DNA of 64,000 nucleotides from Sphingomonas sp. SCN 67-18. GTDB lineage: Bacteria > Pseudomonadota > Alphaproteobacteria > Sphingomonadales > Sphingomonadaceae. A model generated the notes under the pieces. That model saw only the letters and a program-made list of their open reading frames with translations. It had not been told where the DNA came from and searched no databases. The stretch spans positions 62,001-126,000 of the forward strand of contig NZ_MEFG01000013.1 of the NCBI RefSeq assembly GCF_001724715.1. The letters run 5' to 3'. Position 1 is the stretch's first letter. Each line of letters opens with the position of its first letter. Of this stretch, positions 1 through 64,000 are shown piece after piece. Position numbers and translations under genes: made by a program.

Positions 1-809
1 TGCACGGGCGCCGGCGCGGCGGAGCGCGTCGACTTGAAACCGGCCGTGAAATTCGGCTCGGACTTCAGCGGCTTGATGTAGATGTCCTTATACTGGACCA
101 TCATTGGCGGGCCGCTATGCGCCTGCAGGCCCAGCAGGCCGGTGGACGGGGCCAGCGGATCCTTGTCCAGCGCGTCGAAGGCCAACAGGCCGTTGAGCGA
201 AGAGACGATGCGGTTGCCATAGGCGATCACCACCACCTCGTTCCATTCCGGATTGGCGCGGACGGAGGCCATCAGGTCGTCACGGGAATTGACCATTTCC
301 TTGACGGTGCGGACGATGCGGGCGGTGCCGCCGCCGGTGGCCGTGCGGCGCGTCAATTCCACCTTCTGCCCCAGCAGCGCGATTTCCTGGCGGTCGGTCA
401 GTTCGGCATAGAGCATGCCGTAACGTTCCGGCTTCACCGTCGCCGGAACGACGTTCGCCTGATAACCGGCCAGCGCATAATGGCCGTCGGCGATGCCGCT
501 GCGGAACTGGAAGCCCGAATTGCCTTCCGGCGTCAGCCAGCGATATTTGTAGCGAAGCTCGAAATTCGCATAGGGCTTGTCGTAAATCAGGTAGGTGTTG
601 AACGGCAGCCGCGTTTCCGACCCGCCGGAGATCGCGCCGTCGCGAACCGACCAGATGGTCGTATCGCCGCGCCATCCCTTCAGCGTCTTGCCGTCGAACA
701 GCGATGTGAAGCCCTTGGGCGCGGACTGCGCGTGGATGACCGCGGGCGCGGCGAGCAGCGCTGCCAGACTCAAACTGGCGCTTACGCGAAAGACGTTCAG
801 GGCCTTCAT
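1..809 (-). CDS. DUF1080 (3-keto-disaccharide hydrolase) family secreted protein, 3' end outside window
   Basis: The reading frame starts at an ATG at 809 and runs without a stop to the window edge, giving at least 269 residues; the C-terminus is missing. The N-terminus has a hydrophobic signal peptide ending near residue 28 in an A-Q site. The mature part begins with GFTSLFDGKTLKGW, the hallmark opening of DUF1080, a concanavalin-like beta-sandwich family with members that hydrolyse 3-keto-glycosides. A purine-rich AGAGGAG lies just upstream of the start. It follows the TonB receptor on the same strand, so a periplasmic role in processing an imported sugar conjugate is reasonable. The family is clear; the substrate is unknown. 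Confidence 0.85.
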   Translation of the reverse strand, partial: MKALNVFRVSASLSLAALLAAPAVIHAQSAPKGFTSLFDGKTLKGWRGDTTIWSVRDGAISGGSETRLPFNTYLIYDKPYANFELRYKYRWLTPEGNSGFQFRSGIADGHYALAGYQANVVPATVKPERYGMLYAELTDRQEIALLGQKVELTRRTATGGGTARIVRTVKEMVNSRDDLMASVRANPEWNEVVVIAYGNRIVSSLNGLLAFDALDKDPLAPSTGLLGLQAHSGPPMMVQYKDIYIKPLKSEPNFTAGFKSTRSAAPAPV

Positions 810-986
810 CACACTCTCCTCTGATTTGAGACTATCTCCAGGACTTCCTGGAAATCCGGAGCGTGGAGTCCGATCCCGGAATTCGCCGAACAACCCTGGG
901 TCAATTCAAGAAAGCGGCCGCCCGATATTCCGGATCGGCCATTTCACCCGGACGGCATATCTCCGTCCGCTGAATAAAAATGGACC

Positions 987-1022
987 CGCGCCCGATGCCG
1001 AAACCCTCTCGGATCGGGCGCG
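987..1022 (-). terminator. Hairpin with T-rich tail after the TonB receptor gene
   Basis: Arms CGCGCCCGAT (987-996) and ATCGGGCGCG (1013-1022) are a perfect 10-bp inverted repeat around a 16-base loop. Read on the minus strand it is followed within a few bases by ATTTTTATT. This fits an intrinsic terminator for the receptor, placed before the DUF1080 promoter region. The gap between the two genes (810-1074) holds nothing else that I recognise. Confidence 0.6.
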
Positions 1023-1030
1023 AGGCCGAA

Positions 1031-1062
1031 GCCGCGACCGGGGATGCCCCACCGGTCGCGGC
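1031..1062 (-). terminator. Second hairpin just downstream of the TonB receptor stop codon
   Basis: GCCGCGACCGG (1031-1041) and CCGGTCGCGGC (1052-1062) form a perfect 11-bp stem with a 10-base loop, 12 bases past the receptor stop. No T-run follows directly; the next hairpin (987-1022) has one. The two together could be a tandem terminator or an mRNA 3' stabiliser. Confidence 0.5.
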
Positions 1063-1074
1063 CCCTGTGCCGGC

Positions 1075-4029
1075 TTAGAACTTCACGCGGGCGCCGACCG
1101 TGATCAGGCGGCCCATCGGGAAGTGCAGCAGGTTGTCGAAGCCCGAACCATAGGCCTGGCCGTTCGAGTTGTTCTCGAAGGGCGGGTAGGCGTCGAACAG
1201 GTTGTCGACAGTCAGGAACGTCTCGATGTTGCCGGCGAAGACGTTCTTCCAGTCGTAGCTCATGTTCAGGTCAACCGTGGTGTAACCCTTCACCTTGTCG
1301 CCGCCGCTCTGCGGGATGCCGTTCTGCGACACGACCGGGTTGAGCGCGGAGTTGCCCCAGTAGGTATATTTGCCGGTGTGGTTGGCGGTCAGGCCAGCCG
1401 AGAAATCACCCACATCGATACCCAGTTCGGCGCGGCCGTCGAACTTGTTGGCCGGGAAGGTGCCGTTGAAGCGGTGCTTGCCGAGCACGCTGAACACGGG
1501 CTCGCCCGGCGCAGCATATTGGTCCATCCGCGTCTTCAGCGTGCCGTTCACGCCCATGCGGATCGAACCCCAGTCAAACCGTATCCGGTGGCGAACATCG
1601 AAATCGATGCCTTCGAAGGCAACGTTGTAGATGTTCTGGTTACGGGCGTCGTTCGAGAAGTAGACCGGCCCTGCGTTAAGCGGGGAGATCGCCCGCAACC
1701 CGTTGCGGAACGCCGCGATTTCGGCATCCGTCGCACCGCTCGGGTAGATGGTGAGCAGGTTCTTGAACGTCGGCGAGTTCACCACGATGCCGATCGGCGG
1801 CGCACCGACCGCCTTTTCCAGCGTGGTGTGCCAGAAGGTCAGGCTGGCCGTGAAACCGGGCAGGAAGGTGGGGGTGAAGTCCGCACCGATCGCCCAGGTC
1901 TTGCCCTTCGACGGCTTCACATTCGGGTTCGCACCCTCGATGCGCATGCCGTTGATGCCGCCCGTGCCGAGCAGACAGGTCACCTGGCCGACCGTGTTAC
2001 AACCCGGGATCGCACGCGCTTCCGGATAAAGATCGAGCGGGATGGTGATCTGGTTCGCGACCGGCCCGAAATAGCTGTCCACGCTCAAGCCGTCACGCCC
2101 GCTGAGCGTATCCGGACCGTAGGTGGAGAACTGCGGCGCCACGAACGAGGTCGCGTAGTTGGCGCGGATCTTCAGGCTGTCGAAAACCTGCCAGTTCAGC
2201 GCGATCTTCGGGTTCTTGATCGAACCGAACTCGTTATAATGGTCGTAACGGCCGGAGACGTTGAACACCAGGCTCTGGATGCCCGGGATGTTCATGTCTT
2301 CGCCGATGACGGGCAGCAGAAGCTCGCCATAGAAAGACTTCACCGTCCGCAGATATTTGACCGCATTATAGGTCGACGCCTGGCTGGACGGCCCGATGCC
2401 GGCCGTATCGACGACTTCCGCTTCCTGCGAATATTTCACCATATCGCCACCGACAGCGACCTTCACCTCACCACCGGGCAGCTCGAACAGCGTGCCGTTG
2501 GTGCTGATGTTGTACTGCTGGATGGTCTGGCGCGAGCCCTGATAGGTGCGGGCGTCGAGCAGACGCTTCAGCACTTCGGGCGACGTGCGGTTGGTCGCCA
2601 GCGGACGCCACACGTCCAGCGCATTGGCGGTGGTCAGCGCGGTCACCGTGCCACTGCCGTTGCTGTTGAACGTGCCGTTCAGGGCCTGCATCACGCAGCT
2701 CTGGCAAAGCCGGCCGGTGATCGTCGTCTTGGCATTGTTGATGCCCGCGACAACGAAGGCAGCGACCTGCCAGCGGTCCGACAGCTCATATTCCGCACGG
2801 CCATAAGCGTAGAAGGACTCGCTGAAGCCGCGCTGCTTGGCGCTGTTCGGGAACAGATCATTGCCGTCCCAACGGATGGTCTGCGATGTCGCAGTGACGC
2901 CGGTGGGGTTCTCATAGAAGGGGTTGATCTGCGCCGGGTTGGCGGACCCAGGCCCGAATGCCGTGGCCGTGATCAGCTGCTGCACGGTCGGCGTGCCGCC
3001 CTGTCCGTGCGCGACGGCGACGGAGTTGTTCATGTTCGAGTTGCGTACCGAATAGACGACGTCGGCGCTCAGCGTCAGGCGGTCACCCACCTCCTGATCC
3101 AGCTTCACCATCATCGAATGGCGCTTTTCGGCCGGGATCAGGTCGGAATAGTTCGACTGGTCGCAAAGCGTCGACGATGCGGCCGTGGTCAGGTTGTTCG
3201 CGAAACCCGCGCCGGAATAGGGGAATTGATACAGCAGCGACTGGCCGGCAGGCTGGATCGTCGCCGGCGAGCAGTTGAAGTTCGCGAAGTTGCGGCCGCC
3301 GCGCGCGCGCTGGTCAGCCATGGCGAGCGGACGATCCGAAACGGCCAGACGGCTCTTGTCCGAATAGCTGTAGAAGAATGCCGCGCCGCCGGTGTCCCAG
3401 CGCGTGCCGAGCGACAGGGTGGCGCTCCAGTTGCTGTAATCCTCGCCGAAACCATATTGGGCGGATGCTTCCACGCCGCTGAACTTGCGGCGGGTGATGA
3501 AGTTGAGCGCGCCGGCGACGGCGTCCGAACCGTAAATGGAGGACGCGCCTTCGGCCAGCACCTCAACGCGCTCGATGGCGTTGGGCGGGATGAAGTTGGG
3601 GTCTGGCAGGTTGCGGATGATGCCGGTCAGCGGGAAGCGGTGACCGTCGACCACGACCAGCGTGGACGAGCTGTTCGCGCCGCCGATGCCGTGGATCTGC
3701 GGCACCGAGGCACCGGCCGTGTCGTTGGCGGCGAAACCGCCCTGGCTCGGCGCGTTGGCGCCCCAGACGGCCGGCACGCTCTTCAGCAGGTCCTGCACGG
3801 TGGCTGCGGCGGCATCCTCGATCATGTCGCGGCCGACGCTGATCAGGTTGGACCCGACTGCGGGCGCGCCACGAATGCTGGAACCTGTGACGACGATGAC
3901 ATCATCACTGCCGGTAGCGGCGGCGGCATCGTCCTGCTCCTGCGCGTGAAGCGGCGAAACAACGCCGAGCGCGAGCGCGACAAACGCGGTGGATTCCAGA
4001 TACCTTCTGCTATTTCCCAAGAAATTCAT
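1075..4029 (-). CDS. TonB-dependent outer-membrane receptor
   Basis: A protein of 984 residues from the ATG at 4029. An in-frame ATG also lies at 4035, but the GGGAG ribosome site (4036-4040) touches that codon and sits six bases from the one at 4029, so 4029 is preferred. A signal peptide ends at PLHAQ. The mature N-terminus carries DDVIVVTGS, a TonB-box-like segment, followed by the plug (VQDLLKSVPAVWG; SIYGSDAVAGALNFITRRKF) and a long beta-barrel ending in VGARVKF with a C-terminal aromatic residue. There is no N-terminal STN signalling domain, so this is a transport-only receptor. Length and plug features match large oligomeric-substrate receptors of sphingomonads and Caulobacter. The linked DUF1080 gene suggests a carbohydrate or glycoside ligand, but this is inference. 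Confidence 0.95.
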   Translation of the reverse strand: MNFLGNSRRYLESTAFVALALGVVSPLHAQEQDDAAAATGSDDVIVVTGSSIRGAPAVGSNLISVGRDMIEDAAAATVQDLLKSVPAVWGANAPSQGGFAANDTAGASVPQIHGIGGANSSSTLVVVDGHRFPLTGIIRNLPDPNFIPPNAIERVEVLAEGASSIYGSDAVAGALNFITRRKFSGVEASAQYGFGEDYSNWSATLSLGTRWDTGGAAFFYSYSDKSRLAVSDRPLAMADQRARGGRNFANFNCSPATIQPAGQSLLYQFPYSGAGFANNLTTAASSTLCDQSNYSDLIPAEKRHSMMVKLDQEVGDRLTLSADVVYSVRNSNMNNSVAVAHGQGGTPTVQQLITATAFGPGSANPAQINPFYENPTGVTATSQTIRWDGNDLFPNSAKQRGFSESFYAYGRAEYELSDRWQVAAFVVAGINNAKTTITGRLCQSCVMQALNGTFNSNGSGTVTALTTANALDVWRPLATNRTSPEVLKRLLDARTYQGSRQTIQQYNISTNGTLFELPGGEVKVAVGGDMVKYSQEAEVVDTAGIGPSSQASTYNAVKYLRTVKSFYGELLLPVIGEDMNIPGIQSLVFNVSGRYDHYNEFGSIKNPKIALNWQVFDSLKIRANYATSFVAPQFSTYGPDTLSGRDGLSVDSYFGPVANQITIPLDLYPEARAIPGCNTVGQVTCLLGTGGINGMRIEGANPNVKPSKGKTWAIGADFTPTFLPGFTASLTFWHTTLEKAVGAPPIGIVVNSPTFKNLLTIYPSGATDAEIAAFRNGLRAISPLNAGPVYFSNDARNQNIYNVAFEGIDFDVRHRIRFDWGSIRMGVNGTLKTRMDQYAAPGEPVFSVLGKHRFNGTFPANKFDGRAELGIDVGDFSAGLTANHTGKYTYWGNSALNPVVSQNGIPQSGGDKVKGYTTVDLNMSYDWKNVFAGNIETFLTVDNLFDAYPPFENNSNGQAYGSGFDNLLHFPMGRLITVGARVKF

Positions 4030-4040
4030 AATCATCTCCC

Positions 4041-4320
4041 AAGATATTTTCTAAATTATTAGAAAAATTTCCCGTCAAATATGTAAGATCAAAAATCCTT
4101 TGATGATCTTCAGATCTTACGGCCCCTAATATGAATGCGATTTCTTCAGATAACCTATTTTCCCGTCTGATTTAATTGTTGAAATTTAATTACAAGTATC
4201 GAACGATCGATTCAAACAATCCAAAGAATTTCTGAGAAGGGAAACGGAGTAAATATGTAAATAACATTCATGAATACATGACATAAATGCTACATATGTT
4301 AATCAATCCGCTCGTTCGGC
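4041..4320. promoter_or_regulatory. AT-rich control region with palindromes upstream of the TonB receptor
   Basis: By hand count, 4081-4320 is about one-third GC, against roughly two-thirds in the surrounding genes. It contains TTTTCTAA-ATTA-TTAGAAAA (4047-4066) directly ahead of the receptor ribosome site, GTAAGATC (4083-4090) paired with GATCTTAC (4113-4120), and the 10-bp palindrome ATTCATGAAT (4266-4275). No ORF with plausible codon usage lies here. The likeliest role is the receptor promoter and operators, with the first palindrome in the mRNA leader. From 4320 to 4478 the base composition climbs back to normal and I see no gene. Confidence 0.5.
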
Positions 4321-4478
4321 TTTGCCAGAACGACTGCACAACGATCTTGTCACCGTGAATGACACGGATCTTCTTGCTTCGTTGGATGCCCCTCCTTTGG
4401 GAAACCCGAAGCATGGATCATGCCAAAATCTTAAGCCTCTTGATCATATTGACTTTTCCCGCCGCGGGGGAGGCTGGC

Positions 4479-4541
4479 ACTGTTTCCTTTGTTACCTGTG
4501 AGATGGATCGTTGATGACAGGTAACAATCGGGCGAAACAGT
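4479..4541. promoter_or_regulatory. Nested inverted repeat upstream of the SDR gene, probable operator
   Basis: Inner arms TTGTTACCTGT (4489-4499) and ACAGGTAACAA (4517-4527) match perfectly over 11 bases with a 17-base spacer. Outer arms ACTGTTTC (4479-4486) and GAAACAGT (4534-4541) flank them. The block sits about 90 bases ahead of the SDR start at 4628. Two half-sites about 28 bp apart centre to centre fit a dimeric or tetrameric repressor or activator. No regulator gene is adjacent, so the binding protein is unknown. Confidence 0.5.
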
Positions 4542-4627
4542 CGCGCCATCGACACCGCCGCCATGCGCGGGCACAAGGCGAAGCCGCCCGAAAAGCGGTT
4601 GCGGCAGGTTGACGAAGGGGCCGGGGC

Positions 4628-5398
4628 ATGGCGCGGATTTTCATCACCGGTTCGTCTGACGGGCTCGGCCTGCTCGCAGGCAGGCAACTGGCGGCCGAGG
4701 GGCACGAAGTGGTCCTTCATGCCCGCGACGACGCCCGCGCGGCGGACACGCGGGCGCGCCTGCCCGGATGCGGAGCGGTCATCACCGGCGATGCGTCCAC
4801 CCGTTCGGGCATCCGCGCCGTCGCCGCCGCAGTCAACGCGCTTGGCGGGTTCGACGCCATCATCCACAATGTCGGGACCGGCTATCATGACGCGTGCCGC
4901 CATGAGACGGCGGACGGCCTTTCGCGCACATTCGCGGTCAACGTGCTCGCGCCCTATATGCTGACGGCGCTCATCGCCCGCCCGCGCCGGCTGATCTACC
5001 TCAGCTCCGGGCTGCACAACGGCGGCAATGCCGATCTGGCGGACGCCCAGTGGGAAAAGCGGCCGTGGAACGCCATCCAGGCTTATTCCGACACCAAGCT
5101 GCACGACATGATCCTGATGCTGGCGGTGGCCCGGCGCTGGCCGGATGTTTTGGCCAATGCGGTCGACCCCGGCTGGGTGCCGACCCGCATGGGCGGCGCG
5201 GAGGCGCCCGGCGATCTGGCGCTGGGCGCGAACACCCAGGCGTGGCTTGCCGTGAGCGACGATCCGCAGGCCCGCACGACCGGCCGATATTTCCACCACA
5301 GGCAGCTCCGCCCCATCGCGGCTGCGGCCCGGGATCCCGCTGTCCAACAAGAACTCCTTGCATATCTCGAACAGATTTCCGGCGTTTCGCTGGATTGA
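4628..5398 (+). CDS. Short-chain dehydrogenase/reductase (SDR)
   Basis: A classical-size SDR of 256 residues. The N-terminal Rossmann motif is TGSSDGLG (residues 7-14). HNVGTG replaces the usual NNAG, and the catalytic Ser and Tyr-Lys are seen in YLSSG and YSDTK. The protein should bind NAD(P)H and oxidise or reduce a carbonyl/hydroxyl substrate in the cytoplasm. It is a single-gene unit with a possible operator upstream (4479-4541) and ends ten bases before the convergent carboxylesterase gene. The Y-S-D-T-K active site and the PGWVPTRMG segment resemble SDRs annotated only as NAD(P)-dependent oxidoreductase, so no substrate is assigned. Confidence 0.9.
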   Translation: MARIFITGSSDGLGLLAGRQLAAEGHEVVLHARDDARAADTRARLPGCGAVITGDASTRSGIRAVAAAVNALGGFDAIIHNVGTGYHDACRHETADGLSRTFAVNVLAPYMLTALIARPRRLIYLSSGLHNGGNADLADAQWEKRPWNAIQAYSDTKLHDMILMLAVARRWPDVLANAVDPGWVPTRMGGAEAPGDLALGANTQAWLAVSDDPQARTTGRYFHHRQLRPIAAAARDPAVQQELLAYLEQISGVSLD

Positions 5399-5408
5399 TC
5401 GCAACACG

Positions 5409-6920
5409 TCAGGGCTTGATCGCCTCGATCGCATCGAAACGCGCCTTGCCGAACCCGCGCACGGCCGCCGCGCCGCGCGCGTCGAACCCCATCAACACAT
5501 CGTCGTCCGCGCCATAAGCGGGCCAGGGCGGCAGACCGGCGCCATTGGGGTCGCCCGTCCTTGCAAAGTTCAGCCAATAACCCTGCACGGTCCGCGCCAT
5601 GTCGGCATCGGCCGCCGACCATGGCGCGGTCCAGCGCGGATCGGGGTTGGCGAACACCATTTCGATTTCCGCTTCATGCCCCGCGCCGCTGGCCGTCCCA
5701 CCGGCTGCATCCGGCACATAAGCGTAACGATAGAGCCATGCCCTGCCGCCCCGCGCCGCCACGCCGTGCGCGCGGGCTCGCGAGGACACGCCATAATTGG
5801 CCTCCCCCCACAGCCTGCCCAGCGCCACGCGGCGATCCGTCCCCGCCTCCGCATAAAGAGCGAGCAACCCCTGCCCCGCCGCGTCCAGCCCCGCGAACCA
5901 GCGCTCCGCCGCGTCGGGCAGCCAGCGGAGCAGGCTTTCCTCCTGGCTGTTGAAGCCGTTGATGTAAGGCACGTCCGCCACCGCGCCGGTGCGGAACGCC
6001 TCGTCCGTCGCCATGGCGATCAACTGGCCGTCCTCGACCAGCACCGGTCCGCCGCGCACCGGCCCGTCCCACACCGCTTCGGGGGGTAGAGCGCGCAGCG
6101 CCGCGAGGCTTTCCGCGCCATGCTTCTCCGCCCACGCCGTCCCCGCCGCCTCGGCGGTGGCGACGCTGTGCAAAGTCGATCCGCCGCCGCCCGATTGAGC
6201 GACAGCCTTGGCGAACAGCCCGCGCGCCGCGGGCGACGCCATCAATATGTTGACCGAGCGTGCGCCCGCCGACTCCCCGAAAATGGTGACATTGGCCGGA
6301 TCGCCGCCGAAGGCCGCGATGTTGGCGCGCACCCATTTCAGCGCCGCGACCTGATCCATGATGCCATAATTGCCGATCGGCCCGCCCACCTGCTCGCGCG
6401 TCAGCGCGGGATGGGCGACTGTGCCGAACCGGCCAAGCCGATAGTTGAAGGTGACGAGGATCACCCCGCCACGCGCGAACATGGCGCCGTCATAACTCGG
6501 GAAGGACCCTGCCCCCATGATGAAGGCGCCGCCATAGATCCACACCATCACCGGCAGCGGCGTCGCTGCGGCCTGCGCCGGCCGCCATATGTTGAGATAA
6601 AGGCAATCCTCGCTGGTCGGGTTGTTGAAGCCCGGCCCCGGCGGCACGCTCTGCGGCTCCTGGATGCAATCCCTGGAAAATGCGGTCGCGCTCCGCACGC
6701 CGCGCCAGGGCGTCGGCGGCAAGGGCGCGCGCCACCGCCGCTCGCCGACCGGCGGCGCGGCAAAGGGCACGCCAAGGAAGGATTCGACCCCGGCCCTCTC
6801 GCTTATCCCTTCGATCGCCCCGGTCTGGGTCTGGACGACAGGTCCGGCCGATGCCGTACCCGCCATTGCAAGGACAAGGACCGGCAACAGCGCGCGCAAT
6901 GCCCAATGGTCCGTTCGCAT
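5409..6920 (-). CDS. Secreted type-B carboxylesterase
   Basis: The frame is open back to 7076, but the ATG at 6920 has AGGAGG just upstream and begins a clear signal peptide (hydrophobic core ALLPVLVLAMA, cleavage near TASAG). That gives 503 residues. The fold is the alpha/beta-hydrolase COesterase family: oxyanion loop YGGAF (about 129-133), nucleophile elbow GESAG with Ser217, a downstream acidic residue in the NSQEE region, and His in GAGHEAEIEM. It should hydrolyse carboxylic esters in the periplasm. The substrate cannot be read from sequence. It stands alone and converges on the SDR gene. Confidence 0.92.
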   Translation of the reverse strand: MRTDHWALRALLPVLVLAMAGTASAGPVVQTQTGAIEGISERAGVESFLGVPFAAPPVGERRWRAPLPPTPWRGVRSATAFSRDCIQEPQSVPPGPGFNNPTSEDCLYLNIWRPAQAAATPLPVMVWIYGGAFIMGAGSFPSYDGAMFARGGVILVTFNYRLGRFGTVAHPALTREQVGGPIGNYGIMDQVAALKWVRANIAAFGGDPANVTIFGESAGARSVNILMASPAARGLFAKAVAQSGGGGSTLHSVATAEAAGTAWAEKHGAESLAALRALPPEAVWDGPVRGGPVLVEDGQLIAMATDEAFRTGAVADVPYINGFNSQEESLLRWLPDAAERWFAGLDAAGQGLLALYAEAGTDRRVALGRLWGEANYGVSSRARAHGVAARGGRAWLYRYAYVPDAAGGTASGAGHEAEIEMVFANPDPRWTAPWSAADADMARTVQGYWLNFARTGDPNGAGLPPWPAYGADDDVLMGFDARGAAAVRGFGKARFDAIEAIKP

Positions 6921-7131
6921 GGCCCCTCCTGCGTTTCCGCACAGGCTATCAGCCCTGCCGGCGGCTTCTTGCCCTGCGGCGCACGGGCATTTGACCGCCG
7001 GCGGCGGAAGGCATGGGATGCGGGGCGATCGTGGTAGCGCGTGGCCCAGGCAATATCGTTGGAATTCCAACATCAACCATGTTGGAATGGACCGTAGTCG
7101 AAAGGAAAAAATTCCCGCTAAGTCCTTGAAA

Positions 7132-7205
7132 TGGATGCCCCGCGAGGATTCGAACCTCGATAGACGGAATCAGAATCCGTAGTCTTACCATTAGACGACG
7201 GGGCA
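7132..7205 (-). tRNA. tRNA-Gln (CTG anticodon)
   Basis: On the minus strand the acceptor stem TGCCCCG (from 7205) pairs with CGGGGCA, followed by discriminator T and an encoded CCA. The anticodon stem ACGGA/TCCGT encloses the loop TTCTGAT with anticodon CTG, reading CAG. The T arm has GTTCGAATC. The U1-A72 pair is typical of glutamine tRNAs. The flanks (6921-7131 and 7206-7355) hold no gene that I can support. Confidence 0.95.
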
Positions 7206-7355
7206 GCAGCGGAGGCGCGGAAATAGGCAGCGCGGCGCTGGCTGTCAACGGTCGGTCGGACATCGCTTGCGGGGAACCGGACCAATCGATAGGTTCCGGC
7301 TCAAGTACCGGCGGTATCCCCGTTCCGGAGAGCAAATGAAGTAAGGGCCCGCAAG

Positions 7356-8393
7356 GTGGACCATAGCATTGCGACGCCGGAGCGCCGCCCGGCGCGGACG
7401 GCCTCACCCGACGCTCCGCCTCCCTCCTATCGCCGCGCTTATGGCGCGCTGGACCTCGGCACCAATAATTGCCGGCTGCTGATCGCCCGGCCGGCCGCCG
7501 ACGGGTTCGTCATCATCGACGCCTTTTCGCGCATCGTCCGGCTGGGCGAGGGACTCGCCGGCTCCGGCCGGTTGAGCGACGATGCGGTGGACCGGGCGGT
7601 CGCCGCGCTGGCCGTCTGCTCGGACAAGCTGCGCCGCCGCCATGTCCACCTCGCCCACTCGGTGGCGACGGAGGCCTGCCGCCGGGCGGAGAACGGCCAG
7701 GAATTCGTCGAGCATGTCCGCCGCAAGACGGGCATCGCGCTCGACATCATCTCCGCCGAGGAAGAGGCCCGGCTGGCGGTGATGGGCTGCCATGCCCTGC
7801 TTGAGGAGGGCGAAGGCCCGGCGCTCATCTTCGACATCGGCGGCGGATCGACCGAACTGATCCTGATCGACACCAGCCACGCCATGCCGCGCACGCTGGA
7901 CTGGTACAGCGCGCCCTGGGGCGTCGTCTCGCTCACCGAGATCGAACCGTGCGATTTCGCCACCGAAGCGGGGCGGCTCGACGCCTATGCGCGGATGCGC
8001 GCACGGGTGCTGGACAGCTTCCTGCCATTTTCCAGCCGCCTGCCCGACAACGCGCGCAAGGGCGGCCGCCTGCTCGGCACCAGCGGCACGGTGACGACGC
8101 TCGCCAGCGTCCATCTGGGCCTTTCCAGCTATGATCGCAGCGCGGTGGACGGGCTGCTGGTGCCCGCCCCCGCCATGCGGGACATCAGCCTGCGGCTGGC
8201 CTCCATGGCCTTTGCAGACCGGGTCGCCCTGCCCTGCATCGGGCCGGAGCGGGCCGATCTCGTCGTGGCCGGGTGCGCCATTTTGGAGGCGATCATGGAT
8301 ATCTTCCCGGCCAGCCGGCTGGGCGTGGCGGATCGCGGCATCCGCGAAGGCATTTTGCGCACGCTGATGGCGCGCGACGGGCATATGCAATGA
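7356..8393 (+). CDS. ppx: Exopolyphosphatase / guanosine pentaphosphatase family (Ppx/GppA)
   Basis: A 345-residue protein of the actin-like ASKHA ATPase superfamily. Phosphate-1 loop ALDLGTNN lies at residues 31-38 and phosphate-2 loop FDIGGGSTEL near 159. It lacks the C-terminal helical and HD-like extension of the long E. coli enzyme, as is common for the short alphaproteobacterial form. It should release phosphate from polyphosphate, pppGpp or both in the cytoplasm. Its stop overlaps the start of rlmE by an ATGA junction, so the two are co-translated. Whether Ppx or GppA activity dominates cannot be told. Confidence 0.9.
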   Translation: MDHSIATPERRPARTASPDAPPPSYRRAYGALDLGTNNCRLLIARPAADGFVIIDAFSRIVRLGEGLAGSGRLSDDAVDRAVAALAVCSDKLRRRHVHLAHSVATEACRRAENGQEFVEHVRRKTGIALDIISAEEEARLAVMGCHALLEEGEGPALIFDIGGGSTELILIDTSHAMPRTLDWYSAPWGVVSLTEIEPCDFATEAGRLDAYARMRARVLDSFLPFSSRLPDNARKGGRLLGTSGTVTTLASVHLGLSSYDRSAVDGLLVPAPAMRDISLRLASMAFADRVALPCIGPERADLVVAGCAILEAIMDIFPASRLGVADRGIREGILRTLMARDGHMQ

Positions 8394-9055
8394 GCCGGGG
8401 CGGATCCGGCGGGCGCCAGCGCGTCCGCACCGCGCGCGGGCGCACCGCCGCGTCGACCCGCTGGCTGGAGCGCCAGCTGAACGATCCCTATGTCCGCCGG
8501 GCCAAGGCGGAGGGTTATCGCTCGCGCGCCGCTTATAAGCTGATCGAGCTTGACCAGCGTTTCACCCTGCTGCGCGGCGTGAAGCGGGTCGTCGATCTCG
8601 GCGTCGCGCCGGGCGGCTGGGCGCAGGTGGTGCGCAAGCAGGCGCCGGGGGCAACCATCGTCGGCATCGACCTGCTGGAAACCGACCCGATCGAGGGCGT
8701 CACCCTGCTGCAGATGGATTTCATGGACGATGCCGCCCCCGCCCGCCTCACCGAGGCGCTGGGCGGCCCGGCCGATATCGTGCTGTCAGACATGGCGGCC
8801 AACACCGTGGGCCATGCGCAGACGGACCATCTGCGCACCATGGGGCTGGTGGAAGCCGCCGCCTATTTCGCCGTCGATACGCTGCGCCCCGGCGGGGCAT
8901 TCGTCGCCAAGGTGCTGGCGGGCGGCGCGGACAATGATCTGGTGGCGCTGCTCAAGCGCCATTTCAAGCTGGTCAAGCACGCCAAACCACCGGCGAGCCG
9001 CAAGGGCTCGTCGGAATGGTATGTGATCGCACAGGGCTTCAAAGGGGCTGAATAG
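8390..9055 (+). CDS. rlmE: 23S rRNA 2'-O-methyltransferase RlmE (FtsJ)
   Basis: 221 residues from the ATG at 8390 that overlaps the ppx stop. A basic N-terminal tail leads into the FtsJ fold with SAM loop VVDLGVAPGGWAQ. The K-D-K-E catalytic tetrad is visible as AAYKL (K50), LSDMAANTVGH, FVAKVL and SSEWY. The enzyme methylates the 2'-O of U2552 (E. coli numbering) in the ribosomal A loop. The ppx-rlmE pairing recurs in alphaproteobacteria. The open frame extends further upstream inside ppx, but the start at 8390 matches the family N-terminus. Confidence 0.96.
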   Translation: MSRGGSGGRQRVRTARGRTAASTRWLERQLNDPYVRRAKAEGYRSRAAYKLIELDQRFTLLRGVKRVVDLGVAPGGWAQVVRKQAPGATIVGIDLLETDPIEGVTLLQMDFMDDAAPARLTEALGGPADIVLSDMAANTVGHAQTDHLRTMGLVEAAAYFAVDTLRPGGAFVAKVLAGGADNDLVALLKRHFKLVKHAKPPASRKGSSEWYVIAQGFKGAE

Positions 9056-9070
9056 CCCCTTTTCCCAGGC

Positions 9071-9436
9071 TCAGCCCTTGCCGAACAGGCCCTTGGCGAA
9101 CCCGGCGATGTCGTTCAGCGGATTGCCGTCGCCGTCGCGGTCCAGCGCATTCAAAATGCCGCCGCTGTTCAGCCTGGCGAGCAGGCCGTCGACGCCGCCT
9201 TCGCCAAACTGGCCGGCCAGCGCGGGCAGCAATTGCTGCAGCTTGTCCAGCGAGATGCCGGTTTCAGCCGCCGTGGCGGCGGCCGCCTGCCCGGCATCCT
9301 GCCCTCCGCCCGCCAGTTTCGACAGCATCGATTCGCCGCCCGCCTGCAATTCCTCGGGCGAGAGGCCCACTTGCTGCGCCAGCGCGCCCAGATCGATATT
9401 CCCGGCTTGTCCAAGCAGTCCATCTAGAAGGCCCAT
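9071..9436 (-). CDS. DUF937/YidB-like small protein with a DxDxD loop
   Basis: 121 residues rich in Gly, Ala and Leu, opening with MGLLDGLLGQ and containing LSPEEL, the style of DUF937/YidB-like proteins, whose function is unknown. No signal peptide or transmembrane helix is obvious. Near the C-terminus LDRDGDGNPLND resembles an EF-hand or dockerin-type calcium loop (D-x-D-x-D-G) and is followed by a short amphipathic tail ending GLFGKG. It is a single gene, convergent with rlmE. The family assignment is tentative. Confidence 0.6.
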   Translation of the reverse strand: MGLLDGLLGQAGNIDLGALAQQVGLSPEELQAGGESMLSKLAGGGQDAGQAAAATAAETGISLDKLQQLLPALAGQFGEGGVDGLLARLNSGGILNALDRDGDGNPLNDIAGFAKGLFGKG

Positions 9437-9491
9437 CTTACGCTCCTATTTCACGCCACAGTGACAAGTTACACAGTCCATAGTCGGGCAA

Positions 9492-10253
9492 TCAGCCCTT
9501 GGGTTCGGCGGCCTTGCCCTTGCGGGCATCGGCAATCGCCTGCTTCAATGCATCATAACCGACCGCGCCGTTCAACGCCTGATCGCCCACCACCCAGGCG
9601 GGGGTGCCGTTGAAACCCAGCGTGCGCGCCAGGCCGACATTATTCTCCAGCTCGCGCTGCACCGCCGCCGACCGGGCGGAATCGCCCGCCTTCGCCGCGT
9701 CCAGCCCGCTTTTCGCCTGCGCGGCCGCGATGGTCGCCGGGCTGGGCCGCCCCGCCTGGTACATGGCAGAATGGAAATCGCCGAACCGCCCCTGCTCGGC
9801 GGCGGCCAGGCTGACCCGCGCCGCCTGCTCGCTGTCCGCGCTCAGGATCGGCAATTCGCGGAACACCACCTTCAGCTTGGGGTCTTCCTTCAACAGCCGC
9901 TCGATATCGCCCAGGCTGGCCCGGCAATAGCCGCAGGCATAATCGAAGAATTCGACCAGCACGACGTCGCCGTCCTTCGCGCCCGCCCACGCGCCGGCAT
10001 AGGGCTTTTCCAGCGCCGCGCGGTTGGCGGAGACCAGCTTGCCGGTCTCGCGCGCCTGCAGGTTGGCCATTGCCTGCGGCAGGATTTCCGGGTGGGTCAG
10101 GATATAGTCCCTGACCACCGTCTCGATTTCCGCCCGATTGGCTTCGCCCCCGGCCCCGATCCGGTCATAAGCCATGACGCCCACCACGCCCAGCGCGGCG
10201 CTGGCCAGGCTGATCGCACCCAATGTCCAGCGGGACGGCCCCTTTTCGCTCAT
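9492..10253 (-). CDS. Membrane-anchored DsbA-family thiol:disulfide oxidoreductase
   Basis: 253 residues from the ATG at 10253, which overlaps the stop of the upstream peptidase gene (ATGA). An N-terminal transmembrane or signal segment covers residues 10-29. A helical region with VRDYILTHPEIL, typical of Com1-like DsbA proteins, follows. The thioredoxin fold has active site CGYC (C107, C110) in EFFDYACGYC and the cis-Pro loop in FNGTPAWVV. It should form or isomerise disulfides in the periplasm. Its operon partner is an M48/TPR protease thought to police outer-membrane assembly, which fits a shared envelope-folding role. Confidence 0.9.
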   Translation of the reverse strand: MSEKGPSRWTLGAISLASAALGVVGVMAYDRIGAGGEANRAEIETVVRDYILTHPEILPQAMANLQARETGKLVSANRAALEKPYAGAWAGAKDGDVVLVEFFDYACGYCRASLGDIERLLKEDPKLKVVFRELPILSADSEQAARVSLAAAEQGRFGDFHSAMYQAGRPSPATIAAAQAKSGLDAAKAGDSARSAAVQRELENNVGLARTLGFNGTPAWVVGDQALNGAVGYDALKQAIADARKGKAAEPKG

Positions 10254-11635
10254 CTCTTGCGTTTTTCCTCGGCAACGGCCGTTCGCGACACGAAGGCGAT
10301 GTCCTGGGCACGCAGCCAATCCGGCGTCCCTTCAGGCAAGCCCGCCATGGCGACCTCGGCATTGGCAAGCGCGAAACGTGCGCTGCCTTCCAGATTATAG
10401 CGTTCGGCGGTGGCCAGCGCGGCGCGCGGCCTGTCCCCCTTGCGGTCATAGACCACGCCCAGCTGATACCAGGCGAACGGATTGTCATTGTCGCGCGAGA
10501 TGGCGGAACGCAGCACACGCTCCGCCTCGGCGAAATTGCTGCTGTCCTCAGTGGCGATCAGCGCGTGGCCGAACAACGCCGCGATCAAGGGCTGGTTGTT
10601 GGTCAGTTGCGACGCGCGGCGCAGCGCAGGCAGCGCATCGGCAGGGTGGCCGGATTCGAGAAAGATCTGCCCCTCAAGCTCAAGGAAATAGGGGTCGTCG
10701 GGCTGCTCGGCGACGAGCGATTTCACCTCTTCCAGCGCCTTGTCAGGGTAGGCCGAACGATGCCAGGCATAGGCGCGGGCATAGCGCGCGGTAATGCTGC
10801 GGTCCGTCTCCGGATAGTCGCGCAAGGTCTGCTTGGGGTCGGCGATGAAGCCGCGCAGCTTGGCCTTCACGCGCTGGAACCGCGCTTCCAGCGCGGGATC
10901 GGTCTTGGCGTTCCATGCCGGGTCGATCTCATAGCGTTCGCGCAGGATGGCGATGCGTTCGCCCGACAGCGGGTGGGTGCGCGCATAGCTGTTGTCCTGC
11001 GGGATGGCGAGGCGGAACTCCTGGTTCTGCAGCTTCTTGAAGAATTCCAGCGAGCCGCGACCGCTGATCCCCGACGCGGCGAGATAGCGCGCGCCCGCTT
11101 CGTCCGCGCTCGATTCCTGGGTACGGGTAAAGGCAAGGAATTTGCCCATCGCCGCCTGCTGCCCGGCGGACAATATGCCCATGCCCGCCTCTCCCGCCCC
11201 GGCGGCGATCGCGGCGGCGCCGATCAGCAGGCTGAGCAGGGTGATGCCGGTGGCGGTCTTCATCCCCTCGCTGAAGCGGACGATATGGCCACCCTGGATA
11301 TGCCCCAGTTCGTGCGCGATCACGCCCTGCACCTGGTTGGCATTGTCGGCGGCGTTGATCAGCCCGCTATGGATGTAGACGATCTGCCCGCCCGCGACGA
11401 AGGCGTTGATCTCCTTGTCGTACAGCAGCACGATCTTGACGTTGCGGGGGTCCAGCCCGGCGGCGACGATCAGCGGCTTCGACATGTCGGCGAACAGCGC
11501 CTCGGTCTCCGCGTCGCGCAGGATGGATTGCGCCAGCGCGGGCCGGCCAAGCGCCGCGAAGGCCAGGATCAGCACGATCATCAGGCGCAGCACGAAGCGC
11601 CGCGCAAAGCGATCGAATTGGACCTGTTCCGCCAT
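10250..11635 (-). CDS. Periplasmic M48 metalloprotease with TPR repeats (BepA-like)
   Basis: 461 residues. The signal peptide ends near RPALAQ. The zinc site HELGH spans residues 108-112, with the third ligand in the ESSADEAG helix. A short hydrophobic stretch (about 130-150) follows the active-site helix. The C-terminal half is helical with TPR-like repeats (ALEEVKSLVAEQPDDPYFLELEGQ and similar blocks). This is the architecture of BepA/YfgC, which degrades stalled outer-membrane proteins at the BAM and LPS-assembly sites. It overlaps the downstream DsbA-like gene by four bases, which fits joint control. Confidence 0.92.
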   Translation of the reverse strand: MAEQVQFDRFARRFVLRLMIVLILAFAALGRPALAQSILRDAETEALFADMSKPLIVAAGLDPRNVKIVLLYDKEINAFVAGGQIVYIHSGLINAADNANQVQGVIAHELGHIQGGHIVRFSEGMKTATGITLLSLLIGAAAIAAGAGEAGMGILSAGQQAAMGKFLAFTRTQESSADEAGARYLAASGISGRGSLEFFKKLQNQEFRLAIPQDNSYARTHPLSGERIAILRERYEIDPAWNAKTDPALEARFQRVKAKLRGFIADPKQTLRDYPETDRSITARYARAYAWHRSAYPDKALEEVKSLVAEQPDDPYFLELEGQIFLESGHPADALPALRRASQLTNNQPLIAALFGHALIATEDSSNFAEAERVLRSAISRDNDNPFAWYQLGVVYDRKGDRPRAALATAERYNLEGSARFALANAEVAMAGLPEGTPDWLRAQDIAFVSRTAVAEEKRKR

Positions 11636-11714
11636 CGGCCGGACTCCTCTCCGATTGCGCCTGAACCTTAGCTGAAACCGGGCGCGGCATATCTCGATGC
11701 CGCGCCCGCTTCAT

Positions 11715-14351
11715 TCACTCCTGGTTGCCGAAGGTCCGTTGCCACCATCCGCGGCGGACGGTGCCCTCTCCCTCCACCTCGGTCGGCTCGGCGGACAGGG
11801 CCGGCTCGGCGCTGTTGGCGGCGGCGGCGGTGGCTGCCTTGGGCGCACGGCGTGCCCGCTTCGGCTTGGCCGGGGCTTCCGCTTCCACAACGGGTTCCGG
11901 CGCGGCTTCAACCACCGGCTCGGCGGTTTCGGCCGCGGCCTCGGCCTTCGGCGCTGCCTTGCGGCGGGTGCGCTTCGGCTTTTCGGGCGCTGGCTCTTCC
12001 GCAGCCGGTTCGGCGGGCGCGGCTTCCACCGCCTCGCTCACCGGGGCAGGGGCAGCCTCATCCTCGTCCTTCCGCGCACGGGGGCGGCGGCGCGCCCGCT
12101 TGGGCTTCTCCTCGGCCTCGACAGCCTCGGAAAGCGGGGCGTCCTCTGCGGCGGGCGCTTCGGCCTCGCCCTCGACCTCAACCAGCTCGGCGGCGTCCTC
12201 GTCGCCGTCCTGACGCGGCGCGGCATTTTCACCGCCCGCATCCTCGCCACGCCGGCGGCGACCGCCGCGACGGCCGCGACGGCCGCGGCGCCGGGGCGCA
12301 TCGCCCGCGTCACCATGCTCGTCTCGCTCGTCCGCCGCGCCTTCGCGCTCGGCCTCGCCTTCACCATCGGCGTCATCGTCGGAATCGGCCGCGCGCGGCG
12401 CACGCTCGCCGTGCTCACCTTCTTCGCGCCCGCCTTCACGTCCGTCATCGCGGCGGCCGCGACGGCCACGGCGGCGGCGCTTGCGGCCGCGCCCCTCGCC
12501 ACGCTCGCGATCCTCGCCGCGCGGCCCGGACTCGCGCGCCTCGCCTTCACCCTCGTCCTCTTCCTCGTCGATCTCATCCTCGGGATAGATCTCGTCGTCC
12601 GGCTCGATAACGGGCGCGATGAAGCGGGGTGCGTGGGCCGGCGGCGGGCCGCTCGATTCCACCGTCATCCGCGCGCCTTCCAGCTCGCCGTCATGGACGA
12701 CCTCGATCGACACGCCATAGCGGGATTCGACCTCGGCCAGTTCGGCGCGCTTGTGGTTGAGCACGTAGAAAGCCGCTTCCTGGCTGGCCCGCAGCAACAG
12801 CTTGCTGCCCCGGCCGCGCGCGGCCTCGTCCTCCAGCATGCGCAGCGCGGACAGGCCCGCCGACGATGCGGTGCGGACCAGCCCCGTCCCCTCGCAATGC
12901 GGGCAGACGCGGGTGGAGGCTTCCAGCACGCCGGTGCGCAGGCGCTGACGGCTCATCTCCATCAGCCCGAAGGAGGAGATGCGGCCCACCTGGATGCGGG
13001 CGCGGTCGTTGGCCAGCGCCGCCTTCATCGCCTTTTCGACCTTACGGACGTTGGAGTTGTTCTCCATGTCGATGAAGTCGATCACCACCAGCCCGGCCAT
13101 GTCGCGCAGCCGCAGCTGGCGGGCGATCTCGTGCGCGGCCTCCAGGTTGGTGGAAACCGCCGTCGCCTCGATGCCGTGCTCACGCGTCGACCGGCCCGAG
13201 TTGATGTCGATGGACACCAGCGCCTCGGTGGGGTTGATGACCAGATAGCCGCCGGATTTCAGCTGCACGAGCGGCTGGTACATGGCGCTCAGCTGGTCCT
13301 CGACGCCGTAACGCTGGTAAAGCGGCACCGCATCGGCATAGGCCTGGATGCGCCGGACGTGGCTGGGCATCAGCAGCTTCATGAAATCGCGCGCGGCGCG
13401 ATAGCCCTCCTCGCCCTCGACGATCACCTCGTCGATGTCGCGATTATAGATATCGCGGATCGCCCGCTTGATCAGGTCGCTGTCTCCATAGATTTGCGAC
13501 GGCGCGGATGCCCCCAGCGTGGTTTCGCGAATGCCGTCCCACAGCCGGGCGAGATAGTCGAAGTCCCGCTTGATCTCGACCTTGGTGCGCGAAAGCCCGG
13601 CGGTGCGGACGATGCAGCCCATGGTCTTGGGCAGCTTCATGTCCGCCATGATGGATTTCAGCCGCTTGCGATCCGCCACGTTGGAGATCTTCCGGCTGAT
13701 GCCGCCGCCGTGCGACGTGTTGGGCATCAGCACGCAATAGCGGCCGGCAAGGCTCAGATAGGTGGTCAGCGCCGCGCCCTTGTTGCCGCGCTCTTCCTTC
13801 ACGATCTGGACGAGCAGCACCTGGCGGCGCCGGATGACGTCCTGGATCTTGTAGCGGCGGCGCAGCGCCATGCGGCGGCTGCGCAGCGCCTCGGCGGTGT
13901 TCTCCTCCGAACGGTCGGCCGCGGCGGATGCCTCCACGGCGTCCTCGGGGCGGTCGTCGTCGCCGTCCAGCCCGGCATCGTCGCGGTCGTCGCGATCCTC
14001 GTCGTCGCCCTCGCCGTCCTCGTCCTGCTCCTCTTCGCCGCGCAGCCTTTCTTCCTCGGCCGCGTGCTCGGCTTCCTCGCGAAGCAGCGCTTCACGGTCT
14101 TCCTTGGGAATCTGGTAATAATCGGGGTGGATTTCGCTGAAGGCCAGGAAGCCGTGGCGATTGCCGCCATAATCGACGAATGCCGCCTGCAACGACGGCT
14201 CTACGCGCGTCACCTTGGCCAGATAGATATTACCCTTGAGCTGCTTTCGCTCAGCGGACTCGAAATCAAATTCCTCGATGCGGTTTCCCTTGACGACCGC
14301 CACCCGGGTTTCCTCCCGGTGGCGCGCGTCGATCAGCATGCGCGTTGTCAT
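11715..14351 (-). CDS. rne: Ribonuclease E (RNase E/G family)
   Basis: 878 residues. The S1 RNA-binding domain begins at about residue 37 and is interrupted at about 91-160 by an acidic insert, as in other alphaproteobacterial RNase E. The catalytic DNase-I-like core follows (VVIDFIDMENNSN), then the Zn-link CPHC at C483/C486. The C-terminal third is low-complexity scaffold with alternating Arg- and Glu/Ala-rich blocks. The last residues RRGWWQRTF contain the GWW motif that binds polynucleotide phosphorylase in Caulobacter. So both endonuclease and degradosome scaffold are present. A TATAAT lies 53-58 bases upstream of the start codon. Confidence 0.97.
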   Translation of the reverse strand: MTTRMLIDARHREETRVAVVKGNRIEEFDFESAERKQLKGNIYLAKVTRVEPSLQAAFVDYGGNRHGFLAFSEIHPDYYQIPKEDREALLREEAEHAAEEERLRGEEEQDEDGEGDDEDRDDRDDAGLDGDDDRPEDAVEASAAADRSEENTAEALRSRRMALRRRYKIQDVIRRRQVLLVQIVKEERGNKGAALTTYLSLAGRYCVLMPNTSHGGGISRKISNVADRKRLKSIMADMKLPKTMGCIVRTAGLSRTKVEIKRDFDYLARLWDGIRETTLGASAPSQIYGDSDLIKRAIRDIYNRDIDEVIVEGEEGYRAARDFMKLLMPSHVRRIQAYADAVPLYQRYGVEDQLSAMYQPLVQLKSGGYLVINPTEALVSIDINSGRSTREHGIEATAVSTNLEAAHEIARQLRLRDMAGLVVIDFIDMENNSNVRKVEKAMKAALANDRARIQVGRISSFGLMEMSRQRLRTGVLEASTRVCPHCEGTGLVRTASSAGLSALRMLEDEAARGRGSKLLLRASQEAAFYVLNHKRAELAEVESRYGVSIEVVHDGELEGARMTVESSGPPPAHAPRFIAPVIEPDDEIYPEDEIDEEEDEGEGEARESGPRGEDRERGEGRGRKRRRRGRRGRRDDGREGGREEGEHGERAPRAADSDDDADGEGEAEREGAADERDEHGDAGDAPRRRGRRGRRGGRRRRGEDAGGENAAPRQDGDEDAAELVEVEGEAEAPAAEDAPLSEAVEAEEKPKRARRRPRARKDEDEAAPAPVSEAVEAAPAEPAAEEPAPEKPKRTRRKAAPKAEAAAETAEPVVEAAPEPVVEAEAPAKPKRARRAPKAATAAAANSAEPALSAEPTEVEGEGTVRRGWWQRTFGNQE

Positions 14352-14883
14352 TCATGATACTCCAGGCGCACGGATCGGCCGTCAGACGGCGATCGCGTGC
14401 ACGATTATAGATGGGCGCAGTGGCGCGCGGGTGCCGAATGGCCTGCCGTCGCGCGGCGTGCGTCCGGGTGGAAAGATAAGAATATGCCTCTGCTGCCGTG
14501 GCACGCCCGGCCGGATCGACCGGGCAAAAGCCCCGCGCGAACGCACCGCCGTCTTGCGACAAGCGATGGGATGCGGGGAAAAAATGCCTCATGCAGCGTC
14601 AACCTGATGGACCGTCCCTAAGGGAGGACGATCTTCGAATGCCGGGAAAGCGTTATCCGTCCCCCGGCGTAGCATCCTGCTAGCATCGCCTTCGGGAACG
14701 GGCAACTAAAAGCGCGTGGCCCGGCCCTGCCCGCGCGCTCGGTGATTGAACATGAGCCGAAGATCGCGTTAACCAGCCGTTCGGCGCATATGGTCGCCGG
14801 CAGCCGGATTTCAACGGCGGCTCGCAAAGGGGCGCATCAGTGGGGCGGATGACGGCAGTGGCGACGAACCCGGATTCACGCGG
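14352..14883. promoter_or_regulatory. Divergent intergenic region between rne and the amidase gene
   Basis: About 530 bases without a convincing gene. On the minus strand TATAAT at 14409-14404 is a good -10 candidate for rne, though the -35 position is GC-rich. GCCCGG (14505-14510) and CCGGGC (14520-14525) form a small hairpin. Because rne mRNAs in other bacteria are autoregulated through long 5' leaders, extra structure here could matter, but I see no conserved leader motif. The amidase promoter must also lie here; no clear -35/-10 pair was found. Confidence 0.4.
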
Positions 14884-15729
14884 ATGACGCTGGCGCTGCT
14901 GCTGCTTGCGGCCATCCTCGGCGTGCCGCCCGCCTATCCGGGGGCATCCCATGCCCGCCATTACAGCATCTCGGTGCCGCTCGGCCCGCCGCAGGCGCAA
15001 TTGCCGCTGCCGCCCGTCTACGGCCCGCGGGACCGCAGCCGGCCGCTGGTGGTCATAGACCCCGGCCATGGCGGGCATGATCCCGGCGCGACCTCGCCGA
15101 CCGACGGGCGCGAGGAAAAGGATCTGACGCTCGCCGTCAGCCGCGCGATCCGCGACGCGCTGATCGCCGGCGGGCGCATCCGCGTGGCGATGACCCGCAA
15201 CGACGACCTTTACCTTACCCACCGGGAAAGGCTGGAGATCGCCCGGCGGCTGGGCGCGAGCATGTTCATTTCCGTCCACGCCGATTCGGCCGGCCGGCCG
15301 GAGGCGAGCGGCGCGACCATCTACACCCTGTCGGAAGTGGCGTCAGACCGCGAGGCCGCGCTGCTCGCCCAGCGCGAAAACCGCTCCGACATCATCAACG
15401 GCGTCAATCTGGACGGCAGCACCGCGGCGGTGACATCCATCCTCATCGACCTCGCTCAGCGCGAGACGATGGAGACGTCCACCGCTTTCGCCCGCCTGTT
15501 GAAGCGCGAAGCGGCGGATCTGGTGCCGTTTCGCGACGATTATCACCGCATGGCGTCGCTCCGCGTGCTGAAGGCGCCGGACGTGCCCTCCATCCTGTTC
15601 GAGGCCGGCTACATCACCAACGAGCATGATCTCGCCTTCATCGAATCGGCGGAAGGCCGCCGGAATATCGCCCGGGGCGTGCGCCGCGCGCTGGAGATCC
15701 ACTTCGCCCGCACGCTGGCCGCGCGCTAA
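14884..15729 (+). CDS. N-acetylmuramoyl-L-alanine amidase (Amidase_3)
   Basis: 281 residues with an N-terminal signal peptide (MTLALLLLAAIL). The zinc amidase fold shows VVIDPGHGGHDPG (H62), the glutamate in REEKDL, ISVHADS and the catalytic glutamate in LFEAGYITN. It cleaves the amide bond between MurNAc and the stem peptide during cell separation. There is no AMIN targeting domain, so it is the short form. The start is uncertain: no good ribosome site precedes 14884, but the upstream frame offers nothing better. It precedes PBP1A by 44 bases, so the two murein enzymes probably share a transcript. Confidence 0.92.
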   Translation: MTLALLLLAAILGVPPAYPGASHARHYSISVPLGPPQAQLPLPPVYGPRDRSRPLVVIDPGHGGHDPGATSPTDGREEKDLTLAVSRAIRDALIAGGRIRVAMTRNDDLYLTHRERLEIARRLGASMFISVHADSAGRPEASGATIYTLSEVASDREAALLAQRENRSDIINGVNLDGSTAAVTSILIDLAQRETMETSTAFARLLKREAADLVPFRDDYHRMASLRVLKAPDVPSILFEAGYITNEHDLAFIESAEGRRNIARGVRRALEIHFARTLAAR

Positions 15730-15773
15730 CCCGGCTGGCAAAGCCGCCAAAAATTGCTAGAGCCAAGCCGACG

Positions 15774-18278
15774 ATGGCACAGTCTGACACCCCCAAGATG
15801 CGTTTCCGCCTGCGGCGCGACGACAGCCCGCTGGGCCAGTTCATCGCCCGGTGGTGGCCGAAATGGTGGGTCAAGGCTCTGGCCGGGCTGGCCGGGCTGG
15901 CGCTGCTCGGCTGGCTGCTGATCTGGCTTATCTTCGCGCGGGACCTGCCCTCGGTGGACAATCTGCGCAGCTATGAGCCGCCGCTGCCCACCAATGTGCG
16001 CGCGCTGGACGGCACCCCCGTCCACAGCTTCGCGCGCGAACGGCGGGTGCAGCTGCGCTATGCGGAATATCCGCAGCAGCTGATCCACGCCTATCTGGCG
16101 GCGGAGGACCGCACCTTCTTTTCCCATGGCGGGCTGGACTATCCCGGCATCGCCACGGCGCTGGTCACCAACCTGCGCCGCGACGGCCGCCCGGTCGGCG
16201 CATCCACCATCACCCAGCAGGTCGCCAAGAACCTGCTGCTGTCCAGCGAGGTCAGCTATCGCCGCAAGGTGCGCGAGGCGATCCTCGCCTATCGCATCGA
16301 AAGCGCGCTCAGCAAGGAACAGATCCTCGAGCTGTACCTCAATCAGATCTTCCTCGGCCGCAACGCCTATGGCGTGCAGGCGGCGGCGCGCGCCTATTTC
16401 GACAAAGATGTCGACCAGCTGACCCTGCCGGAGATCGCCTATCTGGCGATCCTGCCCAAAGGCCCGTCCAACTACAGCCCGGAACGCTTCGCCGACCGCG
16501 CGATCGAGCGGCGCAACTGGGTGCTGGGCGAAATGCTGCGCGGCAAATTCATCACCCAGGCGCAGCATGACGCGGCGGTGGCCGCGCCGCTGGGCACGGT
16601 GCGGGTGCGCGGCGCGCGCTTCGAACGGGTCGGCGGCTATTTCATCGAGGAAGTGCGGCGCGAACTGATCGACAAATATGGCGAGAATGAGCGGGACGGC
16701 CCGCACAGCATCTATGCCGGCGGCCTGTGGGTACGCACCTCCTTCGATCCGCGCCTGCAGCAGCTGGCGGAAAACGCGCTGCGCGACGGGCTGATGCGCT
16801 ATGATCGCGGCAAGGGCTGGCACGGGCCGATCCGCACCATCGCGATGGACGGCAACTGGGCGCGCACCCTCGCCACGGCCAATATCGGCGTCGGCTATGA
16901 TGACTGGCGCGCCGCCGTGGTCGTCTCCAAATCCGCCGGCAGCGCCACCATCGGCTTCGTCGACGGCACCACCGCGCCGCTGCCCGCTTATGCCGCCGCC
17001 ATCCCGCGCCAGGCGGGCGGCACCGCCTTCACCACGCTGAAGCCGGGCGACGTCATCGCCGTGAAGCGCGAGGACGGCGGCTGGGCGCTGCGCAGCATTC
17101 CTGCGGTTTCCGGCGGCATGATCGTCCAGAATCCGCACACCGGGCAGGTGATGGCGATGCAGGGCGGCTTCGATTCGCGCCTGCACTCCTTCAACAACGC
17201 CACCCAGGCGCGGCGCCAGCCCGGCTCCACCATCAAGCCGTTCGTCTACGCCTCCGCGCTCGACCACGGCATGACGCCGGCGTCGATCATCGTCGACGGC
17301 CCTTTCTGCGTCTATCAGTCGGCCGCGCTGGGCAATAAATGCTTCCGCAACTTCTCCGGCGGCAATGCCGGGCCGCAGACCATGCGCTGGGGCGTGGAAC
17401 AGTCGCGCAACCTGATGACGGTGCGCGCCGCGTCGCAGACCGGCATGGAAAATGTCGTGAAGACGATCAGCCAGATGGGCATCGGCACCTATTCGCCCTA
17501 TCTGTCGATCGCGCTCGGCGCGGGCGACACCACGGTGCTGAAGCTGACCAATGCCTATGCCACGCTGGTCAACCAGGGCCGCGCGCTCCCGCCGACGCTG
17601 ATCGACTATGTGCAGGACCGCAACGGCAAGGTGATCTTCCGCGCCGATACCCGCGCCTGCGAAGGCTGCAACGCGCCGGACTGGGACGGCAAGGCAATGC
17701 CGCGCCCGCCGATCCGCGGCAAGCAGGTGCTGGACGCGATGACCGCCTATCAGGTGGTCCACATCCTCGAAGGCGTCGTCCAGCGCGGCACCGCGCAGAC
17801 GCTGCGCGAGCTTGACCGGCCGCTGTTCGGCAAGACCGGCACCAGCACCGGGCCGACCAATGTGTGGTTCGTCGGCGGATCGGCCGATCTCGTCGCCGGC
17901 GTCTATCTGGGTTACGATCAACCGCGCTCGCTCGGCGGCTATGCCCAGGGCGGCACGGTCGCCGCGCCGATCTTCAAGCAATTCGCCCGCCCCGCGATGG
18001 AGGGGATGCCCATCGTCGCCTTCCGCGCGCCGCCGGGCATCCGCATGGTGCGGATCGACCGGCGCTCCGGCCGCCGCGTCTATGGCGCATGGCCGTCCAG
18101 CGAGCCCAAGGCGGCGGTGATCTGGGAAGCCTTCAAGCCGGAGAGCGAGCCACGCCGCTCCATCCGCCGCGACGAAATCGCCGAGCGCGCCGATGCCGAG
18201 ATCGGCCAGGGGGCGGACCGCATCGTCCGGCCGCGCTCCGACCGGGAATTTCTGGAAAGCGAAGGCGGGATCTACTGA
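15774..18278 (+). CDS. mrcA: Bifunctional penicillin-binding protein 1A
   Basis: 834 residues. A cytoplasmic tail and one transmembrane helix (about 33-55) are followed by the GT51 glycosyltransferase domain (EDRTFFSHGG; QQVAKNLLL; RKVREAILA) and an OB-like insertion. The class A transpeptidase has SxxK in GSTIKPF (Ser near 484), SxN in EQSRNLM and KTGTS near 686. It polymerises lipid II and cross-links peptidoglycan. The protein is full length with all motifs intact. It ends 100 bases before prfB, with a terminator-like hairpin between. Confidence 0.97.
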   Translation: MAQSDTPKMRFRLRRDDSPLGQFIARWWPKWWVKALAGLAGLALLGWLLIWLIFARDLPSVDNLRSYEPPLPTNVRALDGTPVHSFARERRVQLRYAEYPQQLIHAYLAAEDRTFFSHGGLDYPGIATALVTNLRRDGRPVGASTITQQVAKNLLLSSEVSYRRKVREAILAYRIESALSKEQILELYLNQIFLGRNAYGVQAAARAYFDKDVDQLTLPEIAYLAILPKGPSNYSPERFADRAIERRNWVLGEMLRGKFITQAQHDAAVAAPLGTVRVRGARFERVGGYFIEEVRRELIDKYGENERDGPHSIYAGGLWVRTSFDPRLQQLAENALRDGLMRYDRGKGWHGPIRTIAMDGNWARTLATANIGVGYDDWRAAVVVSKSAGSATIGFVDGTTAPLPAYAAAIPRQAGGTAFTTLKPGDVIAVKREDGGWALRSIPAVSGGMIVQNPHTGQVMAMQGGFDSRLHSFNNATQARRQPGSTIKPFVYASALDHGMTPASIIVDGPFCVYQSAALGNKCFRNFSGGNAGPQTMRWGVEQSRNLMTVRAASQTGMENVVKTISQMGIGTYSPYLSIALGAGDTTVLKLTNAYATLVNQGRALPPTLIDYVQDRNGKVIFRADTRACEGCNAPDWDGKAMPRPPIRGKQVLDAMTAYQVVHILEGVVQRGTAQTLRELDRPLFGKTGTSTGPTNVWFVGGSADLVAGVYLGYDQPRSLGGYAQGGTVAAPIFKQFARPAMEGMPIVAFRAPPGIRMVRIDRRSGRRVYGAWPSSEPKAAVIWEAFKPESEPRRSIRRDEIAERADAEIGQGADRIVRPRSDREFLESEGGIY

Positions 18279-18316
18279 CCCGCTGCCGCTTGCGGCAGGT
18301 GCGCGGAATCTATTAA

Positions 18317-18361
18317 AGGCCGCATCCGCGCATTCGCCTTTTTTGGCATGCGGCCTGTTTT
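18317..18361 (+). terminator. Intrinsic terminator between mrcA and prfB
   Basis: AGGCCGCAT (18317-18325) pairs with ATGCGGCCT (18348-18356) and is followed by GTTTT. An inner GCC-TTTTTT-GGC hairpin fills part of the loop. A smaller stem CTGCCGC/GCGGCAG (18283-18298) precedes it. The T-tract ends only 17 bases before the prfB start, so it may end the mrcA transcript or act as an attenuator for prfB. Confidence 0.6.
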
Positions 18362-18378
18362 ACCCCGGAGAGTGACCG

Positions 18379-19506
18379 ATGCGCGCCGAAGCGCAAGCCC
18401 TTGTCGACCAGATCAACGCGGCGATGGCGCTCGTCCGCCGGTTCCTCGATTGGGACCGCGCGCTCCGGCGGCTCGACGAGCTGAACGCGCGCGTCGAGGA
18501 TTCGACGCTGTGGGACGACCCCAAGGCCGCGCAGGACGTGATGCGCGAGCGCCGCCGGCTCGACGAGGCGATTGCCGCCACCCGCGCCATAGAGGGCGAG
18601 CGCGACGATACCGTCGAGCTGATGGAGCTGGCCGAGGCGGAGGGCGACGAGGCGCTGGTCGACGACGGCGTCGCCGCGTTGGCCGCGCTGGCCGAGCGGG
18701 CGGAACATGACAAGGTGATGGCGCTGCTCGCCGGCGAGGCCGACGGCAACGACACCTATGTCGAGGTGAATGCCGGCGCGGGCGGCACCGAGAGCCAGGA
18801 CTGGGCGGGAATGCTGCAACGCATGTACACGCGCTGGGCGGAACGACACGGCATGAAGGTGGAACTGCTCGACCAGCATTCCGGCGAGCAGGCCGGCATC
18901 AAGTCCGCCACGCTGCTGCTGAAGGGCGAGAACGCCTATGGCTATGCCAAGACTGAAAGCGGCGTCCACCGCCTCGTCCGCATCAGCCCCTATGACAGCG
19001 TGGCCCGCCGCCACACCAGCTTCGCCAGCGTGTGGGTTTATCCGGTGATCGACGACAATATCGATATCGAGATCAACGAAAGCGAACTGAGGATCGACAC
19101 CTATCGCGCGTCGGGCGCGGGCGGACAGCACATCAACACCACCGATTCCGCGGTGCGCATCACCCACCTGCCCACCAACATCGTGGTGCAGTGCCAGAAC
19201 CAGCGTTCGCAGCACAAGAACCGGGCCGAGGCGATGAACCAGCTGAAGGCCCGGCTCTACGAGGCGGAACTGCGCCGCCGCGAGGAAGAGGCCAATGCCG
19301 TCTCCGCCAGCAAGACGGACATCGGCTGGGGCCACCAGATCCGTTCCTACGTCCTCCAGCCCTATCAGCTGGTCAAGGACCTGCGCACCGGCGTCACCTC
19401 CACCTCGCCGGGCGACGTGCTGGACGGCGATCTCGACAAGTTCATGGCCGCCGCCCTGTCGCAGCGGGTGACCGGCGAAACCGTCGACGTCGAGGACGTG
19501 GATTGA
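18379..19506 (+). CDS. prfB: Peptide chain release factor 2
   Basis: 375 residues in one uninterrupted frame, so the programmed +1 frameshift of E. coli RF2 is absent. The GGQ peptidyl-tRNA hydrolysis loop (SGAGGQH, near 248-250) is intact. The stop-codon recognition tripeptide that is SPF in E. coli reads SPY here ([12 protein letters not shown]), a form I recall from other alphaproteobacterial RF2s. The class-specific context VYPVIDD also marks RF2 rather than RF1. It terminates translation at UGA and UAA. GGAGAG precedes the ATG. Its TGA overlaps the TTG start of the next gene. Confidence 0.97.
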
Positions 19507-20210
19507 GGGCCGCCGCCCTCCTTGCCCTGATGCTGCTCGCCGCCTGCAAGGCCGGCGTCGGCGGGGCGACGGATGCGGACGCGGATGCCGGCCCCTTCCC
19601 CGCGGCCGACCGGCCGGTGGCGCCCATCGTCTCCGACCGCTGGTCGACCGAGGAAGCCCGCGACCGGCTGAACGAAGCGGAAGAGGTCATGAACCGCGCC
19701 ACCATCTCCCGCGGCATGACCGTCGCGGATATCGGCGCGGGCGAGGGCTATTACACCATCCGCCTCGCCGCGCGGGTGGGGCCGCAGGGCCGGGTGCTGG
19801 CGCAGGACGTGGTGCCCGCCGTGCGCGATGCGCTGGCGGAGCGGGCCAATCGCGAGCGGCTGGACAATGTCAGCGTCAAGCTGGGCGAGCCGGCCGATCC
19901 GATGCTGCCGGAATCGAGCTTCGACCGCATCTTGCTGGTCCACATGTATCATGAGATTTCAGCGCCCTATGAGTTCCTCTGGCGGTTGCGGCCGGCGCTG
20001 CGCCCCGGCGGGCGCGTCGTGGTGGTCGATGCGGACCGCCCGACCGACCAGCACGGCACCCCACCCGCGCTGCTGGACTGCGAGTTCGCAGCGGTCGGAT
20101 ACAGGCGGGTCGAGCGCCAGACCATGCCGTCCGCCGGCGGTTATCTGGCGATCTACGAGGCGGTGGGACCGCGGCCTGAGCCCGAGGCCATCCGCGCCTG
20201 CCATATCTGA
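19503..20210 (+). CDS. Predicted lipoprotein-type class I SAM-dependent methyltransferase
   Basis: The frame reads from a TTG at 19503 that overlaps the prfB stop (TTGA), giving 235 residues. The first residues are [18 protein letters not shown]: a short charged tip, a hydrophobic core and a lipobox LAAC, so export and lipidation are predicted. The rest is a Rossmann methyltransferase: [23 protein letters not shown] is motif [14 protein letters not shown] is motif IV and [15 protein letters not shown] follows. Starting at the internal ATG (19530) would still leave MLLAACK. Export of a SAM-dependent enzyme is unusual; related proteins are annotated in other proteobacteria without known function. 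Confidence 0.8.
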
Positions 20211-20213
20211 CTG

Positions 20214-20618
20214 CTAGAGATAGCCCGCCTCGCGCAGGCTGACGCACTGCGCGCCTGCGAAAACCAGATGATCGTAGAGGCTGAGGCCGATGGGCCGGGC
20301 CACGGTGGCGAGAACGCGGGTGGCCTCCAGGTCGGCGGCGCTCGGGCTGGCGTCCCCGCCGGGATGATTATGGGCGAGCACCAGCCCCCGGCTGCCCAGC
20401 GCCATCGCATCCTCGACGATGGCGCGGACCGGGAAATCGACCGCGCAGCGGCTGGCCGAATAGCGGAATCTGAGGCCGATCAGCCCATGCTCGTCGTCAA
20501 GATGCGCGACCCACAGCATCTCGCGCGGCGCGCGGGCCAGGCCGGGGGAAAACAGGGCGCAGGCATCGTCGCGCGATGCGATGTAGCGCCTTTCCCTGCC
20601 GCTATACCCTTGATCCAT
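20214..20618 (-). CDS. Stand-alone JAB/MPN (RadC-like) domain protein
   Basis: 134 residues from the ATG at 20618. The JAMM-type signature HNHPGGDASPSAADLEATR (H83, H85, D96) matches the C-terminal domain of RadC. The usual N-terminal helix-hairpin-helix half of RadC is missing, so this is an MPN-only form. The JAMM residues suggest a zinc-binding fold; the biochemical role of RadC-like proteins remains unsettled. In-frame ATGs at 20669 and further upstream are alternatives, but they lack a ribosome site. It is convergent with the methyltransferase (3-base gap) and divergent from thyA. Confidence 0.75.
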   Translation of the reverse strand: MDQGYSGRERRYIASRDDACALFSPGLARAPREMLWVAHLDDEHGLIGLRFRYSASRCAVDFPVRAIVEDAMALGSRGLVLAHNHPGGDASPSAADLEATRVLATVARPIGLSLYDHLVFAGAQCVSLREAGYL

Positions 20619-20643
20619 AAAGATACATTCTGCCGGTATCTTT
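20619..20643. promoter_or_regulatory. Inverted repeat abutting the RadC-like start codon
   Basis: AAAGATAC (20619-20626) and GTATCTTT (20636-20643) are perfect 8-bp arms with a 9-base centre, in an AT-rich pocket of a GC-rich genome. The repeat touches the ATG at 20618, so it would sit in the leader mRNA or act as an operator. Confidence 0.4.
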
Positions 20644-20759
20644 CCCCGGGAAAGCCCGCCAACATCCATTTCGATGCGATTGGCGGGAAATTGCATCCAA
20701 TATGGATATTGACCGAAGCCCCTTGGCGCTTCGCCGCCCAGCCGCCATAAGCGGCGACC

Positions 20760-21554
20760 ATGCGGCAGTATCTCGATCTCCTCCAGCGCATCCTCGACGA
20801 GGGCACCGACCAGGCCGACCGCACCGGCGTGGGCACCCGTGCCGTCTTCGGCCATCAGATGCGGTTCGACCTGAGCGAGGGCTTTCCGCTCGTCACCACC
20901 AAGAAGCTGCACCTGCGCTCGATCATCATCGAGCTGCTCTGGTTCCTGCGCGGCGACACCAACGTCCGCTGGCTGCAGGACAACAAGGTCAGTATCTGGA
21001 ACGAATGGGCGGACGATGCCGGGGATCTCGGCCCGGTCTATGGCAAGCAGTGGCGCGACTGGGAAAGCGCGGACGGCCGCCATATCGACCAGATCGCCGC
21101 GCTGATCGACCAGATCAACGCCAACCCCGCCTCGCGCCGGCAGATCGTCAGCGCCTGGAACCCGGGCGAGATCGACCGGATGGCGCTGGCCCCCTGCCAT
21201 TGCCTGTTCCAGACCCAGGTGGCCGACGGGCGGTTGAGCCTTCAGCTCTACCAGCGCAGCGCCGACGTGTTCCTTGGCGTGCCGTTCAATATCGCCAGCT
21301 ATGCGCTGCTCACCCACATGCTGGCCGATCAGTGCGGGCTGAAACCGGGCCATTTCATCTGGACCGGCGGCGACACCCATCTTTATTCCAACCATCTGGA
21401 GCAGGCGCGGCTGCAATTGGCGCGCGATCCCCGCCCGCTGCCCCGGCTGACCATAAAGCGCCGCCCGGACGCCATCGACGGCTATCGCTACGAGGATTTC
21501 GAGATCAGCGACTATGACGCCCATCCCCACATCAGCGCGCCGGTGGCGGTTTGA
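20760..21554 (+). CDS. thyA: Thymidylate synthase
   Basis: 264 residues, the same length as E. coli ThyA. The catalytic cysteine is C146 in APCHCLFQ. The folate/dUMP-binding elements RTGVGT, SRRQIV and [12 protein letters not shown] are intact. It converts dUMP to dTMP with methylenetetrahydrofolate and yields dihydrofolate, which the next gene recycles. Its TGA overlaps the TTG start of folA. Confidence 0.98.
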
Positions 21555-22039
21555 GCAGGCCGCACATCGCGCTGATCGTGGCGCGCGCCGATAACGGCGT
21601 GATCGGCCGGGACGGGAAGCTGCCCTGGCATCTGCCCGCGGACTTGCGGCGGTTCAAGGCGCTGACCCAGGGCGCGCCGATGATCATGGGCCGCAAGACA
21701 TTCGACAGCCTGCCCGGCCTGCTGCCCGGCCGCCGCCACATCGTGCTGACCCGCGACACCGAATGGCAGGAGGACGGCGCCGAGGTGGCGCACAGCATCG
21801 AGGATGCGCTGCGACTGGCCAATGCGCCCTTCGTCTCGGTGATCGGCGGGGCGGAGATCTACCGGCTGTTCGCCGACCGCGCCGACCGGGTGGAGTTGAC
21901 CGAGGTGCACGTGGCGGCGGAAGGCGACACCCGCCTGCCCGCCTTCGACGCCGCCCATTGGCGCGAAACCGCCCGCGAACGGCATGAAGGCCCGCCCGCC
22001 CACAGCTTCGTCACGCTGGAACGGCGGCCCGGCGCATAA
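21551..22039 (+). CDS. folA: Dihydrofolate reductase
   Basis: 162 residues from a TTG at 21551 overlapping the thyA stop, with the encoded order [11 protein letters not shown]. Signature elements are [29 protein letters not shown] and VIGGAEIY. It reduces dihydrofolate to tetrahydrofolate using NADPH. The four-base overlap couples its translation to thyA, matching the metabolic link. Confidence 0.97.
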
Positions 22040-22104
22040 AATTCTTTCGACAAGCCCCGCCGCAAGCTGGCACATGGCGGGATGAACGGGAGGGCAGTTT
22101 TGCG

Positions 22105-23283
22105 ATGCGTCGAATCCTGATCGGGCTGCTGGTCGCCGCCGCCCTTGCCGTCGCCGGCTTCTTCATCTTCGCCCCCGTCGTCGTCGAGCGCGACATGAAC
22201 GTCGTCACCGGCAAGCCGCTGCTCGCCGTGTCGGACCGCGCCCGCGCCCTGCACAAGACGCTGACCATCGCCGACATGCACAGCGATACGCTGCTCTGGC
22301 GGCGCAACCTGCTGGATCAGGTCGGCTACGGCCAGGTCGACCTGCACCGGCTGCAGGCGGGCAATGTGGCGCTGCAGGTCTTCTCGTCGGTCACCAAGAC
22401 GCCCAAGGGGCAGAATTACGACGCCAACGGGGCGGACAGCGACAATATCACGCTGCTCACCTTCGCCCAGCTGCAGCCGCCCCGCACCTGGACGTCGCTG
22501 CTGCAACGCTCGCTCTGGCATTCGGAAAAGCTGCACCGCGCGGCGGGCGATTCCGACGGCGCGCTGCGCATCCTGACCACGGATGCGGACGTCCGCCGCC
22601 TGCTCGCGGACCGCGCGGCGGGCCGGAACGTCACCGGCGCGCTGCTGTCCATCGAGGGCTTGCAGAATCTGGAAGGCAAGGCCGGCAATCTCGATACGCT
22701 GTTCGACGCCGGTTTCCGCATGGCCGGCCTCACCCATTTCTTCGACAATGAGCTGGGCGGGTCGATGCACGGGCTGAAAAAGGGCGGCATCACCCCCTTC
22801 GGCCGCCAGATCGTGCGTTCCATGGAGGCCAAGGGCATGATCGTCGACGTCGCGCACGCCAGCCACGCGCTGGTCGCCGACGTGCTGGCCATGGCCACCC
22901 GGCCCGTGGTTTCCAGCCATGGCGGGGTGCAGGCGACCTGCAAGGTCAACCGCAACCTCACCGATGCGGAGATACGCGGCATCGCCGCCACCGGCGGGGT
23001 GATCGGCATCGGTTACTGGGACGCGGCGGTGTGCGACCTTTCGCCCAACGCCATCGCTGCCGCCATCGCCCATGTCCGCGATCTCGTCGGCGTCGCCCAT
23101 GTCGGGCTCGGCTCCGATTTCGACGGCGCGGTGACCACCGCCTTCGACACCGCCCAGCTCGAACAGATCACCCAGGCGCTTATCGACCGCGGCTTCACCG
23201 ATGCGGAAATCCGCGCGGTGATGGGCGGCAATGTGATGCGCCTGCTGGCGCAGACCCTGCCGGCCGACGAAACGCCGCTCTGA
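22105..23283 (+). CDS. Membrane dipeptidase, M19 family (renal dipeptidase type)
   Basis: 392 residues. An N-terminal hydrophobic helix (RILIGLLVAAALAVAGFFIFAP in part) serves as a signal or anchor. The amidohydrolase-like barrel has the metal motif DMHSDTLLW, the bridging glutamate in SIEGLQNLEG, SSHGGVQ and GLGSDFDGAV. It should hydrolyse dipeptides, often those with a D-residue or dehydro-residue, in the periplasm. It follows folA by 65 bases and precedes ribF by about 50; the role relative to these is not obvious. Confidence 0.93.
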   Translation: MRRILIGLLVAAALAVAGFFIFAPVVVERDMNVVTGKPLLAVSDRARALHKTLTIADMHSDTLLWRRNLLDQVGYGQVDLHRLQAGNVALQVFSSVTKTPKGQNYDANGADSDNITLLTFAQLQPPRTWTSLLQRSLWHSEKLHRAAGDSDGALRILTTDADVRRLLADRAAGRNVTGALLSIEGLQNLEGKAGNLDTLFDAGFRMAGLTHFFDNELGGSMHGLKKGGITPFGRQIVRSMEAKGMIVDVAHASHALVADVLAMATRPVVSSHGGVQATCKVNRNLTDAEIRGIAATGGVIGIGYWDAAVCDLSPNAIAAAIAHVRDLVGVAHVGLGSDFDGAVTTAFDTAQLEQITQALIDRGFTDAEIRAVMGGNVMRLLAQTLPADETPL

Positions 23284-23335
23284 CAAAGCGCGGAAGCGAT
23301 TGGCAGACCAGACGGAACTCCCTATAGGGCCACGC

Positions 23336-24271
23336 ATGGAGCGGCTGGACGGCGGCTCGGCGGTGCCCCCGTCCCTGCGCGGCGGCATTGTCGCGCTCGG
23401 AAATTTCGATGGGTTTCATCGCGGGCATCAGGCCGTGGTCGGCCGCGCCGTAGAGATTGCGCGCGCAGAGGGGCGGCCCGCGCTGGTCGCCACTTTCGAT
23501 CCGCATCCGGTGCGCTTTTTCAAGCCCAGCGCCCCCACATTCCGGCTCACCACGCTCGCCCAGCGCGAACGGCTGTTCAAGGCGGCGGGCGCGGACGCCA
23601 TGCTGGTCTTCCACTTCGATGCGGAACTGGCCGCCGTCAGCGCGGAGGATTTCATCACCCAGCGACTGGTCGGCATGATCGGCGCGGCGGGCGTCGTCAC
23701 CGGCGAGGATTTCACCTTCGGCAACCGCAAGCGCGGCACCGTGGCAATGCTGAAATCGCTGGGCGCGGCGCACGGCCTGTCGAGCGAGGCGGTGCCCCCG
23801 GTGGAGGACGAAGGCCAGCCGGTTTCCTCCAGCCGCATCCGCGCGGCGTTGCAGACGGGCGATTGCGCCACCGCCACCCGCCTGCTCACCCGCCCCTTCG
23901 CCATCGAGGGCATCGTCCAGCATGGCGACAAGCGCGGCCGCACCATCGGCTATCCGACCGCCAATATCGACATGCGCAACTATCTGCGCCCCGCCTACGG
24001 CATCTATGCGGTGCGCGGGCGGCTGGCCGATGGACGGATATTGGACGGCGCGGCCAATCTGGGCGTGCGGCCCACATTCGATCCGCCCAAGGAGCTGCTC
24101 GAACCCCATTTCTTCGACTTTTCGGGCGATCTTTACGACCAGATGGTGGAGGTGCAGCTGCACGCCTATCTGCGTTCCGAAGCGAAGTTCGACAGCCTCG
24201 ATGCGCTGATCGCCCAGATGCAGCGCGATTGCGACAAGGCCCGACTCATCCTTGCCTCGACACGCCCGTAA
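23336..24271 (+). CDS. ribF: Bifunctional riboflavin kinase / FAD synthetase
   Basis: 311 residues from the ATG at 23336 (MERLDGGSAVPPS). A TTG at 23300 in the same frame is an alternative that adds 12 residues. The N-terminal nucleotidyltransferase half has GNFDGFHRGHQAVV, and the C-terminal flavokinase half has KRGRTIGYPTANI and GVRPTFDPP. It converts riboflavin to FMN and then FAD. It is followed by ileS 22 bases later, a common order in proteobacteria. Confidence 0.96.
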   Translation: MERLDGGSAVPPSLRGGIVALGNFDGFHRGHQAVVGRAVEIARAEGRPALVATFDPHPVRFFKPSAPTFRLTTLAQRERLFKAAGADAMLVFHFDAELAAVSAEDFITQRLVGMIGAAGVVTGEDFTFGNRKRGTVAMLKSLGAAHGLSSEAVPPVEDEGQPVSSSRIRAALQTGDCATATRLLTRPFAIEGIVQHGDKRGRTIGYPTANIDMRNYLRPAYGIYAVRGRLADGRILDGAANLGVRPTFDPPKELLEPHFFDFSGDLYDQMVEVQLHAYLRSEAKFDSLDALIAQMQRDCDKARLILASTRP

Positions 24272-24293
24272 AAACCGCTAAATCCGGCGGCAC

Positions 24294-27161
24294 ATGACAG
24301 ACCAGACCGACTATAAAACCACCGTCTTCCTGCCGAAGACCGATTTCCCCATGAAGGCCGGGCTCGCCGCCAAGGAACCCGCCATTCTGGAACGCTGGGC
24401 CCGCATCGGCGTGTATGACCGGCTGCGCGAACAGCGGCAGGGCCGCGAACGCTTCATCCTGCATGACGGCCCACCCTACGCCAATGGCGACATCCACATG
24501 GGCCATGCGATGAACAAGGTGCTGAAGGACATCATCGTCCGCAGCCAAACCTTGCTGGGCAAGGACGCGCCCTATGTTCCCGGCTGGGACTGCCACGGCC
24601 TGCCGATCGAATGGAAGATCGAGGAAGCCTATCGCGCGAAGAAACTGAACAAGGACGACGTCCCGGCGGCGGAATTCCGTGCCGAATGCCGCGCCTATGC
24701 GGAAAAATGGGTCACTATCCAGCGCGCCCAGTTCCAGCGGCTGGGCGTGATGGGCGATTGGGATGATCCCTATCTCACCATGAAGTTCGAGGCCGAGGCC
24801 GCCATCGTGGGCGAACTGCTGAAGTTCGCTGAAAGCGGCCAGCTCTATCGCGGCGCCAAGCCGGTGATGTGGTCGCCGGTCGAAAAGACCGCGCTGGCCG
24901 AGGCCGAGGTCGAATATGAGGACGTCACCTCGACCCAGATCGACCTCGCCTTCGAAATCGTCAAGGCGCCCGGCGCGCCCGAACTGGTCGGCGCCTATGC
25001 GGTCATCTGGACGACGACGCCGTGGACGATCCCGGTCAACCAGGCGATCGCCTATGGCGAGGATATTGAATACGTAGCAATCCGAATCTCGTCTTCGTTG
25101 CGAGAAGGTCCTGACGTTTCTCCGTTGCTTGGCAAGAATATTATAGTGGCGAAGGAACTCTTGGAATCTGTTTTTCAGCGGACTGGAAAACACGGATACC
25201 ACGTTGTTTGGGAAGGCAAAGGCTCCGACCTCGCCGGAGCCGTCGCCCGCCACCCGATGCACCATCTTGGCGGCTTCTTCGCCCGCCCCCGCCCCTTCCT
25301 GGCCGCCGATCATGTCACCACCGACGCCGGCACCGGGCTGGTCCACATGGCGCCGGACCATGGCGAGGAAGATTTCATCGCCTGCAAGGCGCAGGGCATC
25401 GACCCCGTATTCGCGGTCACCGACGATGGCCGCTACCGCGACGACTGGCTGTGGCTGGCCGGCCGGGGCAGCGTCATCAATACGAAATTCAACGGCCCGG
25501 ACGGTCCGATCCTGACCGACCTGCGCGCTACCGGCGCGCTGCTCTCCGCCGGCGATTTCCGCCACAGCTACCCGCATAGCTGGCGGTCGAAGGCGCGGAT
25601 CATCTACCGCTGCACGCCGCAATGGTTCATCCCGATGGACCGGCCTCAGGCGCCCGCGCCCATCCCCGCCCTGTCGTCGGACGGCGGCGTCGGCCATGCC
25701 GCGGGCAACGGCGCGACGCTGCGCGAAACCGCGCTGGACGCCATCACCCGCACCCGCTGGGTGCCGACGCGCGCGGAAAACCGCATCCGCTCCATGGTGG
25801 AAGGCCGGCCCGACTGGGTGATCTCCCGCCAGCGCGCATGGGGCGTGCCCATCGCCCTCTACGTCCACCGCCAGACCGGCGACTATCTGAACGACAGCGC
25901 GGTCAACGCCCGCATCGTCGCGGCGTTCAAGGCGGGCGGCGCGGATGCCTGGTTCACCGCCGATCATCAGGCGCTGCTCGGCCCCGATCACGCGCTCGCC
26001 GATTATGAGGTGGTCAACGACATTCTCGACGTGTGGTTCGACAGCGGCTCGACCCACGCCTTCGTCATCGAGCAGCGTTACGGGCCGGATGTGCGCGCCA
26101 ACCTGTATCTGGAAGGGTCGGACCAGCATCGCGGCTGGTTCCAGTCATCCCTGCTGGAAAGCAGCGGCACGCGCGGCCGCGCGCCCTATGATGCGGTGCT
26201 CACCCACGGCTTCGCGCTGGACGGCCAGGGCCGCAAAATGTCCAAATCGCTGGGCAATGTCGTCGATCCGCTGAAGGTGATCGGCGAAAGCGGGGCGGAC
26301 ATCCTGCGCATGTGGGTGGCCTCCACCGATTATTTCGACGATGTCCGCATCGGCAAGGAGGTGCTCGCCACCGCGTCCGACGCCTATCGCAAGCTGCGCA
26401 ACACCTTCCGCTACCTGCTGGGCGCGTTGGACGGCTTCACCGAGGCCGAGCGCGTGGCCGTGGCCGACATGCCGGAGCTGGAACGCTATACGCTGCACCT
26501 GTTGGCCGAACTGGACGGCAGGCTGAAACAGGCGACCGGCGATTTCGAGTTCAACCGCTACATCCGCGCGCTGACCGATTTCGCGAATGACGATCTGAGC
26601 GCCTTCTTCTTCGATATCCGCAAGGACTGCCTCTATTGCGACGCGCCGACGGCGCTGAAGCGCCGGGCCTATCGCACCGTGCTCGACATATTGTTCGAGG
26701 CGCTGGTCCGCTACGCAGCGCCCATACTCTGCTTCACCGCGGAGGAAGTGTGGCAGGCCCGCTATCCCGGCGAAGACGGGTCCGTCCACTTCTCCGACTG
26801 GCCAAATGTCGACGGCGGCTGGGCGGATGCGGCGCTTGCCGCCAAATGGGCGGATATCCGCGCCGCGCGGGTCCGCGTCACCGAAGCGATCGAGCCGTTC
26901 CGCCGCGACAAGATCGTGCGGTCCAGCCTTGAGGCCGAAGTGGCCGTGGCGATCAGCGACGAGGCCGCCCGCGCGCATGTGGCCGCCAGCGATTTCGACG
27001 AGATCTGCATCGTCGCGTCGGCAAAGGTCGGCGCGGGCGACCCCGGGGTGACGGTCAGCCGCACCAGCCGCCACAAATGCGGCCGCTGCTGGCGGCACCT
27101 GCCCGAGGTGACGGAAGACAATGCCCTGTGCGGGCGCTGCGCGGAGGTGGTTGATGGCTGA
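24294..27161 (+). CDS. ileS: Isoleucyl-tRNA synthetase
   Basis: 955 residues of class I synthetase. HMGH is at 68-71, KMSKS near 648 (RKMSKSLGN), and the C-terminal zinc motif CGRCWRH...CGRC near 927. The CP1 editing domain is present (WTTTPWTIP). An oddity is a stretch at about 25061-25215 (residues 256-307) that is only about half GC or less, with codons such as ATA, TTG, GAA and TCT that the rest of the gene avoids. The frame stays open through it. The last eight bases overlap lspA. Confidence 0.97.
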   Translation: MTDQTDYKTTVFLPKTDFPMKAGLAAKEPAILERWARIGVYDRLREQRQGRERFILHDGPPYANGDIHMGHAMNKVLKDIIVRSQTLLGKDAPYVPGWDCHGLPIEWKIEEAYRAKKLNKDDVPAAEFRAECRAYAEKWVTIQRAQFQRLGVMGDWDDPYLTMKFEAEAAIVGELLKFAESGQLYRGAKPVMWSPVEKTALAEAEVEYEDVTSTQIDLAFEIVKAPGAPELVGAYAVIWTTTPWTIPVNQAIAYGEDIEYVAIRISSSLREGPDVSPLLGKNIIVAKELLESVFQRTGKHGYHVVWEGKGSDLAGAVARHPMHHLGGFFARPRPFLAADHVTTDAGTGLVHMAPDHGEEDFIACKAQGIDPVFAVTDDGRYRDDWLWLAGRGSVINTKFNGPDGPILTDLRATGALLSAGDFRHSYPHSWRSKARIIYRCTPQWFIPMDRPQAPAPIPALSSDGGVGHAAGNGATLRETALDAITRTRWVPTRAENRIRSMVEGRPDWVISRQRAWGVPIALYVHRQTGDYLNDSAVNARIVAAFKAGGADAWFTADHQALLGPDHALADYEVVNDILDVWFDSGSTHAFVIEQRYGPDVRANLYLEGSDQHRGWFQSSLLESSGTRGRAPYDAVLTHGFALDGQGRKMSKSLGNVVDPLKVIGESGADILRMWVASTDYFDDVRIGKEVLATASDAYRKLRNTFRYLLGALDGFTEAERVAVADMPELERYTLHLLAELDGRLKQATGDFEFNRYIRALTDFANDDLSAFFFDIRKDCLYCDAPTALKRRAYRTVLDILFEALVRYAAPILCFTAEEVWQARYPGEDGSVHFSDWPNVDGGWADAALAAKWADIRAARVRVTEAIEPFRRDKIVRSSLEAEVAVAISDEAARAHVAASDFDEICIVASAKVGAGDPGVTVSRTSRHKCGRCWRHLPEVTEDNALCGRCAEVVDG

Positions 27162-27669
27162 CGGCACTGCCCGCAATCGCGGCGCCGGCATCGCGGTGGC
27201 GCTGGGCGTCTTCCTGGTCGATCAGGCGGTCAAATGTGCCGTCACCGGCCCGCTGATGCTGGAACAGCGCCGGTCCATAGAGATATTGCCCTTCTTCAAC
27301 CTGACCTGGGTGGAGAATTGGGGCGTTTCGATGGGCTTTCTCACCGCCAACAGCGATGCCCAGCGCTGGCTGCTCGTCGGCCTGACGGCGCTGATCAGCA
27401 TCGGCGTGACGGTGTGGATGTGGCGCGAGAAGAACCGCGCCGATATCCTCGCGCTCGGCCTCGTGCTGGGCGGCGCGATCGGCAATATCGTCGACAGGGT
27501 GCGCTTCGGCCATGTCGTCGACTATGCCGATCTGCATTTCGGCGCATGGCGCCCCTTTTTGGTCTTCAATGTCGCCGATGCGGCGATTACGATAGGCGTA
27601 TTGATCCTGCTCATCCGCGCGCTCCTGATGCGTGAAAAGAGCGACCCGGCGGAGAACGTGAATGCGTAA
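27154..27669 (+). CDS. lspA: Lipoprotein signal peptidase II
   Basis: 171 residues starting at the ATG at 27154 inside the 3' end of ileS. Four hydrophobic helices are visible. The catalytic aspartates lie in GNIVDRVRFG and FNVADAAI, and the N-box motif NWGVSMGFL is present. It cleaves signal peptides of prolipoproteins at the lipobox in the inner membrane. The next gene encodes a lipoprotein, its likely client, and overlaps lspA by eight bases. Confidence 0.96.
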   Translation: MADGTARNRGAGIAVALGVFLVDQAVKCAVTGPLMLEQRRSIEILPFFNLTWVENWGVSMGFLTANSDAQRWLLVGLTALISIGVTVWMWREKNRADILALGLVLGGAIGNIVDRVRFGHVVDYADLHFGAWRPFLVFNVADAAITIGVLILLIRALLMREKSDPAENVNA

Positions 27670-28090
27670 ACTTGTTGCAGCGGCCAGCCTGATCGTCGCG
27701 GCCGCGACCCTGTCCGCCTGCGCGGGCAGCGGCAAGGGCATATTGAACCGGGGCCAGCCCGACGAATTCGCCGTGGCGCGCCGCGCGCCGCTGGTCATCC
27801 CGCCCGATTTCGCGCTCGCCCCGCCCACGCCCGGCGCCCCCCGCCCGCAGGAAGCGGATTCGAGCACCCAGGCGCTGGAAGCGATGTTCGGCGGCCCCGC
27901 CCAGCGCAGCCAGACCGAATCGGTGGCGATCAACCAGGCGGGCGGCGAACGGGCTGATCCGGGCATCCGCTCTGCGGTGGGTGATCCGGCCACCAACGTC
28001 GTCGACAAAGGCTCCGTGACCCGCGACATCATCGCCGCGCCGGAAGGCGACGGGCAGGACGCCCGCGCCGCGACCGCCCAGCCCAAATAA
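27662..28090 (+). CDS. DUF3035 lipoprotein
   Basis: 142 residues. The signal peptide ends in a lipobox LSAC, with Cys near residue 20. The mature protein is Pro/Ala-rich and carries RAPLVIPPDFALAPP, the hallmark of DUF3035, an uncharacterised alphaproteobacterial family found next to lspA. No catalytic motif is visible. It is probably anchored in the outer or inner membrane facing the periplasm. It closes the ribF-ileS-lspA cluster. Confidence 0.85.
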   Translation: MRKLVAAASLIVAAATLSACAGSGKGILNRGQPDEFAVARRAPLVIPPDFALAPPTPGAPRPQEADSSTQALEAMFGGPAQRSQTESVAINQAGGERADPGIRSAVGDPATNVVDKGSVTRDIIAAPEGDGQDARAATAQPK

Positions 28091-28100
28091 GCGCCCGCAG

Positions 28101-28132
28101 CCCGTCATTCCGGCCGCAACCGGAATGACGGG
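28101..28132. terminator. Palindromic repeat acting as bidirectional terminator
   Basis: CCCGTCATTCCGG (28101-28113) and CCGGAATGACGGG (28120-28132) form a perfect 13-bp stem with the six-base loop CCGCAA. It separates two convergent genes. The GTCATTCC/GGAATGAC core is the type of short palindromic repeat scattered through alphaproteobacterial genomes; a degenerate relative lies at 48496-48519. Confidence 0.7.
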
Positions 28133-28143
28133 GCGGCCTTCAC

Positions 28144-28905
28144 TCAGAATGCGAAGGCGATATAGCCCAGCACCGTGGCGTCGGAGCCGCGCGTGTTGGC
28201 GAAAGCCTTGTTCACGTCCGTATCGACATAGCTGACGCCGACGCGGAACGGCCCGCCATTGCCCTCCACGCCGATCGACCAGTCGATATAGCTGTCGTCC
28301 AGCGGATCGAGATTGGCGAAGCCCAGCGACCCGTCCGAATAGCCGACATGGCCCTTCACGGTCAGCGGCGTCGAGGGGATGGCGGCGGACAGGTCCAGAT
28401 ATCCGTAGATATTGTCCTTCTTGCCGATCAGCCCCTTCTGCCCCGACCAGGCATAGGCCGCGCCCAGCTTCGCGCTGACCGGGCCGATGGTGTAGGTCAA
28501 CGCGGCATAAGGCTCGAAGAAGTCGGTCTTCGCCCCGCTCGCGCCGTCGGGATAATAATAATAGAGCAGGCCCGCATCGACGCCGAGGCCGTTGGCGAAG
28601 CTCTTGCCGTAACCGGCATAGAGATCGACCTCCGCGCCGCCATAGCCGGGCAGCGAGACCTTGTCGTCAATGGTCGACGCGAACGTGCCGACATAGAAGC
28701 CGCTCTCATGCGTCACGGTAAGGCTGCCCTGCAAGGCGGGGTCCTCGTCGGACTGGGTCAGGCCACGAAAGCGATAGTCGGACGTCAGCTGGGCATTGCC
28801 GCTGATCGTGAACGCCTTGGGCGGCGCGGTATCCTGGGCCATGGCCGGTGCAGCGGTGGACAACAGGACAGCAAGGCCGAAAAGGCCGGGGATGGACGTA
28901 CGCAT
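28144..28905 (-). CDS. TorF-family putative porin (conserved outer-membrane protein)
   Basis: 253 residues. A signal peptide ends at APAMAQ. The mature protein starts FTISGNAQLTSDYRFRGLTQSDEDPALQG, matching the TorF/TIGR02001 family of small beta-barrels, and alternates hydrophobic strands to the end, finishing GYIAFAF with a terminal Phe typical of BAM substrates. It probably makes a small outer-membrane channel; the solute is unknown. It is monocistronic, convergent with the DUF3035 gene across a strong hairpin. Confidence 0.88.
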   Translation of the reverse strand: MRTSIPGLFGLAVLLSTAAPAMAQDTAPPKAFTISGNAQLTSDYRFRGLTQSDEDPALQGSLTVTHESGFYVGTFASTIDDKVSLPGYGGAEVDLYAGYGKSFANGLGVDAGLLYYYYPDGASGAKTDFFEPYAALTYTIGPVSAKLGAAYAWSGQKGLIGKKDNIYGYLDLSAAIPSTPLTVKGHVGYSDGSLGFANLDPLDDSYIDWSIGVEGNGGPFRVGVSYVDTDVNKAFANTRGSDATVLGYIAFAF

Positions 28906-29097
28906 GCTTTTCCTTTCTCGGATAAACGCGGTCGTCCCACCTGCGTTGCGGTTCCGCGCCTCTGCACCCCGAAGGGCCGGGCCGGATGGCCGCGAACACG
29001 CCTATCCTGCCCCGCGTTGTTGCGCCGCACAATATGAAATTGCGCTCATGTGCCGCAATCGTGGAAAAGCGTTGCCGCAGGGCAACAATCCCGCTGA

Positions 29098-30291
29098 TCA
29101 GCCCCGCACGGCGCGGAACCGGGCCAAGCCCTCGGCCAGATCGGCGATCAGATCGTCCGCATCCTCCAGCCCGATATGCAGGCGCACCAGCGGCCCTTCC
29201 GCCTGCCAGCGCGTCGCCGTGCGGATCGACGCCGGGTCGCTGGGGATCGCCAGGCTTTCGAAACCACCCCAGGAAAAGCCGATGCCGAACAGGCGTAACC
29301 CGTCGATCAGCGCGGTGCGCGCGGCATCGTCGCCGCCATCGAGGATGAAGGAGAACAGCCCCGACGCGCCGGAGAAATCGCGCTGCCACAGCGCATGGCC
29401 GGGGCATGACGGCAATGCCGGGTGCAGCACCCGCGCCACCTCCGGCTGCGCCTCCAGCCAGCGGGCGACCTTCAGCGCGCTTTCCTGATGACGGGCCAGA
29501 CGCACGCTCATGGTGCGCAGCCCCCGCGCCGCCAGATAGGCATCGTCCGGGCTGACGCACTGGCCCAGCGCATGGGTCGCCGCGCGCAAGGCCGGCCACA
29601 GCGCGGCGGACGCGGTGACGGATCCCATCATCACGTCGGAATGGCCGACGACATATTTGGTGCAGGCGAGGATCGACAGGTCCACGCCCATCGCCATCAC
29701 CGGCAGATAGAGCGGCGTCGCCCATGTATTGTCGATCAGCGTCACGCAGCCCCGCGCCTTCGCCGCGGCGACGATGGCGGGCACGTCCTGCACCTCGAAG
29801 GTCAGGCTGCCCGGGCTTTCCATGAAGATCGCGCGCGTATCCGGCCCGATCATGTCGGCAATGGCCGCGCCCGCCAGCGGATCGTAAAAGGTCGTGCGGA
29901 TGCCGTTGCGCTTCAGGATATTGCCGCAAAAGGCGCGGGTCGGCTCATAGGCGCTGTCGACCATCAACAGCTCGTCACCCGGTTTCAGCACCGCCAGCAG
30001 CGCGGTCGTCACCGCCGCCACGCCGGACGGGTAGAGCAACGTCCCCTCCGCGCCCGGCTCAAGCCCGGTCAGCGCATCGGCCAGCGACCATTGGGTCGGG
30101 GTGCCCCGCCGTCCATAATAGAGCTTTTCATGCGTGTCGTGATGGCGCGCCCGCATCTCCGCGACGCTGTCGTAGAGGATGGTGGACGCACGCCACACCG
30201 CTGGGTTGACGATGCCCTGCGTCCATTCCGCCCGGCGGCCGCCGGTGACCAGCCTGGTATCGGTGCGGTCGCCCGGCCTGTCGTCGCTCAC
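29098..30291 (-). CDS. metC: Cystathionine beta-lyase (Cys/Met metabolism PLP enzyme)
   Basis: 397 residues from a GTG at 30291 that overlaps the sulfurtransferase stop (GTGA). The open frame runs further upstream inside the neighbour, but that part is shadow sequence. The PLP lysine is K212 in ACTKYVVGHSDVMMGS. YYGRRGTPT, YPSGVAAVTTALLA and IDNTWATP are also family-typical. It should split cystathionine to homocysteine, pyruvate and ammonia, though related lyases share this fold. Coupling to a mercaptopyruvate sulfurtransferase places both in sulfur amino-acid turnover. Confidence 0.93.
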   Translation of the reverse strand: MSDDRPGDRTDTRLVTGGRRAEWTQGIVNPAVWRASTILYDSVAEMRARHHDTHEKLYYGRRGTPTQWSLADALTGLEPGAEGTLLYPSGVAAVTTALLAVLKPGDELLMVDSAYEPTRAFCGNILKRNGIRTTFYDPLAGAAIADMIGPDTRAIFMESPGSLTFEVQDVPAIVAAAKARGCVTLIDNTWATPLYLPVMAMGVDLSILACTKYVVGHSDVMMGSVTASAALWPALRAATHALGQCVSPDDAYLAARGLRTMSVRLARHQESALKVARWLEAQPEVARVLHPALPSCPGHALWQRDFSGASGLFSFILDGGDDAARTALIDGLRLFGIGFSWGGFESLAIPSDPASIRTATRWQAEGPLVRLHIGLEDADDLIADLAEGLARFRAVRG

Positions 30292-31124
30292 GCCGCGCCC
30301 GTCGCCTTCGGCGTCGAGGGGTCCGCCCCCCATTCGCTCCACGACCCGTCGTAAAGCGCCACATCCTGCTTGCCGAGCAGGTTGAGCCCGAAGGAGAGCA
30401 CCGCCGCCGTGACGCCGGAACCGCAGGTGGTGACCACCGGGCGGTCGAAATCGACGCCCGCGCCCTCGAACGCCGCCTTCAGCGCATCGCCGCGCTTCCA
30501 CGTGCCGTCGTCATTGAACAGCGCGCCGTGCGGCAGGTTCCTGGAATTGGGGATGTGCCCGGCGGCAACGCCGGGGCGCGGGTCTATCTCGCTGCCCTCG
30601 AAGCGGGCGGCGGGCCGCGCGTCGAGCACCTGCTCCGTCTGGCTGCCGATATTCGCCTTCATCTGCGCCAGCGTGCGCAGGTTGGTCGAATCGTTCCACA
30701 CGGTGAAATGGCGATGCCGCATCGTCGGCTTGCCGCTGTCCAGCCGCCGCCCCTCGGCCTTCCACTTGGCCAGCCCGCCATCGAGCAGCGCCACATCGTG
30801 CGCGCCGAAGAATTTCAGCATCCACCATGCGCGCGCGGCGCTGCGGAACGGGGAATTATCGTAGACGACGATCCGGCTGCCGTCGCCAAGACCCAGCGAT
30901 TGCATGCGGCTGGCGAACTTTTCCGGCGGCGGCAACATGCCCGGTAACGGGTTGCTGCTGTCGACCAGATCGTCCAGATCCATGAACACCGCGCCCGGAA
31001 TGTGGCCTGCCTCGAAATCCGCCGCCGCATCACGCCCGTCGAGGAATTTGGTCGCATCCACGACCCGCAGGTCGGACGCCCCCAGTTCCTTTTCCAGCCA
31101 TTCCGTCGAAACAAGCGCGTCCAT
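30288..31124 (-). CDS. sseA: 3-mercaptopyruvate sulfurtransferase (two-domain rhodanese)
   Basis: 278 residues. The ATG at 31124 has AGGAG six bases upstream, so the longer open frame is ignored. The N-terminal inactive rhodanese domain begins ALVSTEWLEKELG; the C-terminal active domain has the loop CGSGVTA with the cysteine near 234. CGSGVT marks mercaptopyruvate rather than thiosulfate preference. It transfers sulfur from 3-mercaptopyruvate to thiol acceptors or cyanide in the cytoplasm. It leads a two-gene operon with metC and diverges from queF. Confidence 0.94.
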   Translation of the reverse strand: MDALVSTEWLEKELGASDLRVVDATKFLDGRDAAADFEAGHIPGAVFMDLDDLVDSSNPLPGMLPPPEKFASRMQSLGLGDGSRIVVYDNSPFRSAARAWWMLKFFGAHDVALLDGGLAKWKAEGRRLDSGKPTMRHRHFTVWNDSTNLRTLAQMKANIGSQTEQVLDARPAARFEGSEIDPRPGVAAGHIPNSRNLPHGALFNDDGTWKRGDALKAAFEGAGVDFDRPVVTTCGSGVTAAVLSFGLNLLGKQDVALYDGSWSEWGADPSTPKATGAA

Positions 31125-31241
31125 AAAAGTCTCCTGACTGATACTGGCCCTGCTTAATCGCGCGGGCGGACGGCGTCCATGCGTCCGCGACGAAAGAAGG
31201 ACGGGCTTCAATAAAATTCCGGCATGCCATAAAAGCCCGGC

Positions 31242-31688
31242 ATGACATTGACCCATCTCGGCCAATCCAGCGCGATCCCGGCCTCGCCCGAAGCCGCCAC
31301 GCTGGATTATGTGCCCAATCCGCGCCCCGGCCGCCCCTATCTGGTCCGCCTCACCGCGCCGGAATTCACCTCGCTCTGCCCGGTCACCGGCCAGCCCGAT
31401 TTCGCCCATCTGGTGATTGACTATGCGCCCGGCGCGACCATCGTCGAATCGAAATCGCTGAAACTGTTCCTGGGCAGCTTCCGAAATCACGCCGCCTTCC
31501 ACGAGGATTGCACCGTCGGCATCGGCGAAAGGCTGTTTGCGGAAATGGCGCCGCTCTGGCTGCGCATCGGCGGCTACTGGTACCCGCGCGGCGGCATCCC
31601 CATCGACATATTCTGGCAATCGGGCGAACCGCCCGCCGGCCTGTGGCTCCCCCCGCAGGACGTGCCCGGCTATCGCGGGCGGGGGTAA
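31242..31688 (+). CDS. queF: NADPH-dependent 7-cyano-7-deazaguanine reductase
   Basis: 148 residues, the short single-domain QueF form. The nucleophile is C46 in [15 protein letters not shown], with the acid D53. ESKSLKLF and FHED form the NADPH and substrate site. It reduces preQ0 to preQ1 in queuosine tRNA modification. The start lies inside the second copy of a CCGGCATG direct repeat (31219-31226 and 31237-31244) and lacks a strong ribosome site. It ends five bases before the convergent Sel1 gene. Confidence 0.96.
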
Positions 31689-31692
31689 TTCA

Positions 31693-32970
31693 TCAGAAAA
31701 GCAGTTCCTCGTTCGCCTTGAGAAGCCCTTCGGCTTCCTCATCGCCGGCAGCGATGGCCTTTTTGTACCAAGTCTCGCTGCTCGCGCGGTCGCGGGGCGT
31801 GCCGATGCCGTGGGCGTAATTATAACCGAGGTACCGCATCGCCAGCGCGTCGCCCTTGTCGGCGGCGAGCTGATATAGCCGCATAGCCTCTACGGGATCC
31901 TCTTTCACGCCGGTGCCCTGTTCGTGAAAAACGCCCAGCGATGTCGTCGCATCAATATCGCCGTCGTCCGCCGCGACCTTCACCAGCCGATACGCTTCGA
32001 CGCCATCCTTCTCCACGCCTTCGCCGTTGGCGTAGAGAAGGCCCAGGCGATAGCTTGCCCGCTTGTGACCTGCCGCAACGCCCTTCCGATACCAGCGAAA
32101 AGATTCAGGGTAGTTCTGGACGGTGCCTTCACCCATCTCATAATCATATCCCAGGTCGACCATCGCTTCAGGATTGCCAGCTTCGGCGGCGTTGCGCCGC
32201 CACAGGAAGGATTCCACCGGGTCTTTGTCCAGGCCGATGCCTTCATCATAATTGATTGCGATGAAATTCATGGCCCGTCGATCATTGAGCGCTGCGGCAC
32301 GACGATAGAAGCGCACCGCCTCCTTGGGGTCTTTGTCAACCCCATTGCCGGTCTCATAGAGCAACCCGAGCGAAGTCAGCGCGCTCGGGTGGTTTTTATC
32401 GGCCGCCGCACGATACCAGCGCACCGCCGCCGCGATACTCTTGTTTACGCCGGTACCCGTCTCGTACATGAGCGCGATATTCGACATCCCGTAAAGATCA
32501 CCTGCCTCGGCAGCGCGAAGGTACCAGCGAGCTGCCTCCGCCGCATCAGCCGCGACGCCTTCGCCATGATCATAAGCATAGCCCACCTCATTCAGCGCGG
32601 CTGGGTTACCACCCTCGGCTGCCATGCGATACCAGCGCAGCGCTTCAGTGAAGTCGGCTTTGACGCCCCGGCCATTGGCGTACATCACGCCCACGCTCCG
32701 CATCGAGTTTAGATTGCCCGCCTCTGCGCCGCGACGAAACCACCGCAAGGCCTCGGCATCATCTTCGGCCACCCCATCTCCATCGTCATAGGCAACGCCG
32801 ACCTCCTGCATTGCTTCTCCGTCGCCGCCCTTGGCCTTCTCCAGAGCTGCGGAGAAACGAACCGCGTCCGCCGCTGGCACGGAGCTGTCATCGACAGGCG
32901 CCGCCGGGGCGGAACCAGCCGAGGCTGCGCCCATTGCCAAGGCTAGCACGAGCAGCAGTCTGACCACCAT
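31693..32970 (-). CDS. Exported Sel1-repeat (TPR-like) protein
   Basis: 425 residues. A signal peptide (VVRLLLVLALAMGAASAGSA) is followed by about ten tandem 36-residue Sel1 repeats of the type A-A-E-x-G-N-x-x-A-x-x-x-L-G-x-x-Y-x-x-G-x-G-V, each recognisable as AEAGN...YANGRGV or a variant. The repeats should stack into a solenoid that binds proteins, in the periplasm. Sel1 proteins often act as adaptors in envelope signalling or in ESX/host interactions; no specific partner is near. Its codon use is visibly less GC-biased than its neighbours. It is monocistronic. Confidence 0.88.
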   Translation of the reverse strand: MVVRLLLVLALAMGAASAGSAPAAPVDDSSVPAADAVRFSAALEKAKGGDGEAMQEVGVAYDDGDGVAEDDAEALRWFRRGAEAGNLNSMRSVGVMYANGRGVKADFTEALRWYRMAAEGGNPAALNEVGYAYDHGEGVAADAAEAARWYLRAAEAGDLYGMSNIALMYETGTGVNKSIAAAVRWYRAAADKNHPSALTSLGLLYETGNGVDKDPKEAVRFYRRAAALNDRRAMNFIAINYDEGIGLDKDPVESFLWRRNAAEAGNPEAMVDLGYDYEMGEGTVQNYPESFRWYRKGVAAGHKRASYRLGLLYANGEGVEKDGVEAYRLVKVAADDGDIDATTSLGVFHEQGTGVKEDPVEAMRLYQLAADKGDALAMRYLGYNYAHGIGTPRDRASSETWYKKAIAAGDEEAEGLLKANEELLF

Positions 32971-33103
32971 TATCCCCTATCCTCATGATTTCACGAGATA
33001 GCATATGCATGATGCTGAACTCGGCAACTAGCGGCGATTTCTCCACACACTATTCCGGTCCGCCCATTGTAAATCGGCGGACAGACCCGATCTAGGGGCC
33101 ATC

Positions 33104-33511
33104 ATGGCCGCAGCCCCGCATCCTTATCTGCACCCCATCGCCATCGCTCCCGGCGACATCGATTTCATGGGGCATGTGAACAACGCCCGTTATCTCGGCT
33201 GGGTGCAGGATGCGGTGATAGACCATTGGCGCACGCTGGCTCCGCCGCAGGCGGTGGCGCGGCACCTGTGGGTCGCGCTGAAGCATGAGATTACCTATCG
33301 CAAGCCCGCTTTTCTCGACGACCAGGTGATCGCCTCCGTCGTGCTGGAAAAGGTGCAGGGCGCCCGCGCCTTCTATGCCACGCTGATCAAGCGGGGCGAG
33401 GAGGTGCTGGCCGAAGTGCGTTCCAGCTGGTGCTGCGTCGACGCGAGCACCCGCCGCCCTGCACGAATCGCGCAGGATATCATCGCGCACTTCTTTCCTG
33501 CTTCAGACTAG
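33104..33511 (+). CDS. Hotdog-fold acyl-CoA thioesterase
   Basis: 135 residues with the 4-hydroxybenzoyl-CoA thioesterase-type signature DIDFMGHVNNARYLGW, in which the first Asp region carries the active site. The hotdog helix and strands follow (KHEITYRKPAFLDDQVIASV). It should hydrolyse a thioester of CoA or ACP in the cytoplasm. It is a single gene divergent from the Sel1 gene and convergent with the OPT transporter. The acyl substrate is not assigned. Confidence 0.88.
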   Translation: MAAAPHPYLHPIAIAPGDIDFMGHVNNARYLGWVQDAVIDHWRTLAPPQAVARHLWVALKHEITYRKPAFLDDQVIASVVLEKVQGARAFYATLIKRGEEVLAEVRSSWCCVDASTRRPARIAQDIIAHFFPASD

Positions 33512-33516
33512 GCCGG

Positions 33517-33538
33517 GCCACCATTTAGTCGTGGTGGC
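33517..33538. terminator. Hairpin after the thioesterase gene
   Basis: GCCACCA (33517-33523) and TGGTGGC (33532-33538) make a 7-bp stem with an 8-base loop, six bases past the thioesterase stop. No T-run follows, so it may be a weak terminator or an mRNA end stabiliser. The rest of the 139-base gap to the OPT gene holds nothing that I recognise. Confidence 0.4.
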
Positions 33539-33650
33539 GCGGAAATGACGGGTTTTCGCGACGCGGAGCGCAGCGGTCTGACGGCATATGAGCGCGGCAA
33601 GCGCGGCTGGCCGCCATGTGCGGCCCGCCCGCACCGAATGGCGGCCCCGC

Positions 33651-35612
33651 CTAGGCCGTCATCCGTGCCGTGCGGCGATAGAGCCAGGCGGTCAGCGCAA
33701 TGAAGGCCAGCGTGCCGCCGATCAGCGCGACGGCGTGGAAACCGTCGCCGACCAGCGCAAGCGGCGAATCGTTGCCGGATCCCACGACCAGCGCGGCCAA
33801 CGCCACGCCGAACAGGCTTTCACCGACGATCAGCCCGGTCGCCAGCAGCACGCCCATCCGCTTGGCGGTTTCGGGGTCGGCGCTGCTGCGCTCCATGCGG
33901 CGGTCGTAAAGCCAGCCGAGCACCGCGCCGATGACGACCGCGAAGGTGGTGCCCATCGGCAGGTAGATGCCGATGCCCACGCCCAGTGGCGGCAGGCGCA
34001 GCTTGCCCGCGCGGCCCAGCAGTTCGTCGATGACGATCATCGCCACCCCCACCGCTGCGCCGATGCCGATCAGGTGCCAGTCCAGATCGCCGCCCAGCAC
34101 GCCCTTGGCGAGCGCGGAGATGAGCGCCGCCTGCGGGGCGGGCAGCGCGTTCGGCCCGGCGCCGGGTGCGCCCGCAAAGCCATAGGCCTGGCTGAGCAGC
34201 TCGAGGACCGGCGGGATCACCAGCGATCCGAAGATCACGCCGAACACCAGCGCCAGCTGTTGCCGCCATGGCGTCGCGCCGACCAGCTGGCCGGTCTTCA
34301 GGTCCTGCAGATTATCGTTCGAGATGGTGGCGATGCCGAAGACGATGGCGGTCGCGAACAGCGCATAGGCGACCAGCGGGGCGGAGGCTTCAGCACCCAC
34401 CAACGGCAGGATGCCGCCTGCCAGCAGCAGCGACGCCGCGATGATGGCAAGGATACCGACACCGGACACAGGGCTGTTCGACGCGCCGATAAGGCCCGCC
34501 ATATAGCCGCATACAGCCGCGATCACTGCGCCGATCACCAGCACGAACAGCAGCGTACCCGCCACCAGCGGCACGGCGACCGGCTCAAGCGGCCCGCCAC
34601 TGATGAAGCTGGCGAGCAGCAGCGCAATGGGCACCAGCGTGGCCAGCGTCACCAGCCCGACGATGCCGATCGGCATGTCGCGCTCGGTGAGCGGCAGCCC
34701 GGCGCCATTGCCTTGCCGGCGCGCGCGCGATGCGGCGATGGCGGATGCGATGCCGCTGAGGATGGGGCGCATGATCCGCACCAGCGTCCAGATGGCGGCG
34801 ACGCCGATCACGCCCGCGCCGATGAAGCGCACCTGCTTGCTCCACACGAAAAGCGCGAAAGCTTCCGCCGGGTCCGCGCTGGGCGTCAGCGCCGTCAGCA
34901 CCGGGGTGAAGATGCCCCAGCCCAGCACCAGCCCGGTCAGCATCGCCATGCCCACCGATATGCCGACCAGATGCCCCGCGCCGATCAGCGCGAAGGAAAG
35001 GCCGCCGGCTATGCCGGTCGCCGATGCGCCGATGCGGAAAAAGGCGGATGCCTCCGCCAGCGCCAGCTTCATGCCGATCGCCAGCGAGAAGCCGGCGGAG
35101 GCGAGCGCGCCCATGACGATAACCTTCAGGCCGCGCCCGCTTTCGGCCGCGCCCTCGCGCGAGGCTGCGCCGACGCGCAGCACCTCCGCCGCGGCGACGC
35201 CTTCAGGATAGGGCAGCGGCGAATCCGTCACCAGCGCGCGGCGCAGCGGGATGCTGAACATCACGCCCAAAATGCCGCCCAGCGCGCAGACCAGCGCGGT
35301 CGTCCAGAAAGGAAAGCCCTGCCACCAGCCGACGATGACGAGGCCGGGCAAGACGAAAATGATCGCCGCCAGCGTGCCCGCCGCCGACGCCACCGTCTGG
35401 ACGATATTATTCTCCAGGATGTTCGAGGTGGCGAACATGCGCAGCACCGCCATGGAGATGACCGCTGCCGGGATCGAGGTGGCGAAGGTCAGCCCCACCT
35501 TCAGCCCCAGATAGACGTTGGCGGCGGTGAACATCAGCGTGATCAGCCCGCCGAGGATGATGCCGCGGATGGTGAGTTCGGGCAGGTCGATCCCGCTACG
35601 TGCGCTGCTCAT
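33651..35612 (-). CDS. OPT-family oligopeptide/metal-chelate transporter
   Basis: 653 residues with at least a dozen hydrophobic helices. The N-terminus LTIRGIILGGLITLMFTAANVYLGLK and SNILENNIVQTVASAAG are typical of bacterial OPT proteins, as is PYPEGVAAAEVL. It should import oligopeptides or peptide-like metal chelates by proton coupling across the inner membrane. Its ATG overlaps the stop of the upstream exported-protein gene (ATGA), making it the last gene of a three-gene operon. The substrate is unknown. Confidence 0.93.
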   Translation of the reverse strand: MSSARSGIDLPELTIRGIILGGLITLMFTAANVYLGLKVGLTFATSIPAAVISMAVLRMFATSNILENNIVQTVASAAGTLAAIIFVLPGLVIVGWWQGFPFWTTALVCALGGILGVMFSIPLRRALVTDSPLPYPEGVAAAEVLRVGAASREGAAESGRGLKVIVMGALASAGFSLAIGMKLALAEASAFFRIGASATGIAGGLSFALIGAGHLVGISVGMAMLTGLVLGWGIFTPVLTALTPSADPAEAFALFVWSKQVRFIGAGVIGVAAIWTLVRIMRPILSGIASAIAASRARRQGNGAGLPLTERDMPIGIVGLVTLATLVPIALLLASFISGGPLEPVAVPLVAGTLLFVLVIGAVIAAVCGYMAGLIGASNSPVSGVGILAIIAASLLLAGGILPLVGAEASAPLVAYALFATAIVFGIATISNDNLQDLKTGQLVGATPWRQQLALVFGVIFGSLVIPPVLELLSQAYGFAGAPGAGPNALPAPQAALISALAKGVLGGDLDWHLIGIGAAVGVAMIVIDELLGRAGKLRLPPLGVGIGIYLPMGTTFAVVIGAVLGWLYDRRMERSSADPETAKRMGVLLATGLIVGESLFGVALAALVVGSGNDSPLALVGDGFHAVALIGGTLAFIALTAWLYRRTARMTA

Positions 35613-36265
35613 TGCTTATTGCCCCCCGTTTCGGCGCTGCGCCGGAAAGTGATGTTGCGGTCCCACCGCCGGAATGTCAGGCCCTCGCCCGCGATCGCCA
35701 GCGGCTCGTCGCGGAAATCCGCCTTGCCCAGCCCGTTCGGCTCGAACCGGAACAGCAGCCGCCGCCCCTGCCCCGGCTTCAGCGCAACCGGCGTCAACGG
35801 TACGTCCAGCACCGGGAACACCGGGGCCACCGACGTCGCGGTGCGCGCGGGATCGACGGGCACGCGCCCGTCGTCATCCGCATCGACATAGGACGGATCA
35901 GGCGAATCGGCGTAGGTGACGGCCAGCGTCAGCGACGATCCCTGCAAAATCTCCGGGTCGTCCAGCTCCACATAGAGCGCGCCGCCGGGCGCTGGCCCGT
36001 CCCGCTCCACCACGAAGCGCGGCGCCACCACGGCGGGCCGGGTGGTCAGCAGTAGCCTGTCCTTGTCCACTCGCCACACGCCCTCGGCATCTTCGCCCAG
36101 CGCGCCATAGATCAGGCCGTAGCGAAAGGTGCCGTCGGCGCGCAGCTCAAGCGCCGTCGCCAGGTCCATCTGGTTGCCGTCATACATGCCGACCAATGCG
36201 GCGGGCGTTTGCGCCATGGCGGGCGCCGCCACGGCAAGGCAGGCTGCGATCGCGGCGAGGCGCAT
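35609..36265 (-). CDS. Exported protein of unknown function
   Basis: 218 residues from the ATG at 36265 whose A is shared with the stop of the upstream ATPase gene (TGATG). A TTG one codon earlier is possible. The signal peptide ends APAMAQ. The mature part opens PAALVGMYDGNQMDLATALEL, followed by a beta-rich body with DGTFRYGLIYGALGEDAEGVW, which resembles a small lipocalin-like or META-like barrel in style only. It has no cysteines and no recognised catalytic motif. It sits between a HerA-type ATPase and an OPT transporter with overlapping codons on both sides. I do not assign a function. Confidence 0.75.
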   Translation of the reverse strand: MRLAAIAACLAVAAPAMAQTPAALVGMYDGNQMDLATALELRADGTFRYGLIYGALGEDAEGVWRVDKDRLLLTTRPAVVAPRFVVERDGPAPGGALYVELDDPEILQGSSLTLAVTYADSPDPSYVDADDDGRVPVDPARTATSVAPVFPVLDVPLTPVALKPGQGRRLLFRFEPNGLGKADFRDEPLAIAGEGLTFRRWDRNITFRRSAETGGNKQ

Positions 36266-37905
36266 CAACGGCCCTTGAAAAGGCCGCCGAGCAGGCCGCG
36301 GAGCAACTGGCTGCCCAGCTTGCCCGCCACCTGCCGGCCCACGGAGGAGGCGGCGGAACGCGCGGCGGACTGGATCATCTTGTCCGCCATGGTCGGCTTG
36401 GCCGCCTCGCGGGCCTGGCGCGCGGCTTCGCGTTCGGCCGCGACGCGCTGGCGCTCCTGCTCCTTCGCCACGCGCGCCGCCTCGCGCTCGGCGGCGATCC
36501 TGTCCTTCTCGTCCTGTTTGGCCTGCGACACGTCCAGCTTGTCCTGCTCCGCCTTCGCCTTGGCTTCGGCCGCGGCGGCCGCCGCCTCTCCGGCCTTGGC
36601 GGTGAGCAGTTCATGCGCGGACTCGCGGTTGACGGCATTGTCATATTTGACGCCGACCGGATCGGTCTGGATCAGCACGCCGCGTTCCACCGGCGTCACC
36701 GGGCCGACGCGCGAGCAGGGCGGCTTGATCAGCGTGCGCTCCACCGGCGACGGCGATCCGTCCGCCTGCAGCAGCGAGACCAGCGCCTCGCCCACCTTCA
36801 GTTCAGTGATCGCGGTGGCGACGTTGACGCCGGGGTTGGCGCGGAACGTTTCGGCCGCCGCCTTGATGGCCTTTTCATCGCGCGGGGTGAAGGCGCGCAG
36901 CGCGTGCTGAACGCGATTGCCCAGCTGGGCCGCGACATCCTCTGGAATGTCGATGGGGTTCTGGGTGATGAAATAGACGCCGACGCCCTTGGAGCGGATC
37001 AGCCGCACCACCTGCTCCACCTTGTCGAGCAGCGCCTTGGGCGCGGAATCGAACAGCAGGTGCGCCTCGTCGAAGAAGAAGACCAGCTTCGGCTTGTCCG
37101 GGTCGCCCACCTCCGGCAGCGTCTCGAACAGTTCGGACAGCAGCCAGAGCAGGAAAGTGGAATAAAGCTTGGGGCTGGCCATCAGCTTGTCGGCGGCCAG
37201 GATGTTCACCTGCCCCCGGCCGCGATCGTCCACCGCCAGGAAATCGGCGATGTCCAGCGCGGGCTCGCCGAAGAAATGGTCGCCGCCCTGGCTGCGCAAT
37301 TGCAGCAGCGAGCGCTGGATGGTGCCCACCGTCGCCTTGCTGACATTGCCATATGTCACGGTCAGCTCATCCGCGCGGTTGGCGCATTCGGCCAGCATGG
37401 ATTGCAGGTCGTCGAGGTCGAGCAGCAGCAGCCCGTCCTTGTCCGCGACGTGGAAGGCGATGGTCAGCACCCCTTCCTGCACCTCGTTCAGGTCCATCAG
37501 CCGCGCCAGCAGCAACGGCCCCATTTCGGACACGGTGGTGCGGATGGGGTGACCCTGCTCGCCGAACAGATCCCAGAACTGCACGGGGTTGTCGGCATAG
37601 GCCCAGTCCGCATAGCCGATCTCCGCCGCGCGAGCGGTGAAGGCGTCATGGGTCTTGGCGGTGGGCGATCCGGCCATCGCCATGCCGGCGACGTCGCCCT
37701 TCACGTCGGAAATGAACACCGGCACGCCGACGCGGGAGAAGCTTTCGGCAATGCCTTGCAGCGTCACCGTCTTGCCGGTGCCGGTGGCGCCCGCGATCAG
37801 CCCGTGCCGGTTGGCGCGCTTCAGGTTCAGGACCTGGGGCTGGCCCCCGCCGAGTCCGATGAAAAGCCCGGTTTCGTCAGCCACAAAATCCTCCACGCCA
37901 TCCAC
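36265..37905 (-). CDS. HerA-like ATPase (DUF853, YjgR type)
   Basis: 546 residues. Walker A GATGTGKT is at 39-46, and Walker [10 protein letters not shown] is near 270-277, with the sensor-like [10 protein letters not shown] after it. The C-terminal tail (about 430-546) is an Ala/Glu/Arg-rich coiled coil followed by a Gly/Leu-rich end. This matches the DUF853 group of HerA/FtsK-class ATPases typified by E. coli YjgR, whose function is unknown. Hexameric DNA or protein translocation is plausible from the fold. It is the first gene of an overlapping operon with an exported protein and an OPT transporter. Confidence 0.92.
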
Positions 37906-37986
37906 ACGCCCCCTGTCTAGCGGGTCGCGAAGCCAAGCGGAAGGTGGCGCGGCGGTCGGCTTCCGGGCCAGACCGCCGCATGCCGA

Positions 37987-39519
37987 TCAGTTATCGCCCA
38001 GCCGGATGCCGATATAGCGGGCCGGGCCGGTTCCGCGCTGGATGAGCAGCAGCACGCTGTTGCGCCCGGCGGCCTTCGCCTCGGTCACGGCGGCGGTCAG
38101 GTCCTGCAGTTTGGCGGCCGGACGGCGGTTGACCGAAACGATCACGTCGCCGCGCCGCAGCGTCTTCTGCGCCGCGTCGCTGGAGGGATCGACCCCGGTG
38201 ATGACCAGCCCGGTGGTGCCCGCCGGCACGTTGACGCTGCGGGCAATGGCCGGGGTCAGCGGGATGGCCGCAATGCCCAGGCTCTCTCGCGCCGCCTGCT
38301 CGGTGCTCTGCGTATCCTCCTCGGTGAAGCTGTCGTCACCGCCACCAAGCGACGCCGCCAGCTGCTCCTCGGAGGGCCGCTCGCCGATGGTGGCGGTCAC
38401 CGTCATGCGCTTGCCGTCGCGGACCAGCTCGATCGGCACCTTGGAGCCGATGGTCAGGTTCGACACGATGTAGGACAGATTCTCGTCCGGCGTCACCGCC
38501 CGGCCGTTGACCGTGATGACCACGTCGCCCTGGCGGATGCCCGCGCGCGCCGCCGCCTGGTTGGGCTCCACCGCCGCGATCAGCTCGCCGCGATTCTTGG
38601 GCAGACCCATCGAATCGGCGATATCCTCGGTAAAGGGCTGGATCTGCACGCCCAGATAGCCGCGCTTCACCGTATCGCCCTTGCGCAGCGTGTCGACGAT
38701 GGGCCGGGCCAGTTCCGCGGGAATGGCGAAGCCGATGCCGACATTGCCGCCGCTGGGCGACAGGATGGCGGTGTTGATGCCGATGACGTTGCCGTTCAGG
38801 TCGAACATCGGGCCGCCCGAATTGCCCTGGTTGATGGAGGCGTCCGTCTGGATATAGCGGTCATAGGCGCCGCCGCCGTTCACGCCGCCGCGATGCACGG
38901 CGGACACGATACCGGCCGTCACAGACCCGCCCAGCCCGAAGGGATTGCCGATCGCCACCACCCAGTCGCCCACGCGGGCGCGGGTGGAATCGCCGAACTT
39001 GACGAACGGCAGGTTGGTCGCGTCGATCTTGAGCACCGCCAGGTCGGACGCCACGTCGCGGCCGACCAGCTTGGCCACATATTCCTTGCGGTCCGGCATG
39101 GTGACGGTGATCGTCTTGACCACCGCGCCGGCGCGGCCGCCGGAAATCACATGATTGTTGGTGACGATGTAGCCGTCCGGCGAAATGATGAAGCCGGAGC
39201 CGAGCGAGGTCGCCTCGCGCGTCACGGGCCGCCCGGAATCTCCACCCGGATTGCCGAACAGGCCGCCAAAGGGCGTGCCGGCGAAGGGGTTGTTGGTGGC
39301 CACTTCCACCCGCTGGGTGGTGGAGATGTTGACGACCGCCGGCTGCAGCTTCGCGGCAAGATCGGCAAAGCTCATCGGCGCGCCCGCGCGCGGGGCGGCG
39401 GAGGCGATCGTGCCGGGCTCGTTCTGGGCAACCTGCGCGCCCACCGGCTGCTGCAAGGTCATCGTCGCAGCGGCGCCGCCGACCAGAAGCGCCGTGGTAA
39501 TGGCATAAGCGTAACGCAC
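37987..39519 (-). CDS. degP: Periplasmic serine protease DegP/HtrA (Do family)
   Basis: 510 residues from a GTG at 39519 with GAGAGG upstream; the longer frame to 39813 has no signal peptide and runs into hflC. The signal peptide is RYAYAITTALLVGGAAA. The catalytic triad is H123 (TNNHV), D159 (ASDLAVLK) and S234 (GNSGGP). Two PDZ domains follow (RGYLGVQIQPF... and GLVITGVDPSSDAA...). It degrades or refolds damaged envelope proteins. It lies downstream of hflK-hflC, an arrangement frequent in alphaproteobacteria. Confidence 0.96.
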   Translation of the reverse strand: MRYAYAITTALLVGGAAATMTLQQPVGAQVAQNEPGTIASAAPRAGAPMSFADLAAKLQPAVVNISTTQRVEVATNNPFAGTPFGGLFGNPGGDSGRPVTREATSLGSGFIISPDGYIVTNNHVISGGRAGAVVKTITVTMPDRKEYVAKLVGRDVASDLAVLKIDATNLPFVKFGDSTRARVGDWVVAIGNPFGLGGSVTAGIVSAVHRGGVNGGGAYDRYIQTDASINQGNSGGPMFDLNGNVIGINTAILSPSGGNVGIGFAIPAELARPIVDTLRKGDTVKRGYLGVQIQPFTEDIADSMGLPKNRGELIAAVEPNQAAARAGIRQGDVVITVNGRAVTPDENLSYIVSNLTIGSKVPIELVRDGKRMTVTATIGERPSEEQLAASLGGGDDSFTEEDTQSTEQAARESLGIAAIPLTPAIARSVNVPAGTTGLVITGVDPSSDAAQKTLRRGDVIVSVNRRPAAKLQDLTAAVTEAKAAGRNSVLLLIQRGTGPARYIGIRLGDN

Positions 39520-39622
39520 GTTGTGAAATCCTCTCTTCAGAAGGGCGGCAGGTTCTGGCGCGGATCGCGCGCGCCTGTCACTATCCTGCTCCGGCTGAAC
39601 GGCAATTGAATGGCCACGCCCC

Positions 39623-40486
39623 TCATCGCCGTCCCCGGAACTCGCGCAGATAATCGTTATTGGGCGAAAGGACGATCGACGCCGATCCGGTGGCGACGCT
39701 GCCGTCGGTGCCGAAGGTGTGGCGGTAGGACTGCATGGCCCGGTAGAAATCGTAGAAGTCCGCATCCTTGCCGAAGCTGGCGGCATAGGTGCGCGCAGCC
39801 TCCGCATCGGCATCCGCGCGGATGATCTGCGCCTGCTTGCGGCCCTGCGCGTCGATGGTCAGCGCCTCCTGGTTGCGCGCGGTGCGCATCCGCTCATAGG
39901 CGGATTGCAGCGGCGTGCCTTCGGGCAGGTCGGCCCGCTTGATGCGCACGTCGACGATCTCGGCGCCATATTGGCGGGCCACGCGGTTCAGGCCCAGCTG
40001 GATATTGTCCATCACCTGGTCGCGCTCGGGGCTGAGCAGCGCCGCGAAGGGCCGCTTGCCAAGCTCGTTGCGCAATGCGGAACCCAGGATGGGGCGCAGC
40101 TCGTCCGACACGCGCCGTTCATTGCCGGCGGTGATCACCATGCGGAGCGGATCGACGATCCGGTAACGGGCATAGGCGTCCACGTTCAGGCGCAGCTGGT
40201 CGGTCGAGAGCACCTGCTGGCGCTCCATGTCCACCGCCAGGATGCGCTTGTCGACCCAGACGATATTGTCGATGAACGGCCAGCGCGCGATCAGCCCGGC
40301 GCCGGACCGGCCGAAATCCTCGGTCGGCTTGTAGCGGTTGGCGATGCTGATCGGTTCGCCGAAGCGGAAGATGACCGCCTGCCGCGTCTCCGGCACGACG
40401 GCGAAGGTCGCCGCCAGCACGAACAGCACGGCGATGACGCCGATCAGCAGGGTGACCGGATTGCGGAGCATGTCCGACCCGTTCAT
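39623..40486 (-). CDS. hflC: HflC, modulator of FtsH protease (SPFH domain)
   Basis: 287 residues. An N-terminal transmembrane helix (LLIGVIAVLFVLAATFAVV) precedes the SPFH/prohibitin domain (RQAVIFRFGEP; DKRILAVDMERQ; LNVDAYARYRIVDP). The C-terminal coiled coil contains GRKQAQIIRADADAEAARTYA. With HflK it forms a large cage around FtsH in the inner membrane that limits substrate access. Its ATG overlaps the hflK stop. Confidence 0.96.
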   Translation of the reverse strand: MNGSDMLRNPVTLLIGVIAVLFVLAATFAVVPETRQAVIFRFGEPISIANRYKPTEDFGRSGAGLIARWPFIDNIVWVDKRILAVDMERQQVLSTDQLRLNVDAYARYRIVDPLRMVITAGNERRVSDELRPILGSALRNELGKRPFAALLSPERDQVMDNIQLGLNRVARQYGAEIVDVRIKRADLPEGTPLQSAYERMRTARNQEALTIDAQGRKQAQIIRADADAEAARTYAASFGKDADFYDFYRAMQSYRHTFGTDGSVATGSASIVLSPNNDYLREFRGRR

Positions 40487-41589
40487 TGCCCGGCCTCCGG
40501 CTCGGCGGCGGCCTTGGTGCGCTTCTGGATTTCCGGCAGCGCCAGATAGGGCGTCACGCCCGGCGCCTCGACGATCGTCTTGTCCACCTTGGACAGAACA
40601 TCCTCCATCGTTTCATAATACATGCGACGGCGGGTCACTTCCGGCGCCAGCCGATATTCCTCGTAAACCTTGTCGAAGGCGGCGGATTCGCCCTGCGCCT
40701 TGGCGGTCAGCTGCTGGGCATAGGCGCGCGCATCGTTCAGATAGCTGAGCGCCTTCTGCTGCGCGGCGGAAACCTGCTTGAACGCATCGTTCACCGCGCG
40801 CGGCGGATCGGCCTGCTTGATGGCGACGCCCTGCACGCGCACGCCGGCGCGGTAATCATTCAATATTTCCTGCATCCGCTGCGCCACGCGCTGCTCGATG
40901 GAGGTCCGGCCGGATCCGATGGCGTCGTTCAGCGTCACGCTGGCGATCACCTCGCGCATCGCGCTTTCGGCGACTTCGCGGATGGTTTCCTCCGGCTCGG
41001 CGAGCTGGAAAAGGAACAACGCCGGATCATTCATGTTCCAGCGCACCGAATAAGCGAGGTCGATGATGTTCTGATCGCCCGTCAGCATCAGATTTTCCGA
41101 TTCGGCGGACGTCGAGCCGATGTCGATGGTGCGGATTTCCTCGATATCCAGCTTCTGCACCTGGTCGATCGGCGCGGGCAGCGTGAAGCCGATGCCGGGG
41201 TTGATGGTGCCGGAATATTCGCCCAGCCGGGTGACGACGCCGCGTTCCTGCGGGCCGATGCGGTGGATGCTGGTGAACATGACCCACATCAAAACGAAGA
41301 TGACCGCGCCGTAGATCCACACCGCCTTGCCGGGCCGGCCGGGCATGTTGCCGCCAAAGCGCGCGCGGCCGCGGCGCAGCAGCTCGTCGAACGCGGCCGG
41401 GCCGCCGGGCCGGTTGCCGCGCGGGCGACCGCCTTCGGGGGGCTGGCTCCACGGATTGCGCGGGCCACCGCCCTTGCCGCCATCGTCCCCGCCGCCACCG
41501 CCGCCGCGTCCGCCCCAGGGGCCGCCGCCACCGCCGCTTTCGTTCAACATCGCGCCGAAGGACGCGGGCCACCCCGATTTCTTGCTCAT
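40483..41589 (-). CDS. hflK: HflK, modulator of FtsH protease (SPFH domain)
   Basis: 368 residues. The first 60 or so are extremely glycine-rich (runs of Gly broken by Asp, Lys, Pro and Trp), followed by a transmembrane helix (VWIYGAVIFVLMWVMFTSI) and the SPFH domain (QERGVVTRLGEY; NLMLTGDQNIIDLAYSVRW). It pairs with HflC in the FtsH-regulating complex. A Gly-rich head is a usual trait of HflK. It diverges from mrp across 74 bases. Confidence 0.96.
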   Translation of the reverse strand: MSKKSGWPASFGAMLNESGGGGGPWGGRGGGGGGDDGGKGGGPRNPWSQPPEGGRPRGNRPGGPAAFDELLRRGRARFGGNMPGRPGKAVWIYGAVIFVLMWVMFTSIHRIGPQERGVVTRLGEYSGTINPGIGFTLPAPIDQVQKLDIEEIRTIDIGSTSAESENLMLTGDQNIIDLAYSVRWNMNDPALFLFQLAEPEETIREVAESAMREVIASVTLNDAIGSGRTSIEQRVAQRMQEILNDYRAGVRVQGVAIKQADPPRAVNDAFKQVSAAQQKALSYLNDARAYAQQLTAKAQGESAAFDKVYEEYRLAPEVTRRRMYYETMEDVLSKVDKTIVEAPGVTPYLALPEIQKRTKAAAEPEAGQ

Positions 41590-41663
41590 CGGTCCTTTAT
41601 AGGAACGGCCTTTGCGGAAAAACAGGTGTCATCGGCGGCTTTGCTGTCCTATCGGACGCCGGC

Positions 41664-42623
41664 ATGGAACAAAATGAACGTTTGAAGGCCGCTATCGCCA
41701 AAATCGCCGGTTCCCGCGCCGCCGCGCCCCGCCTGACGGACGGCCGGGCCAGCGTCATCCTCGACGTGACCGGGCTGAACGCCCAGACGCGCAGCGCCAT
41801 GGAAGCCGCGATTCGCGAGGCGCTGCTCGCCCTGCCGGAGGTGAGCGAGGTCCGCGTGGCGATGACCAGCGAAAAGGTGGATCGCCGGCTGATCGCGGTG
41901 GGCAGCGGCAAGGGCGGGGTCGGCAAATCGACGCTGGCCGCCAATCTCGCCATCGCGCTGGCGCGGCTGGGCCGCAAGGTCGGGCTGGTCGACGCGGATA
42001 TTTACGGCCCGTCCCAGCCCCGGCTGATGGGCGCGGAGGGCGCCCGCCCCGTCGCCGAAAAGCAGACGCTGATCCCGGTCGAGACGGCATTCGGCATCCC
42101 CATGCTGTCAATGGGCCAACTGGTGAAGCCGGGCCAGGCGATTGCCTGGCGCGGGCCGATGGCGGGCAATGCGCTGGGCCAGATGATCGACGCCGCATGG
42201 GGCGATACGGAGATTTTGATCGTCGATCTGCCGCCCGGCACCGGCGACGTGCAATTGTCGATGATCCAGAAATGGAAACCGGCGGGCGCGGTGATCGTCT
42301 CCACCCCGCAGGACCTGGCGCTGATCGACGCGACCCGCGCCATCGACCTGTTCAACCAGGCGTCCGTGCCCATTGTCGGGCTGGTCGAGAACATGGCCGG
42401 CTATGCCTGCCCGCATTGCGGCGAAGTGTCCGATCCATTCGGCGTCGGCGGGGCGCAGGCGGCGGCCGCCGCGCTGGGCGTCGATTTCCTCGGCCGCATC
42501 CCGCTGGACGCAGCGATTCGCACCGCGTCGGACGCCGGAAAGCCACCCGCGGCGACCGATGATTTCGTGGCGGAACCGTTCCGATCCGTGGCGGCCCGTC
42601 TGGATGGCTGGCTGGCCCGCTGA
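41664..42623 (+). CDS. apbC: Mrp/ApbC iron-sulfur cluster carrier ATPase
   Basis: 319 residues. The N-terminal DUF59-like part is short and degenerate. The deviant Walker A GKGGVGKS is at 82-89, the switch segment VDADIYGPSQPR follows, and the C-terminal CPHC near residue 250 can bind a bridging Fe-S cluster between two subunits. It delivers 4Fe-4S clusters to apoproteins in the cytoplasm. It precedes a CoA-binding protein by 55 bases and is probably co-transcribed with it. Confidence 0.95.
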   Translation: MEQNERLKAAIAKIAGSRAAAPRLTDGRASVILDVTGLNAQTRSAMEAAIREALLALPEVSEVRVAMTSEKVDRRLIAVGSGKGGVGKSTLAANLAIALARLGRKVGLVDADIYGPSQPRLMGAEGARPVAEKQTLIPVETAFGIPMLSMGQLVKPGQAIAWRGPMAGNALGQMIDAAWGDTEILIVDLPPGTGDVQLSMIQKWKPAGAVIVSTPQDLALIDATRAIDLFNQASVPIVGLVENMAGYACPHCGEVSDPFGVGGAQAAAAALGVDFLGRIPLDAAIRTASDAGKPPAATDDFVAEPFRSVAARLDGWLAR

Positions 42624-42678
42624 GGGGGCTGGGCAAAGCCTTCCGGCTGCGGCAGGGTGGCGGCAGGAGGAGAAAATC

Positions 42679-43110
42679 ATGCCGCTTGAACGGGATAAAG
42701 ACATTTCTGACCTGCTAAGGGAAACCCGCACCATCGCCATGGTCGGCGCGTCGGACCGGCCGAACCGGGCAAGCAATGAGGTGATGGCCTTCCTGCAATC
42801 GCGCGGCTACCGCGTCATCCCGGTCAACCCGCAGATCACCGGCGAACATATTCACGGCGAATATGTCTGGCGCTCGCTCGACCAGATCGGCGAGCCGATC
42901 GACATGGTCGACATCTTCCGCAACAGCGCCGCCGCCGGGGATGCGGTGGACGCGGCCATCGCCGTCGGCGCGAAATCGGTCTGGATGCAGCTGGGCGTTA
43001 TCAACCCCGCCGCCGCCGAACGCGCCGAGGCCGCCGGGCTGCGCGTGGTGATGAACCGCTGCCCGGCCATCGAGCTGACCCGGATGGAAACCAAAAGGCG
43101 GCCGGACTGA
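42679..43110 (+). CDS. CoA-binding domain protein (YccU type)
   Basis: 143 residues. The ATG at 42679 has AGGAGG upstream, so the longer open frame is ignored. The sequence is a single Rossmann CoA-binding domain as in succinyl-CoA ligase alpha: IAMVGASDRPNRASNEVMAFL, VIPVNPQI, DMVDIFRNSA and WMQLGVINP. It probably binds CoA or a similar nucleotide in the cytoplasm; the function is unknown. It follows apbC. Confidence 0.9.
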   Translation: MPLERDKDISDLLRETRTIAMVGASDRPNRASNEVMAFLQSRGYRVIPVNPQITGEHIHGEYVWRSLDQIGEPIDMVDIFRNSAAAGDAVDAAIAVGAKSVWMQLGVINPAAAERAEAAGLRVVMNRCPAIELTRMETKRRPD

Positions 43111-43145
43111 GCGCCGCGCCGGGCGCGCGGAGGGCCGATCCGGCC

Positions 43146-43891
43146 TTAGCGGATGATCGCGCTGGCGGCCCGCCCGGCGAGACGCTCCACGGCGGCGGCG
43201 TGAATGCCCGGCACGGTCGCCAGCACGCCGAATGCCTCGCCCCTGGTTGAATTATAGCGCAGCGGCTGGCCCCGCGCGTCGGTGACCACGGCGCCGGCTT
43301 CCTGCGCGATCAGCGCGGCCGCCGCGATATCCCATTCATGCCCCCAGCGCAGCGCGGCCAGCAGGTCTGCCTCCCCCGCCGCAACCATAGCGATGCGCAG
43401 CGCGATGGAATTGGGCCGCTGGACGCTGACCAGATCGGCATCCACCTTGGGCAGCACGTCCGCCTGCACGCGCGCGCCGGCCAGCACCGTCCGGTCGCCG
43501 CAGGCCAGCGCCGCGCCCGCCAATGCTCGCCCCGCGCCGGCGCGTCGAGCACGCCGATCAGCGGGCGGCCGCCCTCTACCAGCGCGATCGACACCGCCCA
43601 GCCCGGCCGGCCGCGCAAATAATCCCGGGTGCCGTCGATCGGATCGACCACCCACACGCGCACGCGGGTCAGCCGCTCGGCATTGTCCACCGTCTCTTCG
43701 GACAGCCAGCCCGCCTCCGGGTCCAGCGCGCTCAGCCGCTCGCGCAGCAGCGCATCCGCTTCCAGGTCGACTTCGCAGACCGGGTGGCCGGGCACTTTCT
43801 CCCAGCGTTTGAACTCATCCTGCCAACGGGCGTGAACGCGGGCGCCAACCTCGGTCGCGATCGCGCTGACGGCGTCGATCAGTTCAGCCAC
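43146..43891 (-). pseudogene. cysQ: 3'(2'),5'-bisphosphate nucleotidase / inositol monophosphatase family, frameshifted
   Basis: Two frames together encode one protein. The 5' part (from ATG 43891) has GWLSEETVDN and VVDPIDGTRDYLRG, the metal and substrate motifs of the family. It leaves the coding frame after EHW (TGG at 43522-43520), where the matching 3' part continues in the next frame with LACGDRTVLAG and WGHEWDIAAAALIAQEAGA, the other metal site. The span is 746 bases, one short of a multiple of three. The break lies in GC-rich DNA (about 43505-43522), and a few residues also seem missing, so a slippage deletion is likely; a sequencing error is possible. It overlaps pmbA by eight bases. 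Confidence 0.75.
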
Positions 43892-45230
43892 CCGCCACCG
43901 TCATGCCGTCGATCCGCACCGTCGGGCTATTGACCGCCTGGCGGAATTCCAGATCGTCGGCAGGGATCAGCGCCTTGAACATGTCGGCAAGATTGCCCGC
44001 AATCGTGATTTCCGCAACCGCCCGGCCGATTTTTCCGTCCTCGATCAGGAAACCGGACGCGCCCCGGCTGTAATCGCCGGTGATGCCGTTGACGCCCTGG
44101 CCGATCAGTTCCGTCACCAGCACGCCTTGCCGGATGTCCGCCATCAGCGCGTCGCGCGATTGCGCGCCGGGGTGGAGATGGACGTTGCTCGCCCCCACGC
44201 CCGGCGGCCCGCCCACCCCGCGCGTGGCGTGGCCGGTCGGCGCCAGCGCCAGTTGCCGGGCGGAGGCGCTGTCCAGCAGCCAGCCGGTCAGCACCCCGTC
44301 ATCGATGATCGCCATCGGCGCGGTCGGCAGCCCCTCGCCGTCGAACGGGCGGGAGCGCAGGCCGCGGATGCGGTGCGGATCGTCGCTGATGGTCACGCCC
44401 GGCGCGAACACCGCCTTGCCCAGGCTGTCCAGCAGGAAACTGGTCCGCCGGGCGATGGCCGCGCCGCTGATCGCGCCCAGCAAATGGCCGATCAGGCTGG
44501 TCGCGACGCGCGGATCGAACAGGATCGGCATCGGCCCGCTGGCCAGCCGCACCGGATCGAGCCGGGCCACCGCCCTGTCCCCGGCGCGACGGCCGATGCT
44601 GGCGGGCGCTTCCCGGTCCGCCAGATGGCGGGCGCTGTGGTGGGCATAATCGCGCTGCATGCCGCCGCCGCTGCCCGCCAGCACGCTGGCCGACAGGCCG
44701 TGGCCGCTCATCGCATAGCCGCCGCAAAAACCATGGCTGGTGGCGATGGCGATGGCCGCGCGGCTGGCGCTGGCGCCAGCGCCCTCGCTGTTGGTGACGC
44801 CGGCCACCGCCCGCGCGGCATCCTCCGCCTCCAGCGCCGCCTCGCGCAGCGCGGCGGGGTCCGGGTCGACGCCGTCGTCGAGGTCGAGTTCGGCCGGCGG
44901 CGCGCGGAGCAGCCGGTCTTCCGGGGCCAGCCCGGCATGGGGGTCTTCCGGCGCCTCGCGCGCCATGGCGACGGCCCGTTCCACCAAAGCCGCCAGCGCG
45001 GGCGGCGACAGATCGGACGACGAAACGCTGGCTGACCGGCGGCCGACGAAAACGCGCAGGCCGATATCCTCGCCCTCGGACCGTTCGACATCCTCCAGCG
45101 CGCCCAGCCGCACCTGCACCTGGGTCGCGCCGTCCGCGACATAAATGGCATCGGCGGCGTCGGCCCCGGCCTTGCGGGCGGCGGCGACGAGATCGGCCGC
45201 TCTGGCCCGGGCTTGATCCACGCTCAACAT
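43884..45230 (-). CDS. pmbA: TldD/PmbA metalloprotease-family protein
   Basis: 448 residues of the PmbA (TldE) subunit type. Features are the N-terminal alpha/beta part (ADAADAIYVADGATQVQVRLG), the central VTNSEGAGASASRAAIAIATSHGF region, GHATRGVGGPPGVGASNVHLHPG and a C-terminal barrel with GDYSRGASGFLIEDGKI. The zinc HExxxH of the TldD partner is not expected in this subunit and is not seen. With TldD it degrades unfolded peptides and matures some microcins and DNA-gyrase inhibitors. tldD is not in the window. It is followed directly by the cysQ-like gene. Confidence 0.94.
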   Translation of the reverse strand: MLSVDQARARAADLVAAARKAGADAADAIYVADGATQVQVRLGALEDVERSEGEDIGLRVFVGRRSASVSSSDLSPPALAALVERAVAMAREAPEDPHAGLAPEDRLLRAPPAELDLDDGVDPDPAALREAALEAEDAARAVAGVTNSEGAGASASRAAIAIATSHGFCGGYAMSGHGLSASVLAGSGGGMQRDYAHHSARHLADREAPASIGRRAGDRAVARLDPVRLASGPMPILFDPRVATSLIGHLLGAISGAAIARRTSFLLDSLGKAVFAPGVTISDDPHRIRGLRSRPFDGEGLPTAPMAIIDDGVLTGWLLDSASARQLALAPTGHATRGVGGPPGVGASNVHLHPGAQSRDALMADIRQGVLVTELIGQGVNGITGDYSRGASGFLIEDGKIGRAVAEITIAGNLADMFKALIPADDLEFRQAVNSPTVRIDGMTVAGG

Positions 45231-45270
45231 CGCACGCGCTTAGAAGGGGCGGATGGCGCGGTCAAAAAGA

Positions 45271-46173
45271 TTAAGCCGTGCCCACCGTCGCGCAGGCCAG
45301 AAACATCAACAGGCCGGCAAAACGGTTGGAACGGAACTTGGCCAGCGCATCGCCGCCGTCGTCCGGCTTCAGCGTGATGAGTTGCCAGCCGAGGTGACCC
45401 GCCATGGGGGCAAGCGCCAGCAGCGCCAGCGGCTGCGGGCGGATCGCCCAGATCGCCGCCGCCCACAATGCCAGCGCAACCGCATAAAATGCCGCCACGC
45501 CGGGCCGCACCTTCGTTCCCATTCGCAAGGCGGAGGAGCGCACGCCGATCAACGCATCATCCTCGCGGTCCTGCAGCGCGTAGAGCGTGTCGTAACCGAT
45601 CACCCAGGCGATCGCGCCCGCGTAGAGCAGCAGCATCGGCAGGGCGACCGCGCCCGCCACCGCGCTCCAGCCGACCAGCGCCCCCCATGAAAAGACGATG
45701 CCCAGCCACGCCTGCGGCCACCAGGTGATGCGCTTCATGAACGGATAGGCGGCCACCGGCAGCAGGCTGGCCAGCGCGATGCCGGCGGCAAGCGGGGGCA
45801 GCTGGAACAGCACGACCAGCCCGACCAGGCACAGGCCGACCAGCCAGGCCCAGGCCGCGCGCAGGCTCATCGCGCCGCTGGCCAGCGGGCGGCCGCGGGT
45901 GCGCGCCACCTGCCGGTCCAGATCCCGATCGACGATGTCGTTATAGACGCAGCCGGCCCCGCGCATCGCCACCGATCCCAGCAGCAGCCACAGGATCAGC
46001 CCGAAATGGCTCACCACCCCGCCGGCCAGCGCCACGCCCCAGGCGCAGGGCCAGAACAGCAGCCACCAGCCGATCGGCCGGTCCAGCCGCGCCAGCAGGA
46101 TATAGGGCCTCAGCACGCCGCCGCGCGCCAGCGCGTGATGTTCGGTATCGGGAAGCGAGTCCGGTTCGGTCAT
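45271..46173 (-). CDS. ubiA: 4-hydroxybenzoate polyprenyltransferase
   Basis: 300 residues from the ATG at 46173. Eight or so hydrophobic helices are visible. The two prenyl-diphosphate aspartate motifs are YNDIVDRDLD (N78-D86) and YALQDREDD. RPIGWWLLFWPCAWG near the N-terminus is typical of UbiA. It attaches the isoprenoid tail to 4-hydroxybenzoate in ubiquinone synthesis at the inner membrane. It diverges from rsmE and lies ahead of pmbA with a 40-base gap. Confidence 0.96.
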   Translation of the reverse strand: MTEPDSLPDTEHHALARGGVLRPYILLARLDRPIGWWLLFWPCAWGVALAGGVVSHFGLILWLLLGSVAMRGAGCVYNDIVDRDLDRQVARTRGRPLASGAMSLRAAWAWLVGLCLVGLVVLFQLPPLAAGIALASLLPVAAYPFMKRITWWPQAWLGIVFSWGALVGWSAVAGAVALPMLLLYAGAIAWVIGYDTLYALQDREDDALIGVRSSALRMGTKVRPGVAAFYAVALALWAAAIWAIRPQPLALLALAPMAGHLGWQLITLKPDDGGDALAKFRSNRFAGLLMFLACATVGTA

Positions 46174-46245
46174 GGCCCTCCCCCATAACGCCCCGTGGCG
46201 CGTTCGTCTCGACTTCCGGCGCGGCAGGCGGCAGGGAGGAAGACG

Positions 46246-46989
46246 ATGACCGCAACCCCCGCCTGGCCGCCGGAAAGCACCCCCCGCCTTTTTGTCGACC
46301 GCGCGCTGGCGGCGGGCGAGGATGTGCGGATAGACGGACCGCAGGCGCATTATCTGCTGGCGGTGATGCGGACGCGGCCGGGCGACCCGGTGACGCTGTT
46401 CGACGACCGCACCGGCGAATGGCTGGCCGAGGCGCAGGCAGCGGGCAAGCGCGACCTGATCCTCCACGTCACCCGCCAGCTGCGCCCCCGCGAGGCGGTG
46501 CCTGATCTCTGGCTGTGCGCCGCGCCCATCAAGCGCGGGCGGATAGACTGGATCGCCGAAAAAGCCTGCGAACTGGGCGTCGCCCGCATGATTCCGGTGC
46601 TCACCCGCCGCACCGTGGTCGACCGGCTGAACATGGATCGGCTGCGCGCTCACATGGTCGAGGCGGCGGAGCAGTGCGAGCGCACCGCCCTGCCCCTGCT
46701 CGACCCCATGGTGAAGCTGCCCGCGCTGCTGCGCGACTGGCCGGAGGGCCGCCACCTGTTCTTCGCGGACGAAAATGGCGGCGCGGCGCTCGCCGGCGCC
46801 ATCGCCGCGCATCGCGGGCCGGCGGCGCTGCTGATCGGCCCGGAAGGCGGCTTCACGCCGGAGGAGCGGGAGGCGATCCGCGCGGTGCCGCAGGCGGTGC
46901 CGGTCTCGCTCGGGCCGCGCATCCTGCGCGCGGACACCGCCGCCGTCGCGGCCATCGCCGCCTGGATGACGGTGACGGGGGACTGGTGA
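46246..46989 (+). CDS. rsmE: 16S rRNA m3U1498 methyltransferase RsmE
   Basis: 247 residues from the ATG at 46246, preceded by GGAGG at a good distance; the frame open to 46195 is not needed. An N-terminal PUA-like domain (RLFVDRAL...HYLLAVMR) leads into a SPOUT trefoil-knot domain with LLIGPEGGFTPEE and SLGPRILRADTAAVAA. It methylates N3 of U1498 in 16S rRNA. gshA follows 83 bases later. Confidence 0.95.
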   Translation: MTATPAWPPESTPRLFVDRALAAGEDVRIDGPQAHYLLAVMRTRPGDPVTLFDDRTGEWLAEAQAAGKRDLILHVTRQLRPREAVPDLWLCAAPIKRGRIDWIAEKACELGVARMIPVLTRRTVVDRLNMDRLRAHMVEAAEQCERTALPLLDPMVKLPALLRDWPEGRHLFFADENGGAALAGAIAAHRGPAALLIGPEGGFTPEEREAIRAVPQAVPVSLGPRILRADTAAVAAIAAWMTVTGDW

Positions 46990-47072
46990 CCCTATTTTTT
47001 CTACTGGTTCAGTGGGAAAACAGCCCTCACAAACCTATTTTCACCCGGGCGACGAACGCCTAGAGGCGCGCG

Positions 47073-48446
47073 ATGAGCACACGCACCGAATCCGCCGACG
47101 GCGAAGCGATCATCGAGGATCGCGCCACGCTGATCGACTATTTCTCCGGCGGGGAAAAGCCGGCGGACCGCTGGCGAATCGGCACGGAGCATGAAAAATT
47201 CGTCTATCGGCGGACCGACCACGCCGCCCCCTCCTATGACGAGCCGGGCGGCATCCGCGATCTGCTGGCGGAGCTGACCCGGTTCGGCTGGCGGCCGATA
47301 GAGGAAGGCGGCAAGGTGATCGCGCTGGCCGGGCCGGACGGCAATGTCAGCCTGGAACCGGCGGGCCAGCTGGAACTGTCCGGCGCGCCGCTCGACAATC
47401 TGCACCAGACCTGCTGCGAAACCGGCCGCCATCTGGAACAGGTCAAGGCGGTGGGCGACAAGCTGGGCCTCGGCTTTCTCGGCCTCGGCATGTGGCCGGA
47501 CAAGAGCCGCGCCGAACTGCCGATCATGCCCAAGGGCCGCTACCGCATCATGCTCGACCACATGCCGCGCGTCGGCACGCTGGGGCTGGACATGATGCTG
47601 CGCACATGCACCATACAGGTTAATCTCGATTATCAATCGGAAGCCGATATGGTTAAGAAATTCCGTGTCGGCCTCGCCCTCCAGCCGCTGGCCACCGCGC
47701 TTTTCGCCAATTCGCCCTTTACCGAGGGCAAGCCCAACGGCTTCCTCAGCTATCGCAGCCACATCTGGTCTGACACCGATCCCGCCCGCACCGGCATGTT
47801 GCCCTTCGTGTTCGAGGACGGCTTCAGCTATGAACGCTATGCCGATTACGCGCTCGATGTGCCGATGTACTTCGTCTACCGCGACGGCAAATATATCGAC
47901 GCGGCCGGCCAGAGCTTCCGCGATTTTCTCGACGGCAGGCTGCCCGCGCTTCCGGGTGAAAAGCCGCGCCCGTCCGACTGGTCGGACCATCTTTCCACCG
48001 CTTTCCCCGAAGTGCGGCTGAAAAGCTTCCTCGAGATGCGCGGCGCGGACGGCGGGCCGTGGAACCGCATCTGCGCCCTGCCCGCGCTGTGGGTGGGCCT
48101 GCTCTATGACGACGGCGCGCTCGATGCGGCGTGGGACGTGGTGAAGCACTGGACCATCGCGGAACGCCAGGCGCTGCGCGACGCGGTGCCCAAGCTGGCG
48201 CTGGGCGCGCCCATCCCCGGCGGCGGCACGCTGGCCGATCTGGCGCCGCGCATACTCGACATCGCCGGCGCCGGGCTGACCGCACGCAAGCGGCTCAATT
48301 CGGCCGGCGACAGCGAGAACGGCTTCCTCGATCCGCTGCGCGAGATCGCCGCCAGCCGCCGGGTGCCGGCGCAGGCGCTGCTCGACCGCTATGGTGGTGA
48401 ATGGGGCGGCGATATTGCCCGCGTCTATGACGAAATGAGCTTCTGA
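47073..48446 (+). CDS. gshA: Glutamate-cysteine ligase (alphaproteobacterial/plant type)
   Basis: 457 residues. The class-typical segments are RIGTEHEKFVYR, SLEPAGQLELSGAPL, MPKGRYRIMLDHMP and CTIQVNLDYQSEADM. This is the plant-like GCS2 group used by alphaproteobacteria, not the E. coli GshA group. It makes gamma-glutamylcysteine, the limiting step of glutathione synthesis, in the cytoplasm. It fits with the sulfur-metabolism genes elsewhere in the window (metC, sseA, metY). Confidence 0.96.
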   Translation: MSTRTESADGEAIIEDRATLIDYFSGGEKPADRWRIGTEHEKFVYRRTDHAAPSYDEPGGIRDLLAELTRFGWRPIEEGGKVIALAGPDGNVSLEPAGQLELSGAPLDNLHQTCCETGRHLEQVKAVGDKLGLGFLGLGMWPDKSRAELPIMPKGRYRIMLDHMPRVGTLGLDMMLRTCTIQVNLDYQSEADMVKKFRVGLALQPLATALFANSPFTEGKPNGFLSYRSHIWSDTDPARTGMLPFVFEDGFSYERYADYALDVPMYFVYRDGKYIDAAGQSFRDFLDGRLPALPGEKPRPSDWSDHLSTAFPEVRLKSFLEMRGADGGPWNRICALPALWVGLLYDDGALDAAWDVVKHWTIAERQALRDAVPKLALGAPIPGGGTLADLAPRILDIAGAGLTARKRLNSAGDSENGFLDPLREIAASRRVPAQALLDRYGGEWGGDIARVYDEMSF

Positions 48447-48495
48447 CCCGCCACGCGCGGCGCGCCGCACCGGCGATTCCGCTGGCCTCCGCTGC

Positions 48496-48519
48496 CATTT
48501 CCCCGCACAAGCGGGAATG
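48496..48519. repeat. Degenerate palindromic repeat overlapping a start codon
   Basis: CATTTCCCCGC (48496-48506) pairs imperfectly with GCGGGAATG (48511-48519) around a short loop. It belongs to the same GTCATTCC/GGAATGAC style as 28101-28132. The final ATG (48517-48519) is the best start for the GNAT gene. Confidence 0.5.
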
Positions 48520-49053
48520 TCCCACGATGCCCTTCCCACGCTGAAGACCGAACGCCTCGTGCTTCGCGCGCTCCGCCAGACGGATGCCGACGCCCTGCAC
48601 GCGGTGTTTTCAGACCCGCAGACCGTCCAGTGGTGGTCCAGCGGGCCGCATAGCTGCCTGGCCCAGACCCGCGACTATGTGGCGCAGAACGCCTCCTCGG
48701 ACGATTGGCCCACCTGGGCGATCACGCTGGACGACGACCGGGCGATCGGCTGGGTCGTGCTCGGCCGCCGCCGCCCCGGCGTGTCGGAGATCGGCTATAT
48801 CCTGCACCGCGCCCACCACCGCCAGGGCCTGACCCGCGAGGCGCTGTGCGCGGTCATCGACCATGCCTTCCACGCCCTCGGCACCCGCCGCCTGTTCGCC
48901 GATACGGACCCGGACAACGCCGCCTCCATCGCGCTGCTGCAAAGCCTGGGCTTCACGCTGGAGGGGCGGCTGCGCGGCGAATGGGAAACCCACATCGGCG
49001 TCCGCGACAGCCTGATCTGGGGTCTGCTGGCCGGGGAATGGCGCAGCGCCTGA
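48517..49053 (+). CDS. GNAT-family N-acetyltransferase (RimJ/RimL-like)
   Basis: 178 residues. LKTERLVLRALRQTDADAL opens the Acetyltransf_3 fold. AIGWVVLGRRRPGVSEIGYIL and HHRQGLTREALCAVIDHAF supply the acetyl-CoA loop, and the C-terminal YDP-like turn appears as ADTDPDNAASIALLQSLGF. It should acetylate an amino group on a protein N-terminus or small molecule in the cytoplasm. The start ATG is the last codon of a palindromic repeat (48496-48519), with no separate ribosome site. Confidence 0.88.
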   Translation: MSHDALPTLKTERLVLRALRQTDADALHAVFSDPQTVQWWSSGPHSCLAQTRDYVAQNASSDDWPTWAITLDDDRAIGWVVLGRRRPGVSEIGYILHRAHHRQGLTREALCAVIDHAFHALGTRRLFADTDPDNAASIALLQSLGFTLEGRLRGEWETHIGVRDSLIWGLLAGEWRSA

Positions 49054-49077
49054 ACGCGGCCCGCCCGCGCCAAACCC

Positions 49078-50406
49078 TTACCCCAGCGGCAGCCACAGCG
49101 TCGCGCGCAGCCCGCCTTCCGGGCGGTTGGCGAGCGTCAGCCTGCCGTTCTGCGCCAGCACGATCGCCCGGGCCAGCGCCAGGCCCAGCCCCGCGCCGCC
49201 CGTCTCGCGGCTGCGTGAATTGTCCAGCCGGGTGAACGCCTCGAACATATGGTCGATGGCGTCGTCGGGAATGCCCGGCCCGTCATCGTCGATCAGCACC
49301 GCCACGCCGCCGTCCCCCGGCTGCACGCTCACCCGCGCGCCGCCGCCATATTTGACCGCATTTTCGATGAGGTTGCGGATCGCCCGCTTCATCAGGTTCT
49401 GCCGCATGGTGACGGCGATGCGCGGCGCGTCCTCCAACGTCACCGCCGCACCCAGATCGCGGAAATCCTCGATCACGCTGTCCACCAGCGCGGGCAGGTC
49501 CACCCGCGTCTCCGGCTCGCTCGGCCGCCCCAGCCGCGCCAGCGACAGGATGTCGTCCAGCGTGCGGTTCATATCGTCGATGGTCTGGGCCATCCGCCCG
49601 CGCTCCGCCTCGTCCTCGACGAATTCGGTCCGCACCCGCAGCGATGCCAGCGGGGTGCGGAGGTCATGGCCGATGGCGCCCAGCATCCTGTCCTTTTCGT
49701 CCAGCATCGCCGCGATGCGGGTCCGCATGTCGTTGAAGGCGTGGATCAGGCGGCGGATATCATTGGGGCCGCGCTCGACGATCGGGGCGGCGGGCGCGGT
49801 ATCGGTGAACCTGTCCGCCGCGACGCGCAACTCCGCCAGCGGCCGCGCCAGCCGCTGGCCGATCCACAGCAGCGGCAGCAGCACCACGCCGTAAAGCACC
49901 ATGGTCTGGAACAGCAGCCAGCCGATCACCCGCCCGTCATTGTCCGGAAAAGGCGCCGCCGCGGAGACCCAGCGGTCCGGCGCGATCTGGGCGGAGAGCA
50001 GCAGCACCCGCCGCCGCTGCGCCGCCGCCCGGCGCAGGGTGCCGGTGGCATTGTCCATCCTGACCGTGATTTCGCGCGCGGGCACTTCGGCGGCGATCAG
50101 TTGGCCGACGCTGAGGCCGATATCGTGCAGCAGGTCGCGCGCCCGCGCCGCCGCGTCGGGCCGCTGCACCATGGCCGGCGTCACTGGCGTCGCCAGCGTC
50201 TCGAAGGCCTTGCGTCCCGGCGCGGCATTGGCGCGGCTTATCGCCTCGGCCAGTCGGGCGGTGGCGAGCGTGCTGGTCTGGATAAAGCCCTGCCGCTGGT
50301 TGGATTGCAGCAGCAGCACGAAATTGATGGTCTGCGCCACGAGCAGCGCCAGCGCGACGAGCAGCGCCAGCTGGGTGCCCAGCCGCCGGGGCAGGAAACG
50401 GCTCAC
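49078..50406 (-). CDS. Sensor histidine kinase of a two-component system
   Basis: 442 residues from a GTG at 50406 that overlaps the response-regulator stop (GTGA). It has a first transmembrane helix (LALLVALALLVAQTINFVLLL), a periplasmic domain of about 120 residues, a second helix (LLFQTMVLYGVVLLPLLWI), HAMP, the phosphoacceptor H-box AIGHDLRTPLASLR, the N-box NLIENAVKYG, and the G-boxes DDDGPGIPDD and GGAGLGLALA. It is complete. The EnvZ-like layout suggests sensing of an envelope signal; the ligand is unknown. Confidence 0.95.
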   Translation of the reverse strand: MSRFLPRRLGTQLALLVALALLVAQTINFVLLLQSNQRQGFIQTSTLATARLAEAISRANAAPGRKAFETLATPVTPAMVQRPDAAARARDLLHDIGLSVGQLIAAEVPAREITVRMDNATGTLRRAAAQRRRVLLLSAQIAPDRWVSAAAPFPDNDGRVIGWLLFQTMVLYGVVLLPLLWIGQRLARPLAELRVAADRFTDTAPAAPIVERGPNDIRRLIHAFNDMRTRIAAMLDEKDRMLGAIGHDLRTPLASLRVRTEFVEDEAERGRMAQTIDDMNRTLDDILSLARLGRPSEPETRVDLPALVDSVIEDFRDLGAAVTLEDAPRIAVTMRQNLMKRAIRNLIENAVKYGGGARVSVQPGDGGVAVLIDDDGPGIPDDAIDHMFEAFTRLDNSRSRETGGAGLGLALARAIVLAQNGRLTLANRPEGGLRATLWLPLG

Positions 50407-51128
50407 AGCCGGGTCACGTCCGCCGCCAGCGTATAGCCGCCGCCCCACACCGTCTTGATCAGCGCCGGGTTCTTGGGATCCTCCTCGATCTTGCGGCGGA
50501 GCCGGCTGATCTGGTTGTCGATCGCGCGGTCGAACGCGCCCGCCTCGCGCCCCTGCGCAAGGTCGAGCAACTGGTCGCGGGTCAGCACCTGGCGCGGGTG
50601 GGTAGCAAAGGCCAGCATCAGATTATATTCGCCGGTCGAAAGCGGCACGGAAACCCCCTCCTGGTCCACCAGCACCCGCTCGCCCGCCTTCAGCAGCCAG
50701 CCGGCAAAGGCATAGCTTGCGCTGTCCGGCGCATGCTGGCGCACGCCGCCCCGGCCCGCCCGGCGCAGGATCACCTTGATCCGCGCCACCAGCTCGCGCG
50801 GGGAAAAAGGCTTCACCACATAATCGTCGGCGCCCATTTCCAGCCCGACGATGCGGTCCGTCTCCTCGGCCATGGCGGTCAGCAGGACGACGGGGATATC
50901 GCTGGTCTCGCGGATATGGCGGGTCAGGCTCAACCCGTCCTCACCCGGCATCATGATGTCGAGGATGACGAGGTCGATCGCATAGCCCTGCAACCGCGTG
51001 CGCGCGGCGTCCGCGTCGCCCGCCTGCGTCACGCGAAAACCGGTGCGGGTGAGATAGGCGGCCAGCGGCTCGCGGATCGAGCGTTCGTCGTCGACCAGCA
51101 GGAGATGCGGCTTCTCGTCCATCGTCAT
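50403..51128 (-). CDS. OmpR-family response regulator
   Basis: 241 residues from the ATG at 51128 (an ATG at 51122 is the alternative). The receiver domain has acidic residues LVDDE, phosphoacceptor D57 (LVILDIMMPGEDG), the conserved threonine/alanine LLTAMAE and the lysine in VVKPFSP. The C-terminal winged helix contains GEYNLMLAFATHPRQVLTRDQLLDL and RLRRKIEEDP. It is the transcriptional partner of the downstream kinase. A structured noncoding stretch (51211-51367) lies upstream and may be part of its leader. Confidence 0.95.
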   Translation of the reverse strand: MTMDEKPHLLLVDDERSIREPLAAYLTRTGFRVTQAGDADAARTRLQGYAIDLVILDIMMPGEDGLSLTRHIRETSDIPVVLLTAMAEETDRIVGLEMGADDYVVKPFSPRELVARIKVILRRAGRGGVRQHAPDSASYAFAGWLLKAGERVLVDQEGVSVPLSTGEYNLMLAFATHPRQVLTRDQLLDLAQGREAGAFDRAIDNQISRLRRKIEEDPKNPALIKTVWGGGYTLAADVTRL

Positions 51129-51210
51129 CGCGCCTGCCCGGTCATCATGAAACGCCTTGTACCGCGCCGGATGCGGCGGTCCAGCCCGTCCTTGGTGCCT
51201 TGAATGGGGG

Positions 51211-51367
51211 ACGGGCTCCGCTCCAGGGGTGGAAGCGAAGCCCGTCATTGAGGTCAGTCCATGCTTCGTCGTGTCAGTCACCCGGCGAACGGACCGGCTG
51301 GGGTAAGAACCAGCCGCCCTCCGGGAGGGGTGCAGCGCCACGGCGGGGGTAAGCCGTTTGGCGCTGC
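51211..51367. other. Structured noncoding region with serial hairpins
   Basis: Four inverted repeats follow one another: ACGGGCT/AGCCCGT (51211-51245, with an inner GC-rich stem), CGGCTGG/CCAGCCG (51295-51316), CCCTCC/GGAGGG (51317-51329), and GCAGCGCCA/TGGCGCTGC (51332-51367, with inner CGGC/GCCG). The second and fourth each carry GGGGTAAG at stem and loop (51300-51307 and 51346-51353); on the minus strand these are CTTACCCC. No ORF here has convincing coding character. It could be a small RNA or the leader of the response-regulator operon. It matches no riboswitch that I know. Confidence 0.35.
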
Positions 51368-51468
51368 GCCAGCATGACGTGAACCTGCTCACGCTCCGTC
51401 ACGCTGGTTTTGCCGGCGGGGGATCACGTCCACCGACACCTGCCTTATCCCGCCCGCCTGTCGCGAGA

Positions 51469-51684
51469 TTATGTCGCCGCACAGCCGAAATTGTCGCAAA
51501 TTGTATCAAGGCTGCGGGGCAGGCAGGGCGCCGGTTCGCCCTTGAGATAATCAATCGCACCCATGTTGACGAAGCAGCCACCGCCGTGGCACTGGCGGGC
51601 CAGATCAATGAGACGGTTGTAAAACGAACTGTAAAACGGGTTCGTTGAATAGGCTCTAGGACGTTGAATTCGCGGGTGTAGCAT
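51469..51684 (-). CDS. Possible small Cys-rich ORF or gene remnant beside tRNA-Gly
   Basis: 71 codons open on the minus strand. The C-terminal 50 residues have coding-like codon choice and include four cysteines (ARQCHGGGCFVN; PAPCLPRS; TICDNFGC). The first codons run through the 5' half of the tRNA-Gly on the opposite strand, so the true start, if any, must lie further in, for example at the ATG of VNMGAIDYL. I recognise no family. It may be a decayed fragment; treat as unproven. Confidence 0.25.
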   Translation of the reverse strand: MLHPRIQRPRAYSTNPFYSSFYNRLIDLARQCHGGGCFVNMGAIDYLKGEPAPCLPRSLDTICDNFGCAAT

Positions 51685-51745
51685 AGTGGTAATGCACTAG
51701 CCTTCCAAGCTAGCTAGGAGGGTTCGATTCCCTTCACCCGCTCCA
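51672..51745 (+). tRNA. tRNA-Gly (TCC anticodon)
   Basis: The acceptor stem GCGGGTG pairs with CACCCGC, discriminator T, CCA encoded (51743-51745). The anticodon stem CTAGC/GCTAG encloses CTTCCAA, anticodon TCC, reading GGA. The T arm contains GGTTCGATTCC. Between it and metY (51746-51847) I see only a leader with an AGGAG site. Confidence 0.95.
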
Positions 51746-51847
51746 ATTTCCGCTACAGCATCCTCCGTTCGGGCCGCTTGGCTCCGCGCGCCTTACACGC
51801 TATCGCGCCCTGGATTTGCGCGCTTTGCCACGAAAAGGAGCTGATTC

Positions 51848-53143
51848 ATGACCGGTCCCGCCCTTCGCCCAGAAACGCTCGCGGTCCATGCCGGCTGGCG
51901 CGCCGATCCCACCACCGGCGCGGTGGCGGTGCCGATCTACCAGACCACGTCCTTCCAGTTCCAGGACACCGCCCATGCCGCGCGCCTGTTCGCGCTGGAG
52001 GAGCTGGGTAACATCTACACCCGCATCATGAACCCCACCACCGACGTGCTGGAACAGCGCATCGCCGCGCTGGAAGGCGGCGTCGCGGCGCTGGCGGTAT
52101 CGTCCGGGCAAGCGGCGTCGGCCACCGCGATCCAGAATCTCGCCCGTTCCGGCGACAATATCGTCGCATCGACCTGCCTGTACGGCGGCACCTGGAACCT
52201 GTTCGCCAACACGTTGAAGGATCTCGGCATCGAAGTCCGCTTCGTCGACCCGGCCGATCCCGAAGGCTTCCGCCGCGCCACGGACGCGCGCACCCGCGCC
52301 TATTTCGCGGAAACCCTGCCCAATCCGAAGCTGGAAGCCTTTCCCATAGCGGAAGTGGCCGCGATCGGCCGGGAATATGGCATTCCGCTCATCATGGACA
52401 ACACCGCCGCCCCGCTGATCTGCCGCCCGCTCGATCATGGCGCGGCGATCGTCGTCTATTCGACCACCAAATATCTTGGCGGGCACGGCACCTCGATCGG
52501 CGGGGTGATCGTCGACGGCGGCAATTTCGACTGGGAGAAGAACCCCGATCGCCAGCCGCTGCTGAACACGCCGGACCCCTCCTATCATGGCGCGGTGTGG
52601 AGCCAGGCGGCCAAGCCGCTGGGGCCGATCGCCTATATATTGCGCGCCCGCGTCGTCATGCTGCGCGATCTGGGTTCGGCCATGTCGCCGATGAACGCCT
52701 TCCAGTTCATCCAGGGCGTCGAGACGCTGCCGCTGCGCATGGAACGGCATTGCAGCAACGCCGCGAAGGTGGTCGATTTCCTGAAATCGCGCGCCGACAT
52801 CGTCCGCATCATCCATCCGCTCGCCCAGTCCGGCGAAGCCCGCGCCCGCGCCGACCGCTATCTGACCGGCGGCAAGGGCGCGCTGATCGGTTTCGAACTG
52901 GCCGGCGGGCAGGCAGCGGGCAGCCGCTTCATCGACGCGCTGAAGCTGCTCTACCATGTCGCCAATATCGGCGACGCGCGCAGCCTGGCGATTCACCCCG
53001 CCTCCACCACCCATTCCCAGCTTTCCGCCGAGGAACGGCTGGCGACCGGGGTGACCGATGGCTATGTCCGCCTATCAATCGGCATCGAACATGCCGATGA
53101 TATCATTGCCGATATCGCCCAGGCGCTCGACGCCGCCCAATAA
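51848..53143 (+). CDS. metY: O-acetylhomoserine sulfhydrylase (aminocarboxypropyltransferase)
   Basis: 431 residues of the Cys/Met PLP family. The length and the N-terminus RPETLAVHAGWRADPTTGAVAVPIYQTTSFQF mark the MetY group. The PLP lysine is K208 in YSTTKYLGGHGTSIGG. VSSGQAASATAIQNLA and HPASTTHSQLS bind cofactor and substrate. It makes homocysteine directly from O-acetylhomoserine and sulfide. AGGAG sits eight bases upstream. With metC in the same window the organism appears to have both direct sulfhydrylation and transsulfuration. Confidence 0.95.
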   Translation: MTGPALRPETLAVHAGWRADPTTGAVAVPIYQTTSFQFQDTAHAARLFALEELGNIYTRIMNPTTDVLEQRIAALEGGVAALAVSSGQAASATAIQNLARSGDNIVASTCLYGGTWNLFANTLKDLGIEVRFVDPADPEGFRRATDARTRAYFAETLPNPKLEAFPIAEVAAIGREYGIPLIMDNTAAPLICRPLDHGAAIVVYSTTKYLGGHGTSIGGVIVDGGNFDWEKNPDRQPLLNTPDPSYHGAVWSQAAKPLGPIAYILRARVVMLRDLGSAMSPMNAFQFIQGVETLPLRMERHCSNAAKVVDFLKSRADIVRIIHPLAQSGEARARADRYLTGGKGALIGFELAGGQAAGSRFIDALKLLYHVANIGDARSLAIHPASTTHSQLSAEERLATGVTDGYVRLSIGIEHADDIIADIAQALDAAQ

Positions 53144-53152
53144 GGCATAAGC

Positions 53153-53175
53153 GGGAGGCGGGGAAACCGCCTCCC
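53153..53175 (+). terminator. Hairpin terminator after metY
   Basis: GGGAGGCGG (53153-53161) and CCGCCTCCC (53167-53175) form a perfect 9-bp stem with loop GGAAA, nine bases past the metY stop. Only a pyrimidine-rich tail follows rather than a T-run. Confidence 0.5.
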
Positions 53176-53247
53176 CTCCCTTCCCCCGCGCCTTCCGCCT
53201 TGCTAAGGCGCGCGCGACATTGAAATTGACAAGTAGAAGGATCCCAC

Positions 53248-55929
<2,682 letters not shown>

Positions 55930-55961
55930 CGCCCGCCAGCGCAGCAGCGTTCAACCGATTC

Positions 55962-56008
55962 GCGCCACGACCGCTTCCCCAAGCGGTTGTGGCGCTTCGT
56001 TTTTGTTT
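55962..56008 (+). terminator. Strong intrinsic terminator after acnA
   Basis: A 15-base stem from GCGCCACGACCGCTT (55962-55976) to AAGCGGTTGTGGCGC (55981-55995), with one G-T mismatch pair and loop CCCC, is followed by TTCGTTTTTGTTT. The remainder of the 327-base gap (56009-56256) holds the promoter region of the next gene and the inverted repeat at 56193-56229. Confidence 0.85.
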
Positions 56009-56192
56009 CGCTTGCGACGAAAAAATGCACCGCCCCCGCGCGGACCCGACCCCCGCCGGGTGCCGACACCCGCGCGAATCCGCGAAATAATCGAAAAGCC
56101 CCCGGCAAGGCGCCTGTCCCACTTTGGCGCGCCGCCAATTGCCGCTTGACGACCCGGGAACGGCCCTGTGTGTTTAGTTAATGAGCCATTAA

Positions 56193-56229
56193 GCATCCGA
56201 TTCCAGTAGGTAAGGCGGGTATCGGATGC
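56193..56229 (+). promoter_or_regulatory. Inverted repeat in the leader of the PEP-CTERM protease gene
   Basis: GCATCCGAT (56193-56201) and ATCGGATGC (56221-56229) are perfect 9-bp arms with a 19-base centre, ending 27 bases before the ATG at 56257. It could be a regulator operator or a leader hairpin. The base composition just upstream (TTTAGTTAATGAGCC) is AT-rich and may include the promoter. Confidence 0.45.
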
Positions 56230-56256
56230 GGCTTCGCTTTAACGAGGGGTCATCCT

Positions 56257-57540
56257 ATGCTTTCAGATGCGTCCACGAAAATTCGTCGTCTTGCCATTGC
56301 GGGGCTGTGCGCCAGCACCCTGCTTTGCGCCGCAGGGCCGGCGCAGGCCGCAACGTTCGTCCTGAACGACGTCGGCGGGCGGGTTGCCGGAACACCGGCC
56401 GAGCGGGGCTTCCGCGCGGCGGCGGCATTCTGGTCCAGCGTGCTCACCAACGACGTCACCATCCGGCTTGATATCGATTTCCGCTCGCTGGCTCCCGGCG
56501 TGCTCGGGTCGACTGGCAGCAATTCGGGATCGCTGCTGGTTCAGAACGCCTATTACGGCCTCGCCACCACCGGCAACAGCGCGCTCGACGCGCAAGCCGT
56601 GGCCAATCTCAGCCCGCTCGGCGCCAGCCAGTTCGGCCCGGGAATCTATGCGCTCACGCCGGTCACCAGCGCCTATGTCGATCCCGTGAACCGGATCGGC
56701 GTCGACACGACCAAGACCTGGCTGGACAATGACGGCGGCGCCAACAATGTGGTGCTGGACGTCAACACCGCCAACATGCGGGCGCTGGGCTTCGATTTCG
56801 ACGATGACGGAAACGATCTGACGAACGTCACTGACGGGTCGATCACCTTCAGTTCCGATTTCGCGTTCGATTTCGACCCGACCGACGGCATCACGCCGGG
56901 CAGCTTCGATTTCATCGGCGTCGCCATTCACGAGATCGGCCATGCGCTGGGCTTCGTCAGCGGCATCGACACTTATGACGTCGTGGGCCGCGACAACGGG
57001 CCGCTGTCCGGGCCGTTCGAAGCGGGCGCGTTCGGCACCGCCGACATTGGCGAGTTCCGCGTCTTCTCCATGCTCGACCTGTTCCGCTACAGCGCGGATG
57101 GCGTGCTTGACCTGTCCGTCGGCACCGATTCCTATTTCTCGCTGGACGGCGGCGCGAGCCAGCTGTTCGGCAATTCGCTGTTCTCGACAGGCGCCTATAA
57201 CGGCAATGGCGATCAGGCGTCGCACTGGCTGGACAGCAATTATTTCGTCGGCACGCCGGGCTGCCCGATCGGCGATACCCCGCTCGGCATCATGGACCCT
57301 ACATTCGCTCCGTGTGAAGCGGGCGCCATCCGCGCGCTCGATCTCGCCGCTTTCGACGCGATGGGGTGGAACATCAACTTCGATGTCCTCGCCAACAGCG
57401 GCTATCGCTACACGACGGCTCAGGCTTACGCCGCCATTCCGGAGCCGATGCTGTGGGCGCAGATGATCCTCGGCTTCGGCCTGCTGGGCGGTGCGTTGCG
57501 CCGCGCGCGCGCCCGCAAGCTGTCGGTAACGTTCGGCTGA
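56257..57540 (+). CDS. Secreted NF038122-type zinc metalloprotease with PEPxxWA-CTERM anchor
   Basis: 427 residues. GAGGGG precedes the ATG. The signal peptide ends GPAQAA. The zincin motif HEIGHALGF (H225, H229) is of the HExxHxxGxx(H/D) type. The C-terminus PEPMLWAQMILGFGLLGGALRR (PEP at 395-397) plus a basic end is the PEPxxWA-CTERM sorting signal, processed by exosortase in sphingomonads that make exopolysaccharide. The protein should be exported, sorted and attached or shed, acting as a surface protease. Exosortase genes are not in the window. I recall the name NF038122 for this protease group; the match should be confirmed. Confidence 0.85.
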   Translation: MLSDASTKIRRLAIAGLCASTLLCAAGPAQAATFVLNDVGGRVAGTPAERGFRAAAAFWSSVLTNDVTIRLDIDFRSLAPGVLGSTGSNSGSLLVQNAYYGLATTGNSALDAQAVANLSPLGASQFGPGIYALTPVTSAYVDPVNRIGVDTTKTWLDNDGGANNVVLDVNTANMRALGFDFDDDGNDLTNVTDGSITFSSDFAFDFDPTDGITPGSFDFIGVAIHEIGHALGFVSGIDTYDVVGRDNGPLSGPFEAGAFGTADIGEFRVFSMLDLFRYSADGVLDLSVGTDSYFSLDGGASQLFGNSLFSTGAYNGNGDQASHWLDSNYFVGTPGCPIGDTPLGIMDPTFAPCEAGAIRALDLAAFDAMGWNINFDVLANSGYRYTTAQAYAAIPEPMLWAQMILGFGLLGGALRRARARKLSVTFG

Positions 57541-57561
57541 TCCCTTTGGGGGGAACGGGAG

Positions 57562-57596
57562 GGCCTCGTCCGGATCCGTCCGGGCGGGGCCTTTTC
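57562..57596 (+). terminator. Intrinsic terminator after the PEP-CTERM protease
   Basis: GGCCTCGTCCGGA (57562-57574) and TCCGGGCGGGGCC (57579-57591) pair over 13 positions with G-T pairs, loop TCCG, then TTTTCC. It lies three bases before the stop codon of the convergent ygfZ-like gene. Confidence 0.75.
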
Positions 57597-57598
57597 CT

Positions 57599-58318
57599 TC
57601 AATCCGCCGGGGCGAGCGCCGGTTCGAGCCATGGCGGCATGGCCGCCGGATCCAGCGTCTCCACCCGCCTGTGGAAAACGGCCAGCCCCAGCGCCGCATA
57701 GCGTGCCCGCGCATCATCGCCCGCATCATCGGGCAGCACCACCAGCCGCCGGTTCACTTTCGACCGGTAATGCATCCGCGCCGTATTTTCCTGGCCGACG
57801 AAACAGCCCTTGTTGAAGCTCACGCCGTTCAGCTCCCCGGCATTGCATTCCAGCCAGAGCGTCGTCCCGTCGCCCAGTTCCGCCACGCCCTCGGTCACGC
57901 CCAGCGCCAGCCGGTGCGCCAGCCAGCCGTCCGCCGGCCCGCTGGCCGGGGCAATCCAGCGCTTGCCGAGCGCGGCCAGCCGCGGATCGTCAACGCCCGC
58001 GTCGCCCGCCCTGGCCCAGTGCACCGCAAGCCCCTCGACCGGCGCGATCTCGATCCGCCGCCGCAGGCGATACATCGCCAGCCGGCGCGCAAGGGCCTCG
58101 GCGCGGTCCGCCTCGCAGTCGATCAGCACCGCCTCGCCGTCCGCCCACAGCAGGAAATCGAACAAAAGCTTGCCCTGCGGCGTCAGCAGCCCGCTCCACC
58201 GGGGCGCGGAGCCATCCAGCGAAACCGCGTCCTGCGTGACCAGCCCTTGCAGGAAGCCACGGACATCGTCGCCGGAAAGACGGAGCAAAGCGCGTTCAGC
58301 GAGGGTGGTATCGGCCAT
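57599..58318 (-). CDS. ygfZ: YgfZ/GcvT-like folate-binding protein for Fe-S cluster enzymes
   Basis: 239 residues from the ATG at 58318; the frame is open a little further. The YgfZ signature K-G-C-x-x-G-Q-E is present as NKGCFVGQENTARMHY. RGFLQGLVTQDAV and TPQGKLLFDFLLW are also family-typical. It binds tetrahydrofolate and helps mature or repair particular Fe-S enzymes (the IBA57/YgfZ group). It diverges from pyrC across 52 bases. Confidence 0.92.
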   Translation of the reverse strand: MADTTLAERALLRLSGDDVRGFLQGLVTQDAVSLDGSAPRWSGLLTPQGKLLFDFLLWADGEAVLIDCEADRAEALARRLAMYRLRRRIEIAPVEGLAVHWARAGDAGVDDPRLAALGKRWIAPASGPADGWLAHRLALGVTEGVAELGDGTTLWLECNAGELNGVSFNKGCFVGQENTARMHYRSKVNRRLVVLPDDAGDDARARYAALGLAVFHRRVETLDPAAMPPWLEPALAPAD

Positions 58319-58370
58319 GGCGAAGACGTAGGAACGATTGCAATCGATTGAAAGCCCACGGGAGGCAAGC

Positions 58371-59696
58371 ATGGCGCATTACGATCTTATCCTGAAAAAC
58401 GGCACCGTCCACACGCCGGGCGGGCCGGTCCAGGCGTCGGTCGGGGTGCGCGCGGGCAAGATCGTCGAGGTCGGCGCAAGCGGCGACGCGGGCGAGACGA
58501 TCGACTGCGCCGGGCTGGATATCCTGCCCGGGGTCATCGACAGCCAGGTGCATTTCCGCGAGCCGGGGCTGGAGCATAAGGAAGATCTGGAAAGCGGCAG
58601 CCGCTCCGCCGTGCTGGGCGGCGTCACCGCCGTGTTCGAAATGCCGAATACCAAACCCAATACCGACAGCGCCGACGCGCTCAACCACAAGCTTGGCCGC
58701 GCCCGGCACCGCATGTGGTGCGATCACGCCTTCTATGTCGGCGCGACGGCGGCCAACGCCGAGTCGCTGGCGGAGCTGGAAATGCTGCCCGGCGCGGCGG
58801 GGGTGAAGATCTTCATGGGCGCGTCGACCGGCGACCTGCTGGTCGCGGAGGACAGCGAACTGGCGCGCGTGCTGGCCAGCGGCGTGCGCCGCGTCGCCAT
58901 CCACTCGGAAGACGAAGCGCGGATGAACGCGCGCAAGGGTGAGCGCATTGCCGGCGACCCCGCCTCCCACCCGGTCTGGCGCGACGATGAAAGCGCCATG
59001 CTCTCCACCCGGCGGATCATCGCGCTGGCGCGGGCGGCAAGGCGGCGGATCCACATCCTCCACATCACCACCCCGGCGGAACTCGAGTTCATCGCCCAGA
59101 ACAAGGATATCGCCACCTGCGAGGTGACGCCCCAGCACCTCACCCTCGCGGCGGAAGACGCCTATCCCCGCCTCGGCACCTATGCCCAGATGAACCCGCC
59201 TATCCGCAGCGCCGCGCACCGCGAGGGGCTGTGGCGCTGGCTCAACCAGGGCGTGCCGGACGTGATCGGTTCCGACCACGCGCCGCACACCATCGAGGAA
59301 AAGGCGAAACCCTACCCCGACAGCCCCAGCGGCATGCCCGGTGTGCAGACGCTGTTGCCGTTGCTGCTCGATCATGTCGCGCAGGGCAGGCTGAGTCTGC
59401 AACGGCTGATCGAGCTGACCAGCGCCGGGCCGCAGCGCGTGTTCGGCATTGTCGGCAAGGGGCGGATCGCCGCCGGCTATGACGCGGATTTCACCATCGT
59501 CGACCGCAAGGCCCAATGGACGGTAGAGGAAGACTGGGTGGCGTCGCGCTGCGGATGGTCGCCCTTCACCGGCATGAAGCTGACCGGCAAGCCCGTCGGC
59601 ACCATCGTGCGCGGCCACCGGGTGATGTGGGACGGCGGCCTTGCCGAAGCCGCGATCGGCGAACCGATCCGTTTCGAATCCAGCGCATTTTCCTGA
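58371..59696 (+). CDS. pyrC: Dihydroorotase (type I, amidohydrolase)
   Basis: 441 residues from the ATG at 58371, preceded by GGGAGG; an earlier in-frame ATG at 58338 lacks a ribosome site. The metal motif is DSQVHFREPG, the carbamylated lysine lies in GVKIFMGAS, and HSED, HILHITT and GSDHAPHT supply further ligands. It closes carbamoyl-aspartate to dihydroorotate in pyrimidine synthesis. The related allantoinase/hydantoinase families share the fold, so the exact substrate is inferred from the HFREPG motif. Confidence 0.92.
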   Translation: MAHYDLILKNGTVHTPGGPVQASVGVRAGKIVEVGASGDAGETIDCAGLDILPGVIDSQVHFREPGLEHKEDLESGSRSAVLGGVTAVFEMPNTKPNTDSADALNHKLGRARHRMWCDHAFYVGATAANAESLAELEMLPGAAGVKIFMGASTGDLLVAEDSELARVLASGVRRVAIHSEDEARMNARKGERIAGDPASHPVWRDDESAMLSTRRIIALARAARRRIHILHITTPAELEFIAQNKDIATCEVTPQHLTLAAEDAYPRLGTYAQMNPPIRSAAHREGLWRWLNQGVPDVIGSDHAPHTIEEKAKPYPDSPSGMPGVQTLLPLLLDHVAQGRLSLQRLIELTSAGPQRVFGIVGKGRIAAGYDADFTIVDRKAQWTVEEDWVASRCGWSPFTGMKLTGKPVGTIVRGHRVMWDGGLAEAAIGEPIRFESSAFS

Positions 59697-59786
59697 TTTC
59701 GGGGTGCTTCCTGCCCCTGCTCGTCACCGGCCGCCCGAAGGAGATGGCGTCGGGCGGCTGGCGGCGGGGCACCGGCCCCAAAAAAA

Positions 59787-60125
59787 TCAGAACAGCCTGC
59801 CCCCGTCCGGCACGGCATGGCCGGGCGTCACCAGCACCACCGCGCCATCCGCATCGGGAAAGCCCAGCGTCAGCACCTCGGACATGAACGGGCCGATCTG
59901 GCGCGGCGGGAAATTCACCACCGCCGCCACCTGACGGCCGACCAGCGCTTCCGGCGTATAATGGCGCGTTATCTGGGCGCTGGATTTCCTGCGGCCGATC
60001 TCCGGCCCGAAATCGATGACCAGCTTGAACGCCGGCTTGCGTGCTTCGGGAAAGGGTTCGGCCGACAGGATGGTGCCGACGCGGATGTCCACCGCCAGAA
60101 ACTGGTCGAAATCGATCCCGCTCAC
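59787..60125 (-). CDS. csaA: CsaA-like tRNA-binding domain protein
   Basis: 112 residues from a GTG at 60125 that overlaps the aminotransferase stop (GTGA). It is a lone OB-fold of the EMAP-II/tRNA-binding type: [46 protein letters not shown]. Homologues (CsaA) are dimeric and bind tRNA or act as chaperones linked to secretion. It is the last gene of the glmU-glmS-aminotransferase-csaA unit. Confidence 0.9.
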
Positions 60126-61276
60126 GCCGCCGCCTTGCGCGGTTGCGCCGCGAACCAGGGGATCATGCGGCGGATGGCCTCCTCCACCTCGGGCGTCGAC
60201 ACCGCAAAGCTCATGCGGATATGCTGCCGCCCCTCGACCGGATCGAAATCGACGCCGGGCGCGGTGGCGACTCCGGTCTCGCGCAGCAGCCGCTCGCAAA
60301 AGGCCAGGCTGTCGTCGGTCAGGTGCCCCACCCAGGCATAGACGTAAAAGGCCCCGTCCGGCGGCGCGATCCGATCCAGCCCCAGCGCGGGCAGCGCATC
60401 CAGCAACAGTTCGCGATTGCGGCGATAGACGGACACATGCCCCTCCAGCTCGTCGCGGCTGTCCATCGCCACCAGCCCGGCATGCTGGCTGAGCGACGGC
60501 GGGGTGAGGAACAGGTTGCCGACATAGGCGCGGGCGCGGTGGACATGGTCCTCCGGCACCAGCAGCCAGCCCAGCCGCCACGCGACCATGCTGTAATATT
60601 TGGAAAAGCTGTTCACCACCAGCGCATCGGGCGCGAATTCCAGCATCGAGCGGGCCGGCGCGACATAGCTCAGCCCGTGATAGATCTCGTCGGAGATGAT
60701 GCGGATGCCCCGTGCGCGGCAGATAGCGGCAATCGCCTCCAGCTCGCCTGCCGCGATGATCGTGCCGGTGGGGTTGGCCGGGCTGGCGACGATCACCCCG
60801 GCGGGCGCGGGGTCGAGCGCGGCCAGGTGCGCGGCGGTCAGCTGAAAGCCGCTTTCCGCGCCGCAGCCGATCTCCACCGGCTGCATGTGCAGCGCCTTGA
60901 TGCTGTTGCGATAGGCGACATAGCCCGGCCGGGCGAGCGCAATCCTGTCCCCCGCCGAAAAGCCGGAGGCCAGCGCCAGCACCAGCGCGGGCGACGCGCC
61001 GCAGGTGAGCACGATCCTGTCGGGCGCGATGTCCAGCCCATGGCGATCCGCATAGTCCCGGGCGATCCGCGCCTTCAGCGCCGGGCTTTCCCAATAGCCC
61101 ATCGCGTCATTGTCCAGCACATCATGGGCGCGCGCGATGGCCGCCCGCGGCGCACCGGTAGAGGGCTGGCCGAACTCCATGTGGATGATCGAGCGCCCCT
61201 CCCCCTTCAGGGCATGGGCCAGCCGGCTGATCGCGATGGCATGGAAGGGTTCGATCTCCAGCGGCGGCGGGGTCAC
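60122..61276 (-). CDS. PLP-dependent aminotransferase, class I/II
   Basis: 384 residues from a GTG at 61276 overlapping the glmS stop (GTGA). The PLP lysine lies in [32 protein letters not shown] and [12 protein letters not shown] are fold-type I hallmarks, and [17 protein letters not shown] aligns with the aspartate-aminotransferase I-gamma group. It should transfer an amino group between an amino acid and a 2-oxo acid in the cytoplasm. The donor is unknown. Confidence 0.9.
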
Positions 61277-63096
61277 TCCACCGTCACCGATTTGGCGAGG
61301 TTGCGGGGCTGGTCCACGTCCGTGCCCTTGGCCACCGCGACATGATAGGCAAGCAGCTGCACCGGCACGGCATAGACCAGCGGCGCGATCAGCGGATGCA
61401 CGGACGGCATCTCGATGGTCGCGATGCAGCCCTCGCCCGCCTCGGCAATACCCGCGGCGTCGGAAATCAGGATCACCTGCCCGCCCCGCGCCTGCACCTC
61501 CTGCATGTTCGACACCGTCTTTTCGAACAGCGGGCCGGACGGGGCGATGACGATCACCGGCACGGCGCTGTCTATGAGCGCGATCGGCCCGTGCTTCATT
61601 TCACCCGCCGCATAACCTTCGGCATGAATGTAGCTGATTTCCTTCAGTTTCAGCGCGCCTTCCAGCGCCATCGGATAATCCGGCCCGCGCCCCAGATACA
61701 GCACGTCGCGCGCCGGGGCGACGAGATGGGCCATCGCCTCGATCGCCTCGTCCTTGCCCAGTGCGGCGTTGAGCGCGGCCGGGGTTTCGGCAAGCTGGCC
61801 GACCAGCGCGCGCTCCTCCGCCTCGCTCATCCGCCCCTTGGCGCGCGCCAGATTGGCGGCCAGCGCGGCGAGCACCGCCAATTGGCAGGTGAACGCCTTG
61901 GTTGAGGCGACGCCGATTTCCGGCCCGGCATGGGTGGGGAGCAGCAGGTCCGCCTCGCGCGCCATCGAACTGGTCGGCACGTTGACGACGACCGCGATGG
62001 TCTGCCCCTCCGCGCGGGCATGGCGGAGCGCGGCCAGCGTGTCCGCCGTCTCGCCGCTCTGGGAGATGAACAGCGCCAGCCCGCCCGGCTCCAGCACCGG
62101 CTGGCGATAGCGGAATTCGGATGCGACATCGATGTCCACCGGCACGCGGGCGAACTGCTCGAACCAATATTTGGCGACCATGCCCGCGTAAAAGCTGGTG
62201 CCGCAGGCGACGATGGTGATGCGCCGCACCTCGGCCAGGTCGAAACTCAATTCGGGCAGCGCCACCCGCGCCTCCAGCGTGCGGAGGTAGGAACCGAGCG
62301 TCTGCGCGACGACGATCGGCTGCTCGAAAATCTCCTTCTGCATGAAATGCCGGTGATTGCCCTTGTCGATCATCGCGCCCGATGCGCCGGAAAGCGTCAC
62401 CGGCCGCTCGACGGCATTGTTGTCGCGGTCGAAGATGCGGGCCGAATCCCGGGTCAGCACCACCCAGTCGCCTTCTTCCAGATAAGCGATCTTCTGGGTG
62501 AGCGGGGCCAGCGCCAGCGCATCGGAACCCAGATAAGCCTCATCCTCGCCATAGCCGACGACCAGCGGCGAGCCGAGCCGCGCGCCGATCAGCAGGTCAG
62601 GATGGCTGCGGAACAGGATGGCGAGCGCAAAGGCGCCTCGCAGCCGGGGCAGCACGGCGCGAACGGCGTCCTCCGGCGATTTTCCGGCCTCCACCTGCTC
62701 GCTCACCAGATGGGCGACCACCTCGGTATCCGTCTCGCTCTCGAACACCCGGCCGCGCGCCAGCAATTCCTCGCGCAGCGGCTTGAAATTCTCGATGATG
62801 CCGTTGTGCACCAGCGCCACTTCGCCGGTCGCATGGGGGTGGGCGTTGCTGGTGGTCGGCGCGCCGTGCGTCGCCCAGCGGGTGTGGGCGATGCCGGATC
62901 GTCCGGGCAGCGGGTCCGCCGCCATCACCGCCGCCAGGTTGTTCAGCTTTCCTTCCGCGCGGCGGCGGTCCAGCCGGCCGTCGTTGATGGTGCAGATGCC
63001 CGCCGAGTCATAGCCGCGATATTCCAGCCGTCGCAGCCCGTCCAGCAGCCGCTCCGCCACATGGTCCCTGCTCAATATCCCGATAATGCCGCACAT
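61273..63096 (-). CDS. glmS: Glutamine-fructose-6-phosphate aminotransferase (isomerizing)
   Basis: 607 residues, the standard length. The N-terminal glutaminase nucleophile is the cysteine after the initiator in MCGIIGIL, followed by HTRWATHG and the second SIS-type sugar isomerase domains (SQSGETADTLAALRHA; GRGPDYPMALEGALKLKE; ending [11 protein letters not shown]). It makes glucosamine-6-phosphate for peptidoglycan and LPS. It lies between glmU and an aminotransferase, a metabolically sensible order, with a 39-base gap from glmU. Confidence 0.98.
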   Translation of the reverse strand: MCGIIGILSRDHVAERLLDGLRRLEYRGYDSAGICTINDGRLDRRRAEGKLNNLAAVMAADPLPGRSGIAHTRWATHGAPTTSNAHPHATGEVALVHNGIIENFKPLREELLARGRVFESETDTEVVAHLVSEQVEAGKSPEDAVRAVLPRLRGAFALAILFRSHPDLLIGARLGSPLVVGYGEDEAYLGSDALALAPLTQKIAYLEEGDWVVLTRDSARIFDRDNNAVERPVTLSGASGAMIDKGNHRHFMQKEIFEQPIVVAQTLGSYLRTLEARVALPELSFDLAEVRRITIVACGTSFYAGMVAKYWFEQFARVPVDIDVASEFRYRQPVLEPGGLALFISQSGETADTLAALRHARAEGQTIAVVVNVPTSSMAREADLLLPTHAGPEIGVASTKAFTCQLAVLAALAANLARAKGRMSEAEERALVGQLAETPAALNAALGKDEAIEAMAHLVAPARDVLYLGRGPDYPMALEGALKLKEISYIHAEGYAAGEMKHGPIALIDSAVPVIVIAPSGPLFEKTVSNMQEVQARGGQVILISDAAGIAEAGEGCIATIEMPSVHPLIAPLVYAVPVQLLAYHVAVAKGTDVDQPRNLAKSVTVE

Positions 63097-63135
63097 CGAT
63101 GCCGTTGCCCGATTCGTTGGAGGACCGGCCGAACC

Positions 63136-64000
63136 TTATCGGCCGCTTTTCTTCCTGGCGCTCATAGCGGCCCGAAAGCGCGCCGCCCAGCCCGGACGCT
63201 CGCTCTGCTGCCCGCGCGCCAGCGCCAGCGCATCGGCCGAAACATCCTGCGTCACCACCGATCCCGCGCCGACGATGGCATTCTCGCCGATGGACACGGG
63301 GGCGACCAGCGCGCTGTTGGAGCCGATGAACGCCCCAGCGCCAATGCTCGTGCCATATTTGAAGAACCCGTCATAATTGCATGTAATCGTGCCCGCCCCG
63401 ATGTTCGCGGCGGGGCCGACATCGGCATCGCCGATATAGCTCAGATGGCTGACCTTCGCGCCCTCGCCCAGCCGCGCCTTCTTCACCTCGACGAAATTAC
63501 CGACCTTCGCCTTCGCGCCGATCTCCGTGCCCGGGCGCAGCCGCGCATAGGGGCCGATCTGCGCCCCCGCGCCGACCGTCGCGCCCTCCACATGGCTGAA
63601 GGCATTGACGGTCGCCCCCTGCCGCACCGACACGCCGGGGCCGAAAACGACATTGGGGCCGATGGTCACGTCCCGCTCCAACGCCGTGTCATGGGCAAAC
63701 CACACGGTTTCCGGGGCAATCAGCGTCGCCCCGTCCGCCATCGCCTGCGCGCGGCGGCGTTGCTGCCACGCGGCCTCGACCGCGGCCAGCTCCGCCCGGC
63801 TGTTCACCCCGGCCACCTCGGCCGCATCTGTCTCTATCACCGCGGAACGGCGGCCGTCGGCGGCGGCCAGCATGACGATGTCGGGCAGATAATATTCGCC
63901 CGCCTTGTTGTCGTTGCCGACCCGCGCCAGCAGCGCGAACAGGTCGCCCGCGCGCACCGCCATCAGCCCGCTGTTGCACAGCGTCACCGCGCGTTCGGCG
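63136..64000 (-). CDS. glmU: Bifunctional UDP-GlcNAc pyrophosphorylase / GlcN-1-P acetyltransferase, 5' end outside window
   Basis: At least 287 residues; the coding frame is open to the window edge (AERAVTLCNSG at the cut), so the N-terminal uridylyltransferase domain is mostly missing. What remains is its C-terminal part (AGEYYLPDIV; NSRAELAAVE) and the left-handed beta-helix acetyltransferase domain with hexapeptide repeats (GPNVVFGPGVSV; NYDGFFKYGTSIGAGAFIGSNSALVAPV). It makes UDP-GlcNAc and feeds on the product chain started by glmS downstream. Confidence 0.96.
   Translation of the reverse strand, partial: AERAVTLCNSGLMAVRAGDLFALLARVGNDNKAGEYYLPDIVMLAAADGRRSAVIETDAAEVAGVNSRAELAAVEAAWQQRRRAQAMADGATLIAPETVWFAHDTALERDVTIGPNVVFGPGVSVRQGATVNAFSHVEGATVGAGAQIGPYARLRPGTEIGAKAKVGNFVEVKKARLGEGAKVSHLSYIGDADVGPAANIGAGTITCNYDGFFKYGTSIGAGAFIGSNSALVAPVSIGENAIVGAGSVVTQDVSADALALARGQQSERPGWAARFRAAMSARKKSGR

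Follow-up and report, generated by a model that had tools for sequence, protein, structure and literature searches.

The operon, its promoter and the row of hairpins

The window, a stretch of 64,000 nucleotides from Sphingomonas sp. SCN 67-18, holds on its minus strand a two-component operon, arranged as promoter element, hairpins, response regulator gene (from 51128) and histidine kinase gene. The features considered here, with the means by which each was recognised, are:

51672-51745, plus strand: tRNA-Gly(TCC), divergent neighbour (adjoining feature)
about 51460-51507, minus strand: promoter-operator with four GCGACA-type half-sites (pattern and profile R1)
51444-51449, minus strand: -10-like GATAAG (ATAA at a fixed distance from the fourth half-site)
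51411-51438, minus strand: predicted hairpin H0, loop ACGTGATCCC (MFE fold, stem scan)
51369-51407, minus strand: predicted hairpin H1, containing GAGCGTGAGCAGG, common to two relatives (MFE fold, sequence match)
51332-51367, minus strand: predicted hairpin H2, with CUUACCCC in the loop (inverted-repeat search, MFE fold, stem scan)
51317-51329, minus strand: predicted small hairpin H3, adjoining CACCCCUCCC (MFE fold)
51295-51316, minus strand: predicted hairpin H4, perfect 7-bp stem, loop UUCUUACC (inverted repeats, MFE fold)
51257-51294, minus strand: predicted weaker hairpin H5 (MFE fold)
51208-51248, minus strand: predicted hairpin H6, lacking a T-tract, of the family of the free-standing RNAs' terminal hairpin (model R2, stem covariation)
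50403-51128, minus strand: OmpR-type response regulator gene (Pfam Response_reg and Trans_reg_C)
49078-50448, minus strand: sensor histidine kinase gene (Pfam HAMP, HisKA and HATPase_c)

The best NCBIfam models for the two proteins are OmpR and EnvZ, both of which score under the equivalog cut-off (243.4 against 331 for OmpR and 182.6 against 415 for EnvZ); on sequence grounds, the pair is OmpR/EnvZ-like and not OmpR/EnvZ proper. Sphingomonas, Sphingobium and relatives have orthologues of the regulator that are 78-84% identical to it. On the minus strand, no open reading frame of at least 60 amino acids begins between the element and the hairpins, and two frames overlap the element.

The promoter-operator was recognised by comparing the upstream regions of relatives. 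Its half-sites on the minus strand are GATACA at 51507-51502 and GCGACA at 51497-51492, 51477-51472 and 51464-51459, an arrangement of the form GCGACA-N4-GCGACA-N14-GCGACA-N7-GCGACA; the array common to the relatives consists of GCGACA or GATACA, 4 bases, GCGACA, 15-16 bases, GACA, 8 bases and CGAC, with ATAA following some 10 bases on. One A of this -10-like ATAA is conserved in 78 of 79 loci, and transcription is predicted to start near 51438 on the minus strand. Of 397 genomes of the family, 48 match a pattern for the element that was written so as to include the window, and a reversed control pattern has none among the matches listed. Profile R1, a sequence-only profile trained on 78 loci, the window among them (alignment A1 leaves out L175 from the 79 loci), detects sites in 241 of the 397 genomes, mostly one per genome; in the genome of the window itself, the site described here is the only strong one (E 1.3e-14, the next being 0.155). 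A ten-base step between half-sites and an array placed just upstream of the -10 are what is expected of an OmpR-family activator. Because the element stands before the regulator's own operon, it is probably this regulator that binds the GCGACA half-sites. One of the possibilities raised in an earlier note on this DNA was a long leader of the response regulator gene, and that reading is now well supported by comparison of the sequences, the conserved promoter-operator (51507-51444) being directed through the hairpins into the gene.

Both inverted repeats singled out in the earlier note lie where it had placed them: that at 51295-51316 is a perfect 7 bp repeat with a loop of 8, and the other, then given as 51332-51367, was recovered as 51329-51370, with 12-nt arms of 92% identity. 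A further repeat, at 51210-51246, has 13-nt arms that are also 92% identical (12 pairs are listed for 51100-51460). The minus strand from 51440 to 51200 folds (MFE) into seven separate hairpins with a z of -6.30, and none of 200 shuffles was as good; the fold of the plus strand over the same region is weaker (z -3.15), and its excess over shuffles is expected of a mirror of the minus strand. In a scan of 402 segments of 240 nt (400 on a grid over both strands and the target on each strand), the minus-strand stretch 51440-51200 ranks first for over-stability, its energy lying 29.9-32.5 kcal/mol below shuffles, compared with a grid mean of 2.6 (sd 5.7).

The octamer GGGGTAAG, which reads CUUACCCC on the minus strand, is indeed repeated in the two hairpins, as had been claimed, but it lies mainly within loops rather than in the stems to which it had been assigned. 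It forms part of a 13-nt direct repeat, CGGC(T/G)GGGGTAAG, that is 92% identical, and the window contains 3 copies of it, where shuffling predicts 0.47 and 1 of 100 shuffles reaches 3; the third copy sits at the kinase stop codon. Separately, 11 nt of H4 spanning loop and stem (51300-51310) are complementary to the kinase stop-codon region (49077-49087); we set this candidate aside because it is within the chance range by a rough estimate and the complement was not found in L045 or L055.

That no riboswitch or housekeeping RNA fits the region, as had been noted, agrees with the database searches, in which no Rfam family matched the hairpins at gathering score. A weak match to the H6 region was obtained with 6C RNA (RF01066; 29.4 bits, E 0.053, against a gathering score of 47), and Rhizobiales-2 RNA (RF01723) reached 22.7 bits (E 1.6, against 40). 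Rfam models run over the 41 source loci returned tRNAs and one terC RNA only, the latter (RF03067) at L204 2235-2292, near a free-standing RNA. When the hairpin region was searched at the DNA level against the 397 family genomes, most matches were chance ones in coding sequence, and L020 (G199) was the only syntenic match among those examined. No description of the element or of the RNAs was found in searches of the open-licence literature.

Genes and RNAs behind the element in relatives

We found the element at 138 distinct loci, where it precedes an EF-hand gene (93 loci; class by Pfam EF-hand models, two examples tested), an RcnB-like gene (9; one tested, PF11776), the regulator gene directly (7), a non-coding RNA (15) or something else (14, of which 4 resemble the RcnB-like class), the leader and RNA classes having been assigned by hand from the sequences and L304 having been left out since the scan found no element in it. 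By eye, the element also precedes long open reading frames resembling TonB-receptor plug proteins in L165, L166, L168, L170 and L188. In relatives, an EF-hand gene usually appears to stand ahead of the same regulator and kinase genes, and the regulator gene followed the EF-hand gene wherever this was checked and the stretch was long enough. For the operon's EF-hand protein in L046 (1793-2413), the top-scoring NCBIfam model is lanmodulin (65 bits, cut-off 135), which makes a metal ion a possible signal.

The seven loci at which the element leads straight to the regulator, with no EF-hand protein between, are the window, L209, L213, L216, L217, L266 and L314; since the EF-hand gene is absent in the window, the hairpins would form a leader of about 310 nt to the regulator gene. 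In L213, L216 and L217 a tRNA also adjoins the leader. An open reading frame of 56 amino acids at element +95 (rc) in L213 (G199) corresponds to the EF-hand protein without its EF-hands: compared with the EF-hand protein of the congener L200 (2565-3095), its first 26 residues agree at 62% and its last 19 at 84%. This frame joins the signal peptide to the last helix, and it sits where the congener has the full gene. The GAGCGTGAGCAGG of H1 is common to the window and two relatives and is, in one of these (L213), the end of the EF-hand gene remnant. As for a remnant in the window, its TSVTEREQVHVM frame scores at most about 21 bits against the 93 EF-hand proteins and shuffles reach 26, so that it is the nucleotide match GAGCGTGAGCAGG and the remnant in L213, and not the frame, that favour an EF-hand ancestry.

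C-rich loops and the kinship of H6

Free-standing RNAs that the element drives in other genera are made up of C-rich-loop hairpins of this same kind and finish in a terminator. One genus (g81) has up to several of these per genome; ACUCCCUGA is present in 4 of the 11 g81 RNAs first found (L199, L201, L207 and L212), and also in three further RNAs found by model R2 (L335, L348 and L350), which were outside the training set of that model and are free-standing, of the same build and preceded by a variant element. In another genus (g76), CUCCCAC is repeated 3-4 times per RNA (L179, L180, L264 and L298), mostly in successive hairpin loops, and such 3-4-fold recurrence within one RNA is seen in three genomes.

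Loops rich in C were counted in 31 of the 47 hairpins of 18 element-driven RNAs and leaders, and G-rich loops in 1, against 51 and 46, respectively, of 2403 hairpins in 333 kb of background, the 18 having been picked after their folds were seen, by the absence of a plausible gene. Background hairpins with stems of at least 12 bp have a C-rich loop in 13 of 250 cases, several of them in this operon, and in 3 of 44 when they carry a T-tail. In a less selected set, that of the untranslated regions and spacers of the operon, a C-rich apical loop is present in 37 of 93 5' UTRs of EF-hand operons (shuffles: mean 7.25, largest 10) and in 17 of 39 spacers between EF-hand and regulator genes (mean 6, largest 10), where the shuffles keep base content only and starts are misplaced in L200, L206, L047 and L311. 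Two side observations concern other hairpins of this kind. L322 (G000:C20:16698-16739) and L343 (G082) share another C-loop terminator, with a common GTTCATATTGGCGACAGG about 120 nt upstream and no Rfam match; and, on the plus strand of the window, a long open reading frame ending at 55929 is directly followed by a terminator-like hairpin (55962-55995) that has a 15-bp stem, a CCCC loop and a T-rich tail.

A search for covarying pairs, which the earlier note had proposed as a check and whose failure it had named as a refutation, was run on the homologous hairpins of relatives; it found covariation in both the 5' UTR and the H6-type hairpins and did not refute the RNA reading. For the former, 38 of the 93 5' UTRs have at least 72 nt and a C-run, and alignment A7 comprises 33 of these (L206, L047, L091, L293 and L295 were taken out manually before aligning; L273, L274, L281 and L287 look misregistered and were kept). 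Double changes occur in 11 of its 13 pairs, in 76 cells against 30.5 when shuffled (0 of 500 as high), and the covariation score is 0.552, compared with 0.281 on shuffling and no more than 0.200 on sliding. As judged from this alignment, a long 5' UTR hairpin with a C-rich loop is kept across many genera, the loop being maintained in relatives as well as the stem.

Hairpins H0-H5 resisted alignment between genera, and the kinship that was tested is that of H6. By eye, compensatory changes can be seen in an H2-like hairpin among relatives. The covariance model R2, built from 12 terminal-hairpin sequences with the window excluded, scores H6 at 38.9 bits, with E-values of 8.4e-8 over the window and 4.2e-6 over the genome, where it is the best of the 10 matches listed. 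In the H6-type alignment of 13 sequences including the window, 4 of 12 pairs show double changes, and its covariation score was reached in 0 of 500 shuffles; when slid by +1 column the alignment scores 0.222 against 0.250, with 60.6% of cells paired against 96.8%, and comes close on two measures. Alignment A5 leaves out L179 from 14. The free-standing RNAs continue after the terminal hairpin with a T-rich end (TTTTC, TTTCA, TTCTG and similar), which is missing in the window (GUCCCC) and in L217. Since H6-like hairpins are also found at terminators of unrelated genes without the element, H6 alone is not proof of kinship; it is the element, the strand and the position that complete the case.

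A probable leader RNA of an autoregulated sensor system

The RNA made from an autoregulated sensor system very probably begins with this row of hairpins. Comparison with relatives supports the promoter, the strand, the hairpins, the kinship of H6 and the replacement of the EF-hand gene; from these we infer release as an sRNA and pairing with targets. The phosphorylated regulator would activate its own operon via the four GCGACA half-sites (51507-51460), and minus-strand transcription would begin near 51438. The first gene of the operon, which in most relatives encodes a periplasmic EF-hand protein, is here replaced by the hairpins with their C-rich loops, and the leader ends in the terminator-like H6, devoid of a T-tract, so that read-through could yield regulator and kinase. 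The loops of the leader RNA would expose runs of C and may pair with G-rich targets resembling ribosome sites. Since this promoter elsewhere gives rise to free-standing RNAs built alike, we believe, with more confidence than doubt, that the leader of this OmpR-type operon most probably acts as a C-rich-loop RNA itself or sets one free, with read-through making the regulator and the kinase.

An sRNA on the minus strand had been proposed before. The strand stands, and the proposal gains support from the free-standing non-coding RNAs with similar hairpins that the same element drives in other genera, but the window's own genome holds no free-standing copy detectable with profile R1. The accompanying suggestion, that the loops target ribosome sites, found no backing in a crude test on the same genome, in which GGGGTAAG placed 2-12 nt before an ATG gave 2 matches and the reversed pattern 2.

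The main rival, which we regard as rather unlikely, is that the leader acts in cis only and tunes translation of, or read-through into, the genes for regulator and kinase, without any RNA that works in trans. The sole strong element of the genome does precede this operon, H6 is terminator-like and has no T-tract, as an attenuator might be, and in many relatives this operon carries C-rich loops in its 5' UTRs and spacers; one loop of L216 matches, by eye, the complement of the regulator gene's ribosome site. Yet elsewhere the element drives RNAs that stand free, have T-rich terminal hairpins of their own and have no downstream regulator gene to act on, and the regulator start in the window shows, by eye, no obvious G-rich site complementary to the loops. 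It is improbable that the hairpins merely protect or end the RNA, as terminators or stability elements whose C-rich loops have no pairing role: long-stem hairpins are not generally C-rich (13 of 250; 3 of 44 with a T-tail), and the loop too is kept in relatives, with CUCCCAC 3-4 times per RNA in three genomes, even though H6-like hairpins terminate unrelated genes in the same genomes. Neutral drift of a decayed EF-hand gene would fit the 56-aa remnant that L213 retains at this place and the GAGCGTGAGCAGG that the window shares with it; given the extreme stability of the fold, the intact element, the kinship and covariation of H6 and a window frame that does not rise above shuffles against EF-hand proteins, we consider it very doubtful. 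A plus-strand RNA with GGGGUAAG loops between two transcription units is scarcely credible, for the plus strand folds somewhat better than shuffles (z -3.15) but the conserved element is directed the opposite way and no plus-strand promoter was seen.

A leader that works as or releases a C-rich-loop RNA can be set beside known systems. In E. coli, OmpR activates the sRNAs OmrA, OmrB and MicF, and OmrA/B feed back on ompR-envZ; here, too, small RNAs would be under the positive control of an OmpR-family regulator, but the RNA of the window would be the leader of the regulator's own operon, with repeated C-rich-loop hairpins and no Rfam family. The CcsR or 'cuckoo' RNAs of Rhodobacter and rhizobia likewise have tandem hairpins with C-rich loops, are cotranscribed with a small-protein gene, and are defined by the CCUCCUCCC loop motif and an upstream cotranscribed DUF1127 gene. 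In contrast, minus strand 51440-51200 holds CACCCCUCCC once, CUUACCCC twice and CCUCCUCCC not at all, and no candidate for a DUF1127 gene, as judged from open reading frames of at least 60 amino acids, begins between the element and the hairpins on that strand. The hairpins of 6C RNA also have C-rich loops, but its match to the H6 region falls under the gathering score. To our knowledge, the Caulobacter sRNA ChvR is not the leader of its regulator's own operon. It is under ChvI and UzcR and offers a likeness as an alphaproteobacterial sRNA whose promoter is bound by response regulators of envelope or metal stress (PMC12864828). The UzcR site is CATTAC-N6-TTAA (PMC8963506), whereas the element of the window consists of GCGACA repeats. 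With the element-driven C-rich-loop RNAs of its relatives, the window shares the upstream element on the same strand and the R2-type terminal hairpin, but not the T-rich end.

These comparisons suggest a new family of putatively regulatory RNAs in related bacteria. A wider view, which we put forward tentatively and with somewhat more doubt than belief, is that one OmpR-like two-component system has as its output an undescribed family of C-rich-loop regulatory RNAs, widespread among sphingomonads and related bacteria: the family would ride in the untranslated parts of the operon's mRNA in most species, in some genera it would have multiplied into free-standing sRNAs, and the leader in the window, in replacing the EF-hand gene, would itself have become such an RNA. 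If true, a class of regulatory RNA that is missing from current libraries would be tied to a sensor system conserved in a large environmental family, the GCGACA element would be a ready search handle for the regulon, and the window would present one locus at which the protein-coding first gene of an operon gave way to a structured RNA leader.
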